From NCBI RefSeq assembly GCF_002160065.1, contig NZ_NFJW01000001.1:310001-374000 (forward strand): a DNA stretch of 64,000 nucleotides, in the 5' to 3' direction. The position numbers were made by a program, and so were the translations under genes. Origin of the DNA: Collinsella sp. An2. GTDB taxonomy: Bacteria; Actinomycetota; Coriobacteriia; Coriobacteriales; Coriobacteriaceae. The notes under the pieces were generated by a model. The model searched no databases. It was not told the origin of the DNA and saw only the letters and a list, made by a program, of their open reading frames with translations. Below, in pieces: positions 1 through 64,000 of this stretch (position 1 is the stretch's first letter; the number at the start of each line of letters is the position of its first letter).

Positions 1-1
1 C

Positions 2-337
2 TCGGGTGGCGAGGCGCAGCGTCTCAAGCTCGCCAGCGAGCTCACCCGCAACCAGGCAGACGCGCTCTTTGTGTTCGATGAGCCGACGATCGGCCTGCAT
101 CCGCTTGACGTGGAGGTGCTGCTTGGCGTGTTGCAGCGCTTGATTGACAACGGCGCGACCGTTGTGGTGATTGAGCACGACCTGGACATGATTGCCAACG
201 CCGATTACGTGATCGACATGGGGCCCGGTGGCGGCAATGCCGGCGGACGTGTTGTCTGTGCGGGAACGCCCGAGGAGGTCGCGGCATGTTCCGATAGCAT
301 CACCGGCAGCTACATCGCCGAGGAGCTGGGGTTATAA
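2..337 (+). CDS. uvrA: UvrA-family excision-repair ATPase, C-terminal end (partial)
   Basis: The window opens inside this gene; only the last 111 residues are visible. They start with the ABC signature SGGEAQRLKLA and continue through a Walker B region (VFDEPTIGLHP) and the switch His (VVVIEHDLDM), ending with the typical UvrA tail ADYVIDMGPGGGNAGG...TGSYIAEELGL and a TAA stop. UvrA is the DNA-damage-sensing ATPase of nucleotide excision repair, acting in the cytoplasm with UvrB. The form FDEPTIGLHP rather than LDEPTTGLH also occurs in UvrA paralogues, so this may be a second UvrA-like protein rather than the housekeeping copy; the missing N-terminus would decide. Confidence 0.9.
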   Translation, partial: SGGEAQRLKLASELTRNQADALFVFDEPTIGLHPLDVEVLLGVLQRLIDNGATVVVIEHDLDMIANADYVIDMGPGGGNAGGRVVCAGTPEEVAACSDSITGSYIAEELGL

Positions 338-416
338 AACTGGGTCTGAAGAATCGGGTCTGGAAAATTGAGGCCGTAAAGCCTGGCCTGTAAGCAGCGC
401 CGGGCTCGCGATGCCG

Positions 417-733
417 TCATGTGTCCGCTTGATGCGTGTTCGTGCTGATAGTTGCGTGCGTCCGGCACGAGTTGCGTGCCCCGTTTTCAAGTTACGTGCG
501 CCAAACGAAAGTTGCGGGCGCAATTCAGCCATTTCGGGCCCCTTGGGAGGCGTTTTTTGGACGAAATCCTCCATCAACTTTTGCTGGGCGCACGCAACGG
601 CGACGGGGCGTACGAAACTCGCATCGGGCGCACACAACTCCGACAAGGGGCGCGCAACGAGCGGTGGAGCGTACGCAACACTGATGGAAAGCGTGCAACA
701 CGGGGTTTCCTTGCCGCGATGTTCGCGCAACCT
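417..733 (+). repeat. Mirror-symmetric 20-bp-period repeat array, copy 1
   Basis: Fills the gap between the uvrA end and the RpiR gene. The left arm repeats the 10-mer GTTGCGTGCG (with variants) at 431, 451, 471, 491 and 511, exactly every 20 bp with a different 10-nt filler each time. The right arm repeats the reverse complement CGCACGCAAC (variants) at 589, 609, 629, 649, 670 and 690. The centre (about 521-588) contains GGGAGGCGTTTTTTGG. A second homologous copy lies at 6586-6926 and shares most filler sequences, for example TCCGGCACGA and CCAAACGAAA. Several overlapping open frames cross it, but 20 bp is not a multiple of 3 and none looks coding. Function unknown. Confidence 0.85.
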
Positions 734-794
734 GTCTCTAGGCAAGGTATCAGGTAGGATGTGAAGAAGGGGGTCGCGATATAGGGAGGCCAGC

Positions 795-1532
795 GTGTTT
801 ACCGTCGATGAGATCAAGAGTCTGAATGAACTCGAGCTATGTGTCTACCGCTATGTTGCCACGCATCAGGAAGATGCCTGCTATATGAAAATTCGCGACC
901 TTGCTGAGGCGGCCCATGTGTCTACGACGACGGTTCTTCATTTTTGCAAGAAGATGGGCTGCGACGGTTTTGCCGAGTTTCGGCTGAGATTTCGAGACTA
1001 TCGTCGATATCTTTCGGGGCATCGACAGCGTTACGATGCGAGTGAAATCACGCATTTCTTCCAGCGCGTAGGTGATTCTTCCTACCAGGCAGAAATCGAT
1101 CAGGTGGCATCGGTGCTCAAGGCCGCTCCATGCATCATTTTTGTAGGCGTAGGAAACTCGGCGTTCACAGCGCAATATGCCGCACGCTATTTTTCGAATG
1201 CCGGTGCCTTCAGCCTAAGCGTTACCGATCCATTCCATCCTGCAGAAATCAGCCAGGATCTTCCGGTCACCATAGTGGTGATTTCCGTTTCAGGAGAGAC
1301 GACTGAGACGTTGGACATTGCAAACAAGTTCAAGTTTCGTGGTTGTCCCATCGTGAGCATTACGATGAGTGAAAACTGCACGTTGGCACGGCTTGCCGAT
1401 TACCATTTGAGCTGCTATCTCACGCAAGTGAAGAAAGGCACGCTTGACCTTACAACGCAGGTTCCCATTTTGTATCTTGTGGAGCAGCTCGGTTATCGCA
1501 TGCTCGAGGATGGCGCCCCGGCCTCAGAGTAG
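795..1532 (+). CDS. RpiR/MurR-family transcriptional regulator of beta-glucoside locus 1
   Basis: A 245-residue protein with an N-terminal helix-turn-helix (IRDLAEAAHVSTTTVLHFCKK, about residues 31-52) and a C-terminal SIS sugar-phosphate-binding domain (from about residue 115: IIFVGVGNSAF and VVISVSGETTETLD). Members of this family bind a phosphorylated sugar and switch catabolic operons. The GTG start at 795 is chosen because GGGAGG lies 7 nt upstream. It precedes an EIIBC/GH1/GH5/EIIA gene set on the same strand, separated by 379 bp, so it probably controls that set in response to a phospho-beta-glucoside. The ligand is inferred from context only. Confidence 0.9.
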   Translation: MFTVDEIKSLNELELCVYRYVATHQEDACYMKIRDLAEAAHVSTTTVLHFCKKMGCDGFAEFRLRFRDYRRYLSGHRQRYDASEITHFFQRVGDSSYQAEIDQVASVLKAAPCIIFVGVGNSAFTAQYAARYFSNAGAFSLSVTDPFHPAEISQDLPVTIVVISVSGETTETLDIANKFKFRGCPIVSITMSENCTLARLADYHLSCYLTQVKKGTLDLTTQVPILYLVEQLGYRMLEDGAPASE

Positions 1533-1911
1533 GTCGATGCTTCGTCAGGGATATGCCGACGAGTCTTGAAATGCTTGGCTTCGCCTGCCGTGTTCACAAG
1601 GCTCGGCTCCATTGTTCATGCCTGGGCCGTCAAGGTTTGCATGCCATGTTTTTTGTTGACGTTGGGCGATCTCTTGCGTCCTTGTGTTTTCGCTTGCTTT
1701 GACCGCTCACGGAGGGTTTGTAACCGGTCGCGCCCGGGGAGGAAATAACGGCTGTTGCCTGTAAAAAACAGGTCGCTTTTATGGGAAACAAGTCACCCAA
1801 TATCCGTTTACCTCAACAAAATGCCTGGTTAAGGCCTATAACAGATGCACCGGGAAAAGCGACGTGCAACGCTTCAACCCAGGCACAGTTTTTTCAATGG
1901 GAGGAGAGCAT
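1533..1911. other. Leader region of beta-glucoside locus 1 without a convincing gene
   Basis: A 379-bp gap between the RpiR regulator and EIIBC. It carries a small inverted repeat CCTGT-AAAAA-ACAGG (1758-1772) followed by an AT-richer stretch, a plausible regulator or attenuation site for the PTS operon. Short open frames here lack ribosome binding sites and similarity to known families. No antiterminator (RAT-type) sequence was recognised. Confidence 0.4.
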
Positions 1912-3291
1912 ATGGATTATCGGGATGCGGCGAAGAGCATCGTTGATGCCGTCGGCGGCGTCGGAAACATTTCCGAAGTCGTGCACTGTGCGACCCGACT
2001 GCGGTTCAATCTTGTTGACGACGACAAGGCGGACGTCAAGAAGATTGAAGGCATCGATGGGGTTCGCGGCACCATGAGACAAGGTGGCCAATTCCAGGTC
2101 ATCATCGGCAACGAAGTCACCGATGTGTACGACGAGGTGATTGGCATCACGGGTGCCGAGCGCAAGCCCGAGGTCGCGGCTGATGAAGGTGCCGAAGCTA
2201 AGAAGGGCGGCTGGGGCAGCCGGCTCATCAGTACCCTTACTGAGATCTTCGCACCGGCGCTTCCCGCCATCACGGGTGCCGGTATGTTCAAGGCACTGCT
2301 TGCGGCGGTTGTTGCGTTCAACCTGCTCGATACGACGGGCGCGACGTATCGCATCCTGTATGCCATGGGCGACGCGATTTTCTACTTCCTGCCCATGATT
2401 ATTGGCTTCACGTCGGCGAAGAAGTTCGGCGGCAATCCTGCGCTTGTGCTGGGACTTGCGGGCCTTCTGCTGTATCCGGATTTCATGACGATGCTCTCTG
2501 GTGAAGACCCGGTTTCCTTCTTCATGCTTCCGGTTACCAAATTTACCTATTCGGCAAGCGTCATTCCCATCATTTTGATTGCGCTGATCGAGGCCCCGAT
2601 CGAGAAGTGGATGTACAGGCATGTTTGGGCGCCTATCCGGTACTTTATCGCTCCGTTGCTCACGCTCTTCATTTGTGGCGTCATCGGCATCTTGGTGCTT
2701 GGACCGCTTGGAGCTTGGGTTGGCGACATCATCGCCATTGGCCTGCAGTGGCTTGTGACGAACGCTCGCATCTTTGGATGCATTCTGATTGGAGTGCTTG
2801 GTCCCTTTATCGGCATGACGGGCATCCATCAGAGCTTCACCCCGATCACCATCTCGATGTTTACGCAGTTCGGCTATGATCCGCTCATGTTCCCGGCGAC
2901 TCTTGCGTGCAACATGGGTCAGTGCGGCGTCGCCCTTGCAGTGGGTTTGAGGGTCAAGGATACCAACAAGCGCAGCCAGCTTCTGTCGAGCAGCCTCACG
3001 GCTCTTATGGGCATCACCGAGCCGGCGCTTTTCGGTTGCACCATCAAGTCAAAGAAAACGTTCGCCGCAGCTATGATCGGAGGAGGAATTGGCGCGCTCG
3101 TAGCGGGTTTGCTGTCGCTTAAGGCGTTCGCTATCTCCGGCCCGGGTCTCGCTTCCATCGCGATGTTCTTGGGCGGCACCGATCCTGTGGGCAACATCGT
3201 TGCCGCAGCGATTGTCATGGTCGTTTCCATCGTGGCGTCGTTTATCGCCGCATGGTTCATCGGCGGCAAGTCCATCGCCGAGGAAATGTAG
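1912..3291 (+). CDS. PTS beta-glucoside-family transporter, EIIBC subunit (locus 1)
   Basis: A 459-residue membrane permease and phosphotransfer protein that imports and phosphorylates a beta-glucoside. The N-terminal EIIB domain has the phospho-accepting Cys at residue 26 in HCATRLRF. The EIIC domain follows (about residues 105-450) with multiple membrane segments and the conserved GITEPALFG motif. ATG 1912 is chosen because GGAGGAG sits just upstream; an open frame extends to 1864 without support. Bgl-type transporters are often a single EIIBCA chain; here the EIIA is a separate gene at 6000-6551 at the end of the same gene set. The exact sugar is unknown. Confidence 0.93.
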   Translation: MDYRDAAKSIVDAVGGVGNISEVVHCATRLRFNLVDDDKADVKKIEGIDGVRGTMRQGGQFQVIIGNEVTDVYDEVIGITGAERKPEVAADEGAEAKKGGWGSRLISTLTEIFAPALPAITGAGMFKALLAAVVAFNLLDTTGATYRILYAMGDAIFYFLPMIIGFTSAKKFGGNPALVLGLAGLLLYPDFMTMLSGEDPVSFFMLPVTKFTYSASVIPIILIALIEAPIEKWMYRHVWAPIRYFIAPLLTLFICGVIGILVLGPLGAWVGDIIAIGLQWLVTNARIFGCILIGVLGPFIGMTGIHQSFTPITISMFTQFGYDPLMFPATLACNMGQCGVALAVGLRVKDTNKRSQLLSSSLTALMGITEPALFGCTIKSKKTFAAAMIGGGIGALVAGLLSLKAFAISGPGLASIAMFLGGTDPVGNIVAAAIVMVVSIVASFIAAWFIGGKSIAEEM

Positions 3292-4844
<1,553 letters not shown>

Positions 4845-4845
<1 letters not shown>

Positions 4846-5924
4846 TGATACGCGGCGTGAATCTCGGCGGATGGCTTGCGCTCGAGCGGTGGATTACGCC
4901 GAATCTATTTGAGGGGATTGCTGCGGCTGACGAACGGGAGTTTTACGAGGAGCTCGGCTGGCAACAGGCTTGCGACCGCCTTGTACGGCATCGTGAGAGC
5001 TTCATCGACGAGAAGGATTTCGCCTTTATCCACGAGGCGGGCTGTTCGCTCATTCGTCTGCCTGTCCCCTACAGCGTCTTTGGGGATGTGGAAGGCAGGC
5101 TGGGCTGCATCGAGTATGTTGATCGCGCCTTTGAGTGGGCAGAACGGTACGGGCTGGACATCCTGATCGACCTCCATACCGTGCCCGGCTGTGCAAACGG
5201 TCTTGAAAACGGTGGTGTATGCGGTCTGTGCACGTGGCACCAGGATGAGAAGAACGTTGATGTTACCCTGGATGTTCTCGAGCGCCTCGCGAGTCGATAC
5301 GCGAAATCCTCGGCGCTCTTTGGCATCGAGCCTGTGAACGAGCCGGCCAGCAAAGCGTTTCTAGCTAACGCCGTGCGTGGCTACCGCGGGCGTTACGACG
5401 ACCGTCTTGAAAAATCTACTGCGGTTCCCTCGACGTTTCTTCGTGATTTTTACGAGCGAGCCTATCGACTACTTGTTCCGATTATGGGAGAGGATCGATA
5501 TGTGGTGCTGCAGGATGGCTTTCGCTTAGGCGAGTGGGATGACGTTATGCCGCCCGCGGCGTACCCGGCTGTTATGATCGACACGCATCAGTATCTCAAC
5601 TTCGCACGTTACGAACTGGGAGAGCGCAATCTCTGTCGCAACTATTTTGGTTTTGCGTGGGATCGTTTCGCTCCCGCCCTCGACGCGGCGGCGCAGCACC
5701 ATCCGGTGCTTGTTGGCGAGTGGACCTTGGCGCATCGGCCTGGAGACCTCAATGCCATGTCGTCAGAACGCGCGTATCGATATTGGCGTGCCATCGCTGA
5801 GGTTCAGCAAGCGACTTTTTCTGAGTGCGCAGGATGGGTGTACTTCACTTACAGGGTCGATGACCCAGATAGGCCTGCTTGGGATTTTCGAAATGTAGTG
5901 AATGCTGGCTGGTTATCGCTGTAA
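4845..5924 (+). CDS. GH5-family glucan 1,3-beta-glucosidase-like hydrolase, cytoplasmic
   Basis: A 359-residue clan A (TIM-barrel) hydrolase resembling exo-beta-1,3-glucosidases of GH5. It begins RGVNLGGWLALERW, has IRLPVPYSVFGD, acid/base Glu166 in EPVNEPA, DTHQY near residues 246-250, and nucleophile Glu292 in VGEWT. There is no signal peptide or anchor, so it should act inside the cell. Its ATG overlaps the GH1 stop by one base and the next gene is EIIA, so it belongs to the PTS locus. It may trim imported, perhaps phosphorylated, beta-glucan oligosaccharides; that substrate is inference. Confidence 0.85.
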
Positions 5925-5999
5925 TTAGACGCAGCGCTTCCCGTCGTTGATGTGGACTGGGGCTTGGCGTGTTTGGCCTGAATGGTACTGGGGGTTGAT

Positions 6000-6551
6000 A
6001 TGGGATTGTTCGATAGGTTCATTCGTTCTTCCGTCGGTAAAGGCGACAGTGGGGCTGATTCTGCGGCTCCTGCTTCGGTGAAGGCTTCGGCTATGAGGGA
6101 TGTGCTTTGCGCTCCGGTTTCAGGTCGCGTGATTCGCATGGCCGATGTCCCTGACCCTGTTTTCTCCCAAGAAGTACTGGGCAAGGGCTGTGCGATATGG
6201 CCAGATACAGACATCGTCTACGCTCCCTTGTCAGGATCGATTACGGTTGTTATGGGGCATGCCGTAGGAATTAGCGGCGACGATGGCACCGAGGTGTTGG
6301 TGCATATTGGAGTGGATACCGTCGATATGAACGGTGCCGGCTTCACTGGTTTTGTAAAGACGGGCGATCATGTAGATGCGGGCCAGCCGCTGATTCGCAT
6401 GGATCGTTTGGCGATTAGGGCGGCGGGACATCCTGACTGTGTGGTGCTCGCCGTTTCAAACACGGACTCGTTCGCCGACGTTGAGCTCGCTGTTGAGGGT
6501 GAGGTCTCGGTTCTTGCGGGCTCTCCTGTCGTAACGGTGCGGCGCTCATAG
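6000..6551 (+). CDS. PTS glucose-family EIIA domain protein (locus 1)
   Basis: A 183-residue soluble phosphocarrier that passes phosphate from HPr to the EIIB Cys. The core (from about residue 38) shows CAPVSGRVIRMADVPDPVFS, the two active-site histidines His87 (MGHAVGIS) and His102 (LVHIGVDTV), and a typical C-terminal lipoyl-like fold. ATG 6000 follows a weak GGGGG box; the frame could open at 5982, but similarity starts at MGLFDRF, as in the paralogue at 59172. It closes locus 1, 75 bp after GH5, and presumably partners EIIBC 1912-3291. Cross-phosphorylation of the locus 2 EIIB is possible. Confidence 0.93.
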   Translation: MGLFDRFIRSSVGKGDSGADSAAPASVKASAMRDVLCAPVSGRVIRMADVPDPVFSQEVLGKGCAIWPDTDIVYAPLSGSITVVMGHAVGISGDDGTEVLVHIGVDTVDMNGAGFTGFVKTGDHVDAGQPLIRMDRLAIRAAGHPDCVVLAVSNTDSFADVELAVEGEVSVLAGSPVVTVRRS

Positions 6552-6585
6552 GGGTTTCTCGAGCGTCCTCATCCGGTCTTGATCC

Positions 6586-6926
6586 TGTTATGTGGTTGTG
6601 CGTGATGTGCGCTCGTGCTGATAGATGCGTGCGTCCGGCACGAGTTGCGTGCGGCGTTTTCAAGTTCCGTGCGCCAAACGAAAGTTGCGGGCGCGATTCG
6701 TCCATTTCTGGCTTCTCGGGAGGCGTTTTTTGGACAAAACCCTCTATCAATTTTGATAGGGCGCACGTAACGGCGACGGGGCGCACGCAACTCGCATCGG
6801 ACGCACGTGACTCTGACAAGGCGCACGCAACTCCGACAAGGGGCGTGCAACGAGCGGCGGAGCGTACGCAGCACTGATGGAAAGCGCGCAACACGAGGTT
6901 TCCTCGCCGCGACGCTCACGCAACCT
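6586..6926 (+). repeat. Mirror-symmetric 20-bp-period repeat array, copy 2
   Basis: Homologous and parallel to the array at 417-733. Left-arm units GATGCGTGCG, GTTGCGTGCG, GTTCCGTGCG and GTTGCGGGCG start at 6624, 6644, 6664 and 6684. Right-arm units (CGCACGTAAC, CGCACGCAAC and variants) start at 6762, 6782, 6802, 6822, 6842, 6863 and 6883. It has one 20-bp right-arm unit more than copy 1, as expected if units are gained or lost one at a time. The centre holds GGGAGGCGTTTTTTGG and the dyad CTATCAA-TT-TTGATAG. Together the two copies bracket beta-glucoside locus 1. Confidence 0.85.
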
Positions 6927-7003
6927 GATAGCATATCGGGCGTATGACCGCCGACGCCCAGGGGAGAGGCGTCGGGACATCGACTCGACAAGAAGGGATC
7001 GTC

Positions 7004-7420
7004 ATGATCAAAGAGATCGTGAAGGACGAGGAGTTCCTGAGCAAGCCGGCCGAGCCTGCGACTGCGGAGGACGCCGAAATCGGTCAGGACCTGCGCGACA
7101 CCATGGAGTCGCTTGATGACTGCGTGTGCCTGGCAGCCAATCAGATCGGTTCCACGAAGGCCGTCATCGCCTACGAGGACGCCGGCCGCATCTGGGTGAT
7201 GTACAACCCGAAGATGATTGCGTCCATTCAGCCCTATGAGACTGTTGAGGGCTGCGTCTCGCGTGAGGAACCCAGCCAGGTCAAGCGCTACAAGATGATT
7301 CGCGTCTCGTATCAGGTGCTCTCGAACGGCGGGCTCGTGCGCCGCACCAAGCAGCTGACGGGTTGGACCGCCGAGATCGTCCAGCACGGTCTTGATCACC
7401 TCGCAGGCAAGCTGGTGTAA
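7004..7420 (+). CDS. Peptide-deformylase-like protein lacking the catalytic Glu
   Basis: A 138-residue protein of the short peptide-deformylase-like group. Motif 1 is CLAANQIG (residues 42-49), motif 2 is EGCVS with the metal-binding Cys84, and motif 3 reads QHGLDH (127-132) instead of the QHExDH of active enzymes. The metal ligands Cys84, His128 and His132 are present, but the catalytic Glu is Gly129. Active deformylases remove N-formyl groups from nascent proteins; with this change the protein may be inactive or do something else. ATG 7004 is preceded by AGAAGGGA. The gene follows repeat array copy 2 and directly precedes an MFS gene. Confidence 0.85.
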   Translation: MIKEIVKDEEFLSKPAEPATAEDAEIGQDLRDTMESLDDCVCLAANQIGSTKAVIAYEDAGRIWVMYNPKMIASIQPYETVEGCVSREEPSQVKRYKMIRVSYQVLSNGGLVRRTKQLTGWTAEIVQHGLDHLAGKLV

Positions 7421-7423
7421 CGC

Positions 7424-8608
7424 TTGTTGCAGCATAATGTGAGGATGTGGCTGCCCCTGGTGGGGCTTGCGTTTGCCGCGTTCATGTTCAACACTTCGGA
7501 GTTCATGCCGGTGGGGCTGCTGACCGACATCGCCGGATCGTTTGCGCTCAGTGAGGCGCAGGCAGGCATGATGATTTCCATCTATGCCTGGGCGGTCATG
7601 GCGTTGTCGCTGCCGCTCATGATCTTGGGCTCGAAGTTGCCCATGCGCACGCTGCTGCTCGTGGTGATCGCGGTCTTTCTTACCGGTCAGGCCGCTTCCG
7701 CCGCAGCGCCAACGTTTCCGCTGCTTGTTGCCGCCCGTTTGCTCGTCGCAGCAGCACATGCCGTGTTTTGGTCGATCGCCTCGCCTCTGGCGACGCGCAT
7801 CGCCGATGACCAGCATGCCTCCACTGCCATGAGCATGGTGGTCACGGGGTCGTCGGTAGCTATGATCTTCGGTATGCCGCTGGGGCGCGTTATCGGGTTG
7901 GCCGTGGGCTGGCGCATGACGTTTGCCTGCGTGGGAGCGGTCGCGCTCTGCGTGCTGCTGCTCATGATGGCCGTGATGCCCCGCCTGGAGAAGGGTGAGC
8001 CGTTTACGCTCGCACAGCTGCCCGGCTTGCTTCAAAACCGGTCGCTCATGGCAATCTATGCGGTAACGATTCTGGCGGCCACGGGGTATTACACGGGCTA
8101 CAGCTATATCGAGCCGTTCTTGCAGCAGATTGCCGGCCTTGCGGACGGTACCATCACCGCTGCGCTCATGGTGTTTGGCTGCGCAGGTATCGTAGGCAGT
8201 CTTTTGTTTTCGCGTTTCTACGACGGACACCGCGTGGGCTTTTCGCGCATCATGATCGCCGGCCTTTCGCTTGCCCTGCTGCTTATGGTCGCGACGGGCG
8301 TCTCACCGGCGGCGGTGTTTGGCATCTGCTTTATCTGGGGCCTGAGCGCCACGGCGTTCAATGTGGCCTTCCAGGCAGAGATCATTCATGCGACGCCGCC
8401 GGATGCCTCGGCCGTTGCCATGTCGATCTTCTCGGGGCTTTTTAACCTGGGAATCGGCTGCGGCACGTGGTTCGGCGGCATGGTGACGGATTCGGTCGGT
8501 ATCGGATCGGTCGGGCTGGTGGGCGGCGCCATCGCCGCCGTGGCACTTGTGGTGTGCTGCGCCACGATGGGAGGACGCCGCCGATCTGTCGAGGCTACTT
8601 TACGGTAA
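7424..8608 (+). CDS. MFS transporter, sugar/drug efflux type (SotB/YdhP-like)
   Basis: About 394 residues with 12 predicted membrane segments. The start region contains LAFAAFMFNTSEFMPVGLLTDIA, typical of the DHA1 sugar-efflux and arabinose-exporter group, followed by LPLMILGSKLPMRTLLL. Such proteins export sugars or drugs by proton antiport. It starts 3 bp after the deformylase-like gene; the start is unclear (TTG 7424, GTG 7439 or ATG 7445, none with a well-spaced ribosome binding site). The 3' end overlaps by 14 bp the end of the convergent universal stress gene. The substrate cannot be read from sequence. Confidence 0.85.
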   Translation: MLQHNVRMWLPLVGLAFAAFMFNTSEFMPVGLLTDIAGSFALSEAQAGMMISIYAWAVMALSLPLMILGSKLPMRTLLLVVIAVFLTGQAASAAAPTFPLLVAARLLVAAAHAVFWSIASPLATRIADDQHASTAMSMVVTGSSVAMIFGMPLGRVIGLAVGWRMTFACVGAVALCVLLLMMAVMPRLEKGEPFTLAQLPGLLQNRSLMAIYAVTILAATGYYTGYSYIEPFLQQIAGLADGTITAALMVFGCAGIVGSLLFSRFYDGHRVGFSRIMIAGLSLALLLMVATGVSPAAVFGICFIWGLSATAFNVAFQAEIIHATPPDASAVAMSIFSGLFNLGIGCGTWFGGMVTDSVGIGSVGLVGGAIAAVALVVCCATMGGRRRSVEATLR

Positions 8609-9068
8609 GCACCGGCACGTCTACCGAGCGCAGGACGCCGTAGCTCACGCTGCCCAACATGCCGCGCAGGGCGCCGAGGCCGCGGCGCCCCATGACCACC
8701 AGGTCGATGTCGTGGCTGGTCACATATTCGGCAATGCCTTCGACGGGCGACCCCGCGATGATGGCCGTAGGCGTCACCGTGCAGGTCGCCCCATCTTTTG
8801 CGTCGTTGATGACGCCCTGCATGTCGGCGCGTACACGGTGAAGGATTGCTCCCATGACGCTGTCGTATTCCAGGGGAGTGGTGCTTGCCAACGGGTCGCC
8901 AAATGTGTCGCTGTCAATCGAGGGGCCGGGTACCGCGCCAATGGATACCACGGTGACCACATGCACCTCCGCGTCGGGGTCGTCTCCGACCATCCCCAAA
9001 GCGACGTGCAGGGCACTGATGGCGTGCTCCGATTCGTCGTAGGGGACAAGCACGTTCTTGAACAACAT
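8595..9068 (-). CDS. Universal stress protein (UspA family)
   Basis: A 157-residue single-domain Usp protein. It begins MLFKNVLVPYDESEHAISAL, the usual first beta strand with the conserved Asp, and ends with the ATP-binding signature VVMGRRGLGALRGMLGSVS followed by VDVPVLTVK. These proteins bind ATP and modulate stress survival. ATG 9068 is chosen because GGAGG lies 6 nt upstream; the frame runs further upstream without support. The insertion between the halves (about residues 40-80, DAEVHVVTVVSIGAVPGP onwards) is normal for the family. Its 3' end overlaps the MFS gene by 14 bp, tail to tail. Confidence 0.93.
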   Translation of the reverse strand: MLFKNVLVPYDESEHAISALHVALGMVGDDPDAEVHVVTVVSIGAVPGPSIDSDTFGDPLASTTPLEYDSVMGAILHRVRADMQGVINDAKDGATCTVTPTAIIAGSPVEGIAEYVTSHDIDLVVMGRRGLGALRGMLGSVSYGVLRSVDVPVLTVK

Positions 9069-9164
9069 GGCTGCTCCTCCCACTTGGGTTTGACGCTTAC
9101 TGCGGTTATACCCCTGGTCGCTCATGTTGGGACGGGGTTCTTTTTAGTTGGGAGACTGTTTCGG

Positions 9165-9893
9165 TCATCTCTTGGCGCGTTTGCCGCTGGCCACCTTGAG
9201 TTCTTGCAGCATCGCCTTTTGCTCCGCCGTGATCCGTCTGCTTTCGCGTGCCTTCTGGAGCGCCTTGTTGTGGGTCCATGTGTCCAATCGGGGCGGGCGC
9301 TCTTGAAAGAGCGGCAGCGTGGCACCGGGCTGCTTGATGAGCGCAAACGAGAAGTACCAGGCGCGCGCCATGTTGATGTAGTACTCATCGCGCTTGATGG
9401 CCGCAACGAGGTCGAGCTGGGACGGTTCGAAGGCATCGTCCAAAAAGAGCTCCATGAGCTGGACCACGCCAAAGCGCACGACGTACTCGGTGCAAGGACC
9501 CGTTGCGGAAATCCAGCTGCGGATCTTGGCGAGTACGGCGGGCAGGTTCTTCTTAAAGGCCGGCACACGAATGAGGTCGCAGGTAGCCCAGTTGTCCACG
9601 TGGGGGAGGAAGGCGTCCAGCAGCTCAAAGGCTTCTTCGGGCGTTTTGGACATGAGGCCGATGAGCTCGCCGTGGAGACTCATTTCCTCGTAGAGGTCAT
9701 GTGCTGGAGACGCGAGAAAAGACCGCGCCTCTTCGGGGCGCGTGCGGGCAAGCGAGCGCGCATAGCGTCTGAGATCTGGCGTGCGGACGCCCAGGATGCG
9801 CGTCGGGTCGACCGTGGGAACCAGTTTGGCCTGAAACGCCTGGTAGGCAGGGTCGGCCAGTGCGGCGAGCTCTCTCGCGATGTCATCATTCAT
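9165..9893 (-). CDS. DNA alkylation repair protein (AlkD-like HEAT-repeat family)
   Basis: A 242-residue all-helical protein of the AlkD/COG4912 family, which excises or recognises alkylated bases. Visible landmarks are ILGVRTPDLRRYARSLA (residues 33-49), HVDNWATCDLI with the conserved Trp/Asp near residue 100, and DEYYINMARAWYFSFALIK in the C-terminal half, all hallmarks of the family. Start ATG 9893 has GGAGG just upstream. It stands alone between the stress-protein gene and a REP cluster that occupies its promoter side. The Lys/Arg-rich tail (GKRAKR) may contact DNA. Confidence 0.88.
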   Translation of the reverse strand: MNDDIARELAALADPAYQAFQAKLVPTVDPTRILGVRTPDLRRYARSLARTRPEEARSFLASPAHDLYEEMSLHGELIGLMSKTPEEAFELLDAFLPHVDNWATCDLIRVPAFKKNLPAVLAKIRSWISATGPCTEYVVRFGVVQLMELFLDDAFEPSQLDLVAAIKRDEYYINMARAWYFSFALIKQPGATLPLFQERPPRLDTWTHNKALQKARESRRITAEQKAMLQELKVASGKRAKR

Positions 9894-9907
9894 GCGAACC
9901 TCCCATT

Positions 9908-10059
9908 CGCCATTGGGGACGGGTACAAATGGCAGCTTTCACCATTGGGGACGGGTACAAATGGCAGACAGCTGGTGGACGCGCCGCTTTAGGCCGCCGA
10001 CACCGCTCCACCGCTATCGAAAGCGGCCATCGCTGCCATTTGTACCCGTCCCCAATGGC
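9908..10059. repeat. REPIN-like element: two direct and one inverted REP unit
   Basis: REP units (core ATTGGGGACGGGTACAAAT, ends GCCATT and AATGGC forming a stem) lie at 9908-9932 and 9941-9964 on plus, with an inverted unit at 10035-10059. The intervening stretch contains CCGCTATCGAAAGCGGCCAT, which recurs in other elements. It occupies the region upstream of the AlkD-like gene and downstream of LysR. Confidence 0.9.
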
Positions 10060-10089
10060 ACGTTTCCGGTGACAGAGCCCAGCGGCAAG

Positions 10090-10974
10090 TCAGGCGAGGA
10101 GTTCGCCCAGTATGCGGGCGAACTCTCGAACAAGCCAGTTGGTGCGTCGCTTGGGCCAGAAGGCGAAGTACTCGCGCACGAGCTGGCCTTCGGCGGCGAT
10201 AAGCGGTACATGTCGTATCACCTTTCCGGTGGAGACGTTGGGGTCGCGCACCTCTAGCGGTAGGAACCCACGGTTGCCCGCGACCATGAGGTGGGCTTCT
10301 TCAAGCGAGTTTGCAAAGACAAAGGGGCAGGGGAAGTTGAGCGTGTCGCGATAGTAAGCGCGTTCGGCAGCGCGCGTCTCGCCCGTTGCCACAAGAATGC
10401 ACGACGAGTCGGCCAGCTCGGAGACGCTCACCTGGTCGTGTGCCGAAAGTGCATTGGCTTCGGAGACTTCAATGACGGTATAGCGGGTGGTGAGGTGTAT
10501 GTTTTCAAACTCGTCCGAAAGCTCTCGCCGCCGGTCGCTGAACGCCAGGTCGACATCGTCGTCAATCATGCGCTGATACAGCTCTTCATGGCTGCCAGGC
10601 ATGGCGGTAACGGTGATCTCGGGGTGGCGCAAGGTGAACGCCGCAACCGCGCTGGGAACCTCCCATCCTTCATATCGGCTCAGGTAGCCCACGCGAAGTT
10701 CGCGCTCATCGCCATCGGCAAGATGCTCGATTTCGAAGCGCATGCGGTCGATGCGGTCGATTGCCTCTCGAGCGGCGGAAAGCGCGAGTTCACCGGCCGG
10801 AGTAAGCTCGATATGACGCCCAGAACGAAGCAGCAACTCGCAGCCCAGCTCGCGCTCGAGGGACTTGATCTGCTGCGAGATGGCAGACTGTGAGACGTGG
10901 CAGCGCTGCGAGGCCGCCGTGAAGCCGTTGCATTCGGCCACGGCGCGGAAGTATTCAAGCTGGCGAAGAAGCAT
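10090..10974 (-). CDS. LysR-family regulator, divergent from flavodoxin gene
   Basis: A 294-residue LysR regulator. The N-terminal winged helix-turn-helix reads LEYFRAVAECNGFTAASQRCHVSQSAISQQIKSLERELG (split here at about residues 6-45), followed by the linker helix and a periplasmic-binding-like effector domain (about residues 90-290, beginning LRVGYLSRYEGW). ATG 10974 is preceded by AAGGGGG. It is transcribed away from the flavodoxin gene at 11221, and the 246-bp intergenic region holds a perfect palindrome, so it most likely controls flavodoxin and itself. The inducer is unknown. Confidence 0.93.
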   Translation of the reverse strand: MLLRQLEYFRAVAECNGFTAASQRCHVSQSAISQQIKSLERELGCELLLRSGRHIELTPAGELALSAAREAIDRIDRMRFEIEHLADGDERELRVGYLSRYEGWEVPSAVAAFTLRHPEITVTAMPGSHEELYQRMIDDDVDLAFSDRRRELSDEFENIHLTTRYTVIEVSEANALSAHDQVSVSELADSSCILVATGETRAAERAYYRDTLNFPCPFVFANSLEEAHLMVAGNRGFLPLEVRDPNVSTGKVIRHVPLIAAEGQLVREYFAFWPKRRTNWLVREFARILGELLA

Positions 10975-11112
10975 GCAACCCCCTTTGCTGGCTTTGATGA
11001 GGATGGGTCGTTTTCGGCCATTCGTTGTTGCGAAGTCCGCCTGCTCCTGAATGACGTAAAACAGCCCTATCTCGACTTAGGCAACTCGACAGGCCCTCCT
11101 CGTTCCAAGACA

Positions 11113-11129
11113 TATTAGAAATTCTAATA
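11113..11129. promoter_or_regulatory. Perfect palindrome, candidate LysR operator
   Basis: TATTAGAA-A-TTCTAATA is a perfect 17-nt palindrome in an otherwise GC-rich genome, and it satisfies the T-N11-A LysR box rule (TTAGAAATTCTAA). It lies in the intergenic region between the divergent LysR gene (start 10974) and flavodoxin gene (start 11221), about 90 bp upstream of flavodoxin. Confidence 0.65.
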
Positions 11130-11220
11130 AACAAGCGTGGCAAATTGAATAAAAGATAAGCAAAACCATCCATATAGTAAGCGGTGTCAGGCAACCGGAT
11201 GTGGGAGAGGTTAGATTCAA

Positions 11221-11739
11221 ATGACAAGACCCCTGATTGCGTATTTTTCGCGCGCTGGACAGAACTATGTAAACGGCCAGGTGAGAGCACTCGCCGTGGG
11301 CAACACCGAAGTCGTTGCTCGCATGATTGCCGAGGAGACCGGCGGCGATCTGTTTCGCATCGAGACAGTACACGAGTATGCCGTCGATTACACGGAGTGC
11401 ACGGAGGAGGCGGCAGACGAGAAGCGCTTGAAGGCGCGTCCTAAGCTTCGCGCCCTGCCCAAGAATATCGACGATTACGACACGGTCATTCTCGGCTATC
11501 CCAACTGGTGGGGCACCATGCCCATGGCGGTCTATACCTTCCTGGAGTCGTTCGATTTCACGAACAAGGTAATCATGCCGTTCTGTACACATGAGGGCAG
11601 CGGCCTTTCCGGAACCGAGCGTGACATCGCCCGCACCTGCCCAGGTGCGGAGGTCGTGGCCGGGCTTGCCATCCACGGTGCCGATGCCGCGCACGCCCGC
11701 TCGCAGGTGCAGGCATGGCTCGCGCACAACGGCTTCTAA
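11221..11739 (+). CDS. Flavodoxin, cytoplasmic
   Basis: A 172-residue flavodoxin-fold protein. It starts with strand 1 (PLIAYFSRAGQNYVNGQ, FMN phosphate loop region), has NTEVVARMIAEETGGDLFRIE, the FMN-contacting GYPNWWGTMPMAVYTFLE (about residues 91-108) and a C-terminal PFCTHEGSGLSGTERDI, which is the long-chain flavodoxin pattern seen in many gut anaerobes. It carries low-potential electrons. There is no signal peptide; a secreted lipoprotein relative is at 62514-63173. Divergent LysR control is inferred from the palindrome upstream. Confidence 0.92.
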   Translation: MTRPLIAYFSRAGQNYVNGQVRALAVGNTEVVARMIAEETGGDLFRIETVHEYAVDYTECTEEAADEKRLKARPKLRALPKNIDDYDTVILGYPNWWGTMPMAVYTFLESFDFTNKVIMPFCTHEGSGLSGTERDIARTCPGAEVVAGLAIHGADAAHARSQVQAWLAHNGF

Positions 11740-11749
11740 CCCATCGCTT

Positions 11750-11860
11750 GCCATTGGGGACGGGTACAAATGATTTGACGTGCCATTGGGGACGGGTACA
11801 AATGACAGATTATGCCAATGGGGATGCGTCGTCGCGCCATTGGGGACGGGTACAAATGGC
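11750..11860 (+). repeat. Three direct REP units in tandem
   Basis: Units at 11750-11773, 11782-11806 and 11836-11860 all face the same way, with a decayed fragment (GCCAATGGGGATGCG) at about 11814. No inverted partner is present. They begin 11 bp after the flavodoxin stop. Confidence 0.9.
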
Positions 11861-12006
11861 TACTTGAAAAGTCGTCTCCGCCAAACCTCCAAGCCCGCTT
11901 CGTTCTCTCCCACATGCTTCGACGCTTCGGACGACCAACCCCAAATTGACTGAAGGCGCTCGGCACTAACCCCCTAGCAATTGGAACACCTGAAAGGAAA
12001 TACACC

Positions 12007-12834
12007 ATGAGTAAGAACGTCATGATCGTCACAGGTGCGGGCCAAATCAGCATGGCCATCGCGCGACGCATGGGCGCCGGCATGAAGATCGTCATGGGCG
12101 ACAAGAATCCGGCCAATGCCGAGACCATCGCTACCACCATGAACAACGCCGGTTTCGACGTGACACCGGTCGAGATGGATCTTTCCAGCCGCGCCTCTAT
12201 CAAAGAGCTGATTGCCAAGGCTCAGGAATTCGGTCCCATTACCATGCTCGTGAACGGTGCGGGCGTGAGTCCCAGCCAGGCACCCGTCGAGGCCATTCTC
12301 AACGTTGATCTCTACGGCACGGCCGTGTTGCTGGAAGAGGTCGGCCGCGTCATCGAGCCGGGTGGCGTGGGCGTGACCATCTCAAGCCAGTCCGGCCACC
12401 GCATGCCCGCCCTTTCGCTCGAGGAGGACGAGCAGCTCGCCTGCACGCCCACCGAGGAGCTTCTCAGCCTTCCGTTGCTCCAGCCTGAGAACATCCGCGA
12501 CACACTTCACGCGTACCAGCTTGCCAAGCGCTGCAACGAGAAGCGCGTGATGATGGAGTCTGTGCGCTGGGGCCAGAAGGGTGCTCGCGTGAACTCAATC
12601 AGCCCCGGCATCATCGTGACGCCGCTTGCCATCGACGAGTTCAACGGTCCGCGCGGCGACTTCTACAAAAACATGTTCGCTCAGTGCCCGGCGGGTCGCC
12701 CCGGCACGGCCGATGAGGTGGCCAACGTGGCCGAGCTGCTCATGAGCAACAAGGGTGCGTTCATCACCGGGGCGGACTTCCTGGTGGATGGCGGCGCCAC
12801 GGCGAGCTACTTCTATGGCCCGCTTAGGCCGTAG
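12007..12834 (+). CDS. Short-chain dehydrogenase/reductase (SDR)
   Basis: A 275-residue Rossmann-fold NAD(P)H oxidoreductase. The glycine-rich dinucleotide site is atypical (VTGAGQISMAIARRMGAG rather than TGxxxGIG), followed by MGDKNPANAE where cofactor preference is set, LVNGAGV (NNAG equivalent), and the catalytic Ser/Tyr/Lys region ISSQSGHRM...YQLAKRCN. The C-terminal PGIIVTPLA and FLVDGGATASY are typical. ATG 12007 follows GAAAGGA. It stands alone between REP clusters, followed by an aldo/keto reductase gene. Substrate unknown. Confidence 0.9.
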   Translation: MSKNVMIVTGAGQISMAIARRMGAGMKIVMGDKNPANAETIATTMNNAGFDVTPVEMDLSSRASIKELIAKAQEFGPITMLVNGAGVSPSQAPVEAILNVDLYGTAVLLEEVGRVIEPGGVGVTISSQSGHRMPALSLEEDEQLACTPTEELLSLPLLQPENIRDTLHAYQLAKRCNEKRVMMESVRWGQKGARVNSISPGIIVTPLAIDEFNGPRGDFYKNMFAQCPAGRPGTADEVANVAELLMSNKGAFITGADFLVDGGATASYFYGPLRP

Positions 12835-12847
12835 CTCTGCATTTGTA

Positions 12848-12872
12848 GCCATTGGGGACGGGCACAAATGAC
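12848..12872 (+). repeat. Solo REP unit
   Basis: A single direct unit (ATTGGGGACGGGCACAAAT, one base changed in the core) 13 bp after the SDR stop. Confidence 0.85.
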
Positions 12873-13042
12873 TGCTTTCGTTCAAAACGATATGCCGGCG
12901 CTGCGTCCAACAGGCTTGCGCTATGCATGGTTTGCATAGCGATATGCGAGGAACATCGGCGAATATGCTCTTACACGGCGGGAGAATGCGCCAAAGAGGG
13001 GTTTGTAACAAGACAACGAGCATCACAACCGGGAGGTTTTTC

Positions 13043-14044
13043 ATGACAATTTCAGCAGCGCGCCGCGTGCTCGGCAACAGCGGAATCGAGGTATCGCCCG
13101 TAGGGCTCGGCTGTATGGGGCTCACCCATGCAAGCGGTGATGCGATGCCCACGCATGAGGCGGCGCGTGTGATTCGCGAGGCGTTCGAGGCGGGCTATAC
13201 CTTCTTCGACACAGCTGAATGCTACGCGGGCGAGGATGCCGAGGGCAACGAGCTCTACAACGAGGTCGCGGTGGGCGAGGCCCTGCGCCCCGTGCGTGAT
13301 CAGGTGGTGATTGCCACCAAGTTCGGCGTGCAGCACAACCCGGACAAGACGCTGCGTATGGACAGCCGCCCCGAGACCATCCGCGCCTCCGTGGAGGGCA
13401 GTCTGCGCCGCCTGGGCATCGACTACATCGACCTCTACTACCAGCACCGCATCGACCCCAACGTGGAGCCGGAGGAGGTCGCCGGCGTCATGGCCGACCT
13501 CATCCGCGAGGGCAAGATTCGCGCCTGGGGTATCTCCGAGGCCACGGAGGATTATCTGCGCCGCGCACATGCCGTCTGCCCGGTGGCGGCCGTGCAGAAT
13601 CGCTACTCCATGTTGGCGCGCTGGCATGAGCCGCTCTTCCCGGTGCTCGAGGAACTCAACGTGGCGCTTGTGGCGTTCAGTCCCATGGCGAACGGCTTCC
13701 TCACCGGCGCGTACTCGCCGACCACGCAGTTCGAGGGTGTGCAGGACTTTCGCGACGGCATGCCGCAGTACACCGAGCAGGGCTACGAGAAGGACCGCGC
13801 GGTACTCGACCTTATCGGTGGCCTGGCGCGCGAGAAGGGCGCGACGATGGCGCAGATTTCGCTGGCGTGGATGCTCTGCAAGAAGCCGTGGATCATCCCG
13901 ATTCCGGGCAGCCGCAAGCCAGAGCGTCTGCGCGAGAACTTCGGCGCGGCGCGCGTGGAGCTCACTACCAACGAGGTGGCGCGCATCGACGCCGCGCTCG
14001 ACAGCATGGACCTCGCTGTCTTCGGCGGCCACGGCGCGAAGTAG
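13043..14044 (+). CDS. Aldo/keto reductase (AKR13/YakC-like)
   Basis: A 333-residue TIM-barrel NADPH-dependent carbonyl reductase. It begins RRVLGNSGIEVSPVGLGCMGL, has the catalytic Asp/Tyr pair in FFDTAECYAGED, Lys in IATKFGVQ, His in YYQHRID, and the cofactor-binding PIPGSRKPERLREN near residues 290-305. ATG 13043 is preceded by GGGAGG; an open frame reaches back to 12923 without a better ribosome site. It is monocistronic and followed by REP units. Physiological substrate unknown. Confidence 0.93.
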   Translation: MTISAARRVLGNSGIEVSPVGLGCMGLTHASGDAMPTHEAARVIREAFEAGYTFFDTAECYAGEDAEGNELYNEVAVGEALRPVRDQVVIATKFGVQHNPDKTLRMDSRPETIRASVEGSLRRLGIDYIDLYYQHRIDPNVEPEEVAGVMADLIREGKIRAWGISEATEDYLRRAHAVCPVAAVQNRYSMLARWHEPLFPVLEELNVALVAFSPMANGFLTGAYSPTTQFEGVQDFRDGMPQYTEQGYEKDRAVLDLIGGLAREKGATMAQISLAWMLCKKPWIIPIPGSRKPERLRENFGAARVELTTNEVARIDAALDSMDLAVFGGHGAK

Positions 14045-14053
14045 AAGCGCCCT

Positions 14054-14265
14054 GCCATTGGGGACGGGTACAAGCACCCTGCCATTGGGGACGGGTACAA
14101 ATGGCAGGTCACATTCAAAGCGAGCGCTTTCCTACATTGAGGGATGCGCCGTTCCGAGCCGCCGGTACCGCTCTGTTGCCAGCGCAAGTAGCCATTTCTG
14201 CCATATGTACCCGTCCCCAATGGCTAACCAACGGCAATCTGCCATTTGTACCCGTCCCCAATGGC
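14054..14265. repeat. REPIN-like element: two direct and two inverted REP units
   Basis: Direct units start at 14054 (3' end decayed) and 14081-14105; inverted units are 14200-14224 and 14241-14265. The core between them shares CTCTGTTGCC and CGCAAGTAGCCATTTCTG-type sequence with the elements at 25125 and 17850. The last unit ends 23 bp before the candidate TetR operator. Confidence 0.9.
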
Positions 14266-14287
14266 CAATGGCAGAGCGAAACATATA

Positions 14288-14308
14288 GTTGGAATGCTAC
14301 TATCCAAC
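14288..14308. promoter_or_regulatory. Inverted repeat upstream of tetR, candidate operator
   Basis: GTTGGA-N9-TCCAAC, 21 bp in all, lies about 50 bp upstream of the TetR start, the usual position and size for autoregulation. The spacer ATGCTACTA overlaps a possible -10 (TACTAT). Confidence 0.6.
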
Positions 14309-14356
14309 ACGCTATCTGCGACAGCGCGGCGCCGGCGCGCCGGCGGGGGAGGTGCC

Positions 14357-14896
14357 ATGTCCAAGAGCACGAAGGAGGCCATCGCGCGGGCGTTCGTCGA
14401 GCTGGTCGGCGAGCGGGGGATCGACAAGCTGAGCGTCACCGACGTCATCAGCCGGTGCGGCATGGCGCGCCAGACGTTCTACTACTACTTCCACGACCTG
14501 GATGAACTCACGGGGTGGTGCATCGAGCAGACCTTCAGCGACGTCGTCGCCCAGGGCGAGCGAAACTGCGACCCGCTCGCGACGGTGGAACTGTTCGTGG
14601 ACCGGGTGGCAGAGAACCGCGTGCTGCTCAACCACCTCGTGCTGTCGCCCCGTCGTGCCGATGTCGAGCACATCACCGCGCGGTGTTTGCGCACCTGCTT
14701 TGAGCAGCTCGTCCGGGTGGAGAACCCCCGACCGGACCTCGTGGGCCCCGCGCTCGATACGGCGCTGAGCCTGTACGCCTACGGTATCACGGGGCTGCTG
14801 TTCGAGCGCTGCCTGCAGCCGGACCTCGACCGCGCCGCGCTCGCCCACCAGATCGTTGACATCGTGTACGGGGCACCAGGCGGTCGCTGCATCTGA
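14357..14896 (+). CDS. TetR-family regulator (DhaS/TetR_C_8-like)
   Basis: A 179-residue TetR-type repressor. The N-terminal DNA-binding domain reads AIARAFVELVGERGIDKLSV, then TDVISRCGMARQTFYYYF with the recognition helix at about residues 30-48. The C-terminal ligand domain is short and helical, of the kind found in regulators near dihydroxyacetone kinases and redox genes. ATG 14357 has GGGGGAGG upstream; an open frame extends back into a REP unit and should not be used. It precedes the interrupted ftsH gene by about 100 bp on the same strand. The target is probably itself, given the inverted repeat upstream. Confidence 0.9.
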   Translation: MSKSTKEAIARAFVELVGERGIDKLSVTDVISRCGMARQTFYYYFHDLDELTGWCIEQTFSDVVAQGERNCDPLATVELFVDRVAENRVLLNHLVLSPRRADVEHITARCLRTCFEQLVRVENPRPDLVGPALDTALSLYAYGITGLLFERCLQPDLDRAALAHQIVDIVYGAPGGRCI

Positions 14897-14995
14897 CACA
14901 TCGCCCAATCTGTCTGGATTACACCCGCTCGCGTCCGGCAAGACTACGTTCGGACGCGTCTCGCGCGCCTCGACCGGACTACGAAAGGCGACCCC

Positions 14996-16819
14996 ATGAA
15001 CGAAGTCAAGCAGCCCAAACGGCCCCTCATCTACTACTATCTCATCGCACTCGCCCTGTTGTTGGCGTTCAACCTGCTTGTCATGCCGAGCATTACGACT
15101 ACGCCCGTGCAGGAGACCGATTACGGTACCTTCATGCGCATGACCGAGGACCACGACATCGGCAAGGTCGAGATTGACGAGCAGCAGAACGAGATCCGCT
15201 TCACCGACAAGGACGATAAGAACGTCTACTCGACCGCCATGGTGAGCGACCCCGACCTCACCGAGCGCCTCTACGACGCGGGCGCCGACTTCTCGGGCGA
15301 GGTGGTGCAGCAGACGCCCCTGTGGTTGAGCATCCTAGCGTGGATCCTGCCCATCGTGGTGTTCATTGCGATCGGTAACTACATGAGCCGAAAGCTCATG
15401 GAGCGCGCGGGCGGCGGGCCCGGCGCCATGGGCTTCAACCTGGGCAAGAGCAATGCGAAGATTTACGTGCAGTCCACCGAGGGCATCCGCTTCGACGACG
15501 TGGCGGGCGAGGACGAGGCAAAGGAGAATCTGGCCGAGGTCGTGGACTACCTGCACAATCCCGACAAGTACAAGGCTGTGGGTGCGGCCATGCCCAAGGG
15601 CATCCTGCTGGTGGGACCTCCCGGGACGGGCAAGACCATGCTCGCCAAGGCCGTCGCCGGCGAGTCGGGCGTGCCGTTCTTCTCCATCTCGGGCTCGGAG
15701 TTCGTGGAGATGTTCGTGGGCGCTGGCGCCGCCAAGGTGCGCGACCTGTTCAAGCAGGCCAAGGAGAAGGCGCCGTGCATCGTCTTCATCGACGAGATCG
15801 ACGCAGTGGGCGAGAAGCGCGGCGGCGCCGCGGGCGTGAGCGGAAACGACGAACGCGAGCAGACCTTGAACCAGCTCCTGACCGAGATGGACGGCTTCGA
15901 GGAGAACAGCGGCGTCATCATCCTGGCCGCCACCAACCGCCCCGACTCGCTTGACCCGGCGCTCACCCGTCCGGGACGCTTCGACAGGCGCGTGCCCGTG
16001 GAGTTGCCCGATCTCGCGGGGCGCGAGGCCATCCTCAAGGTCCACGCGAAGAAGGTCAAGACCGAGGGCCCGATCGACTTCAACAAGATCGCTCGCATGG
16101 CGAGCGGCGCTTCGGGCGCGGAGCTCGCGAACATCGTGAACGAGGCGGCGCTGCGCGCGGTGCGCGACGGACGGCCGGGCGCGCGGCAGGACGACTTCGA
16201 GGAGAGTATCGAGACGGTCATCGCCGGCTACCAGAAGAAGAACGCCATCCTCTCCGACGAGGAGAAGCGCATCGTGGCCTACCACGAGATAGGGCACGCG
16301 CTCGTGGCAGCCGAGCAGACCCACTCGGCGCCGGTCACCAAGATCACCATCGTGCCGCGCACCTCGGGCGCGCTGGGCTACACCATGCAGGTGGACACGG
16401 GGCAGAAGAACCTGCTTTCGCGCGAGGAGCTGGAGAACAAGATTGCCACGCTCACCGGCGGCCGTGCGGCCGAGGAGGTGGTCTTCGGGATGGTGACGAC
16501 GGGCGCTTCCAACGACATCGAGCAGGCCACCAAGCTGGCGCGCGCCATGATCTGCCAGTACGGCATGACCGACTAGTTCGACATGGTGGCGCTCGAGACC
16601 GTCACCAACCGCTACCTGGGCGGCGACGCATCGCTCGCGTGCTCGGCGGAGACCCAAGCGAAGGTGGACCAGCGCGTGGTGGAGCTCGTGCGCCGCGAGC
16701 ACGAGAGGGCGCGCAAGATCCTCGAGGACCATCGCGACAAGCTCGACGAGCTCGCGCAGCATCTCTACGAGAAAGAGACCGTTACCGGCGAGGAGTTCAT
16801 GCAGATCCTGAACGCATGA
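14996..16819 (+). pseudogene. ftsH: ATP-dependent zinc metalloprotease FtsH, interrupted by one in-frame TAG
   Basis: The reading frame encodes 607 codons of a membrane-anchored AAA+ protease that degrades misfolded membrane and regulatory proteins. Visible: TM1 about 12-31, TM2 about 109-127, Walker A GPPGTGKT (207-214), Walker B VFIDEID (263-269), the arginine-finger region RPGRFDRR, zinc site HEIGH (430-434) with third ligand Asp507. Codon 527 is TAG (16574-16576), where FtsH proteins normally have Glu in GMTDEFDMVALE; the frame resumes with FDMVALETVTNRYLGG and runs to TGA 16817-16819. A single GAG-to-TAG change explains it. The truncated form would keep all catalytic residues and lose about 80 C-terminal residues. 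HEIGH replaces the usual HEAGH. Either pseudogene, truncated active form, or readthrough; this may be an extra FtsH copy. Confidence 0.88.
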
Positions 16820-16844
16820 CGGCACGTTCGGCGGTCCCCAATTT

Positions 16845-16869
16845 GCCATTGGGGACGGGTACAAATGAC
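16845..16869 (+). repeat. Solo REP unit
   Basis: One direct unit 25 bp after the ftsH stop. The preceding GGTCCCCAATTT looks like the remains of an inverted partner directly abutting it. Confidence 0.85.
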
Positions 16870-16946
16870 AGATTTAACTTACTCGGCCATTCCCGTGTCG
16901 CGTTCTCCCCGTAGGACTATGGTGTAAGCAGGGAAGTGATGATGCC

Positions 16947-17837
16947 ATGTGGCTCGCATTCGCGGCGGGGTCCGCGCTGTTTTCGGGGTTGACGGCAATC
17001 TTGGCCAAGTGTGGCATTCGCCAGACGGATTCGACGGTCGCCACGGCCATCCGGACCATCGTGGTGCTGGCATGCTCGTGGCTCATGGTCCTGGTGGTGG
17101 GCTCCGCCGGGCAAATGACGCACCTGGATCCAAAGACGTGGCTGTTCCTCGTGCTCTCCGGCTTGGCCACGGGAGCATCGTGGCTTTGCTATTTCCGCGC
17201 CCTGCAGCTGGGGAGCGTCAATCACGTCACGCCCATCGACAAGTCGAGCACGGTCATGACCATGGTGCTCGCGGCGGTGCTGCTCGGGGAGCCGTTCGGT
17301 CCCGCACAGCTTGCGGCGACGGTACTCATCGGCGTGGGCACCGTCGCCATGATCCAACCGAGCGGCGAAGGGCGTGGGCAGGCTCTAGGGGAAGGGACTG
17401 CCGGGACGGGCGAGCGTCCCGGCTGGCTCATGTACGCGCTGCTCTCGGCCGTCTTTGCCGCGCTGACCGCGATTCTCGGCAAAGTGGGCATGCAGGGTGT
17501 GGAGTCCAATCTGGGTACGGCCATCCGCACGGTGGTGGTGCTCGTCATGGCGTGGCTCATGGTGGCGATAACCGGCAAGACCTCTCAGGTGCGCGCGGTG
17601 CCCCGTCGTGAGCTGACATTCATATGTCTTTCGGGCGTTGCGACGGGTGCGGCGTGGCTGTGCTATTACCGCGCGCTGCAGGAGGGGCCGGCGAGCGTGG
17701 TGGTGCCGGTCGATAAGCTGAGCATTCTCGTGACCATCGCCTTCTCGCGCATCGTGTTTGGCGAGCGCCTTACACCGCGCGCGGCGCTCGGCCTTGTGCT
17801 CGTGGTTGCCGGTACCCTCCTCGTCGCCCTCGCGTAA
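16947..17837 (+). CDS. EamA/DMT-family transporter
   Basis: A 296-residue, ten-segment membrane protein made of two EamA repeats. Each half begins similarly (LFSGLTAILAKCGI and VFAALTAILGKVGM), contains TAIRTIVVLxxxWLMV, and has TGASWLCYFRALQLG or TGAAWLCYYRALQEG. Halves are joined by a short cytoplasmic linker rich in Gly (about residues 138-155). Such proteins export metabolites or take up amino acids or nucleosides. ATG 16947 follows an AGGGAAG box. It is monocistronic. Substrate unknown. Confidence 0.92.
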   Translation: MWLAFAAGSALFSGLTAILAKCGIRQTDSTVATAIRTIVVLACSWLMVLVVGSAGQMTHLDPKTWLFLVLSGLATGASWLCYFRALQLGSVNHVTPIDKSSTVMTMVLAAVLLGEPFGPAQLAATVLIGVGTVAMIQPSGEGRGQALGEGTAGTGERPGWLMYALLSAVFAALTAILGKVGMQGVESNLGTAIRTVVVLVMAWLMVAITGKTSQVRAVPRRELTFICLSGVATGAAWLCYYRALQEGPASVVVPVDKLSILVTIAFSRIVFGERLTPRAALGLVLVVAGTLLVALA

Positions 17838-17849
17838 GCCGCACCCCCT

Positions 17850-18051
17850 GCCATTGGGGACGGGTACAAATGGTGCCATTGGGGACGGGTACAAATGGCA
17901 GATTTCTGTCATTGGGGACGGGTGCGAATGACAGCTTTCACTCAAGTCGGAGCCCTCCCTCAGCCGGAAGACGCGCTGCCCCAAGCCGTCGGCGCTGTTC
18001 CGCTGCTACTGGAAGCGGTCATTTCTGCCATTTGTACCCGTCCCCAATGGC
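17850..18051. repeat. REPIN-like element: three direct and one inverted REP unit
   Basis: Direct units at 17850-17873, 17875-17899 and 17908-17932 (third is GTCATT-type with GGGTGCGAAT), inverted unit 18027-18051. The inner sequence includes GTTCCGCTGCTACTGGAAGC, like other elements of this family. Its right end overlaps the 3' end of the nitroreductase gene on the minus strand. Confidence 0.9.
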
Positions 18052-18899
18052 AAGTCCAGGCGGTGCAGGCGATGCGGGTCCATACAGCGTTGCGTTCCGC
18101 GTACGTAGGGGATTTCCGGGTACCCGAAGCCGATAATCATGCCGACGTAGTGGCTCTCTGGGATCCTCAGCAGCGCGCGGACGTCGGGCATGAGGTCGAG
18201 CACGGCAAGCGGGAAGGTCATCATCACGGCGCCAAGACCGCGGGAGGCGCACAGTAGCTCAAAGTACGTGCCCGCGATGATGACGTCCTGCACCGGCTCG
18301 CCGTTGCCGAGCGGCGCGTGCGGAATGAACACGTGAGGCGCGCCGCAGAAGAACATATCGGGGCGGACCGTCTGCTCCCAGCCGCGCATGTCCTCGTAGG
18401 CTTCCCGACCAAAGCCCTCCGGGTAGATGCCCTGCTCGGCAAGCTGACCCATCCTGTTCCGCACGACGGCACGCAGTCGGTCCATCCGGTCCATGTCATC
18501 GACCAGCGTGAACTCGACCTGTTGCTTGTTGCCGCCGTTGGGCGCGTTGGCGAGAAGGTCAATCATCTGGTCCACTACGTCGCGCGGCACGTTGCGGCGC
18601 CGGTAGCGGCGACAGGAGCGCCGGCCCGCTACGAGGGCGTCCATGACGGGCGCAGCTTCGCTGGAATGCGCCACGGGCAAGCTGTCTTCCGGCTGCTTGT
18701 CCAATACGCTCACCGCGCCCATTGGGCAGACGGCCAGGCAGTGATCGCACTTCCAGCAGCCGTTCCAGCCAAACTCCTCAAAACCGCGCATGCGCGGGCG
18801 ACGGTCGTCACCCATCTCGAGCACTCCGCCGGGGCAGACGTTGACGCAACGTCCGCATCCGACGCACGCATCGCTGACGATGAAGCGCGCGGCGTTCAT
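18006..18899 (-). CDS. Ferredoxin-nitroreductase fusion protein with REP-encoded tail
   Basis: A 297-residue protein with two [4Fe-4S] motifs at the N-terminus (Cys12, 15, 18, 22 and Cys48, 51, 54, 58) followed by an FMN nitroreductase domain (from about residue 88: GRRSCRRYRRR, and the C-terminal GLGAVMMTFPL and IIGFGYPEIPY). It should pass electrons from the clusters to FMN and reduce a substrate. ATG 18899 overlaps the ATPase stop (ATGA). The last 15 residues (LPLGTGTNGRNDRFQ) are translated from an inverted REP unit, so the original stop seems to have been lost to an insertion. An open frame continuing upstream of 18899 is the ATPase gene in another frame. Confidence 0.9.
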   Translation of the reverse strand: MNAARFIVSDACVGCGRCVNVCPGGVLEMGDDRRPRMRGFEEFGWNGCWKCDHCLAVCPMGAVSVLDKQPEDSLPVAHSSEAAPVMDALVAGRRSCRRYRRRNVPRDVVDQMIDLLANAPNGGNKQQVEFTLVDDMDRMDRLRAVVRNRMGQLAEQGIYPEGFGREAYEDMRGWEQTVRPDMFFCGAPHVFIPHAPLGNGEPVQDVIIAGTYFELLCASRGLGAVMMTFPLAVLDLMPDVRALLRIPESHYVGMIIGFGYPEIPYVRGTQRCMDPHRLHRLDLPLGTGTNGRNDRFQ

Positions 18900-19717
18900 C
18901 GCACGTCCCCCGTCTCCTGCGTCCGTCGCGCCGCGACGCCGCTGAACTCGCAGCCCGCGAGTTGGTCGTCGGGCAGACGGCACGCACGGCGCTCGCGCGC
19001 CACGAGCTTGCGCACAAAGTCGGTTGCGGGGTGGGCGAGGAGCTCGGCCGGCTCCGCGTACTGCTGGATGGTCCCGCCGTCCAGCACTAACACGCGCGTG
19101 CCAAGCCTGAGCGCCTCCGAGACGTCGTGCGTGACAAAGAGCACCGTGATCCCTGTCTCTTCGTGGATGCGCTTGATTTCCTCCTGCAGCTGGGCGCGCG
19201 TGAGCTCGTCCACCGCGCCGAACGGCTCGTCCATAAGCAGGATGTCCGGGGAGGCTGCGAGCGCCCGCGCGATGCCCACGCGCTGCGCCTGGCCACCGGA
19301 GAGCTCGTCGGGATAGCGGCCGCGCAGCGCCGGATCCAGCCCCACGATGCCCATCCACTTGTCCACGGCCGCCTTGGTCCGCGCGCGGTCACGGCGGTTG
19401 AGCAGGTTGGGTACGTAGGCAATGTTTTGCTCGACCGTCATGTGCGGGAAGAGCACGCTGCCCTGGATGGCGTAGCCAATGGACCGCCGCAGCTCGACCA
19501 GGTCCATTTCGGCAATGTCCCGGCCGTTTACCAGAATCCGCCCGGCATCCGGCGCGATGAGGCCGTTCACCATCTTGAGCGCAGTGGTCTTGCCGCCGCC
19601 CGACGCGCCGACGATCGTCACGAACGCGCCCTTCTCAATCTTCAAGTTGAAATGGTTGAGAACCACGTGGTTCCCGTATGCTTTGCTGATGTCTTTGAAT
19701 TCGACGGCAGTGTCCAT
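18896..19717 (-). CDS. ABC transporter ATPase, quaternary-amine/osmoprotectant type
   Basis: A 273-residue ATPase of the OpuCA/ProV-like group. Walker A GASGGGKTT (37-45), signature LSGGQ (139-143), Walker B ILLMDEP (159-165) and switch His in FVTHDVSEA are all present. The short C-terminus lacks a complete tandem CBS domain, unlike many OpuCA proteins. It pairs with the fused permease/binding protein encoded 15 bp upstream and overlaps the following ferredoxin-nitroreductase gene by 4 bp. Related two-component systems import glycine betaine, carnitine, choline or ergothioneine; the substrate here is open. Confidence 0.93.
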   Translation of the reverse strand: MDTAVEFKDISKAYGNHVVLNHFNLKIEKGAFVTIVGASGGGKTTALKMVNGLIAPDAGRILVNGRDIAEMDLVELRRSIGYAIQGSVLFPHMTVEQNIAYVPNLLNRRDRARTKAAVDKWMGIVGLDPALRGRYPDELSGGQAQRVGIARALAASPDILLMDEPFGAVDELTRAQLQEEIKRIHEETGITVLFVTHDVSEALRLGTRVLVLDGGTIQQYAEPAELLAHPATDFVRKLVARERRACRLPDDQLAGCEFSGVAARRTQETGDVR

Positions 19718-19732
19718 GGCCGTTCTCCTTTC

Positions 19733-21274
19733 CTAGTTGTCGAGAAGCCCGGCGCGCTCGAGGTAGTCCCGCGCCACGTCGGCGGGCTCGGCGCCCTCGG
19801 TCTCCACCTCGTAGTTCATCTGCGCCATGTCTGCGTCGGTGATGGTGCCGTCGAGTTTCTCCAGCACGGCGCGCAGCTCCGGGTGCTCCTCCAGCACCTC
19901 GTTGCGGACCACGTTGCCGCAGAGGTAGGACGGGAAGAAGCCCTTGTCGTCCTCGAGCACCACGGCGTCGGCGGCGGAGAGCTGGCCGTCGGTAGTGAAG
20001 ATCACCATGACGTCGATCTGGCCCTGCGCGAGCGCCTGGTACTTGAGGCCGATGTCCAGGTCCATGGTGTTGCCGAAGCTCAGGCCGTACGTTGCGCACA
20101 GCGCGTCGTAGCCGTCCTCGCGCTCGAAGAAGTCGTACTCGGCGCCAAAGGTGAGCTGCGACGCCACGGCGGCGAGGTCGGAGTAGGTCTCAATGCCGTA
20201 TTGCTCGGCCACCTCGCGGCGCACCACGAGGCCGTAGGTGTTGTTGAAGCCGTACATGCCGACCCAGCTCATGTCGTAGTCGTCGGCGTAGCGCTGCTCC
20301 AGCGTGCCGAACTGGTCCTCGCTGTAGACGCCCGACTCGCCCAGCACCTCGTTCCAGGCAGTGCCGGTGTACTCGGGATAGAGGTCGAACTCGCCGGACT
20401 CCATGGCGGGCTGGATGTTGGACGTGCCGCCGCCCACGCCCTCCGTGAGCTCGACATCAAGGTCGGTATCCTGTTCGATGAGCAGCTTCAGGGCCTCGCC
20501 CATGATGTACTGCTCGGTCATGGGCTTGGTGGCCACGTGGATGACGGCGGAGACAGGCGCGGGCATGAGTGACACCACGGCGGCCACGACGCAGGCCGCC
20601 ACCGCGACCATCGCGGCGATGCGGTTATGGCGGCGCGCCTGAGCGCTGCGCAGCTGCATGCGCTTCTCGACCACGCCCAGGACCAGGTCCACCACGAGCG
20701 CAAGCACGGCGATGATGAGGCTGCCGGCGATGGTCATGGCCGCGTTGTTGGTGGTGATGCCGCGGTAGATGGCCACGCCCAGACCGCCCGCGCCGATGAA
20801 CGACGCAATGCCCGCGAGCGCGATGGTCATGGTGACCATGCTACGGATACCGTTCATGATGACCGGCCGTGCCAGCGGCAGCTTGACCTTCACGAGGATC
20901 TGCCAGCGCGTGCTGCCCATGCCGCGCGCCGCCTCCAGGATGGCCGGGTCAATGGTGGTAAGTCCCGTGTGGGTGTTGCGGACCATGGGCAAAAGCGCGT
21001 AGACCGTAAGGGCGATGATCGCCGTGGCGTCGCCCACGCCCGTGAACGGGATGAGGAAGCCCAGCATGCTGATGGACGGGATGGTGTAGAGGAGGTTCAC
21101 CACGGCGAGCGTGGGCTTGGCGGCGCGCGTGAACTCGCTGATGAGGATGCCCGCGATGCCGCCGATTACGATGGCTATGGCGATGGCGGCAAACGAGATC
21201 TGCAGGTGCTCGACAAGGAGGCCCGCGAAGAAGTCGCTACGGGTGGCGAGGAGCTGGATGACGTCGTTGATCAT
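19733..21274 (-). CDS. Fused ABC permease and substrate-binding protein (OpuCB-CC / EgtU-like)
   Basis: A 513-residue protein. Residues about 20-215 form a ProW/OpuCB-type permease with the EAA-like loop LEAARGMGSTRWQILVKVKLP. A further membrane segment (about 222-245) leads to an extracellular ProX-type binding domain (about 250-510) with GVGGGTSNIQPAMESG, DLYPEYTGTAWNEVLG and FNNTYGLVVRR. This permease/receptor fusion is known for quaternary-ammonium uptake and for the ergothioneine importer EgtU. It begins immediately after the stop of the upstream ferredoxin-flavin gene, so the four genes form one operon. Ligand identity cannot be read reliably. Confidence 0.92.
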   Translation of the reverse strand: MINDVIQLLATRSDFFAGLLVEHLQISFAAIAIAIVIGGIAGILISEFTRAAKPTLAVVNLLYTIPSISMLGFLIPFTGVGDATAIIALTVYALLPMVRNTHTGLTTIDPAILEAARGMGSTRWQILVKVKLPLARPVIMNGIRSMVTMTIALAGIASFIGAGGLGVAIYRGITTNNAAMTIAGSLIIAVLALVVDLVLGVVEKRMQLRSAQARRHNRIAAMVAVAACVVAAVVSLMPAPVSAVIHVATKPMTEQYIMGEALKLLIEQDTDLDVELTEGVGGGTSNIQPAMESGEFDLYPEYTGTAWNEVLGESGVYSEDQFGTLEQRYADDYDMSWVGMYGFNNTYGLVVRREVAEQYGIETYSDLAAVASQLTFGAEYDFFEREDGYDALCATYGLSFGNTMDLDIGLKYQALAQGQIDVMVIFTTDGQLSAADAVVLEDDKGFFPSYLCGNVVRNEVLEEHPELRAVLEKLDGTITDADMAQMNYEVETEGAEPADVARDYLERAGLLDN

Positions 21275-21952
21275 TTATGCGTCCCTCCGTTCGATGGCGT
21301 GTACGGGGCAGTTCTCGGCGCAAAGGCCGCAGTGCAGGCAGTGGTCCTGGTCGATGCGGTAGGGGGCGCTGCTTGCGTCCGTGCTGCCGGGTTCCGCCTC
21401 TACAACGCACCGCTGCGGGCAGACGCGCTGGCAAGTGCCGCAGCCGATGCAGGCGTCTGTGATCTGGAAGCCGCGGGGTGCCGGCACGGCGTCGCCCAGC
21501 GTGAAGCTGTGGCGGTCGATGGGGCTTACGCCCAGGTCAAAGAGCTCTATCTCCCCGTTGCCCAGCGCAAAGGCTTCCAGTACGTAACGAGCGTCGCCGG
21601 GGTAGACGTTGTTCATAGACGGGTTGTTGTCGAAGATCTTGTCGATCCAGGCGTGTTGCTCTGCATCCGGCAGTCGGCGCGCCCGGCCCTGGAAGCGGAC
21701 CATCTTGAAGTCCCGCGTGAGGCCGGTGACCGCCACGCGGCCATCCTCGATGAGCTGGCGGTAGAAGTTCTTGCCGCGCGCTGTGCAGAAGATAACGGCG
21801 CCCGGCTCGGCGAGCATGACGTCGATGATGCGGATCTGCGGTGCGCCGGTCTCGTCCACGGTGGCAAACGATGCATCGCGGATGTGGCGTAGCAGGTTGA
21901 TGCAGTCTTGTGCAGTGATATTGAGCGGACCGTCCGACGGCGCTTCTTCCAT
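21275..21952 (-). CDS. Pyridoxamine 5'-phosphate oxidase-like flavoprotein with two 4Fe-4S motifs
   Basis: A 225-residue protein with an N-terminal PNPOx-type split-barrel FMN domain (about residues 12-145, for example FATVDETGAPQIRIIDVM and RFQGRARRL) and a C-terminal 2[4Fe-4S] ferredoxin domain (Cys168, 171, 174, 178 and Cys205, 208, 211, 215). It probably shuttles electrons between Fe-S clusters and FMN to reduce a small molecule. It is the first gene of the minus-strand operon that continues with the ABC importer and a second Fe-S flavoprotein. An AT-rich inverted repeat lies about 30 bp upstream of the start. Confidence 0.9.
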   Translation of the reverse strand: MEEAPSDGPLNITAQDCINLLRHIRDASFATVDETGAPQIRIIDVMLAEPGAVIFCTARGKNFYRQLIEDGRVAVTGLTRDFKMVRFQGRARRLPDAEQHAWIDKIFDNNPSMNNVYPGDARYVLEAFALGNGEIELFDLGVSPIDRHSFTLGDAVPAPRGFQITDACIGCGTCQRVCPQRCVVEAEPGSTDASSAPYRIDQDHCLHCGLCAENCPVHAIERRDA

Positions 21953-21981
21953 AGTCTTGCCTCCGATACGCTAAGGTGTAT

Positions 21982-22004
21982 CAATAACTATTACAACCTT
22001 ATTG
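21982..22004. promoter_or_regulatory. Inverted repeat upstream of the ferredoxin-ABC operon
   Basis: CAATAA-N11-TTATTG in an AT-rich island about 30 bp upstream of the first operon gene (start 21952), a candidate operator. No regulator gene is directly adjacent; the nearest is HxlR at 22207-22566. Confidence 0.45.
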
Positions 22005-22206
22005 TTGAGGAGGGCAAAGGGGAGGGGAAGTACGCACTTTGAAGTGGCCTAGTTACCGCGCAGTAACTATCGGCGAGGGGCGAGCGTGGCAGCGCGGTCA
22101 GCCTGGGCGCTTGGCAAGAACCTGTTTGGACACCTTAGACGTGCTCGAGGTGCAAGGCAGGGACCGCTCGTCTCATGAGCAGAACAACGTATGAGGGAGG
22201 GACTTG

Positions 22207-22566
22207 CTATTCCCACGGCTTGGGGAGCATATCCGGGCGTTCGGGCTCGACCATATGCTGATAGCCGCAGCCCCAGTCCCACATGGCGCTCAGGACAGGC
22301 TTCAGGCTGAGGCCCAGCGGGGTGAGCGTGTATTCCACGCGAGGTGGAATCTCAGGATAGATAGTACGAGTGACGAGGCCGTTTTCTTCCATCTCTCTTA
22401 GGCGCGCCGTGAGCACCTTCTGTGAAATGCCGCTGAGCGATCGTTTGAGTTCGCCGAATCGCTTGGTACCGCTTAAGAGCTCGCGCAGGATAAGCGTGGT
22501 CCATTTGTCGCGGATCAGCGTAAGCGTCGTCTCAACAGGGCATGCGGGCAGCGGCGACGAGACCAT
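22207..22566 (-). CDS. HxlR-family transcriptional regulator
   Basis: A 119-residue winged-helix regulator. The HxlR pattern is complete: CPVETTLTLIRDKWTTLILREL (Cys9 at the start), GTKRFGELKRSLSGISQKVLTARLREMEENGLV (split around residues 33-65), and YPEIPPRVEYTLTPLGLSL. Family members often sense reactive electrophiles, quinones or aldehydes through the N-terminal Cys. ATG 22566 has AAAGGAG upstream. It is divergent from the nitrilase gene at 22814, with a GGATA-N12-TATCC repeat at 22610-22631 between them, so it may control the nitrilase. Confidence 0.92.
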   Translation of the reverse strand: MVSSPLPACPVETTLTLIRDKWTTLILRELLSGTKRFGELKRSLSGISQKVLTARLREMEENGLVTRTIYPEIPPRVEYTLTPLGLSLKPVLSAMWDWGCGYQHMVEPERPDMLPKPWE

Positions 22567-22631
22567 GGCGACTCCTTTCGCGAGGCGGCGGGATAAAGCA
22601 GTTTCCCATGGATACTACCACGTTGCTATCC

Positions 22632-22656
22632 GCCATTGGGGACGGGTACAAATGAC
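22632..22656 (+). repeat. Solo REP unit
   Basis: One direct unit between the divergent HxlR and nitrilase genes, directly abutting the GGATA-N12-TATCC repeat. Confidence 0.85.
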
Positions 22657-22813
22657 AGCCCTCAACCAAGAAAGACAGGCTTACTGAGGGGCCAAACGGG
22701 AAGTCGCGGGACCGTAACAGGATAGTATCGTGCCGGCAATGCTCTCGTCATGGTGACGAAATGCGTTTTTCGTACCTTGGGACCGCAGTTTCGTCCATCA
22801 TGAGGAGGCATAT

Positions 22814-23812
22814 ATGTCTGCGTACCCCAAGCTCAAGGTCGCCGCTGTTCAAATGGCGCCGGTGATGCTCGACCTCGATGCCACGGTCTACAAGGTGTGT
22901 GGCTTTATCCGCGAAGCCGGTGAGGCCGGTGCCAAGGTCATTGGCTTTCCTGAGGCCATTGTTCCTGGGTATCCCTGGTGGATTTGGATGAAAAATCCTG
23001 GCGATGGCATGAAGCACTACGTTGACCTCTATCGGAATTCCGTTGAGATTCCTAGCCATGCTGTTCGCAAGCTGAGCGACGCTGCGCGTGAGGCTGGGGC
23101 ATATGCATGCGTTTCGGTTACCGAGAAAGAAGATGCCTCGCTCTACCTCACGCAGCTTTGGTTTGATCCGCAGGGCAATCTGGTAGGAAAACACCGCAAA
23201 ATGAAGGCCACCAACGCCGAAATGACCATCTGGGGTGACGGCGATGGATGCATGATGCCCGTTCTCGACACCGAGTATGGCCGGTTGGGCGGTCTTCAGT
23301 GCTGGGAGCATTACATTCCACTGAACATCGCCACCATGGCTGCTCAAAACGAGCAGATTCACGTTTCGTCGTGGCCGATCGGTCTGCCCGACCCCACACA
23401 TCCGTTCGCCGTTCAGCAGTGCAAGAACGCGGCCGATTATTATGCGCTTACCAACGGGTGTTTCGTCCTTCAGGCTTCGCAAATCTGGACTGAGGAGCAA
23501 GCGGACCGCCTGTGCGATACGCCCGAGCAGCGTGCCATGATGGGCTTTGGTCACGGATTTACCCGTATTCTTGGCCCCAACGGCTGCGTGCTCTCCGAGC
23601 TCGCCCACGATGAAGAGGGCGTGTGCTATGCGGATATCGATCTTGCGGATATCATCCCGGTGAAATATTTCATCGATACAGCGGGCCACTACTCTACACC
23701 TGGCGTTATGCAGCTATATGTGGATATGAGCGAGCACAAGGCGGTTCATCTGAACGGCAAGCCTGAACCCAAAACCATGAGTTACGAAGAAATCCAGGAA
23801 CTCGACGCATAG
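22814..23812 (+). CDS. Nitrilase-superfamily hydrolase (aliphatic nitrilase-like)
   Basis: A 332-residue carbon-nitrogen hydrolase. The catalytic triad is visible: Glu47 in GFPEAIVPGYPWW, Lys129 in GKHRKMKAT and Cys163 in GGLQCWEHY. The PGYPWW and LQCWEHY forms fit true nitrilases and cyanide-degrading enzymes better than amidases. It converts a nitrile to acid and ammonia in the cytoplasm, and such enzymes form large spiral oligomers. ATG 22814 follows GAGGAGGCATAT. It is a single gene divergent from HxlR. Base use is less GC-rich than its neighbours, so recent transfer is possible. Confidence 0.9.
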   Translation: MSAYPKLKVAAVQMAPVMLDLDATVYKVCGFIREAGEAGAKVIGFPEAIVPGYPWWIWMKNPGDGMKHYVDLYRNSVEIPSHAVRKLSDAAREAGAYACVSVTEKEDASLYLTQLWFDPQGNLVGKHRKMKATNAEMTIWGDGDGCMMPVLDTEYGRLGGLQCWEHYIPLNIATMAAQNEQIHVSSWPIGLPDPTHPFAVQQCKNAADYYALTNGCFVLQASQIWTEEQADRLCDTPEQRAMMGFGHGFTRILGPNGCVLSELAHDEEGVCYADIDLADIIPVKYFIDTAGHYSTPGVMQLYVDMSEHKAVHLNGKPEPKTMSYEEIQELDA

Positions 23813-23846
23813 CGTGACCAGTCGCTGATATTGATGCGCTCATAGT

Positions 23847-23871
23847 GCCATTGGGGACGGGTACAAATGAC
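23847..23871 (+). repeat. Solo REP unit
   Basis: One direct unit 34 bp after the nitrilase stop, followed by partial repeats of its tail (CAGCTTGCGAATGACAG). Confidence 0.85.
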
Positions 23872-23916
23872 AGCTTGCGAATGACAGCCTGTGCTGTGGG
23901 CCATTGGATGAAAAAA

Positions 23917-23960
23917 GCCCCTATCCCCTGGCCTCGATTCCATGGCCAGGGGATAGGGGC
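23917..23960 (-). terminator. Strong rho-independent terminator for the cupin gene
   Basis: A perfect 17-bp stem (GCCCCTATCCCCTGGCC and its complement) with a 10-nt loop. AAAAAA directly precedes it on plus, giving a U-tract in the minus-strand transcript. It ends the cupin gene and may also block read-through from the nitrilase gene. Confidence 0.85.
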
Positions 23961-24001
23961 AACTCGGCATGTCGAAGGCCGATGTCGATAGGGGGGTGCC
24001 C

Positions 24002-24352
24002 TTACATCACCGCGTCATCTGCGGTGAAGTTCCCAAGGGAGCCGGTCTTCACCTGGATGCAGAGGTAGCTGATGCCCTCGTCGTCGGCCGCGAAGAACTG
24101 ACGCATGCCCGCGGGGTCGATGCGCAGCCAATCGCCCGCGGTGAGTTCGACGGTCTCGCCGTCGATGACGACCTTGCCCTTACCGGAGAGGATTCCATAG
24201 ATTTCCTCGTTATCCTTGTGGGCGTGGGCGAACGGCACGCTGCCGCCGGCGGGCAGGTGGTTGATGCTGATCTCAGCGCCGGTCAGGCCCAGCGCGTCAT
24301 GAAGCTCAGTGCGGGGGCTGTCGTCTATGTGGGTAGTTTTGAAGTTGCTCAT
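24002..24352 (-). CDS. Small cupin-domain protein
   Basis: A 116-residue single-domain cupin. The metal-binding motif 1 is FAHAHKDNEEIYGILSGKG (about residues 41-59) with His/His/Glu ligands, and motif 2 is DWLRIDPAGMRQFFAADD. Such proteins bind a metal and either catalyse or sense small molecules. ATG 24352 has GGAGCAGCC upstream. It has a consensus sigma-70 promoter on its own strand and a strong terminator, so it is a well-expressed single gene. The Rrf2 regulator upstream on the same strand could control it. Confidence 0.9.
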   Translation of the reverse strand: MSNFKTTHIDDSPRTELHDALGLTGAEISINHLPAGGSVPFAHAHKDNEEIYGILSGKGKVVIDGETVELTAGDWLRIDPAGMRQFFAADDEGISYLCIQVKTGSLGNFTADDAVM

Positions 24353-24410
24353 GGCTGCTCCTTGTTTGCCGGTGGATGATGTATCCAAAACGGTTACGTC
24401 TACAAGAGAG

Positions 24411-24439
24411 ACTATACGTCCCTATAGGTGTAGTGTCAA
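24411..24439 (-). promoter_or_regulatory. Consensus sigma-70 promoter of the cupin gene
   Basis: Minus strand TTGACA (24439-24434), exactly 17 bp, then TATAGT (24416-24411), about 60 bp upstream of the cupin start. The same region holds two direct copies of AACGGTTAC (24389 and 24439), a possible regulator site. Confidence 0.75.
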
Positions 24440-24587
24440 CGGTTACAACAACATTTTGTGATGGTCGAAGTTCCATCGCCCTGGGACAGCGCGTGACGAG
24501 GCGGCGCTGAGACAGTACTTCTATCGAAGTCGGCTTGAAGCCTCGGCTCGAAATGAGACGGTTTGACGTTATGGACACAGGGCTGCG

Positions 24588-25028
24588 CTACGGCTGCTCA
24601 TCGGTCCCATCAAGGGGGATATCGGCGAGCACCTCGGCGAGCGTCATCCGGGAGAGCTCATGCTCAAACGCCTGCTGCGCGCGCTCCAGGCGGCCGTCGA
24701 GCGCACGGTGGATGTTGCGGCCTACGGGGCAGAGCTCGTTGGGGTTCTCGTGGAAGTGGAACAGGCCGGTGCTGTCATCGCCTTCGGTGGCACGGTAGAT
24801 GTCGAGCAGGGTGATCTCGGCGAGCGGACGCGTGATTGTGACGCCGCCCGTCCCGCGTGTGACCTCAATGAGTCCCGCGGCCTTTAGCTTCTGAAGGAGC
24901 CGGCGCACCACGACGGGATTGGTGCCGATGCTGCTCGCTATGAAATCGCTGGTCACCTTGCGGTTGCGAAAGACGTGGGCGCATGCCAGCAGGTGCACCG
25001 CCATGGTGAATCTCGACGAAACGCGCAT
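24588..25028 (-). CDS. Rrf2-family transcriptional regulator
   Basis: A 146-residue winged-helix protein: SSRFTMAVHLLACAHVFRN, VTSDFIASSIGTNPVVVRRLLQKLKAAGLI (around residues 26-55), the GTGGVTITRPLAEITLLDIYRA wing, and the conserved LCPVGRNIHRALDGRLERAQ. Cysteines are few (Cys16 and Cys99), so it resembles the YwnA/non-Fe-S subgroup rather than IscR. ATG 25028 has GGAGGGACGG upstream. It is the first of three Rrf2 genes in the window (others at 36918 and 38248). Target likely nearby cupin or itself. Confidence 0.92.
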   Translation of the reverse strand: MRVSSRFTMAVHLLACAHVFRNRKVTSDFIASSIGTNPVVVRRLLQKLKAAGLIEVTRGTGGVTITRPLAEITLLDIYRATEGDDSTGLFHFHENPNELCPVGRNIHRALDGRLERAQQAFEHELSRMTLAEVLADIPLDGTDEQP

Positions 25029-25124
25029 CCGTCCCTCCTCGCCGACTGAACGCTATAGCCGCTATCCTGCGGAAACCGACGTATTCATACTACAGCAGCA
25101 ACGCATGGGAGAATCTGCCATTGT

Positions 25125-25260
25125 GCCATTGGGGACGGGTACAAATGACAGCTTTCGCTCAAGGCGTCTTCCATTGAGGACCTGTCACTCCAGGCCTCCG
25201 TTGCCGCTCTGCTGCTACCGGAAGCAGCTATTTCTGTCATTTGTACCCGTCCCCAATGGC
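25125..25260. repeat. Complete REPIN-like element
   Basis: Direct unit 25125-25149, inverted unit 25236-25260, 86 bp between them: the cleanest full-length example. The inner part includes CAGCTTTCGCTCAAGGCG and CCGCTCTGCTGCTACCGGAA, shared with 35910-36068. It lies between the divergent-facing Rrf2 and RpiR genes. Confidence 0.92.
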
Positions 25261-25277
25261 AAAGGGGATGCTTTCGG

Positions 25278-26165
25278 TCAGAATAACCCTGTTTCTACAG
25301 TGGGGGCGGATTGGGGAAAAGAACGGTCGTCGACAAGCGGCGCGGTTTCGGCAAGGTGCTGCATGTTCTGGTCATAGTTCATGGTAAAGACGCAGCCAAA
25401 GAGCACGTCGAGCACAAACTGCAACGCGATGTGCGAAGCGAACTGCGAGATGCGCAGCTGCGGATGCTCGCGATCGCTGATCTGTAGGCCAAGATCAATG
25501 TCGGGATGCAACTTAATGGCCTCTTCGGTGCCAATAAAGATGATGGGCACGCGCCTGATGTGCAATATACGCATGACGCTTGCCAGGAACGTGGCCCGTC
25601 CGGAATACGAGATAACAATGGCTACGCAGTGCGAGGTAAGCTCCGCCGCGGTGATTCGCTGGTCTTCGTCAGATTGGGGCACGAGGGCTGTCTTGCCAAG
25701 ACGATGTAGGCGGTCGCGGAACGACTCAGCAACCTGGGCGTTGTGAGAATGCGTGAATACACCAATTTGTTGCGCTCCATTGGCCAGTCGTGCTGCGCGA
25801 GAGAGCTGGGCAAAGTCCATGCATGCGATGGCGTCGGATAGAGTCAGCTCGTAGAGCGCTTTGAGGCCATAGGCGATGGTTCGCGGCGAATCGCCCTTGC
25901 TAAACGGGTAGTCGATATTGACCGCCGCGGTCTCTAGGCGCTGTTCTCCATAGCGGGTGAGCTCGGTTTTAAACTCCTTGAACCCCTTGAGTCCAATTTT
26001 CTTGCAGAAGCGACTGATACTGGCCGGCGACATATGCGCCTTGCGCGCAAGGTCTTCGATCGTGCATCCATCGATGCGGTCTTGCATCTTGAATACGGTT
26101 TTGATGAGCGTGCGGTCCGCTGGCGTGAGGTTGTCGCACGATTGAATGCGATGCACGATGTCCAT
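25278..26165 (-). CDS. RpiR/MurR-family regulator of the GH4/mannose-type PTS locus
   Basis: A 295-residue regulator with an N-terminal RpiR helix-turn-helix (CTIEDLARKAHMSPASISRF, then CKKIGLKGFKEFKTEL, about residues 34-70) and a C-terminal SIS domain (about residues 120-270; IGVFTHSHNAQVAESF, VAIVISYSGRATFLASVM). ATG 26165 has AAAGGAGC upstream. It is divergent from the GH4 gene at 26393, and the intergenic region contains GTTTTCAAAAC and GAAA-N4-TTTC dyads, so it probably senses a phosphorylated sugar and controls the GH4-PTS operon. Confidence 0.93.
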   Translation of the reverse strand: MDIVHRIQSCDNLTPADRTLIKTVFKMQDRIDGCTIEDLARKAHMSPASISRFCKKIGLKGFKEFKTELTRYGEQRLETAAVNIDYPFSKGDSPRTIAYGLKALYELTLSDAIACMDFAQLSRAARLANGAQQIGVFTHSHNAQVAESFRDRLHRLGKTALVPQSDEDQRITAAELTSHCVAIVISYSGRATFLASVMRILHIRRVPIIFIGTEEAIKLHPDIDLGLQISDREHPQLRISQFASHIALQFVLDVLFGCVFTMNYDQNMQHLAETAPLVDDRSFPQSAPTVETGLF

Positions 26166-26249
26166 AGCGCTCCTTTCCGCTCAAGATCATTGTCCAGTCT
26201 AGCGCGCCTGCTCGTTTTTATGAGGCTATGAACGACGACTGACCTTCGC

Positions 26250-26308
26250 GTTTTCAAAACATGTCAGCTTTTCAGACGCTCGGCACGGGTAATCCTGAAA
26301 AGAATTTC
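26250..26308. promoter_or_regulatory. Candidate RpiR operators
   Basis: Two dyads lie between the divergent RpiR and GH4 genes: GTTTTCAAAAC (26250-26260) and GAAA-AGAA-TTTC (26297-26308). RpiR regulators often bind TTTC/GAAA inverted pairs. Spacing between dyad centres is about 47 bp. Confidence 0.45.
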
Positions 26309-26392
26309 CCACCTTGCTCGTGCGCCGCCAGGGTGCTTCTGCCTGCTCCGATACTGCTTGCTAGACAAGGTCAGCGTATGAAAGGAGCAGGA

Positions 26393-27811
26393 ATGGCCGC
26401 CACAGCACAAGATGCCTCGAACACCCAGCGGGGCATCAAGATCGTTACCATCGGAGGCGGTTCGAGCTATACGCCCGAGCTGATGGAAGGGTTTATCAAG
26501 CGGTATGACGAGCTGCCCGTTCGCGAGATCTGGCTCGTGGACGTCGAAGAGGGAAAGGAAAAGGTCGACATCATTGCTGCGATGGCGCGTCGCCAGTGGA
26601 AGGCCGCGGGACACGACGTCGACATCCATGTGACGCTCGACCGCCGCGAGGCTTTGCCAGGCGCCGATTTCGTGACCACGCAGTTCCGTGTGGGCTTTCT
26701 CTACGCTCGCATCAAGGACGAGCGTATTCCACTTGCACACGGCATGCTCGGCCAGGAGACCAACGGTGCCGGCGGCATGTTCAAAGCGTTCCGCACCATT
26801 CCGGTTATTGGTCAGATTATCGCCGACATGCGCGAGCTCTGCCCGGATGCTTGGCTTATCAACTTCACCAATCCTTCCGGTATGGTCACCGAGGCTGCCA
26901 TCAAGCATTTTGGGTGGAAGAAAACCGTTGGCCTGTGCAACATCCCCGTCATCTCAATGATGAAGGAGCCGGCGCTCATCGGCCGCGATCCACGGGACCT
27001 TACGTTCCGTTTCGCAGGCATCAACCATTTCCACTGGCACAAGGTTTATGACAATCACGGCAACGATCTGACCGACGAGATGATCGAGCACGTCAACGAC
27101 CCAGACGGCCCGTTCCCCGCGAACATCTTTGCCGCGGAGTTCCCCTCCGACCTGCTGCACTCTATGCATCTCATGCCCTGCGGCTATCACCGTTACTACT
27201 ACATGGCAGACGAGATGCTTGGCCATTGTGTGGATGACTACAAGATTAACGACACCCGCGCTGAGCATGTGAAAGAGGTCGAGGACGAACTCTTCGAGTT
27301 ATACCGCGATCCGAATCTCGACCACAAGCCCGCCCAGCTTGCCGAGCGCGGCGGCGCATATTACTCCGATGCTGCGTGCGAATGCATTTGCGCCATCTAC
27401 AACGACAAACACGAGCACATGGTGGTTTCGACTCAGAATAACGGTGCCCTGCCCGATCTCGACCCCACTTCGATTGTCGAAGTTTCTTGTTTGGTGGGCG
27501 CGCACGGACCTGAACCCATTGCATGGGGTCCGCTCCCGTCGGCGGAAAAGGGTTGGCTGCGCGTGATGAAAGCCATGGAGGAGCTCACGATCAAAGCCGC
27601 CCTTACCGGTGACTACGGGACGGCGCTTGAAGCGTTCACCATCAATCCGCTCGTGGCTAAGAATCCCGAGGCGCGCGTTGTACTCAACCACCTGCTGTTG
27701 GCGCACGAGAAGTACCTGCCGCAGTTTGCCGACGCCATTGCAAAGCTCAAAGCGGCGGGCGAGCACGTGACCGATCCGGTAGTGCTCAAGCTCATGGAAG
27801 AGGGGAAGTAG
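26393..27811 (+). CDS. Glycoside hydrolase family 4, NAD-dependent 6-phospho-beta-glucosidase
   Basis: A 472-residue enzyme using NAD+ and a divalent metal to cleave phospho-glucosides by a redox mechanism. The NAD loop GGGSSYTPEL is at residues 21-30. Metal ligands Cys182 (GLCNIP) and His212 (GINHFHWH) are present, along with GADFVTTQFRVGFLYARI and LGQETNGAGGMFKAFRT. ATG 26393 follows AAAGGAGCAGGA; an in-frame ATG at 26378 is less well placed. It begins a six-gene run ending with DUF956, about 148 bp before EIIAB. With GH1 enzymes in the other two loci, this is the third phospho-glucosidase of the window. Confidence 0.93.
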   Translation: MAATAQDASNTQRGIKIVTIGGGSSYTPELMEGFIKRYDELPVREIWLVDVEEGKEKVDIIAAMARRQWKAAGHDVDIHVTLDRREALPGADFVTTQFRVGFLYARIKDERIPLAHGMLGQETNGAGGMFKAFRTIPVIGQIIADMRELCPDAWLINFTNPSGMVTEAAIKHFGWKKTVGLCNIPVISMMKEPALIGRDPRDLTFRFAGINHFHWHKVYDNHGNDLTDEMIEHVNDPDGPFPANIFAAEFPSDLLHSMHLMPCGYHRYYYMADEMLGHCVDDYKINDTRAEHVKEVEDELFELYRDPNLDHKPAQLAERGGAYYSDAACECICAIYNDKHEHMVVSTQNNGALPDLDPTSIVEVSCLVGAHGPEPIAWGPLPSAEKGWLRVMKAMEELTIKAALTGDYGTALEAFTINPLVAKNPEARVVLNHLLLAHEKYLPQFADAIAKLKAAGEHVTDPVVLKLMEEGK

Positions 27812-27958
27812 CCGCTCTGCGGGTCTGCTGTACCCATTCGAACACGACGGAAGGGTAGGAGGTTCCGCGCTCCTAGCTCTGTACAGCGTATTCATGCCGC
27901 ATACGTCAGATAGAGAGCTGTCATTGAGCGACGGAATTTCGGAAGAGGAGGAGATGGC

Positions 27959-28924
27959 ATGGTAGGAATCGTTTTTGCGAGCCATGGTGGTCTTGCGGAG
28001 GGGGTGAAAGACTCCGTCTCGATGGTGTTCGGTGACCAGCCGGATGTGACGGCAGTCTCGCTTCTGCCAAGTATGGCACCTGAGAATTTTCGGGCGGCGC
28101 TTGATAGTGCTGTTGCAGGCCTGTCCGAACCCGAAAATGTGCTTGTGCTTATTGACTTGTGGGGTGGCACGCCCTTCAACCAAACGTCCGCAGCGCTTGC
28201 CGACCATTCGGGGTGGGCGCTTGTAACGGGTTTGAATCTGCCGATGGCAATTGAGGCATGCGCCTCACGTGGCGCGGCGAAGAGTGCCCGCGATCTGGCC
28301 GGACAGTTGATGGTAGAGGGCAGGCGCGGCGTTCGTGTTTTGCCTGAGGACCTCGCGCCTCAGCCCAAGCGTGTTTCCGCAGCTTCGACGGCTGCGCATG
28401 CTGCGCCGGCGCCGGCGGGGGAGGGCGGTCTACAGATCAAGTGGACGCGCATCGACTCGCGTCTGCTCCATGGCCAGGTGGCTATGGCGTGGTCGAAGGA
28501 GATTCGCCCCGACCGCATCATCGTGGTGTCCGATAACGTTGCCCACGACGAGCTGCGCAAGAACCTTATTACGCAGGCTGCCCCTCCGGGAATCAAAGCA
28601 AATGTGTGCCCGGTTTCTAAGCTCATCCAAATCGCACACGATTCCCGATTTGCGCGCACGACGGCGCTGCTGCTCTTCGAAACGCCGCAGGATGTTGTTC
28701 GCGTCATTGAGGGCGGCGTGCCGCTCGAGCATATCAACGTGGGCTCTATGGCGCATTCTGCCGGAAAGATTGCCATCAACGACACGGTATCTATTGATGC
28801 GCAGGACGCCGAGGCGTTTAAGCAGCTGCACGACCGAGGATGCAGGCTTGGCTGGCAGAAAGTCCCTGCCGACCATGAAGAGCCTGTTTGGCCGCTGGTA
28901 GAGAAGAGTGGCCTGCTGTCTTAG
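27959..28924 (+). CDS. PTS mannose-family EIIAB fusion protein
   Basis: A 321-residue phosphocarrier. The EIIA domain (residues 1-125) has the active His9 in FASHGGLAEG; a Pro/Ala-rich linker (about 132-155) connects to EIIB (157-321), with phospho-His171 in SRLLHGQVAMAW. It moves phosphate from HPr to the incoming sugar via EIIC-EIID. ATG 27959 has GAGGAGGAGAT upstream. The paired GH4 enzyme suggests a beta-glucoside substrate rather than mannose, which is inference. Confidence 0.94.
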   Translation: MVGIVFASHGGLAEGVKDSVSMVFGDQPDVTAVSLLPSMAPENFRAALDSAVAGLSEPENVLVLIDLWGGTPFNQTSAALADHSGWALVTGLNLPMAIEACASRGAAKSARDLAGQLMVEGRRGVRVLPEDLAPQPKRVSAASTAAHAAPAPAGEGGLQIKWTRIDSRLLHGQVAMAWSKEIRPDRIIVVSDNVAHDELRKNLITQAAPPGIKANVCPVSKLIQIAHDSRFARTTALLLFETPQDVVRVIEGGVPLEHINVGSMAHSAGKIAINDTVSIDAQDAEAFKQLHDRGCRLGWQKVPADHEEPVWPLVEKSGLLS

Positions 28925-28957
28925 AAGCAGATGTTGCATATAAGAAGGGAGTAATCC

Positions 28958-29746
28958 ATGGAAATCATTCTGGTCCTGTTGGTGGCGCTGCTCGCCGGCT
29001 TTGAGGGTATTCTCGACGCCTTTGAGTTCCACCAGCCCATTGTGGCCTGTACGCTTATTGGCGTGGTGACAGGTCATCCGGCCGAGGGCATCGCGTTGGG
29101 CGGCTCGCTGCAGCTCGTGGCACTCGGTTGGATGAATATCGGTCCCGCCGTTGCACCCGATGCCGCGCTGTGCTCGGTTGCCTCAGCCATCCTCGTCTGC
29201 ATGAAGGGCGTCGACATGGGCGTGGGCATCTCGGCCGCTATGGCGCTTGCCGTCGCTGGCCTGGGCCTCACCATCATTGTGCGCACCATCACCGTTGGTC
29301 TTATCCATGCTGCCGACTCTGCAGCGGACAAAGGTAGCATCCGAGGCGTCGAGGCGGCGCATCTTACGGCGCTGCTGCTTCAGGGCCTGCGCGTCGTCAT
29401 TCCTGCGGCGCTCATCATCGCTGTTCCTGTCGACGTCGTGCAGGGAGCTCTCGACGCTATTCCCAGCTGGGTGACGACGGGTCTTTCGACCGCAGGTGGC
29501 TTCATCGTCGCTGTGGGCTATGCCATGGTCATCAACATGATGGCAACTCCCAAGCTTTGGCCGTTCTTCTTCCTGGGCTTTGCTTTTGCGGCGCTTTCCC
29601 AGCTTAATCTCATCGTGCTCGGCATTATCGGTCTGTGCATCGCCTTCATCTATATCCAGCTCGCACCCGAGTTCAATCAGCAGAGTGTGCAGGCGACGGG
29701 AGCCGCGGGCGACGACCTCGACGCGATTATCAACGATTACGAATAG
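28958..29746 (+). CDS. PTS mannose-family EIIC membrane subunit
   Basis: A 262-residue membrane protein of the mannose-type EIIC family: FEFHQPIVACTLIGVVTGHP near the N-terminus, GIALGGSLQLVALGWMNIGPA and AVAPDAALCSVASAIL, followed by further segments to TPKLWPFFFLGFAFAALSQ. It forms the sugar channel together with EIID. GAAGGGAG lies before ATG 28958. Spacing is 33 bp to EIIAB and 15 bp to EIID, a tight operon. Confidence 0.94.
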   Translation: MEIILVLLVALLAGFEGILDAFEFHQPIVACTLIGVVTGHPAEGIALGGSLQLVALGWMNIGPAVAPDAALCSVASAILVCMKGVDMGVGISAAMALAVAGLGLTIIVRTITVGLIHAADSAADKGSIRGVEAAHLTALLLQGLRVVIPAALIIAVPVDVVQGALDAIPSWVTTGLSTAGGFIVAVGYAMVINMMATPKLWPFFFLGFAFAALSQLNLIVLGIIGLCIAFIYIQLAPEFNQQSVQATGAAGDDLDAIINDYE

Positions 29747-29761
29747 GAAGGGGAGGATACG

Positions 29762-30787
29762 ATGTCAACTACTCAGACTGCGCCTGTCACGGGACAGGCA
29801 GGGCAGCTTCATCTCACCAAGCGCGACCGAATCGCCGTGTGGCTTAGAAGCACCTTTATGCAGGCCTCGAACAATTACGAGCGCCTCATCACCATGGGAT
29901 TCACGTTTAGTATGATTCCTGTCGTCAAGCGTCTTTATCCCAATCAGGCCGATCGCTCGGCGTTCCTTAAGCGTCACCTCGAGTTCTTCAACACGCATCC
30001 GTACCTCGCCTCGCCTATCTTGGGCGTTACGATGGCACTTGAGGAAGAGCGTGCCAATGGCGCCGATATCGACGACGCTTCGATCCAGGGCGTGAAGATT
30101 GGCATGATGGGTCCTCTGGCCGGTGTGGGCGACCCGGTATTCTGGGGTACGCTTCGCCCGATCATTGGCGCGTTTGCTGCATCTCTTGCGCTTTCCGGCA
30201 GCATTATGGGTGCCGTGGTGTTCTTTGTTGTGTGGAACGTCGTGCGTATGGCATTTACCTGGTACACACAGGAACTCGGCTACAAGCAGGGGCGCAACAT
30301 CGTCTCCGATCTGTCGGGCGGCATCATGCAGAAGATCACGATGGGTGCGTCGGTTCTTGGCATGTTTATTATGGGCGTGCTCATTCCCCGCTGGACGTCG
30401 ATTGATCTTTCGAAGATCGTTTTCTCGTCAACCGACATGGGAGCGGTGGCCGAGAAATTCCCCGGCCTTACGACACTGCTTGACCTTATCAACGGCGGCG
30501 GACAGTTGACGGCCGAGGCGCTCACCAATGGGTTCAGCGGTATCCAGGATATGCTGTCCAATGGTTACACCGCGTTGACGAATGCCGCCGCGTATCCCGA
30601 CGCACCCGTGCGCCTCATGCAGACCACGACGCTTCAGAGCGTGTGTGACTCCCTGCTGCCCGGTCTTATGCCGCTGGCGCTCACCATGCTGTGTCTGTTC
30701 TTGCTGCGTAAGAAGGTTAATCCCATTGCAATCATCTGCGGTCTTTTTGTCGTCGGCGTCATCGGCGCTTTCGTAGGCATCTTCTAG
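29762..30787 (+). CDS. PTS mannose-family EIID membrane subunit
   Basis: A 341-residue EIID protein, somewhat longer than the usual 270-300 residues because of an extended region around residues 215-290 (TDMGAVAEKFPGLTTLL onwards). Family landmarks are RSTFMQASNNYERLITMGF, HLEFFNTHPYLASPILGVT, VKIGMMGPLAGVGDPVFWGT and the C-terminal membrane segments. Together with EIIC it forms the translocator, and in related systems it is the docking site for some bacteriocins and phages. A perfect 15-bp hairpin follows the stop. Confidence 0.94.
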   Translation: MSTTQTAPVTGQAGQLHLTKRDRIAVWLRSTFMQASNNYERLITMGFTFSMIPVVKRLYPNQADRSAFLKRHLEFFNTHPYLASPILGVTMALEEERANGADIDDASIQGVKIGMMGPLAGVGDPVFWGTLRPIIGAFAASLALSGSIMGAVVFFVVWNVVRMAFTWYTQELGYKQGRNIVSDLSGGIMQKITMGASVLGMFIMGVLIPRWTSIDLSKIVFSSTDMGAVAEKFPGLTTLLDLINGGGQLTAEALTNGFSGIQDMLSNGYTALTNAAAYPDAPVRLMQTTTLQSVCDSLLPGLMPLALTMLCLFLLRKKVNPIAIICGLFVVGVIGAFVGIF

Positions 30788-30797
30788 CGATGGTTTA

Positions 30798-30835
30798 GCG
30801 CGTGCCGGGCGGTTTGTAGGCCGCCCGGCACGCGC
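30798..30835 (+). other. Intercistronic GC hairpin after EIID
   Basis: A perfect 15-bp stem (GCGCGTGCCGGGCGG / CCGCCCGGCACGCGC) with an 8-nt loop, starting 10 bp after EIID. No T-tract follows. The same arrangement is found after EIIBC in both other PTS loci. Confidence 0.75.
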
Positions 30836-30859
30836 ACAGTAAGACGAACAGGAGCAAAC

Positions 30860-31330
30860 ATGCGGATGTCAGAGAAGCTCAGCGTATCGGGGGATGCACA
30901 TTGTCCTAAGCACCGCGCGGTCGATAAGGGTCATGGGTCCGTACGTGGAAGCATGCGTGCCATGCGAGATCCCGGAATGCTCAATGCCTGCGTTGAGTTA
31001 TATGTCCGAGCCCACGCGTTCCTCTCTCCGTTCTTTCCACAGCGCGGTCTCCTGATGCTCGGCGGGTCTGGTGTCGAATTCCGTCAGCGAGGAGGCAGGG
31101 GATACATCCAGGTACCCTGGGGCTCGATTTCGGTGGTGCGGGCGGACGCGTACGGGAACTTTGTTCGCAGCGTCGAGATTTGCCTGGATGATGGCCGCAC
31201 ATTTTCGTTTGTGGTTGATGACGGGGCGGAAGTTGTTCGCACGATGAGTCGTTATCTGAGACGCGAACAGCTCGTACCTGCAAAAAAGCCCCTGAGCTCA
31301 CTTTTCGAGAGGGGCTTTCGCAAGTCGTAG
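30860..31330 (+). CDS. DUF956 family protein of mannose-type PTS operon
   Basis: A 156-residue protein whose middle part matches DUF956 (ManO-type): RGLLMLGGSGVEFRQRGGRG, YIQVPWGSISVV, and DDGRTFSFVVDDGAEVVRTM. Genes of this family commonly close mannose-PTS operons and are thought to modulate them; the molecular role is unknown. The first 50 residues are an extra N-terminal extension of low complexity. ATG 30860 follows AGGAGCAAAC. A terminator hairpin is embedded in the last codons. Confidence 0.88.
   Translation: MRMSEKLSVSGDAHCPKHRAVDKGHGSVRGSMRAMRDPGMLNACVELYVRAHAFLSPFFPQRGLLMLGGSGVEFRQRGGRGYIQVPWGSISVVRADAYGNFVRSVEICLDDGRTFSFVVDDGAEVVRTMSRYLRREQLVPAKKPLSSLFERGFRKS
31285..31318. terminator. 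Bidirectional terminator inside the 3' end of the DUF956 gene
   Basis: A stem AAAGCCCCT / AGGGGCTTT lies within the last codons of DUF956. Six A residues precede it, giving a U-tract for minus-strand transcripts (the LysR gene at 31573-32442), and a TTTTT run follows 12 nt after it on plus. It seems to serve both convergent units. Confidence 0.7.
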
Positions 31331-31376
31331 TTTTTCTGCCAATGGCGAATGGCACGGCCCCAATGGTGCATGTTGT

Positions 31377-31519
31377 GCCATTGGGGACGGGTACAAATGA
31401 CAGATTTCAATCACGTCGGACCCCTCCCAAATCGGAGGGCTTACTGGTTCAAGCCACCGGTACAGCCCTACTGCTATCGAATGTGGCCATTGCTGCCATT
31501 TGTACTCGTCCCCAATTGA
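31377..31519. repeat. Complete REPIN-like element
   Basis: Direct unit 31377-31401 and inverted unit 31495-31519 (with GTACTCGTCCCCAATTGAC, two bases changed). The inner part shares CTACTGCTATCGAATGTGGC with others. Decayed unit fragments (GCCAATGG, CCAATGG) lie just upstream. Confidence 0.9.
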
Positions 31520-31572
31520 CCGTATGACTGTGAACAACAAGACAGCGTGCCGAGCTGCGCTCATGTGTGGTC

Positions 31573-32442
31573 TTACACGCTGCGTTGCGATGGCATCATC
31601 GCGTGCCCCTGCGCCCAATCGAAGAGCTGGCGGACCTCGCCCGTTGCGTCAGCGCGTGCAACGAGCCAGAACGTGAGGTGCGCCCACGGCTCGTCGATGG
31701 GGGCGATGGCTCGTCCGGGCATTCTAGCCTCAAGATAGGGAGCATCGGTGGTGAACAGGCAGTGTGGCGTCGTGCGTGCGAGCTGCGCGAAGACCGCGCG
31801 GTCCCGCTGATCGATCAAGGTGGCATGAGGCAGCGCGGCATCTACGGCATCGCGCCAGACGCCAATGTCGGTGAGGATGAGAAATGTCTGCCCGTCGAGG
31901 TCGGCCGCGGTGACGCCGCGCCGCGCGGCGAGCGGATGGTTGGGCGGCAGTGCCACGGAGAGGTTCTCGCGCATGAGCTCGCAGGAGAGCACCCCTGGCG
32001 TCGCGGGATCGCTGGCAACGATACCGAGGTCGAGCGTGCCGTCCGCAAGGCCGCGTCGAATCTCCTCATCCCGCATGATTTCCGAGGTGAGCGTCTCCTC
32101 GGGCAGGCGCTCCACCATGAAGCTCGTGAGCCGCCAGAGAGGAGCCGGGGCAACCGCGCCCACGTGGAGCGTGCGGGCTCGCGCGCCCGCGGCGGCGATC
32201 ACTTCGCGCATGAGGTGCTCGTCGCGCAGGATCTGGCGCGCCCAATCAACGGCAACACGCCCCACATCATTCAAGACCATGCGACGGCCATCGCGATCAA
32301 AGAGCTCGAGGCCAAGCTCGGCTTCCAGGCGCTGGACCGACCGGCTCAGGGCCGGCTGGGATATATGAAGCTGCGCGGCTGCCCCGGACAGAGTACCGGC
32401 GCGCTCGATGGCGTCCAGCTGCCGCATCTGTTCAAGTTCCAT
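31573..32442 (-). CDS. LysR-family regulator, divergent from two aldo/keto reductase genes
   Basis: A 289-residue LysR regulator: MELEQMRQLDAIERAGTLSG, AAQLHISQPALSRSVQRLEA (helix-turn-helix about residues 18-45), then an effector domain beginning LHVGAVAPAPLWRL. ATG 32442 lies about 12 nt from AGGAGG; the frame extends to 32559 without support. It is divergent from the two AKR genes at 32625 and 33494 and probably controls them; repeated ATGCAT-type motifs in the 182-bp gap may be its sites. Confidence 0.92.
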   Translation of the reverse strand: MELEQMRQLDAIERAGTLSGAAAQLHISQPALSRSVQRLEAELGLELFDRDGRRMVLNDVGRVAVDWARQILRDEHLMREVIAAAGARARTLHVGAVAPAPLWRLTSFMVERLPEETLTSEIMRDEEIRRGLADGTLDLGIVASDPATPGVLSCELMRENLSVALPPNHPLAARRGVTAADLDGQTFLILTDIGVWRDAVDAALPHATLIDQRDRAVFAQLARTTPHCLFTTDAPYLEARMPGRAIAPIDEPWAHLTFWLVARADATGEVRQLFDWAQGHAMMPSQRSV

Positions 32443-32624
32443 GGGTTTCGTTTCCTCCTGCGGGTGCCCGGGTGCCGCGCACGGTGCCGCATGCGTTCCG
32501 CCGACCCCGCTCGCCTGTAGCATATGCATGCAACGCATAAAGACTGTATCAAATTGCATTTTACATCAGCTGAATATCGACAGAAACTATGCATGAGATG
32601 CAAATAATCAAAGGAGGATACACG

Positions 32625-33482
32625 ATGCAGTACATCACCATGAACGACGGGCACACCATTCCGCAACTGGGATTCGGCGTGTACATGATGACCGGCGATG
32701 AGATTCGCCACATGGTCCCGGAGGCCATCGAGGCGGGCTATCGCCATTTCGATACGGCAAACGCCTACTTCAACGAGGTCGCGCTCGGCGAAGCCCTCAA
32801 GGCGACGGGCACCCCGCGCGAGGAGCTCTTCATCACGTCCAAGCTCTTTCCGCAGAGCTACACCACCGCGCAGTGCGGTTCCGACATCGACGCCACGCTG
32901 AAGCGCTTGGGTATCGACTATCTCGACCTGTTGCTGCTCCACCAGCCGTACGGCGCCTACGCCGAGGCATGGCCTGCGCTCGAGGAGGCCGTTAAGGCGG
33001 GAAAGGTTCGCTCCATCGGCCTCTCCAACTTCCCCGTCCACAAGATTAAGGAGGTCATGAAGGTCGCAACCATCAAGCCGGCCGTTCTGCAGGTGGAGAT
33101 CAACCCCTACTGGAATCAGCACGAGCTCAAGCACCAGCTGGCCGAGATGGGGCTCGGCGATGTGACGCTCGAGGGCTGGTACCCCTTTGGTCACGGTGAC
33201 AAGGGCATCATGGAGGAACCGGTGCTCGTGGACATCGCGCAGGCTCACGGCAAGTCCGTGGCGCAGGTCATCCTCCGCTGGGCGCTGCAAGAGGGCGACG
33301 TGGTCTTCCCCAAGACGCTGAGTGCCGAGCATCTGCGCCAGAACATGGACGTTTTTGACTTCGAGCTCACGGCGGACGAGATGGCGCGCGTGAACGCCCT
33401 CCCGCAGCACCCCTACTACGTGGTGCCCGAGGAGGCGCCGGCATTCGTGCTCGCGCAGAACGATTATTCGAAGCAGATCTAG
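32625..33482 (+). CDS. Aldo/keto reductase (AKR5-like), first of a pair
   Basis: A 285-residue TIM-barrel reductase: [17 protein letters not shown], catalytic Asp/Tyr-region FDTANAYFNEVALG, Lys in FITSKLFPQ, His in LLLHQPYG, and GLSNFPVHKIKEV. In the position usually Tyr of the D-x4-Y catalytic motif this protein reads DTANAYF, consistent with the family. ATG 32625 follows AAAGGAGG. It ends 11 bp before the second AKR gene. Physiological substrate unknown. Confidence 0.93.
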   Translation: MQYITMNDGHTIPQLGFGVYMMTGDEIRHMVPEAIEAGYRHFDTANAYFNEVALGEALKATGTPREELFITSKLFPQSYTTAQCGSDIDATLKRLGIDYLDLLLLHQPYGAYAEAWPALEEAVKAGKVRSIGLSNFPVHKIKEVMKVATIKPAVLQVEINPYWNQHELKHQLAEMGLGDVTLEGWYPFGHGDKGIMEEPVLVDIAQAHGKSVAQVILRWALQEGDVVFPKTLSAEHLRQNMDVFDFELTADEMARVNALPQHPYYVVPEEAPAFVLAQNDYSKQI

Positions 33483-33493
33483 GAGTGATTGCC

Positions 33494-34372
33494 ATGATGT
33501 TCAAGACCCTCAACAACGGCGTCGAGATGCCGATGCTCGGCTACGGCGTCTACCAGACCCCGCCCGAGGACACGGAGCGCTGCGTGGCCGAGGCGCTCGA
33601 GGTGGGCTATCGCCTCATCGATACTGCCCAGGCCTATGGCAACGAGGCGGGCGTGGGCGCCGCGGTGGCCAAGAGCGGCATTCCGCGCGACGAGGTGTTC
33701 ATCACCAGCAAGGTTTGGGTCTCAAACATGAACTACGAGCGCGCCAAGGCCTCCATCGACGAGAGCCTACGCGCACTCGGCACCGACTATCTTGACCTCA
33801 TGCTTCTGCATCAGATCATGGGCGACTACCCCGGCGCATGGCGGGCGTTGGAGGAGGCCTACCATGCGGGCAAGATCCGTGCTATCGGCGTCTCCAACTG
33901 CTATCCGGAGCGTTTGGTAGACCTCTGCACGCTTGCCGAGGTACAGCCGGCGGTGAACCAGATCGAGACGCATCCGCTCCGCCCGGAGCACGAGGCACAT
34001 GCCAATATGGACGACCTCGGCGTAGCCCACGAGGCCTGGGCACCGTTTGCCGAGGGGAGAAACGGCATCTTCCAGAACCCGGTGCTCGCCGCTGTGGGCG
34101 AGCGCTATGGCAAGACGCCCGCGCAGGTGGTGCTGCGCGCGCTCTTGCAGCAGGGCGTAATCGTCATTCCCAAGTCCACCCATCGCGACCGCATGGAGCA
34201 GAACTTCGACGTTTTCGATTTTGAGCTCACGGATGAGGATATGGCACAGGTGGCGACGCTCGAGGACCCGTCGTTCCCGCGCATCTTCGATCACTTCGAC
34301 GTATCCACCATCAAGTGGCTGCTCGGCGACCTCGTGCGTCAGCAACAGCTCGGCGGTGCAACGCTCTACTAA
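33494..34372 (+). CDS. Aldo/keto reductase (AKR5-like), second of a pair
   Basis: A 292-residue paralogue of the preceding gene: EMPMLGYGVYQTPPEDTERC, IDTAQAYGNEAGVG with Asp/Tyr, FITSKVWVSN with Lys, LMLLHQIMGDYPGAW with His, and the cofactor site [19 protein letters not shown]. It is closer to the AKR at 51420-52271 than to its partner. The ATG at 33494 is 9 nt after AGGAG; a GTG at 33485 is also open. Transcribed with the first AKR under the divergent LysR gene. Confidence 0.93.
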   Translation: MMFKTLNNGVEMPMLGYGVYQTPPEDTERCVAEALEVGYRLIDTAQAYGNEAGVGAAVAKSGIPRDEVFITSKVWVSNMNYERAKASIDESLRALGTDYLDLMLLHQIMGDYPGAWRALEEAYHAGKIRAIGVSNCYPERLVDLCTLAEVQPAVNQIETHPLRPEHEAHANMDDLGVAHEAWAPFAEGRNGIFQNPVLAAVGERYGKTPAQVVLRALLQQGVIVIPKSTHRDRMEQNFDVFDFELTDEDMAQVATLEDPSFPRIFDHFDVSTIKWLLGDLVRQQQLGGATLY

Positions 34373-34469
34373 TACCTGCAGGAGCCGGCTGGCGCATTAC
34401 GCTGACCGGCTCCCTGGGTGCGCGCGTTGCCGCTATCGCCTGCGGGCCTCGTTCGGCAAGACTGCATTC

Positions 34470-34538
34470 GTCATTGGGGACGGGTACAAATGGCTGATTT
34501 AGATGAACAATCTGTCATTTGTACCCGTCCCCAATGGA
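34470..34538. repeat. Compact REPIN-like hairpin
   Basis: Direct unit 34470-34494 and inverted unit 34514-34538 separated by only 19 bp. The two units can pair over about 25 nt. It lies 97 bp after the AKR stop and could act as a bidirectional transcript end. Confidence 0.9.
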
Positions 34539-34573
34539 CTCAATGGACTGAACGAGAGCGTTATCATAGAGAC

Positions 34574-34603
34574 AAGTACGTACAATTAAGTACGATACTA
34601 TCC
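34574..34603. promoter_or_regulatory. Direct repeat and -10-like motif upstream of HxlR gene
   Basis: AAGTACG occurs at 34574 and 34588, 14 bp apart, followed by GATACTATCC (34594-34603). The 10-mer reappears inverted as GGATAGTATC upstream of the nitrilase gene (22720-22729) beside the other HxlR gene. It is either a shared operator or a -10 element. Confidence 0.4.
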
Positions 34604-34635
34604 AAAAGGCAAGTGCTTACATGGGGGAGTGCGCT

Positions 34636-34989
34636 ATGGAGCCCTGCTGCATCGACGATGCTAACCTTGAGGACACCGGCTTCATGTACACCATGTCGCT
34701 CATCCAGGGGAAGTACAAGATGTTCATCCTGTACGCGCTGGCGGGGTATGGAGTGGTGCGGTTTAACGAGCTCAAACGCTACATCAAGACCATTTCATAC
34801 AAAACGCTGAGCGCCACGCTCAAGGAGCTGGAGGCGGACGGCCTGGTGCATCGCGAGGAGTACCCGCAGATTCCGCCCAAGGTGGAGTACAGCTTGACCG
34901 AGCGCGGGCAGTCGCTTATGCCGATTTTGGACAGCATGTGCGATTGGGGTGAACAGCACCGCGACGACCTCAAGCTCTCGACGACCTAA
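34636..34989 (+). CDS. HxlR-family transcriptional regulator
   Basis: A 117-residue HxlR protein: IQGKYKMFILYALAGYGVVR, FNELKRYIKTISYKTLSATL, KELEADGLVHREEYPQIPPK, VEYSLTERGQSLMPILDSMC. Cysteines at positions 4-5 and near the C-terminus could sense electrophiles. ATG 34636 is chosen because GGGGGAG lies 7 nt upstream; an ATG at 34621 has none. It is followed by a flavin-reductase gene on the same strand with its own upstream AAGTAC motif (35057), so it may regulate both. Confidence 0.92.
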   Translation: MEPCCIDDANLEDTGFMYTMSLIQGKYKMFILYALAGYGVVRFNELKRYIKTISYKTLSATLKELEADGLVHREEYPQIPPKVEYSLTERGQSLMPILDSMCDWGEQHRDDLKLSTT

Positions 34990-35165
34990 AGCTCTCGACG
35001 ACCTAAAGCCCGCAACGACCTCAAGCCGCGAGCGGACAAGAACACTAACGTCAAGGTAAGTACCTCACCTAAAAGACCGTACTAGCGTCACGCGCGCATG
35101 CATACGATACTCAAGGCGTGGTAGACCAGCCCGGGCGAAAACCCGGGTTAGAGAGAGGAGCTTCC

Positions 35166-35729
35166 ATGAAAAAGAGCCTGGGTAACGCGGGCGAGCTGTT
35201 CCCGCAGTCGGTGTTCATCATTGCGAGCTACGACGAAAACGGCGTGCCCAACGCTATGAACGCGGCATGGGCGGGCGAGTGCAGCCGCCACGAGATCTGC
35301 TTCAACATCGGCAGCCACAAGACCACGGCCAACATCGTCAAGAAGGGCGCCTTTACCGTGGCGCCGGCCGACCTGGCGAACGTGGTCAGCGCCGACTACT
35401 TCGGTATCGCGACGGGCAACAAGGTCAACAAGGCCGAGCAGAGCGGCCTCACCTTCACGAAATCAGAGCACGTGGACGCGCCCGTGATCGAGGAGTACCC
35501 GCTCACCATGGAGTGCGAGGTCACCGACGTGCAGGGCGACGAAAACGGCGCTCGCATCACCGGTAAGATCGTGAATACGCTGGTCGACGAGTCAATCCTG
35601 GACGAGGACGGCAAGGTGGACTTCGGCAAGTTCAAGCCGCTCGTCTACGATGCCGCGCACATGACCTACCGCGTGGTGGGCGAGGAAGTCGGTGGCGCGT
35701 GGAAGGTCGGCCGCACGCTCATGGAGTAA
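35166..35729 (+). CDS. Flavin reductase-like (DIM6/NTAB) flavoprotein
   Basis: A 187-residue split-barrel FMN protein: FIIASYDENGVPNAMNAAWAG, EICFNIGSHKTTANIVKKG and FTVAPADLANVVSADYFGIATG follow the family pattern. It probably reduces free flavin or a quinone/nitro compound with NAD(P)H. ATG 35166 follows GAGAGGAGC. Divergence is not involved: it sits 176 bp after HxlR in the same direction, with GTAAGTACC upstream. A redox-stress response is inferred from context. Confidence 0.9.
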   Translation: MKKSLGNAGELFPQSVFIIASYDENGVPNAMNAAWAGECSRHEICFNIGSHKTTANIVKKGAFTVAPADLANVVSADYFGIATGNKVNKAEQSGLTFTKSEHVDAPVIEEYPLTMECEVTDVQGDENGARITGKIVNTLVDESILDEDGKVDFGKFKPLVYDAAHMTYRVVGEEVGGAWKVGRTLME

Positions 35730-35909
35730 CAGGGGATAACCAGAGCGTTCGCTGGGCGCAGATGGTAGCGGGCGACGTTTGCCGCTCGGGTGCGTGCGAC
35801 TTCCCACGGCACTCCGCCCGGCGGACGTTTATTGCATCGATTCATGAGAACGTTCGTCCAAGAAAACGGACAGCGTGACACGGCGGACCTGTTCCATTGG
35901 GGCCATTCT

Positions 35910-36068
35910 GCCATTGGGGACGGGTACAAATGACAGCTTTCGCTCAAGGCGCCTCCCAATATGGACCTGTCACTCCAGGCAGCCGGCTCTGCCCTGTCGC
36001 TATCGAAGCAGCTGCTAGCTGTCATTCGTACCCGTCCCCAATGGCGATTTGTATCCGTCCCCAATGGC
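35910..36068. repeat. REPIN-like element: one direct and two inverted REP units
   Basis: Direct unit 35910-35934; inverted units 36021-36045 and 36044-36068 (the last with GTATCCGTCCCCAATGGC) overlap by 2 bp. Partial units precede it. This is the last REP locus of the window; none was seen from 36.1 to 64 kb. Confidence 0.9.
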
Positions 36069-36091
36069 GAAGGCGCGTCCCCAAAGGCAGG

Positions 36092-36838
36092 TTACTGCAG
36101 CTCGACGGTGGCGTACGATGCGCCGTCCGCATCGGTGAGGTCCACGACGACGCGGCTCTCGTCACGGCCAAGATGTGGGTAGACGACGTCTCCCAGAACG
36201 GCGGCGCGGCGGTAGTCGACGCGGATCTGCGCAGGCGACACCTCGCGCGGCAGCATCTCAAGTGCCATCTGGACGTACTGGCTGTTGTTGACGTGCTCGT
36301 TGGTATCTATGTGGTGCCGGCACACAGTAATGGGGGCGCCGTCCTCAAGGTGCTCGGGCAGCGCGACCTTTCGCGCCTCGGTGGGCATGTCGATTGGCTC
36401 ACGCGTGCCGTACGGCTCGGTGTATTCGGGCGTCAGACGCGTGGGACGTCCCTTAGCAACGTCGATAAATGCCCAAGTCGACTTCGCCCGCGCAAGATAG
36501 GAGCCCTGGGCGTTGCAGACGGTAAAGTAGCGCGTGGCGGTCAGTCCACTGAACTTGCTAGCAAACGTAGAGACCGTGATAGGCTCGCAAAACGATGGAT
36601 AGCGGTCGACCACGATTTGCCAATGCGAGAGCACCCACGCGCGTTCCCGCTCCCTAAGCTGGCCAAGGCCCAATCCGACATGCTCGGAGTGGAAGATGGT
36701 GCAATCCTGCAGGTAGTTGATGAGCGCGGCCGGTGTGAGGAGGCCTCGGTGGTCGACCTCGCTATAGCGAACGCGCGCGTCGAAGGAAAACGTCGCGTCG
36801 GGGGACATGGCCGTTGCCGGCTCGTTTTGCTCGAACAT
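36092..36838 (-). CDS. Acyl-ACP thioesterase-like protein
   Basis: A 248-residue double hot-dog protein of the bacterial acyl-ACP thioesterase family. FDARVRYSEVDHRGLLTPAA and LINYLQDCTIFHSEHVGLGL belong to the first hot-dog; AWVLSHWQIVVDRYPSFCEP follows, and the second half has HHIDTNEHVNNSQYVQMALE with the conserved Asn/His of the active site. It releases fatty acids from acyl carrier protein. ATG 36838 is preceded by AGGAGC. It stands alone, divergent from the REP cluster and next to an Rrf2 gene. Confidence 0.9.
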   Translation of the reverse strand: MFEQNEPATAMSPDATFSFDARVRYSEVDHRGLLTPAALINYLQDCTIFHSEHVGLGLGQLRERERAWVLSHWQIVVDRYPSFCEPITVSTFASKFSGLTATRYFTVCNAQGSYLARAKSTWAFIDVAKGRPTRLTPEYTEPYGTREPIDMPTEARKVALPEHLEDGAPITVCRHHIDTNEHVNNSQYVQMALEMLPREVSPAQIRVDYRRAAVLGDVVYPHLGRDESRVVVDLTDADGASYATVELQ

Positions 36839-36917
36839 GATAGTGCTCCTAAGATGAATGTGGCGCATGCGGCGCGGCGCGTCATTACAGCCGCCGCATG
36901 CTCCGTGTCGCGTGAAC

Positions 36918-37364
36918 CTACTGTGCCGGGGGAGGGGCAAGCTCCGAGGTCCGTTGCCGATAGGCTTCGATAATCTCGGCGAGGGTCACCGTCACCATGG
37001 CCTTCTCGGCGGCGTGCTGAACGGCGGCAAAGCGCTCGCCGATCACCAACTGAACGTTCACACCGATGCCGCAGGCGGGGTTGGTGTGCGTGTCCAGGTG
37101 GAGCAGCGGCTTTTCGCCCTCAACAGCGCGATAGACGTCGAGCATGGTGATAGCGTCGACAGCGCGCGCCAAGCGGGGGCGAGGGTGTCCCGTGGTGCTG
37201 GCGATAAGTCCTGCGCGCCTGAGTTTGCCCATGAGTTGGCGCACGCTCGAAGGATTGCAGGCGAGGCTTCTGGCGATTGTCTCGCTTGAGAGGTTTTCGC
37301 CCTGCTGCATCGCGACGTAGGCAAGCACGTGCAGGGCATCGCTCAATTTGGTCGAGTACGCCAT
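36918..37364 (-). CDS. Rrf2-family regulator
   Basis: A 148-residue Rrf2 protein: LSDALHVLAYVAMQQGENLS, SETIARSLACNPSSVRQLMGKLRRAGLI (around residues 27-55), AVDAITMLDVYRAVEGEKPLL and ACGIGVNVQLVIGERFAAVQ. Cys35 and Cys96 are present, but the three-Cys Fe-S pattern is not complete. ATG 37364 opens toward a divergent esterase gene (37489), and a TTTACAT motif lies between them, similar to the operator-like dyad at 38838-38858. Possibly regulates the esterase. Confidence 0.9.
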   Translation of the reverse strand: MAYSTKLSDALHVLAYVAMQQGENLSSETIARSLACNPSSVRQLMGKLRRAGLIASTTGHPRPRLARAVDAITMLDVYRAVEGEKPLLHLDTHTNPACGIGVNVQLVIGERFAAVQHAAEKAMVTVTLAEIIEAYRQRTSELAPPPAQ

Positions 37365-37488
37365 GAATCTTCCCCTTGCAGCTTTCTAACGATGTTTACA
37401 TAACGCGATGCGTTGCTGTTGAATCAAGTATAACAGCCTTGAAGTATCGACAGATGCCGATATCATTTTTATCGGAGGTCGGAGCGCT

Positions 37489-38157
37489 ATGGATTATGTC
37501 GATGTAGAACATGCCGAGCTGGTCGCAGGCACGGGTGGGCACGATGAGCAGGTCACGTATGTGATCGATCTGCCAGAGCATCCTTTTGACGTGGCGACGG
37601 CGGCGAAGGGGCTTGCGGCGCATGTCGTGCGTGTGCCGGTGCACTCCTGGAACGACAGCTTGACGCCGTGGCCCGCACCGGGTCTGCATGCAGGCGATGC
37701 CGATTTTGGCGGCAAAGCGGCAACGACGCTTGCCGAACTTGCGAGTGAAGCGATTCCCCTGTTGGAGACACGCTTCCGCCTGACTCCCACCCGGCGCGCC
37801 ATCTGCGGGTATTCGCTCGGTGGGCTCTTTGCGCTCTATGCGTTTACGTGCGACGCCCGCTTCGATGCTTGCGCATGCCTTTCCGGTTCGCTGTGGTACG
37901 AGGGCTGGCTCGATTATCTTCGGGCGCAGTCGTTCGAGGGCACGGGGCGCTACGTGTATTTCTCGCTGGGCAAGAAGGAATGTAAGGCTGGTCCGCACAT
38001 TATGCGAAGTGTGCAGGACAACATGGAGGCCTGTGCCGAGATGTGTCGCGAGCATGGATGCGCGGTCGACTATGTGCTGGGCCCTGGCAACCACATGCAG
38101 CATCACACCGAGCGCCTTGCTGCTGGTCTTTCCGCTCTTGATTCCTGCGGGATGTAG
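37489..38157 (+). CDS. Alpha/beta-hydrolase (esterase D-like)
   Basis: A 222-residue serine hydrolase without signal peptide. Nucleophile Ser109 lies in CGYSLGGLF, with a candidate Asp/His in the C-terminal part (CAVDYVLGPGNHMQHHTERL). It is shorter than typical esterase D proteins and lacks the N-terminal beta strands of some members. ATG 37489 has TCGGAGG upstream. Divergent from Rrf2 36918-37364, which may control it. Substrate unknown; carboxylic ester or enterobactin-type hydrolysis are both possible. Confidence 0.85.
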   Translation: MDYVDVEHAELVAGTGGHDEQVTYVIDLPEHPFDVATAAKGLAAHVVRVPVHSWNDSLTPWPAPGLHAGDADFGGKAATTLAELASEAIPLLETRFRLTPTRRAICGYSLGGLFALYAFTCDARFDACACLSGSLWYEGWLDYLRAQSFEGTGRYVYFSLGKKECKAGPHIMRSVQDNMEACAEMCREHGCAVDYVLGPGNHMQHHTERLAAGLSALDSCGM

Positions 38158-38247
38158 CTAACACGAGGCGAGTCCCGTGCAGGTTAGGAGGCCGCCGGTC
38201 GCAGCTGCTTGACCTCACGGCTTGGCTCGATACCCGGCAGGCTGCCG

Positions 38248-38766
38248 TCAAACTGTCGCGGACATGTCTCCGACATCGGACGATACACAGGAGCCGGCCT
38301 CCGCTGACGACCCATCACGCTCACCCTGTGCTTCTTGCACAAGCGTCTCCTGATACCGGGCGAGCACGTCTGCGAGCGTAATGCCTTTCAAGCTGTGGCA
38401 GAGGTCTTCGCGCACGGTCTCATACGTGTCGTCGAGCACCTCGTGGATGTTGCGCCCCACCGGGCAGAGATCGGACGGCGAGGCGTGAACGCCAATAAGC
38501 TTGGAGAGAAAATCGGGTTCAAGCGCTTTGGTCACGGTGAAGACGTCGATCTGCTCGGGCGGGAGAGCGAGCGTGGCGCCCCCGGTGCCGGGGCGCACCT
38601 CGACGATGCCGGCTTTTTTAAGGGCGCTTAGGATGGTGCGGATGGTGACAGGATTCACCCCGGTCGATTTGGCGAGAAGCTGGCTCGTGACGCGTCTCTG
38701 CTCGCCGTATTCGGAGATAAAGATCAGGCAGTGGAGGGCGACGGAGCATTTCACACTAATATGCAT
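38248..38766 (-). CDS. Rrf2-family regulator
   Basis: A 172-residue Rrf2 protein: MHISVKCSVALHCLIFISEY, VTSQLLAKSTGVNPVTIRTI, LSALKKAGIVEVRPGTGGATL, and the conserved LCPVGRNIHEVLDDTYETVR. Cysteines at 7, 12, 105 and 124 could respond to redox, and the C-terminus carries an extra 20-residue acidic tail. ATG 38766 has GGGGAGG upstream; the frame opens earlier at 38835 without support. It is divergent from the EFR1-type gene at 38914 with a clear inverted repeat between them. Confidence 0.92.
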   Translation of the reverse strand: MHISVKCSVALHCLIFISEYGEQRRVTSQLLAKSTGVNPVTIRTILSALKKAGIVEVRPGTGGATLALPPEQIDVFTVTKALEPDFLSKLIGVHASPSDLCPVGRNIHEVLDDTYETVREDLCHSLKGITLADVLARYQETLVQEAQGERDGSSAEAGSCVSSDVGDMSATV

Positions 38767-38837
38767 ACGTTCCTCCCCACTGGTCAAAAACCTGCAGCTG
38801 TCATTATTGACACTACAACATGACAGGGCATACACTG

Positions 38838-38858
38838 ATGTAAATCTAAACTTTACAT
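38838..38858. promoter_or_regulatory. Inverted repeat between Rrf2 and flavodoxin-ferredoxin genes
   Basis: ATGTAAA-N7-TTTACAT, 21 bp, about 56 bp upstream of the flavodoxin-ferredoxin start and 72 bp upstream of the Rrf2 start. It is a strong candidate Rrf2 operator controlling both. Confidence 0.65.
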
Positions 38859-38913
38859 GCCGGTGGCGTTAGAGGGCGCCACGCTCGACATGCACGACGA
38901 CAGGAGGGGCGTT

Positions 38914-39693
38914 ATGGCAGTACGGCAGATCGTTTTTAGTCCTACGGGTGGAACTCAGCGCGTTGCAGACATCGTTTCCGATGCGCTGGTTAAGCACGGT
39001 GTTGGAGACAACGCCTCGGCTATCGATTTGTCCAATCCACATGCGGATTTCTCGGCGATGACGCTGGACGCGGGCGATGTGGCCGTTATTGCCATGCCGT
39101 CGTTCGGCGGACGTGTTCCCGCGCCTGCAACCGAGCGCCTGGCGAAGGTCAAGGGTGCCGGCGCGCGCTGCGTGTTGGTGTGTGTCTATGGAAACCGAGC
39201 CTATGAAGATACGCTTGTTGAGATGGAAGACGCAGCTCATGCGGCAGGGTTTAAGGTCGTCGCGGCAATGGCCGCCATCGCCGAGCATTCGATGATGCAT
39301 CAATATGCCGCCGGCCGTCCCGACGATAAAGACCGCGAGGCTCTCGAGGACATGGTGGCTGCGATTGCTCAGAAGCTTCAGGATGAGCACGCAGACGAAG
39401 AGCCGACGAACATTCCCGGCAACCGTCCGTACAAGAAGGCGGGTAAGGGCATGGTGCCCAAGGCGTCCTCGGCGTGCGTCGCTTGCGGCCTGTGCGCTCG
39501 CCGTTGCCCGGTTCAGGCCATCGACCCCAGCGATCCGAAGAAGGTGAAGAGCGACGCGTGCATCGGCTGCATGCGGTGTGTGTCGGTCTGCCCGCACGAG
39601 GCGCGTGCACTCAACGGTGCCATGCTTGCCGCCGCATCGCTCGCGCTCAAGAAGGCGTGCTCCACGCGCAAAGAGCCGGAGCTTTACCTTTAG
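38914..39693 (+). CDS. EFR1-type flavodoxin-ferredoxin fusion protein
   Basis: A 259-residue protein with an N-terminal flavodoxin domain (residues 1-150; FSPTGGTQRVADIV FMN-phosphate loop and MPSFGGRVPAPATERL) and a C-terminal 2[4Fe-4S] ferredoxin domain (CVACGLCARRCPVQAI and CIGCMRCVSVCPHEARAL). It should couple two- and one-electron transfer. ATG 38914 has AGGAGGGG upstream. The TAG stop abuts a MITE-like element; the last base of the stop is the first base of that element. Divergent Rrf2 control is likely. Confidence 0.92.
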   Translation: MAVRQIVFSPTGGTQRVADIVSDALVKHGVGDNASAIDLSNPHADFSAMTLDAGDVAVIAMPSFGGRVPAPATERLAKVKGAGARCVLVCVYGNRAYEDTLVEMEDAAHAAGFKVVAAMAAIAEHSMMHQYAAGRPDDKDREALEDMVAAIAQKLQDEHADEEPTNIPGNRPYKKAGKGMVPKASSACVACGLCARRCPVQAIDPSDPKKVKSDACIGCMRCVSVCPHEARALNGAMLAAASLALKKACSTRKEPELYL

Positions 39694-39852
39694 GGAAACA
39701 CTGATCAAACCATTCCGCGCCCGATCCCGCCGTGCCGGGCGCCTGCGGCCTCAGGCTGCGTCGGCGCAGCCCCATCGTGCCTTCCTCGCCTTCGGCCGCA
39801 TCCGCCTCGCCGCGGCGGCCCCGGGCGTGAAAGCCTTTAATCGGTGTTTCCC
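39693..39852 (+). mobile_element. MITE-like element A, about 160 bp
   Basis: Imperfect terminal inverted repeats (GGGAAACACTGATCAAA at the left; right end is the complement of GGGAAACACCGATTAAA) enclose GC-rich hairpin-forming sequence. It starts at the last base of the preceding TAG stop. A diverged copy lies at 60812-60972. There is no coding capacity, so movement would need a transposase elsewhere. Confidence 0.7.
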
Positions 39853-39961
39853 CGGCGCATCGAGCTCGTTCGCATTGCTTCGAGGGACGGGCGGCTTGTG
39901 CTGGCTTGCCGCATGAGCGCGGGTGGCCCGGCGTGCTTCCTACCGCGGCCTTGTCGGCAGA

Positions 39962-40320
39962 TGGTCAGAAAGTCCGCCTCCTGGGCAGGCTATGCCTGTC
40001 TTTGTGGCTTGAATGGTCAAAAGGTTCGTCCTCTGGGTAGCTCGCGTCTACTTGCGCGGGTTGAGTGGTCAAAAGAGTCCTCCGCTGGGTACGGGGTTTG
40101 CGGTGAGGAGCTCTGGCTGGTCAAAAGCCATGTCGTTTGGGTACGAATTGTGAGATTCGGCCGAGTTGGCGCGCCCGCGGTCTCATCGGCCTGCCCAGGC
40201 GGCGCCGCTTTTGACCACGGAACATGCGACGTCGCATCGCTCCTGCCCAGCGGACCGCCTTTTTGACCGCAGAGCAAGCGGCGCTACGCCACTCGTGCCC
40301 AGGAGGCGTCCTTTTCGACC
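39962..40320. repeat. Mirror-symmetric 52-bp-period repeat array
   Basis: TGGTCAAAAG (variants) starts at 39962, 40014, 40066 and 40118, exactly every 52 bp, each followed at +19 by CTGGGT (39981, 40033, 40085, 40137). After a central 75 bp the same unit appears inverted: CTGCCCAG at 40191, 40243 and GTGCCCAG at 40295, with GACC at 40213, 40265 and 40317. Other positions inside the units vary. It fills most of a gene-free stretch between MITE A and the DUF5131 gene. Architecture parallels the 20-bp arrays at 417 and 6586, but the sequence is unrelated. Not a CRISPR. Confidence 0.85.
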
Positions 40321-40435
40321 ATCGCTCGCCCCGTCCCGCGGCGTGGGCTCACCCAGTCTTCGCGCAAAGCTCGGGGCCAATGGCGTACAGTGTTCCCAGC
40401 AAAGGTCGGGCTCAGAATAGGGGGTGGGATACCGC

Positions 40436-41479
40436 ATGCACGATATCTGGAACCCCTGGCACGGATGTCGCAAGGCCAGCGAGGGCTGCGACAACTGCTA
40501 CATGTTTACCATGGACCGCTGGCGCGGCCTCGACGGCGGACAGGTCCGTCGCAACAAGGCGGGCTTCCGGTACCCGCTTTCGCGCACCCGCGACGGGCTG
40601 CCCAAAGTGCGCGCGGGCGAGCTCATCCGCGTATGCATGACCTCGGACTTCTTTGTGGATGAGGCCGACCCTTGGCGCGACGAGGCATGGGACATCACGC
40701 GCGAGCGGCCCGACGTGCGGTTTTGGCTGCTCACCAAACGGCCCGAACGATTTGTTACGTGTCTTCCCAAGGACTGGGGCGACGGCTGGGAAAACGTGAT
40801 GCTCAATGTGACCTGCGAAAACCAGCGCCGCGCCGACGAGCGCATTCCCATGTTGCTGGCGACGCCTGCGCGTCATAAGGGCATCATGTGCGCCCCGTTC
40901 ATCGGGCAGGTGGACATAGAGCGCTATCTTGCCGCCGGCGATGCGTATCGCATGTCGTGCCAAGCGGATCGGCAAGGCACGGTGACCGCGACCCCCGAGA
41001 TGCCCGCAACCCTCGCGACCGGCTCTGCAGACAGGGCGTACGAGGCGCGCGGGCCATACAAAGCGGACGGCAGCGCGGAAGGCGTCGATGACGTAATCGT
41101 TCGCAGCTGTGGCATTGAGCAGGTAATCTGCGGTGGCGAGAACTACGAGGGTGCGCGTCCGTGCGACTTTGCCTGGGTACAGCTCTTGGCCGGGCAGTGT
41201 CGCGATCACCATATCACCTTCGCCTTTATCGAGACGGGCAGCGTGTTTGTAAAAGATGGCCGGACATATCGCATGCCCAGCCATCGCTTACAGAGCGAGC
41301 AGGCACGCAAGTCCGGGGTGAGTTTTCGCGGCAGGCCCATCGAGTGGCACCTCACCGACCCCTTGGGTATGGAGATCCCCAACGACGAGCTTTACCGCCC
41401 GCAATGGATTGAGCGTTGTTCGCAGTGCGGACAACAGATCATTTGCAACGGTTGCGCTCGATGTGGCAGGTGCGAGTAG
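40436..41479 (+). CDS. DUF5131 (phage Gp37/Gp68-type) family protein
   Basis: A 347-residue protein of the DUF5131 family. The N-terminus carries the conserved WNPWHGCRKASEGCDNCYMF with Cys11, Cys18 and Cys21, an arrangement that resembles but is not the canonical radical-SAM CX3CX2C. Later come KRPERFVTCLPKDW, VTCENQRRADERIPMLL, GIEQVICGGENYEGARPCDF and a C-terminal zinc-ribbon-like cluster CSQCGQQIICNGCARCGRC. Related proteins occur in phages and plasmids; their function is not established. ATG 40436 follows an AGGGGG box. It lies directly after the 52-bp array. Confidence 0.85.
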   Translation: MHDIWNPWHGCRKASEGCDNCYMFTMDRWRGLDGGQVRRNKAGFRYPLSRTRDGLPKVRAGELIRVCMTSDFFVDEADPWRDEAWDITRERPDVRFWLLTKRPERFVTCLPKDWGDGWENVMLNVTCENQRRADERIPMLLATPARHKGIMCAPFIGQVDIERYLAAGDAYRMSCQADRQGTVTATPEMPATLATGSADRAYEARGPYKADGSAEGVDDVIVRSCGIEQVICGGENYEGARPCDFAWVQLLAGQCRDHHITFAFIETGSVFVKDGRTYRMPSHRLQSEQARKSGVSFRGRPIEWHLTDPLGMEIPNDELYRPQWIERCSQCGQQIICNGCARCGRCE

Positions 41480-41512
41480 CCGGCGCACCAAGGCCCTGCG
41501 TGCAAATGGCGT

Positions 41513-41625
41513 CATGCCGACACGCCGGGGTGACCTCGCGAATAGCTTCCATGCTGGCATGTCGGCACGCCAAGGCGACTCGCGCGAATATCCGCTGCAT
41601 CAACATGCCAAGGCATCGCGCGCGT
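41513..41625 (+). repeat. Three imperfect tandem units of about 45 bp
   Basis: CATGCCGACACGCC (41513), CATGTCGGCACGCC (41558) and CATGCCAAGGCATCG (41604) head units of 45-46 bp that also share GGTGACCTCGCG/AGGCGACTCGCG. It lies in the 312-bp gap between the DUF5131 and glycerol dehydrogenase-like genes; nothing else was recognised there. Confidence 0.5.
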
Positions 41626-41791
41626 CCGAAGGGAGCATCCGGCCGAGAGCGATTGTTACCGCTGCATGTCATCGACGTTGCTCGCGCATTGCCGGCATGG
41701 TCCTCGTATAATGGCTAAACTTTACAACGGTGTTGGCAACAACAGCTTCAGCGATCTCATTGGAATCAAGCGTAAGAAATCAGGGTGTGTT

Positions 41792-42883
41792 ATGCGTACA
41801 GTAGACATGAGCGACTTTACCGTTGGCGACGATGCGTTCGATGCGATTCCCGAGACCTTGGCCACGTTTGGCGTGAAGAAAATCGTGCTTGCCGGAGGTA
41901 AGCGCGCGCTTGCGGCGGCGGCCCCTGGTATCAAGGCGGCGGTGGCGCAGACGGACATCGAGGTGACCGACACCATCGTATACGGCACCGAGTGCACGCA
42001 GGATAACATCGACCGCCTGGTGAACAACCCTGCGTTCCGCGATGCCGACGTGGCGTTTGCCATCGGCGGCGGCAAGGCCATCGACACGGTGAAGACCGCG
42101 GCACACGAGCTCAACAAGATCGTCTTCTCGGTGCCGACCATCTGCTCTAACTGCTCTGCTGCGACGGCTATCGCGGTGGTATACAACAACGACGGCAGCA
42201 TGAGCCACTACGCCTATCCGCCGTGCCCTGTGCACATCTTCATTAATCCGCAGGTCATTGCCGAGGCTCCCGAGGAATACTTCTGGGCGGGCATTGGCGA
42301 TGCGCTTTCCAAGCAGCCGGAAGTCGAGTATGCGACGAGCAAGGACGAGCTCGACGTGACGGCCGAGCTGGGCCTCTCGCTGGCCCATACGTGCTCCGAG
42401 CCGCTGTTCTGCTGGGGCGAGCAGGGACTTGACGACGTGCGTGCCAACCGTTCGAGCGAAGCGGTGAAGCGCATCGCTCTTGACATCGTCATCAACACCG
42501 GCTATGTGTCGAACCTCACCAACCAGCCGGACTTCTATTACAACTCAACCATCGCGCATGCGTTCTATAACGGTACGACCGGCATCCATCGCGAGGGTTC
42601 CTACCTGCATGGGCAGATTGTTTCCTTCGGCGTGCTGGTACTGTTTGCCTATGCGAACGACCGGGCGAACCTTGAGCGCTATGCTGCCTTCAACAAGAAG
42701 CTTGGGCTGCCGGTGACCTTAGCCGAGATCGGCCTGGGCGAGGATACGCTGCCTCAGCTTGAGCAGTACGCAGAGCACAGCAACGAGTGGAAGCAGCAGA
42801 AGCCCGAGCCCATCGAGTCGGCGCGTTTCATCCAGGCGATCAAAGACGCCGATGCGTTTGGTCGTGAGCTCCTGGCGCAGTAG
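41792..42883 (+). CDS. Glycerol dehydrogenase-like iron/zinc alcohol dehydrogenase
   Basis: A 363-residue group III metal-dependent dehydrogenase. NAD-binding AIGGGKAIDTVKTAAHEL, the metal-site Asp in WAGIGDALSK, and His ligands in IAHAFYNG and EGSYLHGQIVSFG match the glycerol dehydrogenase family. ATG 41792 gives the family length and starts at MRTVDMSDFTVG; the frame opens at 41666 or 41711 without a ribosome site. It probably oxidises glycerol or a similar diol with NAD+. It is a single gene. Confidence 0.88.
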   Translation: MRTVDMSDFTVGDDAFDAIPETLATFGVKKIVLAGGKRALAAAAPGIKAAVAQTDIEVTDTIVYGTECTQDNIDRLVNNPAFRDADVAFAIGGGKAIDTVKTAAHELNKIVFSVPTICSNCSAATAIAVVYNNDGSMSHYAYPPCPVHIFINPQVIAEAPEEYFWAGIGDALSKQPEVEYATSKDELDVTAELGLSLAHTCSEPLFCWGEQGLDDVRANRSSEAVKRIALDIVINTGYVSNLTNQPDFYYNSTIAHAFYNGTTGIHREGSYLHGQIVSFGVLVLFAYANDRANLERYAAFNKKLGLPVTLAEIGLGEDTLPQLEQYAEHSNEWKQQKPEPIESARFIQAIKDADAFGRELLAQ

Positions 42884-42987
42884 CGCCGATTGGCCGCGCC
42901 CGGCTGCCCGCTTGTGTCCGGCTGCGCATTCGCGTCTGACAGCGCGCGTGCGCCCGGGCGCTGTTTGCATCCGGCTGCCCGTGCTCG

Positions 42988-43647
42988 TTACAGCTGCTCC
43001 GTCTTGATAGCGACCTGGATAGATGGGTCGACCAACGCGGCAAACGCTTCGGCGTCCTCGGGTTTGCCGGCCACGCTGCCGTAGTGCGTAGGAATGGCTG
43101 CTCGGGGCTGCAGTACATTGACGAACGCGGCCGCCTGTGCGGGGTCCATCGTAAAGGTGCCGCCGATGGGAACAAGGGTAACGTCGCAGGGGATTTGCAT
43201 GTTGTCCGGGTTCTGGTCGGTATCGCCGGCAACGTAGTACCGCATGTCGTCTGCCGCGAGCACATAGCCAAGCCACGCGTTGGACTTGGGATGGAACCCC
43301 AGGCGCTCGGGCTGGACGTTGTAGGCGGGAACCGCATCGAGTTCAACGTCGGCGAGGCGCAAGGAATCTCCCGGCTGCATGGTGTGGATGGCGGCAAGCC
43401 CAGCTTGTGGGGCCTCGCCTGCCATCGATGCTGGCACGACGAGCTGCGTGTCCTGTCGTGCCGCACGTGCGATGTCCTTAGGCGAGAAATGATCGTAGTG
43501 GGCGTGGGTGATGCAGATGATGTCTGCATCGTGAGCGGCGTCGCGCATGTTGTACGGGTCGAAATACACGACGGTCCCCGCGGCGGTCTGAATGCGGATG
43601 CTGCTGTGGGTGAGTACGCGGACGCGGTCGAGGTTCATGGTGCTCAT
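42988..43647 (-). CDS. MBL-fold metal-dependent hydrolase
   Basis: A 219-residue metallo-beta-lactamase-fold protein. The metal motif is ICITHAHYDHFS (HxHxDH, about residues 46-57), with a further His in VPIGGTFTMD / IPTHYGSVAG and Asp in YYVAGDTDQNPD. Short members of this group (UlaG/YtnP-like) hydrolyse lactones, phosphodiesters or ascorbate-6-phosphate lactone. ATG 43647 has AAGGAG upstream. It is a single gene convergent with the glycerol dehydrogenase-like gene; the substrate is unknown. Confidence 0.9.
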   Translation of the reverse strand: MSTMNLDRVRVLTHSSIRIQTAAGTVVYFDPYNMRDAAHDADIICITHAHYDHFSPKDIARAARQDTQLVVPASMAGEAPQAGLAAIHTMQPGDSLRLADVELDAVPAYNVQPERLGFHPKSNAWLGYVLAADDMRYYVAGDTDQNPDNMQIPCDVTLVPIGGTFTMDPAQAAAFVNVLQPRAAIPTHYGSVAGKPEDAEAFAALVDPSIQVAIKTEQL

Positions 43648-44053
43648 GCCAGCTCCTTACGTTCTGATGCGCTTTTCCCCTATGTACCCACATGCTCGCC
43701 GCTGGTCGCGGTAGCGCGCGAAGGGGGCCACATTCACATATACGTTGTGAGACGCACGGCGTCGCACCGCATATGGGCGACGGCGTCGACGTACCGGGGC
43801 CACTTCGCCCCGGCTGCTTGCTGCCACGCCGATGTTTCCGGAGCATTGCTCGGTTGTTTCTCGACGATGTGTACCTGTTTATCGGCGTGTTGCAGGTTCG
43901 TTGCGCGTGTTTCGAGTCGGTTGTGGGCCTGTTAACTGCCATTATGTGGCAACAATCACGAAACACCCTCCCTATGATGGGCGCATCTAAAGACGAGGCG
44001 CTGCTCGCGGCTTCTCGCGGGCGCCGCCTCGTGTGCTCGGGGAGGGGATGCAT
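43648..44053. other. Leader and promoter region of the ammonium transporter
   Basis: A 406-bp gap without a convincing gene. It contains a leader hairpin ACGAGGCG / CGCCTCGT (43993-44032) about 20 bp before the amt start and an AT-richer GTTAACTGCC stretch further upstream (43936 on), a plausible nitrogen-control site. No known riboswitch was recognised here. Confidence 0.4.
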
Positions 44054-45331
44054 ATGTACGATACCGGCTCAACGGCTTTTATGCTCATCTGTACGATGCT
44101 GGTGCTGCTCATGACGCCCGGTCTTGCGTTTTTCTACGGCGGCCTGTCGCGGCGCAAGAATGTCATCAACACCATGTTCATGTCGCTGATGGTAATTGGC
44201 ATCGTTGGCCTGACCTGGGTCCTCATTGGCTGGTCGCTTGCCTATGGCGGTGACGGGTCGAGCCCGATAATCGGAGGGTTCGACCAGATCGGCCTTTCCG
44301 GCACGGTCTCGGGCATGCTGTCCGAGGCGGCGTCGGTGCCCGACGGCGTCACCTATCCTTCTGTTCTCGATATCGCATTCCAGATGGCCTTCGCCCTCAT
44401 CACGGCGGGCATTGTGACGGGCGCGGTGGCCGGTCGCATGCGGTTTGGTGCGATCGCGCTCTTCATTGGCATCTGGTCGGTGGTCGTATATGCTCCGCTT
44501 GCCCATATGGTATGGGGAGGCGACGGCAGTCTGATTGGTGGCATCATCGGCGCACTCGACTTTGCCGGCGGCGACGTCGTTCACATCAGCTCCGGCCTGA
44601 CCGGCCTGGTGCTCTGCCTGTTCCTCGGCGGCCGCAAGGGCTTTGGGCTTAAGACCTACCGGCCGCACAACGTGCCGTTTGTTGCGCTCGGTGCCGGCCT
44701 GCTGTGGTTTGGATGGTTTGGATTCAACGGAGGCTCTGCGTTTGCAGCGGACGATGTGGCAGCGCTCGCCATCCTTAACACTGTGGTATCCAGCGCTGCG
44801 GGCATGGCGTCGTGGATGATTGTCGAGCGCATCGCGACGGGCAAACCCACGCTCGTGGGCGCCTGCACCGGTTTGGTGGCCGGTCTTGTGGTGGTGACCC
44901 CTTCGGCCGGTTTCGTCGAGCCCTGGGTCGCGGTCGTCATGGGGCTTATCGTGTCACCTGTCTGCTATTTCGCCATCTCGTACCTCAAGGCGCGCCTGGG
45001 GTACGATGACGCGCTCGACGCGTTTGGGTGCCACGGTATCGGCGGCATCCTGGGCGGTATCCTCACCGGCATCTTCTGCGTGCCCGAGCTTTCGTGGACA
45101 GGTCTTGGCGGCCTCATCTATACGGGGGACCCGGCGCTGCTGATCGACCAGGTGCTGGGCATCGTTGTTACGGTCGCGCTTGTTTTGGTTTGTGATGTGG
45201 TGATTGCGCTGGTGGTGAAGGCGGTCTTCCATGGGCGTCTGCGTGTGACCGATGGCGAGGAAGCGCTTGGCCTGGATGTCTCGCAGCACGGCGAGAGCGC
45301 CTATCCGGCATACACCGGTCTCGACGCGTAA
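44054..45331 (+). CDS. amt: Ammonium transporter AmtB/Amt
   Basis: A 425-residue membrane channel with 11 segments that conducts ammonium. The twin conserved pore histidines are His177 (VHISSGLTG) and His327 (FGCHGIGGIL), and Asp169 lies in ALDFAGGD; FQMAFALITAGIVTGAVAGRM contains the periplasmic Phe gate. ATG 44054 is 6 nt after GGAGGGG; earlier GTG 44033 and ATG 44048 are less likely. It is followed 165 bp later by the PII gene, whose product normally docks on Amt to block it when nitrogen is plentiful. Confidence 0.95.
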   Translation: MYDTGSTAFMLICTMLVLLMTPGLAFFYGGLSRRKNVINTMFMSLMVIGIVGLTWVLIGWSLAYGGDGSSPIIGGFDQIGLSGTVSGMLSEAASVPDGVTYPSVLDIAFQMAFALITAGIVTGAVAGRMRFGAIALFIGIWSVVVYAPLAHMVWGGDGSLIGGIIGALDFAGGDVVHISSGLTGLVLCLFLGGRKGFGLKTYRPHNVPFVALGAGLLWFGWFGFNGGSAFAADDVAALAILNTVVSSAAGMASWMIVERIATGKPTLVGACTGLVAGLVVVTPSAGFVEPWVAVVMGLIVSPVCYFAISYLKARLGYDDALDAFGCHGIGGILGGILTGIFCVPELSWTGLGGLIYTGDPALLIDQVLGIVVTVALVLVCDVVIALVVKAVFHGRLRVTDGEEALGLDVSQHGESAYPAYTGLDA

Positions 45332-45496
45332 TCCCGGCTGCAGGCGAGAGGTTGGAGTCGCCTGCCGGTTTCTGTGCTGCGGCGGGCGGCTCCCAGGGGG
45401 CGCGACCGATGTGGTCCTACCAGGCGTCTGAACGGCGCGGGTAGCCGGTCCTCCAGGATAGACGCATGAGGTCAACACAGAGAGAAGGGGAATCCC

Positions 45497-45835
45497 ATGA
45501 AACGAATCACGGCAATTATTCGACCCGAGATGCTCGAACCGATGAAGGACGCGCTCATTGAGGCGGGCGTGCATGGCATGTCTGTTTCGGAGATTCAGGG
45601 CTTTGGCAAGCAGCATGGCTGGAAGGAGTACTACCGCGGAACCGAGGTGCTGCTCAACATGGTGCCTAAGGTCCGCGTCGAGCTTGTTGTGGCAGACGGC
45701 GAGGTCGAAGGCCTTATCGACACGATATGTTCGGTTGCAAAGACCGGCGAGGTGGGTGACGGCAAGATCTTCGTCGACCCCGTCGAGGAGGCTGTGCGCA
45801 TTCGCACGGGTGAGCGTGGCGAGGCCGCCCTGTAG
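45497..45835 (+). CDS. glnK: PII nitrogen regulatory protein lacking the uridylylated Tyr
   Basis: A 112-residue PII protein that binds ATP/ADP and 2-oxoglutarate and controls the Amt channel. MKRITAIIRPEMLEPMKDAL and GVHGMSVSEIQGFGKQHGWK form the core; VELVVADGEVEGLIDTICSV and GDGKIFVDPVEEAVRIRTGE complete the nucleotide sites. In the T-loop (EYYRGTEVLLN) position 51, Tyr in enterobacterial PII, is Val, so GlnD-type uridylylation at Tyr51 cannot occur; Tyr46 is kept and residue 49 is Thr. It follows amt by 165 bp with AGAGAAGGGGAA upstream of ATG 45497. Confidence 0.95.
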   Translation: MKRITAIIRPEMLEPMKDALIEAGVHGMSVSEIQGFGKQHGWKEYYRGTEVLLNMVPKVRVELVVADGEVEGLIDTICSVAKTGEVGDGKIFVDPVEEAVRIRTGERGEAAL

Positions 45836-45901
45836 CCACCCCCGAGAGGCTGACGTCTTGCGACTGGCTTGCGCGCGTGATATAGTGGGCACGACCAGAG
45901 G

Positions 45902-45944
45902 GTCCCTGACGAGGGCAGCCGTACCAGGTTCGAAAAGACGGCGC
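45902..45944 (+). promoter_or_regulatory. Guanidine-III (ykkC-III) riboswitch upstream of gdx
   Basis: The short leader contains CTGACGAGGGC, GCCGTACCAGG and AAAAGACGGCGC in the order and spacing of the guanidine-III aptamer, a roughly 40-nt pseudoknot that senses guanidinium. It ends 20 bp before the start codon, with the GGGGAGG ribosome site at 45953-45959 close behind, so translation control is likely. The downstream gene is an SMR exporter, the expected target. Confidence 0.85.
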
Positions 45945-45964
45945 ATCGATCGGGGAGGTGCCTC

Positions 45965-46288
45965 ATGAATTGGCTCGTGTTGATTGTTTCCGGCGTTACG
46001 GAGTCTGTCTGGGCGACGGCGCTCAGTCGCTCCGAGGGGTTCTCGAAACTTGGGCCGTCCGTCGTATTCGTTGTAGGGCTGCTGCTGAGCATGGCAGGGC
46101 TCGCCTATGCCATGCGTACGCTGCCGGCCGGCACGGCCTATGCCGTTTGGGTGGGCATTGGAGCCACGCTCACCGTGTGCATCGGCATGGCTACCGGCAC
46201 CGAACCGGTAAACGCCGCCAAGATGGTCTTTATCGCAGGTCTCATCGTCTGCATCATCGGGCTTAAGCTGGTGTCAGAGGGACATTGA
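45965..46288 (+). CDS. gdx: Guanidinium exporter Gdx (SMR family, SugE-type)
   Basis: A 107-residue four-segment SMR protein that exports guanidinium by proton antiport. The essential Glu13 lies in VSGVTESVWATALSRSEGF, and the Gdx-type pattern G-x2-E-x2-WA is seen. ATG 45965 has GGGGAGG upstream, and a guanidine-III riboswitch ends 20 bp before it, which separates Gdx from drug-exporting EmrE relatives. Related exporters work as antiparallel dimers. Confidence 0.92.
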   Translation: MNWLVLIVSGVTESVWATALSRSEGFSKLGPSVVFVVGLLLSMAGLAYAMRTLPAGTAYAVWVGIGATLTVCIGMATGTEPVNAAKMVFIAGLIVCIIGLKLVSEGH

Positions 46289-46398
46289 CGGATTTGGTGC
46301 GTCCCATTGTTGGGCAACGACCCGATGACGTGCATCTATAGCAAGCGGCTGCGTGTTGGGTATCCTTCCGCATAGGATTGCGTTTGAGGGGGCAGGGC

Positions 46399-47367
46399 AT
46401 GCAGCGGGAATGGTCGATTGCGGGCAACGTGTTGGTTTCGAGGGGTGAGGGGCACGATGCCCAAGCCCCTGATGTCTTGGTTCTGGACACGGACGAGGCG
46501 GCGGGCATTGCTTCGGACCATGCCACCCGCGATCTGCTTTCCCAGCTCCCTCATGCCGAGCTTTCGTTTGTCGAGCATATCGGCGAGCGCGCGGCGGGCA
46601 TTGTCGTCGCGCCGGCGGGCGAGCGCCTTTCGCGCCGACAGGGTCGGTTTGGCGTGCTTCTGAGCCGCAGCGAGCTGGTGCTGGTGGATGACGGCGACGT
46701 TTGCACGACGTTGCTTGGCCAGCTTGCCGAGGAGAGGGTGCCGGTTGAAAGCCCTGCAGGGGTGCTTTGTGCGATGCTTCGGCTGTTGCTGCGCGAACAC
46801 CCTGCGACGCTTTCTCGTGTGCGTGAGGACTTTGAGCGCTTCGAGGCTCTGATCTTGGAGGGTCGCACGCGCATCGACCGCGGCGACATGATGGCCGATG
46901 CTCGCAGGCTTCTTGGGTTCGATACTTTTTACCAGGGCCTGTCCGACCTTGCCGACGACCTTTCGGAGGATGAGGCCCTTCTTTTCCCGGCCGATTGCGA
47001 ACGGTTTGCCGCGCTTTCACGACAGCTTGATCGCTTGGGAATGCGCTTGGAGTCGCTCCAGGATTACAGCTTGCAGGTACATAGCCTTTACCAGGAGAGC
47101 ATCGACGTGCGGCAGAACAACGTGATGCAGTGGCTTACCGTTGTGGCTACGATCGCGCTGCCGCTTACGTTTATCACCGGATGGTTTGGCATGAACTTCC
47201 CCAACATGCTGCTCATTAACGTGCCATGGGGCTATGCCGTCGCCGCGGCATTGTGTGTGGCGCTTGCCGTGGCCGAAATCGTGTTCTTTCATAGGCGGGG
47301 TTGGTTGAGCTTTGGGATGTCGCGCAGGAAGCGCCGCGGACAGCACGGTACCGACAGGCATCGATAG
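46399..47367 (+). CDS. corA: CorA-family magnesium/divalent metal transporter
   Basis: A 322-residue CorA protein: a large N-terminal cytoplasmic domain, long helix (about residues 195-245, LSRQLDRLGMRLESLQDYSL) and two C-terminal membrane segments with the pore signature GMN in GWFGMNFPNMLL. CorA pentamers import Mg2+ or related cations. ATG 46399 has GAGGGGG upstream; the frame also opens at a TTG (46378). The C-terminal tail is Arg/His-rich (SRRKRRGQHGTDRHR). It is a single gene. Confidence 0.9.
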   Translation: MQREWSIAGNVLVSRGEGHDAQAPDVLVLDTDEAAGIASDHATRDLLSQLPHAELSFVEHIGERAAGIVVAPAGERLSRRQGRFGVLLSRSELVLVDDGDVCTTLLGQLAEERVPVESPAGVLCAMLRLLLREHPATLSRVREDFERFEALILEGRTRIDRGDMMADARRLLGFDTFYQGLSDLADDLSEDEALLFPADCERFAALSRQLDRLGMRLESLQDYSLQVHSLYQESIDVRQNNVMQWLTVVATIALPLTFITGWFGMNFPNMLLINVPWGYAVAAALCVALAVAEIVFFHRRGWLSFGMSRRKRRGQHGTDRHR

Positions 47368-47425
47368 GAGTGCTGCTTCCCGCGTCCGAGGGCGCCGCGG
47401 GCCGTGTAGGCTGCGGCGCCCTTCT

Positions 47426-48955
47426 CTACCGCGCCGCCGGGTGCCGGGCTTCCCTCCGTGCTTGCCGCCTGAGCAGGTTTGCTGCGATGGTGCAGGCGAT
47501 GATGACGCAGGCGAGCACGAGGAAGAGGACAAATGCCATCTGGGCCCCCGCGGCGGTTCCGGCGGCGGTGTTAGAGCCGGCTGCGGCTTGAGCTCCGGCG
47601 ACGATGCTCGAGGTCACCGCCGTGCCCACCGCACCCGAGAGCTGCTGCAGCGTGTTGATGACGGCATTTCCGTCGGCCGAGAGCTCATGTGACAGACAGC
47701 TGAGGCCATTTGTCATCGAGTTGCCCATGGTGAAGCCTTGGCCAAGTGCGTAGATCGCGTATAGAGCAGCTACACCCCACACGGGCAGATGCACACCGAG
47801 CAGCGCCATGCCTGCTGTCGCCGCAATGATGAAGACGTTGCCGAGCAGGATGGGCTTGGTAAAGCCGATGCGGTCTGCGATGCGCCCGGAGATGGGCGAG
47901 AAGCACGAGCCCACGATGCATCCCGGTAGGAGCAGGCATCCGGCAAGCGAGGCGCCTGCCCCCAGCGAAAGCTGCGCGTAGTTGGGCACGAGATAGCCGA
48001 GACTCAGGGTGGTGAACTGCACGAGAAGGATGACCACGAGAGTTAGGGTGAAGGGCGCTGTTCGCAGCACCTCGACGCGGATAAGCGGATTCTGGGAGCT
48101 CATCGAGCGCTTATAGAAGATTAGAGCCAGCACGACGGCGGTGAGGATGGGCGCGATGACCGTCGGCGAGCCCCAGCCGCCCGCCGACGCTTGGTTTACG
48201 CCCAAGACGAGACAGACGTAACAGACGGCGAGAAGAATGAAGTCCGGCGTGTTGAAGCGCGTACGCTCTGTGGGCGTTGCCTGGCGCATGGTGGGAAGAC
48301 CAAGCAGCGCGGAGATAACAAGCACGGGTAACAGCACAAGGAAGATGGCGCGCCAGCCAAACGCGGAGAGCACGACACCGCCGATAAACGGTCCAACTCC
48401 TGGGGCGACCGATGCGATGAGCGTGCCAAAGCCCATGAGGAATCCCATGCGGTTGTATGGCACCTGAGTAAGCACGATGTTGAATAGAAGCGGTAACGCT
48501 ATGCCGCCCGCGATGCCCTGCACAATACGTCCGGCAAGAAGCACCTCAAACGTGGGTGCGGCGGCTGCAAGCACAATGCCAACGGCGAACGAGGTAAGAA
48601 GCGCCGCGAACAATGTTCGTGCTGTGAATCGTCGCTGTAGATATGAAAAGGCGGAGATGACGCAGGCGATGGTAAGCAGGTAGGCTGTGGTGACCCACTG
48701 CACGTCTCCAGTGCTCACACCGAATTCCTGGCTGAGCACGGGAAGCGTGACGTTCATAGCCGTTTCCACTACGATGCCCGCGGCGGCGGCGAGTCCTACT
48801 GCGGCAAATGAGCAGATGAGGCGTGCGTCCATGCGGCGTTCAAAGGCCATGGGCGCCGGAGCGGATGTCGCCGCGCCAGACGCGTTGTTCTCCTGTTTGC
48901 GGATGTCCACAGCTGCATTGGTGTGTGGTTGTTGCATTTCCTGTTGTTCTGCCAT
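47426..48955 (-). CDS. MFS multidrug exporter, DHA2 (EmrB/QacA) family
   Basis: A 509-residue transporter with 14 predicted membrane segments. The N-terminal segments read VETAMNVTLPVLSQEFGVST and VQWVTTAYLLTIACVISAFS, motif A lies around SAFSYLQRRFTARTLF and motif C in GGIALPLLFNIVLTQVPYNR. It exports lipophilic drugs by proton antiport. ATG 48955 has GGGAGG upstream. It has an unusually long cytoplasmic N-terminus before segment 1 (about 45 residues). Divergent from the DUF5655 gene. Confidence 0.9.
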   Translation of the reverse strand: MAEQQEMQQPHTNAAVDIRKQENNASGAATSAPAPMAFERRMDARLICSFAAVGLAAAAGIVVETAMNVTLPVLSQEFGVSTGDVQWVTTAYLLTIACVISAFSYLQRRFTARTLFAALLTSFAVGIVLAAAAPTFEVLLAGRIVQGIAGGIALPLLFNIVLTQVPYNRMGFLMGFGTLIASVAPGVGPFIGGVVLSAFGWRAIFLVLLPVLVISALLGLPTMRQATPTERTRFNTPDFILLAVCYVCLVLGVNQASAGGWGSPTVIAPILTAVVLALIFYKRSMSSQNPLIRVEVLRTAPFTLTLVVILLVQFTTLSLGYLVPNYAQLSLGAGASLAGCLLLPGCIVGSCFSPISGRIADRIGFTKPILLGNVFIIAATAGMALLGVHLPVWGVAALYAIYALGQGFTMGNSMTNGLSCLSHELSADGNAVINTLQQLSGAVGTAVTSSIVAGAQAAAGSNTAAGTAAGAQMAFVLFLVLACVIIACTIAANLLRRQARREARHPAAR

Positions 48956-49390
48956 AGATCAGCCTCCCAAACGGGAGCCCGCTCCGGCGGCGGCCGTGGC
49001 TTGTACAGTGCTTAGGCATGCGCGGTGGCGAGGCTCGAGAACGGCGGACGGCAACTCGCCGTCCGCGGCGCCTCACGCCATCGCCTGGCTTTTCGCTCAA
49101 CCGCGGTGGGCACAAGCGATAAGCATACCGCGTGCAACAGGAGCTCTCATCAAAACGTCATGTCTTGGCCATGCTCGCCCTGCCTTTGGCGTTAGCGCCG
49201 CACCGCGTCGACGATATCGAGCACCACTGCAGCGCGGCAGAACGTTGCCGTGAATGCGTCGTTAATCTATTTCCGCTGGACGAGGGTCCTATGCAGGGAG
49301 AATATAGAGCTGAGCGCCTTGCCTGAAGGGCCGGGCACCCACCCTATAAATTAGGCGTCCTGTTGGGGTCATGCAGTGGAGGTGGACTCT
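48956..49390. other. Gap with a strong hairpin, no convincing gene
   Basis: Between the divergent DHA2 exporter and DUF5655 genes lies a 9-bp perfect stem GCGGACGGC / GCCGTCCGC with 5-nt loop (49044-49066). It is not followed by a T-tract on either strand. A 64-codon open frame at 49132-49326 starts with GTG and lacks family signals; it was not called. Nothing else was seen. Confidence 0.35.
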
Positions 49391-49780
49391 ATGGAACATG
49401 ATGACGAGCTCGAACGGTACTTTGCGGCAGCGCCGGAGATGCTCCCGGTGTACCGCGTGTTCGAAGATCGCGTGGTCGAGCTTTGCGCCGCGCGTGGACC
49501 GTTGATCATTCGCGTGCAGAAGACGCAGATCACCTTCTCGAATAGGTATAACTTCGCGTGTGCGTCGCTGCCCATTCGTCGCAAAAAGGGGTGGCCCAAC
49601 CCATGTCTCATGATTACATTTGGTCTGGAATATCGGCTTGATAACCCGCGCATTGTGGTGGCGACGGAGCCATATCCCCATCGCTGGACACATCATGTGC
49701 TCATGACCTGCCCCGAGGACATCGATGACGAGCTCATGTCCTGGGTCTGCGCAGCATACGACTTCTCGCTTACCAAATAA
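49391..49780 (+). CDS. DUF5655-domain protein
   Basis: A 129-residue cytoplasmic protein. The C-terminal 100 residues match the DUF5655 pattern: RGPLIIRVQKTQITFSNRYN, FACASLPIRRKKGWPNPCLM, and VATEPYPHRWTHHVLMTCPE. No catalytic motif is obvious. DUF5655 domains are often appended to restriction or DNA-binding proteins; here the domain stands alone. ATG 49391 is chosen because GGAGGTGG lies 6 nt upstream. Function unknown. Confidence 0.75.
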   Translation: MEHDDELERYFAAAPEMLPVYRVFEDRVVELCAARGPLIIRVQKTQITFSNRYNFACASLPIRRKKGWPNPCLMITFGLEYRLDNPRIVVATEPYPHRWTHHVLMTCPEDIDDELMSWVCAAYDFSLTK

Positions 49781-49886
49781 CCCCGGCTGGGGAGTGTGCG
49801 TGGTGTTTTCGGCTATGGGGAAACAGGCTCTGGCGCGTCCTCTCTGGTTCTACATGATTGCGGCAACGGCCAGTTATGCCCGTAAT

Positions 49887-50195
49887 TTAATCCTGGGGAA
49901 CCCGACCATCTGCTTGCGAGCTATTGCTGGTCAGGGTGGCGAGAATGACGTCGACTTGCTCTAGAAAGGTGGGTAGGTCATCAAGAATGATTGAGGCAAC
50001 CATGCTCCAGTTTGTCCCCCCGTAGTCATGAACGGGACGATGGCGAAGTCCCGAGATGCCAGGCAATTCAACATCGGAGTGGGCAGTTTTGAACCCTTTT
50101 GACAGGCAATATGCCTGGCGAGTTATACACGTGAAATCCGCCCGCAGTTTGCGTCGCCCTCCGCCAGCGTGAAATTGCCCCTGTCCCCATTTCAC
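49887..50195 (-). pseudogene. HepT-like (DUF86/HEPN) toxin remnant
   Basis: The C-terminal half of the 102-codon frame matches HepT/MNT-associated HEPN toxins: GFKTAHSDVELPGISGLRHR, then PVHDYGG giving the RX4HXY motif, and WSMVASIILDDLPTFLEQVD. The N-terminal third is unrelated, and its ATG lies inside a REP-like hairpin (50167-50197). No MNT nucleotidyltransferase antitoxin gene is adjacent. It is best read as a decayed or N-terminally truncated HepT gene; RX4HXY itself is intact. Confidence 0.6.
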
Positions 50196-50197
50196 GC
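50167..50197. repeat. Second-family REP-like hairpin
   Basis: GCGTGAAAT-N13-ATTTCACGC is a 9-bp perfect stem with loop TGCCCCTGTCCCC. Its layout (stem, then TNCCCNTGTCCCC, then stem) parallels the main REP unit (GCCATT stem around TGTACCCGTCCCC), but the stem differs. Single copy in this window. Confidence 0.6.
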
Positions 50198-50211
50198 CAA
50201 GTGCGCTGTGG

Positions 50212-51375
50212 TTACCGGCACTCGATCAGGATCTGGAACACCTCGTCGCGCTTCAGCTTCTTGGCGCAGCCGCCGGTGAGCACGCAGGTGTCGGCTACCT
50301 TGCGGAGCGTCTCGTCGGACGCGTCGGAGCCCATCTCGGCGAAGCTCGTGGGCAGGCCCATCTCGCCGATGAACGCCTGCAGGCGGTCGATGCCCTCGAG
50401 CGCGACGGCGAGGTCGCCCTTGCCCGCGGCGTCGACGCCCCACACCTCGCTCGCCCAGCGGGCGAACTGCTCGGGCGCCTCGGGGGCAAGGTGGCGGTAG
50501 AGCGCCGGGTGGATGACCGCGAGGCCCATGCCGTGGTTGGTGTGGGTGTATGCGCCGTACTGGTGCTGGATCATGTGCGCTTGGAAGTCCGTGGCCTTGC
50601 CGATCTTGAGCACGCCGTTCTCGGCCATGGCGGAGTCGTATACGAGCTCGCTGCGCGCCTCGAGGCTCTGGTCGTCCTCCGCGACGACCCGCATGTTGCG
50701 GATGACGTTCTTCTGAATGGCGAGATTGATGTCGTCGGTGACGTTGCGCCCGCGCGGGCTCCCGAAGTAGCTCTCCATGCAGTGCGAGAGCGTGTCGAAC
50801 GCGCCGCTCATGAACTGCGCGTGGGGGACGGTGAGCGTGAGCGCCGGGTCGAGCGCCGCCCACGTGGGCAGCGCGCCGACGAAGGCGCCCTTCACGTGCG
50901 TCTCCTCGTTGGTGATGACGGCGCCGTTGTTCTGCTCGGCGCCCGTGCCGGAGAGCGTCACGATGCAGCCCATGGGGATGAACGAGCTCGGCACCTTGCC
51001 CTGGACGTGCTCGTAGCCCTCGATGTCCTCATCGAGCATGGCCTGCGCGGAGACGACCTTGCAGCAGTCGAAGACCGAGCCACCGCCCACGGCGAGGATG
51101 AAATCGACCTGCTCCTCGCGCGCGAGCGCAGCGCCTTCCTGGCACTTCTCGTAGGTCGGGTTGGACATGATTCCACCGAAGTCCACCACGCGCTTGCCGG
51201 CACCCGTGAGCTTCTCGACCACGCGGTCGTAGACGCCGGTGCGCTTGACCGAGCCTCCGCCGTAGGCGAGCATCACGGTCTCTCCCATGCGCGCGAGCTC
51301 GGCGTCGAGCGCCTGGTCCATGGCCCCTTCGCCAAAGTAGTTCCTGACCGGGTAGTCGTACGTGAATGAGTTCAT
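50212..51375 (-). CDS. Iron-containing alcohol dehydrogenase (butanol dehydrogenase-like)
   Basis: A 387-residue group III dehydrogenase: YDYPVRNYFGEGAMDQAL, VMLAYGGGSVKRTGVYDRVV, AVGGGSVFDCCKVVSAQAML (GGGS NADP site), FIPMGCIVTLSGTGAEQNNG and metal-ligand region DTLSHCMESYF, then HTNHGMGLAVIHPALYRH. This is the YqhD/BDH pattern for NADPH-linked aldehyde reduction. ATG 51375 has AGGAGGAATT upstream; the frame that continues to 51924 is an AKR shadow. It follows the AKR at 51420 by 44 bp in the same direction, so the two form an aldehyde-detoxifying unit. Confidence 0.92.
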   Translation of the reverse strand: MNSFTYDYPVRNYFGEGAMDQALDAELARMGETVMLAYGGGSVKRTGVYDRVVEKLTGAGKRVVDFGGIMSNPTYEKCQEGAALAREEQVDFILAVGGGSVFDCCKVVSAQAMLDEDIEGYEHVQGKVPSSFIPMGCIVTLSGTGAEQNNGAVITNEETHVKGAFVGALPTWAALDPALTLTVPHAQFMSGAFDTLSHCMESYFGSPRGRNVTDDINLAIQKNVIRNMRVVAEDDQSLEARSELVYDSAMAENGVLKIGKATDFQAHMIQHQYGAYTHTNHGMGLAVIHPALYRHLAPEAPEQFARWASEVWGVDAAGKGDLAVALEGIDRLQAFIGEMGLPTSFAEMGSDASDETLRKVADTCVLTGGCAKKLKRDEVFQILIECR

Positions 51376-51419
51376 GGCAATTCCTCCTAGTAAGTTATCA
51401 GTGCGGTCTGACCGCTCGT

Positions 51420-52283
<864 letters not shown>

Positions 52284-52485
52284 TCACGTGTCTGTTGATG
52301 CATCCACCGTACGGGGAGCGCCTCGCCCGCAGAAGTCTCCGTTGGTGAGACCCCTATAACGCTGGGGTGCGCGCAGGGCTATAACCCGCGGGTTCAGGTC
52401 ACCGCACCAAGAGGAGCTTCCGCACTCCGCTCCGCGGCCGTACGCTTGGCGGTAAGAGAGCGCAAGTCATCAACAGGAGGAGTTC

Positions 52486-53139
52486 ATGACCGATACCAAC
52501 CGCCCCAACGTCATCCTGGTTAACGCTGGTCCTCATGCGCACGGCTGCACGGACCGGGCGCTGCGAGAGGTCGCTGCCGCTCTTGAAGATAACGGTGTCG
52601 CCGCCGACATCTTCTGGGTAGGCACCAAGCCGCTCGCGAGCTGCATTGCCTGCAAGCGCTGCGATGAGCTTGGAAAATGCGTCTTCGACGATCGCGTGAA
52701 CGAGTTTACCGAGATCGTCCGGGACTACGACGGCATCGTGCTAGGGTCGCCCGTGCACTTCGGCGCCGCCACGGGTGCGGCGACGTCGTTCTTCGACCGC
52801 GCGTTCTACAGCCTGCGCCGGGCCGCGGGCGACGACGGGTTCCGCATGAAGGTGGGCGCCGCGGTGGCCAGCTGCCGTCGGGCGGGCAACACCGCGACGA
52901 TCGACCAGCTCAACCGGTACTTCCAGCTGCTGCAGATGCCCATCGCCACCTCGCGCTACTGGAACATCGTGCACGGCGCCACTGCCGAGGAGGTCGAGCG
53001 CGACGCCGAGGGGCTGCAGGCAATGCGCTTCCTTGGCGGCAACATGGCGTTCCTCGTCAAGGCCATTCGCGTGGCGCGCGAGGCTGGCATCGAGCTGCCC
53101 GCTCAGGAAGCAACTGCCTATACCAACTTCATCCGTTAG
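52486..53139 (+). CDS. NAD(P)H-dependent flavoprotein (iron-sulfur flavoprotein-like)
   Basis: A 217-residue flavodoxin-fold protein of the multimeric flavodoxin/NADPH-dependent FMN reductase group: VNAGPHAHGCTDRALREVAA (FMN loop), SCIACKRCDELGKCVFDD with closely spaced cysteines, and GSPVHFGAATGAATSFFDRA. The CIACKRC sequence resembles the compact cluster motif of iron-sulfur flavoproteins, but one more Cys would be needed; Cys53, 56, 59 and 65 would provide four. ATG 52486 follows AGGAGGAG. Divergent from AKR 51420-52271. Confidence 0.88.
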   Translation: MTDTNRPNVILVNAGPHAHGCTDRALREVAAALEDNGVAADIFWVGTKPLASCIACKRCDELGKCVFDDRVNEFTEIVRDYDGIVLGSPVHFGAATGAATSFFDRAFYSLRRAAGDDGFRMKVGAAVASCRRAGNTATIDQLNRYFQLLQMPIATSRYWNIVHGATAEEVERDAEGLQAMRFLGGNMAFLVKAIRVAREAGIELPAQEATAYTNFIR

Positions 53140-53206
53140 CGAGCGCCTACTGGTTTGTCAGGGCTCGGTGCTTCATCGCCCGAGCTTTTTTCGCAAGGAG
53201 GGCTTC

Positions 53207-53914
53207 ATGTCCGAAAGACCGTATGTCATCTGCCACGTCTTTGCCGGACTCAACGGGCATATTGATGGAGCATACATGTTTGACCCCGCCGCTGCATCAC
53301 CCCGCGCAGAGTATGCCCGGTTGCAGGGCTCGTTTGGTGCTGACGCCATCGCATATGGTGCGATGACCACAAAGGGGTTTGAGGGCGCAGACGTTCCAGA
53401 GGTTGATGCGACCGCCGATGTTCCCACGGGAGATTACGTGGCGCCGCATCGCGAAGATAGGTTCTATATTTCCATTGATCCTGCTGGTGAGATTGCGTGG
53501 CGGTCGGCAACGTATCGCCGGACGGGCCATGACGATGCGCACGTTATCGAGGTGCTTACCGCGTCTACGCCCCGTGGGTATCGTGCCTATTTGCGTGATC
53601 GTGGGACCTCGTACGTGCTTGCCGGCAAGGACACGCTTGACCTTCCGCTTGCGCTGGAAAAGCTGCGCTCGCTGTTTGGCATCGAGCGCTTGCTGGTATG
53701 CGGTGGTGGCAAGACGGATATGTCGTTTCTTGCCGCGGGTGTGCTCGACGAGCTGAGCCTTGTTCTTGCCCCGACGGTTTCGGGAGAGCCCGGAGTGGCT
53801 TCCGTCTTTGATGAGATGCCCGGCGCGGCAGTGCGCTCGCACGCGTTCGAGCTCAAACGCATGGAGCGCGTTGGGGGCAATGGACTGCATCTCGTCTATA
53901 AGGTGCTGCGATGA
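53207..53914 (+). CDS. RibD C-terminal/dihydrofolate reductase-fold reductase
   Basis: A 235-residue NADPH-dependent reductase of the RibD_C family: PYVICHVFAGLNGHIDGAYM, FGADAIAYGAMTTKGFEGAD, and the nucleotide site LFGIERLLVCGGGKTDMSFL followed by LDELSLVLAPTVSGEPG. Free-standing members reduce pterin- or flavin-like substrates. ATG 53207 has AAGGAGG upstream; the frame opens earlier at 53033 without support. Its stop overlaps the next gene (ATGA), so it is coupled to the lipoprotein hydrolases. Confidence 0.88.
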   Translation: MSERPYVICHVFAGLNGHIDGAYMFDPAAASPRAEYARLQGSFGADAIAYGAMTTKGFEGADVPEVDATADVPTGDYVAPHREDRFYISIDPAGEIAWRSATYRRTGHDDAHVIEVLTASTPRGYRAYLRDRGTSYVLAGKDTLDLPLALEKLRSLFGIERLLVCGGGKTDMSFLAAGVLDELSLVLAPTVSGEPGVASVFDEMPGAAVRSHAFELKRMERVGGNGLHLVYKVLR

Positions 53915-54927
53915 TGTCGCGTCGCACGTTCTTGGCCGCAATCCTTGGTGTTTCTGGGGTAGCGCTCGGCGGCTGCGCTGCGAACGGTCGGACGGGGCAT
54001 GGATTGGGTTCCCACTCCGAATCTGTATCCGAGCAGGTGCAGGTCTCGGGCTCGACTCTCATCTACGATGTTATCGACAATCCTCTGTTTGAGGACTGCG
54101 GCCGCCTGCTCTTTCCCACGACGCTCCACCCGCCGACGGAGGACATGACGCTCGACGACCTTCCCGCATGCCTGCCGTGGTACTCGGAGATCCATACGGG
54201 CACCACGGTCGATGTCGTCGGCTATCTGCTATCAGAGCGCGCGGCGGGACGGACGGTCTTCTACGACATCTACACGGATGCCGAGAAGACAGCCGACCCA
54301 TCGCTCGCCTACACGGGGCTCTTCCGCTTCGCTGCCGAGGGGGCGGGCGGCGCACCCGCGCCGTTTGCTGTGGTAAGCGCGGGCGGAGGCTTCGCCTACG
54401 TCGCGGCCATGCACGACTCCTTCCCGCACTGCCTGCACCTGTCCCACGCCGGCATCAACGGGTTCGCGGTCATCTACCGCCCGGATGCGCAGCTCGCCTG
54501 CGAGGACCTGGCTCGCGCCGTCTCCTTCATCTTCGAGCACGCCGACGAGCTCGGCGTGGACACGTCGGGCTATTCGCTGTGGGGCGGCTCGGCCGGTGCG
54601 CGCATGGCGGCATGGGTCGGCGGCTACGGCCCGGCTGCCTTTGGCGCGCCGGCGGCGACGCCCCGACCCGCGACGGTCATCATGCAGTACACCGGCATGA
54701 GCGAGCTGACGGGCACCGACCCCGCGACCTACGCCTGCGTGGGCGATCGCGACGGCATCGCCAGCTGGCGCACGATGCAGGACCGCATCGACGCGCTCGG
54801 CGCGACGGGCGTGCCCACGGAGTTTCATGTTTACGAAGGCCTGAGCCACGGGTTCGGCCTGGGTATCGATACCGTGGCAGAGGGCTGGATTGACGATGCC
54901 CGCGCGTTTTGGGAGGCACAGCGATGA
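53911..54927 (+). CDS. Secreted lipoprotein alpha/beta hydrolase 1
   Basis: A 338-residue exported hydrolase. The N-terminus has a twin-arginine start (MMSRRTFLAA) and a lipobox ending at Cys22 (VALGGC), so it is probably Tat-exported and lipidated. The body has VVSAGGGFAYV oxyanion-type glycine motif, nucleophile Ser227 in WGGSAGARM and C-terminal His in LSHGFGLG. It resembles BD-FAE/acetyl-esterase enzymes. It overlaps the reductase gene upstream and the paralogue downstream by 4 bp each; the three are translationally coupled. Confidence 0.9.
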   Translation: MMSRRTFLAAILGVSGVALGGCAANGRTGHGLGSHSESVSEQVQVSGSTLIYDVIDNPLFEDCGRLLFPTTLHPPTEDMTLDDLPACLPWYSEIHTGTTVDVVGYLLSERAAGRTVFYDIYTDAEKTADPSLAYTGLFRFAAEGAGGAPAPFAVVSAGGGFAYVAAMHDSFPHCLHLSHAGINGFAVIYRPDAQLACEDLARAVSFIFEHADELGVDTSGYSLWGGSAGARMAAWVGGYGPAAFGAPAATPRPATVIMQYTGMSELTGTDPATYACVGDRDGIASWRTMQDRIDALGATGVPTEFHVYEGLSHGFGLGIDTVAEGWIDDARAFWEAQR

Positions 54928-56003
54928 GGATGACGAGACGTACCTTCTTTGCGACGGCGGTCGGCGCAGCCTCCGCCCTGCTTGCCGGGTGCGACCTCGG
55001 CGCGCACGACGAGAGTCAACAAACTGACCGGGAGCGGGACTCGCTCGTTGGTGTTTCGACCGACGCCGCGCCCGACGATGTTTCCGATGATGACCTCGGA
55101 GGTGTCCGCGAGCTTGTTGACCTCGATGTTGACGAGGAGGGGCTTACGCGCCTGGACGACAGCCATGTGAGCCCCGATCCCTCCACCGTCGAGGGAACGG
55201 TGCTCGCGGCGGATGTGCGGCCGCTCGAGCGGCAGCGCTTCTTCCTCTGGGAGGAGGGGCGCGCTCCCGCGGTGACCGAGGAGGGAGCGGGCGGGAGCGA
55301 CCCAGACGGATTTCGTCCCACGATAACAAGCGTCCCCGTGCCCGCGGGTACTGTGGTCAAGGGAGCCGTGCTCCTGTGCGCCGGCGGGGCTTTTATCTTC
55401 CGCGGCGATAACGCCGACTGCTACCCCACGGTAGCGGAACTTTCCCGCCGCGGCTACCAGTGCTTTGTCGTGGACTACCGCCTGCGGCCGTATTCGCAGC
55501 AGGAGGGGGCGCTCGACCTGGCGCGCGCCGTGCGCTTCGTGCGCGCGCATGCGGATGAGTACGACCTGCCCAATGAGCGCTGCATCGCCGTCGGTGGCTA
55601 CTCGGCGGGCGGCATCCTGTGCGGCGAGGAACTGATCAACTGGCGGGGCGACGTGACCCCGTACGCGCTCGACCCCTCGTATGGGCCCGACGATCTCGAC
55701 CGGGTGTCGGCAGATGTCGCGGCAGATGCGATGATTTACTCCTTCTACGGGCGCCTCTCGGTCGCCTCGCTCGACGCCGACCTGCTGGCGGGCGCGGACC
55801 TGCCGCCGACGTTTTACTGCTACGGTACGCGCGACCCGTTCTACGACCAGTTCGAGGAGCAGGTCTGGCTCATGGCCGACTTGGGCTACACGGTCCATGC
55901 GCGCGTACTCGAGGGCTGGCCGCACGGCTTCGGCGCACTCGGTGACTGGATTCCCGAGTTCGACGATTTCATGCAGGATGCGTTTGCGCGCGCATCGTTA
56001 TAA
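54924..56003 (+). CDS. Secreted lipoprotein alpha/beta hydrolase 2
   Basis: A 359-residue paralogue of the preceding protein. MRMTRRTFFA starts a twin-arginine signal, and Cys23 closes the lipobox (ALLAGC). CAGGAFIFRGDNADCYPTVA is the oxyanion region, GGYSAGGILCGEEL holds the nucleophile, and EGWPHGFGAL the His. Between signal and domain is an acidic 70-residue stretch. ATG 54924 overlaps the previous stop (ATGA). Such surface esterases may release acyl groups from plant or host glycans; this is inference. Confidence 0.9.
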   Translation: MRMTRRTFFATAVGAASALLAGCDLGAHDESQQTDRERDSLVGVSTDAAPDDVSDDDLGGVRELVDLDVDEEGLTRLDDSHVSPDPSTVEGTVLAADVRPLERQRFFLWEEGRAPAVTEEGAGGSDPDGFRPTITSVPVPAGTVVKGAVLLCAGGAFIFRGDNADCYPTVAELSRRGYQCFVVDYRLRPYSQQEGALDLARAVRFVRAHADEYDLPNERCIAVGGYSAGGILCGEELINWRGDVTPYALDPSYGPDDLDRVSADVAADAMIYSFYGRLSVASLDADLLAGADLPPTFYCYGTRDPFYDQFEEQVWLMADLGYTVHARVLEGWPHGFGALGDWIPEFDDFMQDAFARASL

Positions 56004-56033
56004 CGCAAAGCTTATAACCAACTCACTCTTTGA

Positions 56034-57644
<1,611 letters not shown>

Positions 57645-57663
57645 GTATCGCATTCCCTCCCCT

Positions 57664-57696
57664 GGCGGGGTCCGTGCTTCCTTCGCGGGCCCCGCC
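57664..57696 (+). other. Intercistronic GC hairpin after EIIBC (locus 2)
   Basis: GGCGGGGTCC pairs with GGGCCCCGCC (10 bp, one T-G wobble) around a 13-nt loop, 19 bp after the EIIBC stop and 22 bp before GH1. No T-tract follows. It matches in position the hairpins after the other two PTS membrane genes. Confidence 0.7.
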
Positions 57697-57715
57697 CCGT
57701 TGCCAGAAAGGGTGA

Positions 57716-59161
<1,446 letters not shown>

Positions 59162-59171
59162 GAGGCAAGAA

Positions 59172-59705
59172 GTGGGACTGTTTGACAGATTCAAGAAGGC
59201 GACGGGGGCGGGCGGAAGCGCGAGGCCGGCCGCCGTGGACGCGCAGACGGGGGCGGGCGTCGTCTGCGCCCCGGTCGACGGGCGCGTGGTCCCCATGGCA
59301 GAGGTGCCCGACTCGGTCTTCGCGGGCGAGGTGATGGGCCCGGGATGCGGTATCTGGCCGACGGGGGAGACGGCGTACGCTCCCGTATCGGGGACCGTGA
59401 GCGTCACGATGGGCCATGCGGTCGGAATCACGTCGGATGACGGCGTCGAGCTCATCGTCCATGTGGGTATCGACACGGTGGAGATGGACGGCAGGGGGTT
59501 CACCGCCTATGTCGAGAAGGGCGATCACGTCGAGGCGGGCCAGCCCATCCTGGGCTTCTCGCGCCATGCGATCGCGGACGCCGGTTACCGGGATATCGTG
59601 GTAACGGCGGTGACCAACGGCGGGAGCTTCTCGTCCGTGGAGCTTTCCGCGGACTCCGGGTCGCAGGTCGCCGCCGGAGCCGCGGTCCTTCGTCTCGTGC
59701 GGTAG
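59172..59705 (+). CDS. PTS glucose-family EIIA domain protein (locus 2)
   Basis: A 177-residue phosphocarrier starting MGLFDRFKKATGAGG, like the locus 1 EIIA. Active histidines are His82 (MGHAVGIT) and His97 (VHVGIDTVEM). GTG 59172 is the start because GGAGG (59161-59165) overlaps the GH1 stop, which gives close coupling. The two EIIA proteins share the motif layout, so cross-talk between loci 1 and 2 is possible. Confidence 0.93.
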   Translation: MGLFDRFKKATGAGGSARPAAVDAQTGAGVVCAPVDGRVVPMAEVPDSVFAGEVMGPGCGIWPTGETAYAPVSGTVSVTMGHAVGITSDDGVELIVHVGIDTVEMDGRGFTAYVEKGDHVEAGQPILGFSRHAIADAGYRDIVVTAVTNGGSFSSVELSADSGSQVAAGAAVLRLVR

Positions 59706-59777
59706 CCCGGCGTGCCCCGGCGGGGCCGAGGGGCTGCGCCAGGCGGGTGGGCTATCTATCCGTTAGGTGCCCGCTTG

Positions 59778-59833
59778 GCGCATACCGGCATGCAGAGCGC
59801 GCATACCGGAGGGATCGGACGGCCCCTTATACT
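59778..59833 (+). promoter_or_regulatory. Direct repeats and -10 upstream of the SDR transcript
   Basis: GCGCATACCGG occurs at 59778-59788 and 59799-59809, 21 bp apart (two helical turns), followed by TATACT at about 59828. This looks like a two-site operator with a promoter. It lies in the 356-bp gap after EIIA locus 2, which otherwise holds GC hairpins (GCGGCC / GGCCGC, 59850-59869) and a short peptide frame. Confidence 0.45.
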
Positions 59834-59902
59834 GGTAGACGAAACGGGGGCGGCCTTTTTGGCGGCCGCGTCCCCTCGCGCTCGCTCTACGGGAGGATGC
59901 AG

Positions 59903-59953
59903 ATGACGAGTCAGCACGGACGCTTCATACGGGAGGATTTCGGTCACACGTAA
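59903..59953 (+). CDS. Possible 16-residue leader peptide (MTSQHGRFIREDFGHT)
   Basis: A short frame with a good ribosome site (GGGAGGA 5 nt upstream) between the promoter-like region and the SDR gene. No Cys-, Trp- or His-run suggests amino-acid attenuation. It may be a leader peptide or chance. Confidence 0.3.
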   Translation: MTSQHGRFIREDFGHT

Positions 59954-60061
59954 TCCCGCCTTTGCATGGATGAGGACAATGGAAGGGCACGCAGGCATAT
60001 GGGCGCGCAGGCCGCGGGCACAGATCGCGTGCGACGGGCACGCATGCAAGGGAGCGATAAC

Positions 60062-60802
60062 ATGCAGAACGTAGACGGCAAGGTCGTAATCATCACCGGC
60101 GCGAGCTCGGGCATCGGCGCAGAGACCGCGCGCGTGCTCGCGGCGAACGGCGCCAAGGTTGTGCTGTCCGCCCGGCGCGAGGAGCGCCTGAAGGCGCTTG
60201 CCGGGGAGCTGGGGAGCGATCACGCGGCGTATCTTGCCTCCGACGTGACCGCGCTTAAGGACATGCAGGCGGTCGCGGCGCTCGCACAGGAGCGCTTTGG
60301 CAAGGTCGACGCGCTCTTCGCCAACGCGGGCATCATGCCGGGCGGCAACATGAGCGAGCTCGACGTGACCGGTTGGATGAACATGGTCGACATCAACATT
60401 AAGGGCGTGCTCAACGCCATGGCGGCGGTGCTGCCGGTCTTTCTCGAGCAGAGGCGCGGACATATCGTCGTGACGTCCTCGTGCGCGGGGACCCGCTCGG
60501 TGCCGGGCAACGCCGTGTACTGTGGCACGAAGCACTTCGTCCGCGCGATGCTCGATTCGTTTCGCCAGGAGGCGGTGGCCGAGCAGTCCGGCATCCGCAC
60601 CACGACGATCTATCCCGGGGCCATCAAGACGGAGCTGCTGAACACCGTCGCCCCGTCCGAGACCAAGACGATGGTCGAGCAGTTCTACGAGAACGTCGGG
60701 CTCGAACCGGATGCGATCGCCAACGCGGTGCTCTACGTCCTCTCGCAGCCGGACAACGTGGACGTGTGCGACCTGGTGGTGCGCCCGAGCATGGAGGCGT
60801 AG
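60062..60802 (+). CDS. Short-chain dehydrogenase/reductase (YdfG/serine dehydrogenase-like)
   Basis: A 246-residue classical SDR. VIITGASSGIGAETARVLAA is the cofactor site (TGxxxGIG) with SARREERL suggesting NADP, then ALFANAGIMPGGNMSELDVT (NAG), catalytic Ser in VTSSCAGT and YCGTKHFVRAM (Tyr-x3-Lys). PGAIKTELLNTVAPSETK closes the active site. ATG 60062 follows GGGAG. MITE-like element B lies 10 bp after the stop. Substrate unknown. Confidence 0.93.
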   Translation: MQNVDGKVVIITGASSGIGAETARVLAANGAKVVLSARREERLKALAGELGSDHAAYLASDVTALKDMQAVAALAQERFGKVDALFANAGIMPGGNMSELDVTGWMNMVDINIKGVLNAMAAVLPVFLEQRRGHIVVTSSCAGTRSVPGNAVYCGTKHFVRAMLDSFRQEAVAEQSGIRTTTIYPGAIKTELLNTVAPSETKTMVEQFYENVGLEPDAIANAVLYVLSQPDNVDVCDLVVRPSMEA

Positions 60803-60811
60803 AGGTTCACC

Positions 60812-60972
60812 TGGAGAAAGACCGGTCGAATCATTCCGAGCCCGGTACCGACGTGCTGGGCTCTTGTTGCCTGAGGGCGCATCGGCGCAGCGCCGCCGCC
60901 CCTTCTCGCCTTCCGCTGCATCCACCCCGCCGCTGCGTCCCCGGGCGCGGAAGCCGATAATCAGCGTTTCCC
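60812..60972 (+). mobile_element. MITE-like element B, about 160 bp
   Basis: Diverged copy of 39693-39852: CATTCCG...CCCG near the left, GGCGCAGC...CTTCTCGCCTTC in the middle, CCGGGCGCGGAAGC and GCGTTTCCC at the right end. The left terminal repeat is decayed (GGAGAAAGACCGGTCGAAT). Like copy A it sits just after a stop codon. Confidence 0.65.
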
Positions 60973-61080
60973 TCAGCGAGCGGCGTTCCCCTTGACGTCT
61001 GGTTTGCCCGGCCGGACGGGTCCGGGCGCAACGGTGCTCCCCGTTGACGATCGCGAGAAGCCTGCGCTGCGCCATTGCGG

Positions 61081-61755
61081 CTATGCGTGAGCCCTGCTCT
61101 TGCGGCCGACGGCTTGCGCCGCGCGCATGGCCAGCGAGCCGAGCAACGCGAACAGCGCCATCACGGCGGCGTGTTCAAACAGGTAGATGGGAAGTGGCAC
61201 AGTGGCGGGCAGCACGAAGGGCATGCGGAGCAGTATGTAGTCCAGAATGTGCAGCGCCGTAAATTCGTAGATGCCGCCGCAGGCGAGCAGCATCCATAGT
61301 ATCGACGAGGGCGCTACGCGCGAGCGGGCGCCCTTCTTCCTTTTGAGCGGGAACGGCATGTGAAACCCTGCGTGAAATGGCATGATGAGCAAGGCGAGGT
61401 ACGAGACGCTCAGGTGCGCAGCACGGGCAACGGAGTCCAAGCCGCGCGAAACGGGCAAGATGCCCGAGAGCACCAGACCGCTTAAGCCAAGGATGATCAT
61501 CAATGCTGCCGATGCGCATGCGCCGGCAGCAAGAAGGAACCGCGTCGGGTTCATGCGCCCGCGCCCCAGTGCCCGCGCCCCCTTGGCATTGAGAGCAAGG
61601 TGCGCAATCGCGCATGCCACCATGGCGAGTCCAAGCAGCGCGTGCAGGTCGTCGGGGAGCAGCTGATAGCACATTTGCAGCGCAAGAAGTGCGGCAAGCG
61701 TCTGATCGAGCGCCCGCCGCACCATGCGTCGCCGGGTTGTTTGATTCTTGGTCAC
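61081..61755 (-). CDS. DUF4405-type integral membrane protein
   Basis: A 224-residue membrane protein with about six segments; histidines in HALLGLAMVACAIAHLALN and AAHLSVSYLALLIMPFHAGFH resemble the heme-binding arrangement of cytochrome b561/DUF4405 proteins. It may bind heme and move electrons across the membrane. The GTG start at 61755 overlaps the hydrolase stop (GTGA), typical of coupling; a GTG at 61767 is also open. It is last in the operon flavodoxin-hydrolase-membrane protein. Confidence 0.75.
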   Translation of the reverse strand: MTKNQTTRRRMVRRALDQTLAALLALQMCYQLLPDDLHALLGLAMVACAIAHLALNAKGARALGRGRMNPTRFLLAAGACASAALMIILGLSGLVLSGILPVSRGLDSVARAAHLSVSYLALLIMPFHAGFHMPFPLKRKKGARSRVAPSSILWMLLACGGIYEFTALHILDYILLRMPFVLPATVPLPIYLFEHAAVMALFALLGSLAMRAAQAVGRKSRAHA

Positions 61756-62495
61756 GTGAAGAGCCACCCCATGATTTCCTCGTCATGCGCGAACAGGTAT
61801 CCGCCCGCCCCGTGCTGGCCGGCGTCTTCGCTGAAGCCGTGCTCGACAAAGTAGCTCGTCGGCTTCACGTCGAGTGTTACGAGCTCGTCGATGCGGCTCT
61901 CGCTGAGCCCGCGGGTTCGATAGGCTTCTCTCATCTGTTCGGCCGCCTCGCGCGCCGGCTCGGGGCCGTAATATTCGTCGTGCTCGCCGATGGCCATATA
62001 CACCGGGACCTCGGCCGCTGCGAGTACAGCGATGTCACCGTCCCAGCGCGATATGGTGTGGAGCGCGCGGCGGTAGAGGTCGGGCCGCATGCCCAGCACG
62101 AGCGAGATGGTCTCCCCGCCGCCCGAACAGCCGGAGAGATAGACGTGCGACCGGTCGATGCGATAGGCGGTAAGCGCCCATTCGGTGAGCGCGATAACAT
62201 CGGCGGCGGACTGCTCGCCCCAATCATCGAGCTGCGGGGACAGTACGATCATGTCCGGGACGTAGCCGTTGGCCACGAACGGGTAGTCCTCCTGGAGGTT
62301 CGCGCCCACGCCCTGGAAGTAGAGACCCTCCCAGCCGGGACAGGAGACGTAGAGGGCGAACGCCGTCCGTCCGTCGTAGGTATTGGGAACGTGGGAGGAG
62401 AAGTGGAGGGTCCGCCCGTCGGGAGTCGTCAGCGCGTTGTCCACCACGAATCCGCGGTCAACCTGCGATCCCGCGGTCAGCGTGTAGCCCGCCAC
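61752..62495 (-). CDS. Alpha/beta hydrolase (prolyl oligopeptidase/PHB-depolymerase-like)
   Basis: A 247-residue hydrolase: nucleophile in LSGCSGGGETIS (GCSGG), GEHDEYYG with Asp/His region, and LDVKPTSYFVEHGFSEDAGQ. No signal peptide. The GTG start at 62495 has weak ribosome support. It is in the same reading frame as the upstream flavodoxin, separated from its TGA stop by seven codons, so it may be the second half of a fusion in relatives. Its stop overlaps the DUF4405 start. Substrate unknown. Confidence 0.7.
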   Translation of the reverse strand: MAGYTLTAGSQVDRGFVVDNALTTPDGRTLHFSSHVPNTYDGRTAFALYVSCPGWEGLYFQGVGANLQEDYPFVANGYVPDMIVLSPQLDDWGEQSAADVIALTEWALTAYRIDRSHVYLSGCSGGGETISLVLGMRPDLYRRALHTISRWDGDIAVLAAAEVPVYMAIGEHDEYYGPEPAREAAEQMREAYRTRGLSESRIDELVTLDVKPTSYFVEHGFSEDAGQHGAGGYLFAHDEEIMGWLFT

Positions 62496-62513
62496 CGCAC
62501 GCGGCTCGTCAGT

Positions 62514-63173
62514 TCAAGACAGGCCTGCCGCCCAGCTGCGCACCTCGTCTTCGTCGGCGTTCTGCGAGAAGCGCCGGCCCTCCTGCCAGTCGCCGGAGCC
62601 CGCTGCCTCGGCAAGCAAATCGCCGCTTTGCCCCAAGCCAGAGCTCGCGGACGTGCAGAACGGGATAACCGTCTTGCCGTCCCAGTCGTTGCCCGTGATG
62701 AAGTTGTTGACGGGCCATGCGGCGATGCCCCACCAGATGGGGTAGCCTACGAGCACCGTATCGTAGCCGTCCCAGCCGTCGGGCGTGACCTGGGTGAGCT
62801 CCACGTCGCGCAGACTTTCATCCTCGTGCTCGCGCGTGACGCGGCTGCTGTCGTCGGTCCAGTTGAGGTCGTCGTCGGAGTAGGGCTCCGCGGGCATGAT
62901 TTCAAAGAGGTCAGTCCCCAATTCGTCGGCGATTACTTGCGCCACGGCCTCGGTGTGCCCCTGCGCCGAGTAGTAGGCAACCAGGACATTGCCATTCGCT
63001 GATGTGACAGATGAGGTGCCGCTGCTACTGGTAGTGGGTTGGCTGTTTCCTGCCTGCTGATCGTTCTCGGCTCCGCTTGGGTTGTTGTTGGCGTCACAGC
63101 CTGCCAACGCTCCCGCAAAAAGTGCCGCCCCTGCAAGGAATCCTCGCCTGCTCATTACGCTGCTTTCACGCAT
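62514..63173 (-). CDS. Secreted lipoprotein flavodoxin
   Basis: A 219-residue exported flavodoxin. Arg9-Arg10 (MSRRGFLAGAALF) and lipobox Cys26 (GALAGC) indicate Tat export and lipidation; residues 27-60 are a Ser/Thr/Asn-rich linker. The domain has VLVAYYSAQGHTEAVAQVIA (FMN loop), VGYPIWWGIAAWPVNNFI and PFCTSASSGLGQSGDLL. It carries electrons outside the membrane. ATG 63173 follows GGAGGATCATC. Divergent from the LysR gene at 63316; may act with the following hydrolase and heme-type membrane protein. Confidence 0.92.
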   Translation of the reverse strand: MRESSVMSRRGFLAGAALFAGALAGCDANNNPSGAENDQQAGNSQPTTSSSGTSSVTSANGNVLVAYYSAQGHTEAVAQVIADELGTDLFEIMPAEPYSDDDLNWTDDSSRVTREHEDESLRDVELTQVTPDGWDGYDTVLVGYPIWWGIAAWPVNNFITGNDWDGKTVIPFCTSASSGLGQSGDLLAEAAGSGDWQEGRRFSQNADEDEVRSWAAGLS

Positions 63174-63315
63174 GATGATCCTCCTGTCATGTTGACTGTT
63201 TTTACAGGTATCCACGTTTCATGCTATGGACGACCGCAACGCAGGGGAAGTTTTCGTTGGAGTAGACGTTATAACTTTGGGGTACATACCGGCAGAGCGC
63301 ACGAGAGAGGAAGCC

Positions 63316-64000
63316 ATGTACAATCCGCAGCTTGACACCTTTATTCGCGTGGCGGAAGCTGGCAGCTTCTCCAAGGCTGCGCAGGAATCGTTCATCACGC
63401 CGACAGCCGTCATCAAGCAGATGAACCTTTTGGAGTCGCGCCTGGGTCTCACGCTGTTTCACCGTTCTCACCAGGGTCTCACGCTCACCAAGGCGGGGGA
63501 GAGTCTGCTCGCCGACGCGCGTCATATCGTTCAGTACTCTCAGGAGTCCGTCGCCCGCGCCCGCATGGCGGAGCGTGCCGAGAAGCGCATCGTGCGTGTA
63601 GGCGTGTCTCTTATGACGCCGGTGGCTCCGCTTACCGAGCTGTGGAATCGGGTGCGCGAGCTCTGCCCGGGCATGAGCATGCAGGTGGTCACCTTCGAGA
63701 ACGGTCCCGAGACAGCGCGCCTGCTCGCTACGCTCGGGCGAGACATCGACGTTGTGCTCGGCGTGTTTGATGACAACTACCTTGAGGAGCATTGCTGCGA
63801 GGGCCTGGTGCTTGCCCGCAAGCCCCTGTGGTGTGCCGTGCCGGCTGAAAGCGACTTGGCCGACCGCGACGTCATTCCACTCGATGCGCTGCGTGGGCAT
63901 GCGCTGTTGCTGAGCCAGCGCGGCTGGAACGAAGATATCGACAGGCTGCGAGCAACCATTCGCACTGACTATCCTGACATTACCCTCATCGACTTTCCCC
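63316..64000 (+). CDS. LysR-family regulator (partial, cut by the window end)
   Basis: The first 228 residues of a LysR regulator: MYNPQLDTFIRVAEAGSFSK, AAQESFITPTAVIKQMNLLE (recognition helix about residues 28-46), linker helix and the start of an effector domain (about 85 on, VRVGVSLMTPVAPLTELWN). ATG 63316 follows GAGAGGAAG. No stop is reached before the window ends. Divergent from the secreted flavodoxin operon, which it probably regulates; the 142-bp gap has no clear dyad. Confidence 0.92.
   Translation, partial: MYNPQLDTFIRVAEAGSFSKAAQESFITPTAVIKQMNLLESRLGLTLFHRSHQGLTLTKAGESLLADARHIVQYSQESVARARMAERAEKRIVRVGVSLMTPVAPLTELWNRVRELCPGMSMQVVTFENGPETARLLATLGRDIDVVLGVFDDNYLEEHCCEGLVLARKPLWCAVPAESDLADRDVIPLDALRGHALLLSQRGWNEDIDRLRATIRTDYPDITLIDFP

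Follow-up and report, generated by a model that had tools for sequence, protein, structure and literature searches.

A mirrored array of short repeats was found at positions 39962-40321 of the window (the whole stretch of 64,000 nucleotides that was analysed, situated on contig C1 of G000, the 2.54-Mb genome of an Enorma relative). It consisted of seven 26-bp units, four in direct orientation followed by three inverted ones, between a gene for a 4Fe-4S ferredoxin-type protein and a co-directional gene for a DUF5131 protein (Table 1). The motif 5' ends confirmed the exact 52-bp period and the four-plus-three arrangement given by the original prediction, while its central 75 bp turned out to be a distance between low coordinates, the facing 5' ends being 99 bp apart and the innermost motifs being separated by 48 bp. 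The best form of the repeat was TGGTCA-N14-TGGGYA (26 bp) plus a 26-bp filler, and a scan of the window for the pattern found 4 matches vs 0.00 expected by chance. The anchors had been predicted to recur exactly, which held for their spacing but not for their sequence, since TGGTCAAAAG was exact in four of the seven units and CTGGGT in two, the rest reading CTGGGC or TTGGGT. The fillers showed a unit-to-unit identity of 0.29-0.34, near background. The two neighbouring genes probably do not belong to the system, and a CRISPR array was rejected because the repeats were degenerate and mirrored and the neighbours were ferredoxin-type and DUF5131 genes, not cas.

Table 1. The 52-bp array of the window with its flanking genes, and orthologous gaps of related genomes that carry unlike site types.
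Feature	Position	Strand	Remark
4Fe-4S ferredoxin-type protein, upstream neighbour	38914..39693	+	
Unit 1, direct arm, TGGTCAGAAAGTCCGCCTCCTGGGCA	39962..39987	+	motif 5' end 39962; score 25.9, weight matrix from G000 copies
Unit 2, direct arm, TGGTCAAAAGGTTCGTCCTCTGGGTA	40014..40039	+	motif 5' end 40014; 52 bp from unit 1
Unit 3, direct arm, TGGTCAAAAGAGTCCTCCGCTGGGTA	40066..40091	+	motif 5' end 40066; 52 bp from unit 2
Unit 4, direct arm, TGGTCAAAAGCCATGTCGTTTGGGTA	40118..40143	+	motif 5' end 40118; 52 bp from unit 3
Direct-arm stretch with variable 26-bp fillers	39988..40117	.	fillers 39988-40013, 40040-40065, 40092-40117
Centre, 48 bp	40144..40191	.	length class (99-100 bp, facing 5' ends) common to other arrays; sequence not
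Unit 5, inverted arm, TGGTCAAAAGCGGCGCCGCCTGGGCA	40192..40217	-	motif 5' end 40217
Unit 6, inverted arm, CGGTCAAAAAGGCGGTCCGCTGGGCA	40244..40269	-	motif 5' end 40269; step 52 bp
Unit 7, inverted arm, TGGTCGAAAAGGACGCCTCCTGGGCA	40296..40321	-	motif 5' end 40321; step 52 bp
Inverted-arm stretch with variable 26-bp fillers	40218..40295	.	fillers 40218-40243, 40270-40295
DUF5131 protein, downstream neighbour, co-directional	40436..41479	+	
Orthologous gaps with unlike site types	G009 L097 / G013 L225; G009 L104 / G013 L229; G005 L217 / G013 L224		

Immediately upstream of the array, an imperfect inverted repeat (GGGAAACACTGATCAAA... / ...AATCGGTGTTTCCC) at 39693-39852 could represent either a terminator or some small mobile element. 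Elsewhere in the window, a Guanidine-III riboswitch at 45888-45947 exceeded the Rfam threshold, and REP-like TGCCATTGGGGACGGGTACAAATGGCAG sequences were dispersed as facing pairs (9897-10066, 11738-11867, 14041-14268, 17838-18052, 25124-25261, 34472-34536 and 35910-36071), with spacings of 64 to 184 bp and no apparent helical phasing.

A search of G000 allowing up to three mismatches revealed 86 motif matches, vs 7 for the reversed-pattern control. A weight matrix grouped them into about 15 arrays, each built of 3 to 9 units; the steps measured 52 bp (51 to 53), and in 15 out of 15 the centre spanned 99 or 100 bp. Arrays with the 52-bp period were also present in Enorma phocaeensis An718 (G002) and in two uncultured Coriobacteriaceae species of another genus (G009 and G021), where the motif was TGGTCACGAGGCGAGACCTATGGGTG and a conserved CGTAGCA was located inside the filler. 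A two-unit pattern gave 56, 31, 46 and 25 matches in G000, G002, G009 and G021, respectively, and was absent from the 63 other family genomes (4 of 67 positive), with no match to the reversed-pattern control in any of them. Scanning of about 85,000 genomes with a three-unit pattern detected, beyond the known arrays, only two unrelated simple repeats. Simple repeats or chance accounted for the matches that the triple pattern had in Alicyclobacillaceae and in an Actinomycetes MAG, and for those of the double pattern in three viral contigs. De novo detection found no 52-bp triples in 260 kb of G013, because this genome uses two-site elements of another motif. The mirror elements thus form a class, as had been proposed, with regularly spaced arrays in G000 and others in its relatives, and the further copies kept both arms and a regular spacing; irregular or one-armed copies did not occur.

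At least three further site types besides the 52-bp type were dispersed genome-wide with helical spacing. Pairs of ACCCCCtaTGGACAAAAnnnGCATCGAAATAAT numbered about ten in G013 and G041, as did pairs of TGGCCAN7GGTCGAAAAAGTA in G005, both with quantised spacings of 162 to 228 bp. A second system in G000 comprised the C8 paralog of the partner gene described below and TGGTCAATTTACCCACTGAGGTAGTTTTT pairs spaced by 184, 194 and 205 bp, with identical sites and unrelated interiors. Centre spacings of the 52-bp type were 78, 89, 99/100, 109, 141, 152, 162/163, 202/203, 214 and 225 bp. With the 98-101 class set aside, the centres gave a Rayleigh R of 0.92 at 10.5 bp (p ~6e-7, orthologous arrays included), and odd same-strand gaps of 63, 84 and 106 bp likewise corresponded to whole turns. 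Values of R were similarly 0.93 in G009/21, 0.93 in G005 and 0.88 in G013/41, and when the de-duplicated spacings of five site sets were pooled, a jitter test yielded 0 of 20000. Site spacing was therefore confined to one phase of about 10.5 bp, a feature of helically phased platforms, and the quantisation of centre spacings in several unrelated motif families bore out the earlier equation of 52 bp with five helical turns.

The partner gene of the 52-bp arrays was a 340-codon frame (329 aa from the ATG) at G000:C34:28297-29316, flanked by both L042 arrays. Each of the four array-bearing genomes had an ortholog (≥50% identity) next to an array: among 30 relatives searched, matches better than 1e-100 came only from the array-bearing G000, G002 and G009 and were all beside arrays, and the G021 copy likewise adjoined an array. 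The next relatives (35 to 42% identity) belonged to genomes without 52-bp arrays, yet an inverted TGGNCA pair was located beside each gene. Under a strict rule (TGGNCA, ≥16/26 identical, 60 to 270 bp apart), an inverted pair was found within about 0.5 kb of the gene at 10 of 10 discovery loci, the control yielding 2 pairs per 260 kb, one of these a true element. Among 19 independent validation loci from an order-wide search, a pair was present at 13 under the strict rule and at 18 under a relaxed one. All six paralogs found in G000 had their own pair, and throughout Coriobacteriia the motifs of the relatives' site pairs differed from type to type. The class is defined by a DUF559/MTES_1575-like gene beside each element type, with the partner gene outside the window. 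Two related copies of a mirror array with 20-bp units (GGGCGCACGCAACTC...) were also present in the window, at 583-700 and 6642-6853; the original prediction had grouped them, as unrelated in sequence but alike in layout, with the 52-bp array. This link was not supported, and no connection of these copies to partner-family genes was found.

The element was complete on both sides of the gene at L050, L174, L179, L182, L188, L274, L275, L278 and L279. At L182, a distant paralog was located between exact mirror copies of its element (733-1065 and 2422-2754), with steps of 103, 60, 169 and 169, 60, 103, like long terminal inverted repeats. L285, L188, L182 and L286 contained more mirrored tandem arrangements, in which the steps were 41-42, 50 and 60 bp. 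The mirror array of L285 (2903-3166; steps of 42 and 41/50 bp, that is four and five turns) adjoined a gene sister to the 52-bp-array clade and is a possible intermediate form. At L292 (2976-3278), mirrored tandem TGGTCA...GAATGGGCG sites with 50-bp steps were situated beside a gene of the partner family. This locus comes from a different family of the same order, so tandem forms are not confined to Coriobacteriaceae. No close relative of the partner protein was found in phages and plasmids. The reading of the G002 gene copy as broken was rejected because its stops sit upstream of its ATG, and the notion that the G002 arrays are decaying for want of their protein was abandoned with it.

Members of the DUF559/MTES_1575 group are common, and nearly all lack a known function. 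The MTES_1575 REase profile matched 10 of 10 aligned members at E≤1 (best 6.9e-7) and DUF559 matched 4 of 10, the founding member reaching 13.1 bits against MTES_1575 (E=0.1; curated cut-off 38.2). The partner protein was provisionally classed as DUF559/MTES_1575-like with a PD-(D/E)XK fold, the founding member being below the curated thresholds. The catalytic D...E-x-K residues (D230, E241 and K243) were invariant among ten aligned proteins. The lysine was replaced in several relatives that retain elements, which suggests that cleavage may not be the common function (x_G087, S_G116 and out_L187 are to be disregarded in the tree of relatives, their frame having been wrongly read). A confident AlphaFold model (pLDDT 82.6, pTM 0.85) had no significant solved relative in Foldseek; the best nuclease-type hits had probabilities of 0.82 and 0.54 (E 0.2-0.8), and the most sensible of the weak hits were PvuRts1I and the homing endonuclease I-Bth0305I. 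The N-terminal half (about 150-200 aa) was without a match.

Based on these observations, the array of the window is probably a platform of double-stranded DNA to which a cognate DUF559/MTES_1575-like protein, encoded elsewhere in G000, would bind, the link between protein and sites being suggested by their proximity and by their co-occurrence among genomes. Two other explanations were given appreciably less credence. In the first, the nuclease-like protein mobilises the arrays in trans as non-autonomous elements of MITE or REPIN type, and the phasing reflects synapsis of two short ends. Such an origin, which we regard as possible but doubtful, is consistent with the gene lying between complete copies of its own element at several loci, with the spread of copies over intergenic DNA, each paralog having its own type, and with arrays that resemble duplicates of each other (L038/L040 and the two in L042). 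However, interiors were unrelated at identical sites, which indicates that no single element was copied to give the dispersed pairs, and the protein is no known transposase. The shared interior and sharp ends of a MITE or class II non-autonomous transposon were likewise lacking, and that assignment was rejected. Positions were also often common to species: several arrays were syntenic within a genus, and at three loci besides the gene's own, the same orthologous gap contained different site types (Table 1). No clean empty site was found at the two array-minus loci examined. The G021 counterpart of G009 L102 carried a degraded remnant unit and a deletion, and where G041 has an element (L240; L120-L123 region), G013 has the same flanking genes with a gene of some 390 codons between them, a case of replacement. 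Synteny, unlike types in the same gaps, and remnant or replacement at array-minus loci together point to vertical inheritance with a change of site code rather than frequent transposition, although insertion hot spots might also be a cause of the common positions.

The second explanation, held with equal reserve, regards the arrays as host-beneficial nucleoid or insulator anchors and the DUF559-like protein as architectural. Elements were mostly downstream of at least one gene and at the ends of transcription units, and only 2 of the 72 with both neighbours called were located between divergent genes, the proportion among comparable gaps being about 20% (Fisher p=4e-4). This avoidance of divergent gaps would fit an anchoring role, as would the five-turn tandem layout at some 15 sites per genome, the conservation of positions while the motif changes, and the loss of the catalytic lysine in some element-bearing family members. 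Conversely, most family genomes were without 52-bp arrays, and relatives had 3 to 10 pairs or none. The genes flanking the dispersed elements were unrelated housekeeping genes with no common theme, which also counts against such anchors and led to a regulon explanation being dropped.

A role in RNA, in which the inverted arms form a long transcript hairpin (a terminator, a REP-like mRNA stabiliser or a processing site), appears very improbable. The predicted RNA fold of the array was strong (z -7.4), as expected of any inverted arms, and the location of elements downstream of genes would suit a transcript feature. Nevertheless, no Rfam match and no strong terminator were found within the array, the fillers were unpaired, and quantisation by helical turns has no role in RNA. 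Mirrored units in G000 were no more alike than non-mirrored ones (0.484 vs 0.483), and the facing innermost units were weakly more alike in G009/21 (p=0.01), G002 (p=0.04) and G013/41 (p=0.05), an excess stemming partly from orthologous duplicates. With compensatory change thus not observed, a structured RNA or terminator was rejected, and helically quantised spacing with little or no mirror covariation argues for a double-stranded protein platform instead of an RNA hairpin. Chance, assembly artefact or functionless tandem duplication can be dismissed, for although slippage can create tandem repeats, the unrelated fillers indicate that the units were not duplicated, spacing was kept without sequence, and the pattern was present in four species that had been assembled independently, in none of which the control had a match.

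In the preferred reading of a protein-DNA platform, the protein would recognise a site of about 26 bp, composed of TGGNCA and a type-specific remainder, and its copies would occupy neighbouring sites along a single helical face. Direct and inverted arms would then be drawn together, either as a small DNA loop or as a compact assembly, and this would require the sites to keep helical phase. The protein probably regulates its own gene via the adjoining element, and the dispersed elements are probably REPIN-like companions that are vertically inherited and switch site type as the protein changes. For the cell, the complex may fold or insulate the chromosome at transcription-unit ends, or it may simply be the persisting remainder of an ex-mobile system; a REPIN-like system that used to be mobile and is now mostly passed on vertically is slightly favoured.

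In its logic, the array system resembles REPIN-RAYT, in which REP doublets are associated with REP-associated tyrosine transposases (PMC3116915), as judged from the shared arrangement: inverted doublets of short sites, extragenic and dispersed, occur in several types per genome, each beside a cognate gene with which the sites co-evolve, and occasionally form tandem clusters. It nevertheless lacks the defining features of that family. The gene beside every element type matched MTES_1575/DUF559 and not an HUH Y1 transposase, the consensus TGGTCAAWW...CTGGGCA has no internal palindrome, unlike the REP unit, and copy numbers were 3 to 20, vs hundreds in REPIN-RAYT. Helix-locked spacing, little or no mirror covariation and unrelated interiors are further differences. 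Ordered repeats in both orientations at transcription-unit ends are also seen in BIMEs, but here REP palindromes were absent, all direct units preceded the inverted ones, and the period was exactly 52 bp. As in LacI/AraC-type looping operators, a site was located beside the protein's gene, and two sites on the same face would form small loops; unlike such operators, the sites were dispersed genome-wide near unrelated genes, with up to five tandem sites per inverted arm and a nuclease-fold protein. Profile matches and a weak structural resemblance place the protein itself in the fold class of Vsr, DUF559, the MTES_1575 REase and the EDxHD homing endonuclease I-Bth0305I, with which it also shares the D and E-x-K residues, but dispersed inverted arrays and an N-terminal half without a match set it apart from the descriptions of these proteins in the papers searched.

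In the open-access literature, nothing was found on an association of such proteins with dispersed inverted site arrays. Somewhat less firmly than for the platform itself, we lean towards an undescribed class of systems, in which nuclease-fold paralogs of Coriobacteriia would each possess a private address code, made of inverted sites in helical phase, beside the gene and scattered over the genome, bridged into loops, with the code switching together with the protein at positions that are kept.

The sets of binding-site-like elements that accompany each examined gene offer a direct handle on the function of the DUF559/MTES_1575 group. The spacing rule exposes DNA geometry from sequence alone, and a phase kept without sequence is a rare natural nucleoprotein record. 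Additionally, unlike site codes at the same positions across species open the way to a comparative study of protein-DNA co-evolution, and the paralogs within one genome represent a set of orthogonal, putative DNA-binding proteins.
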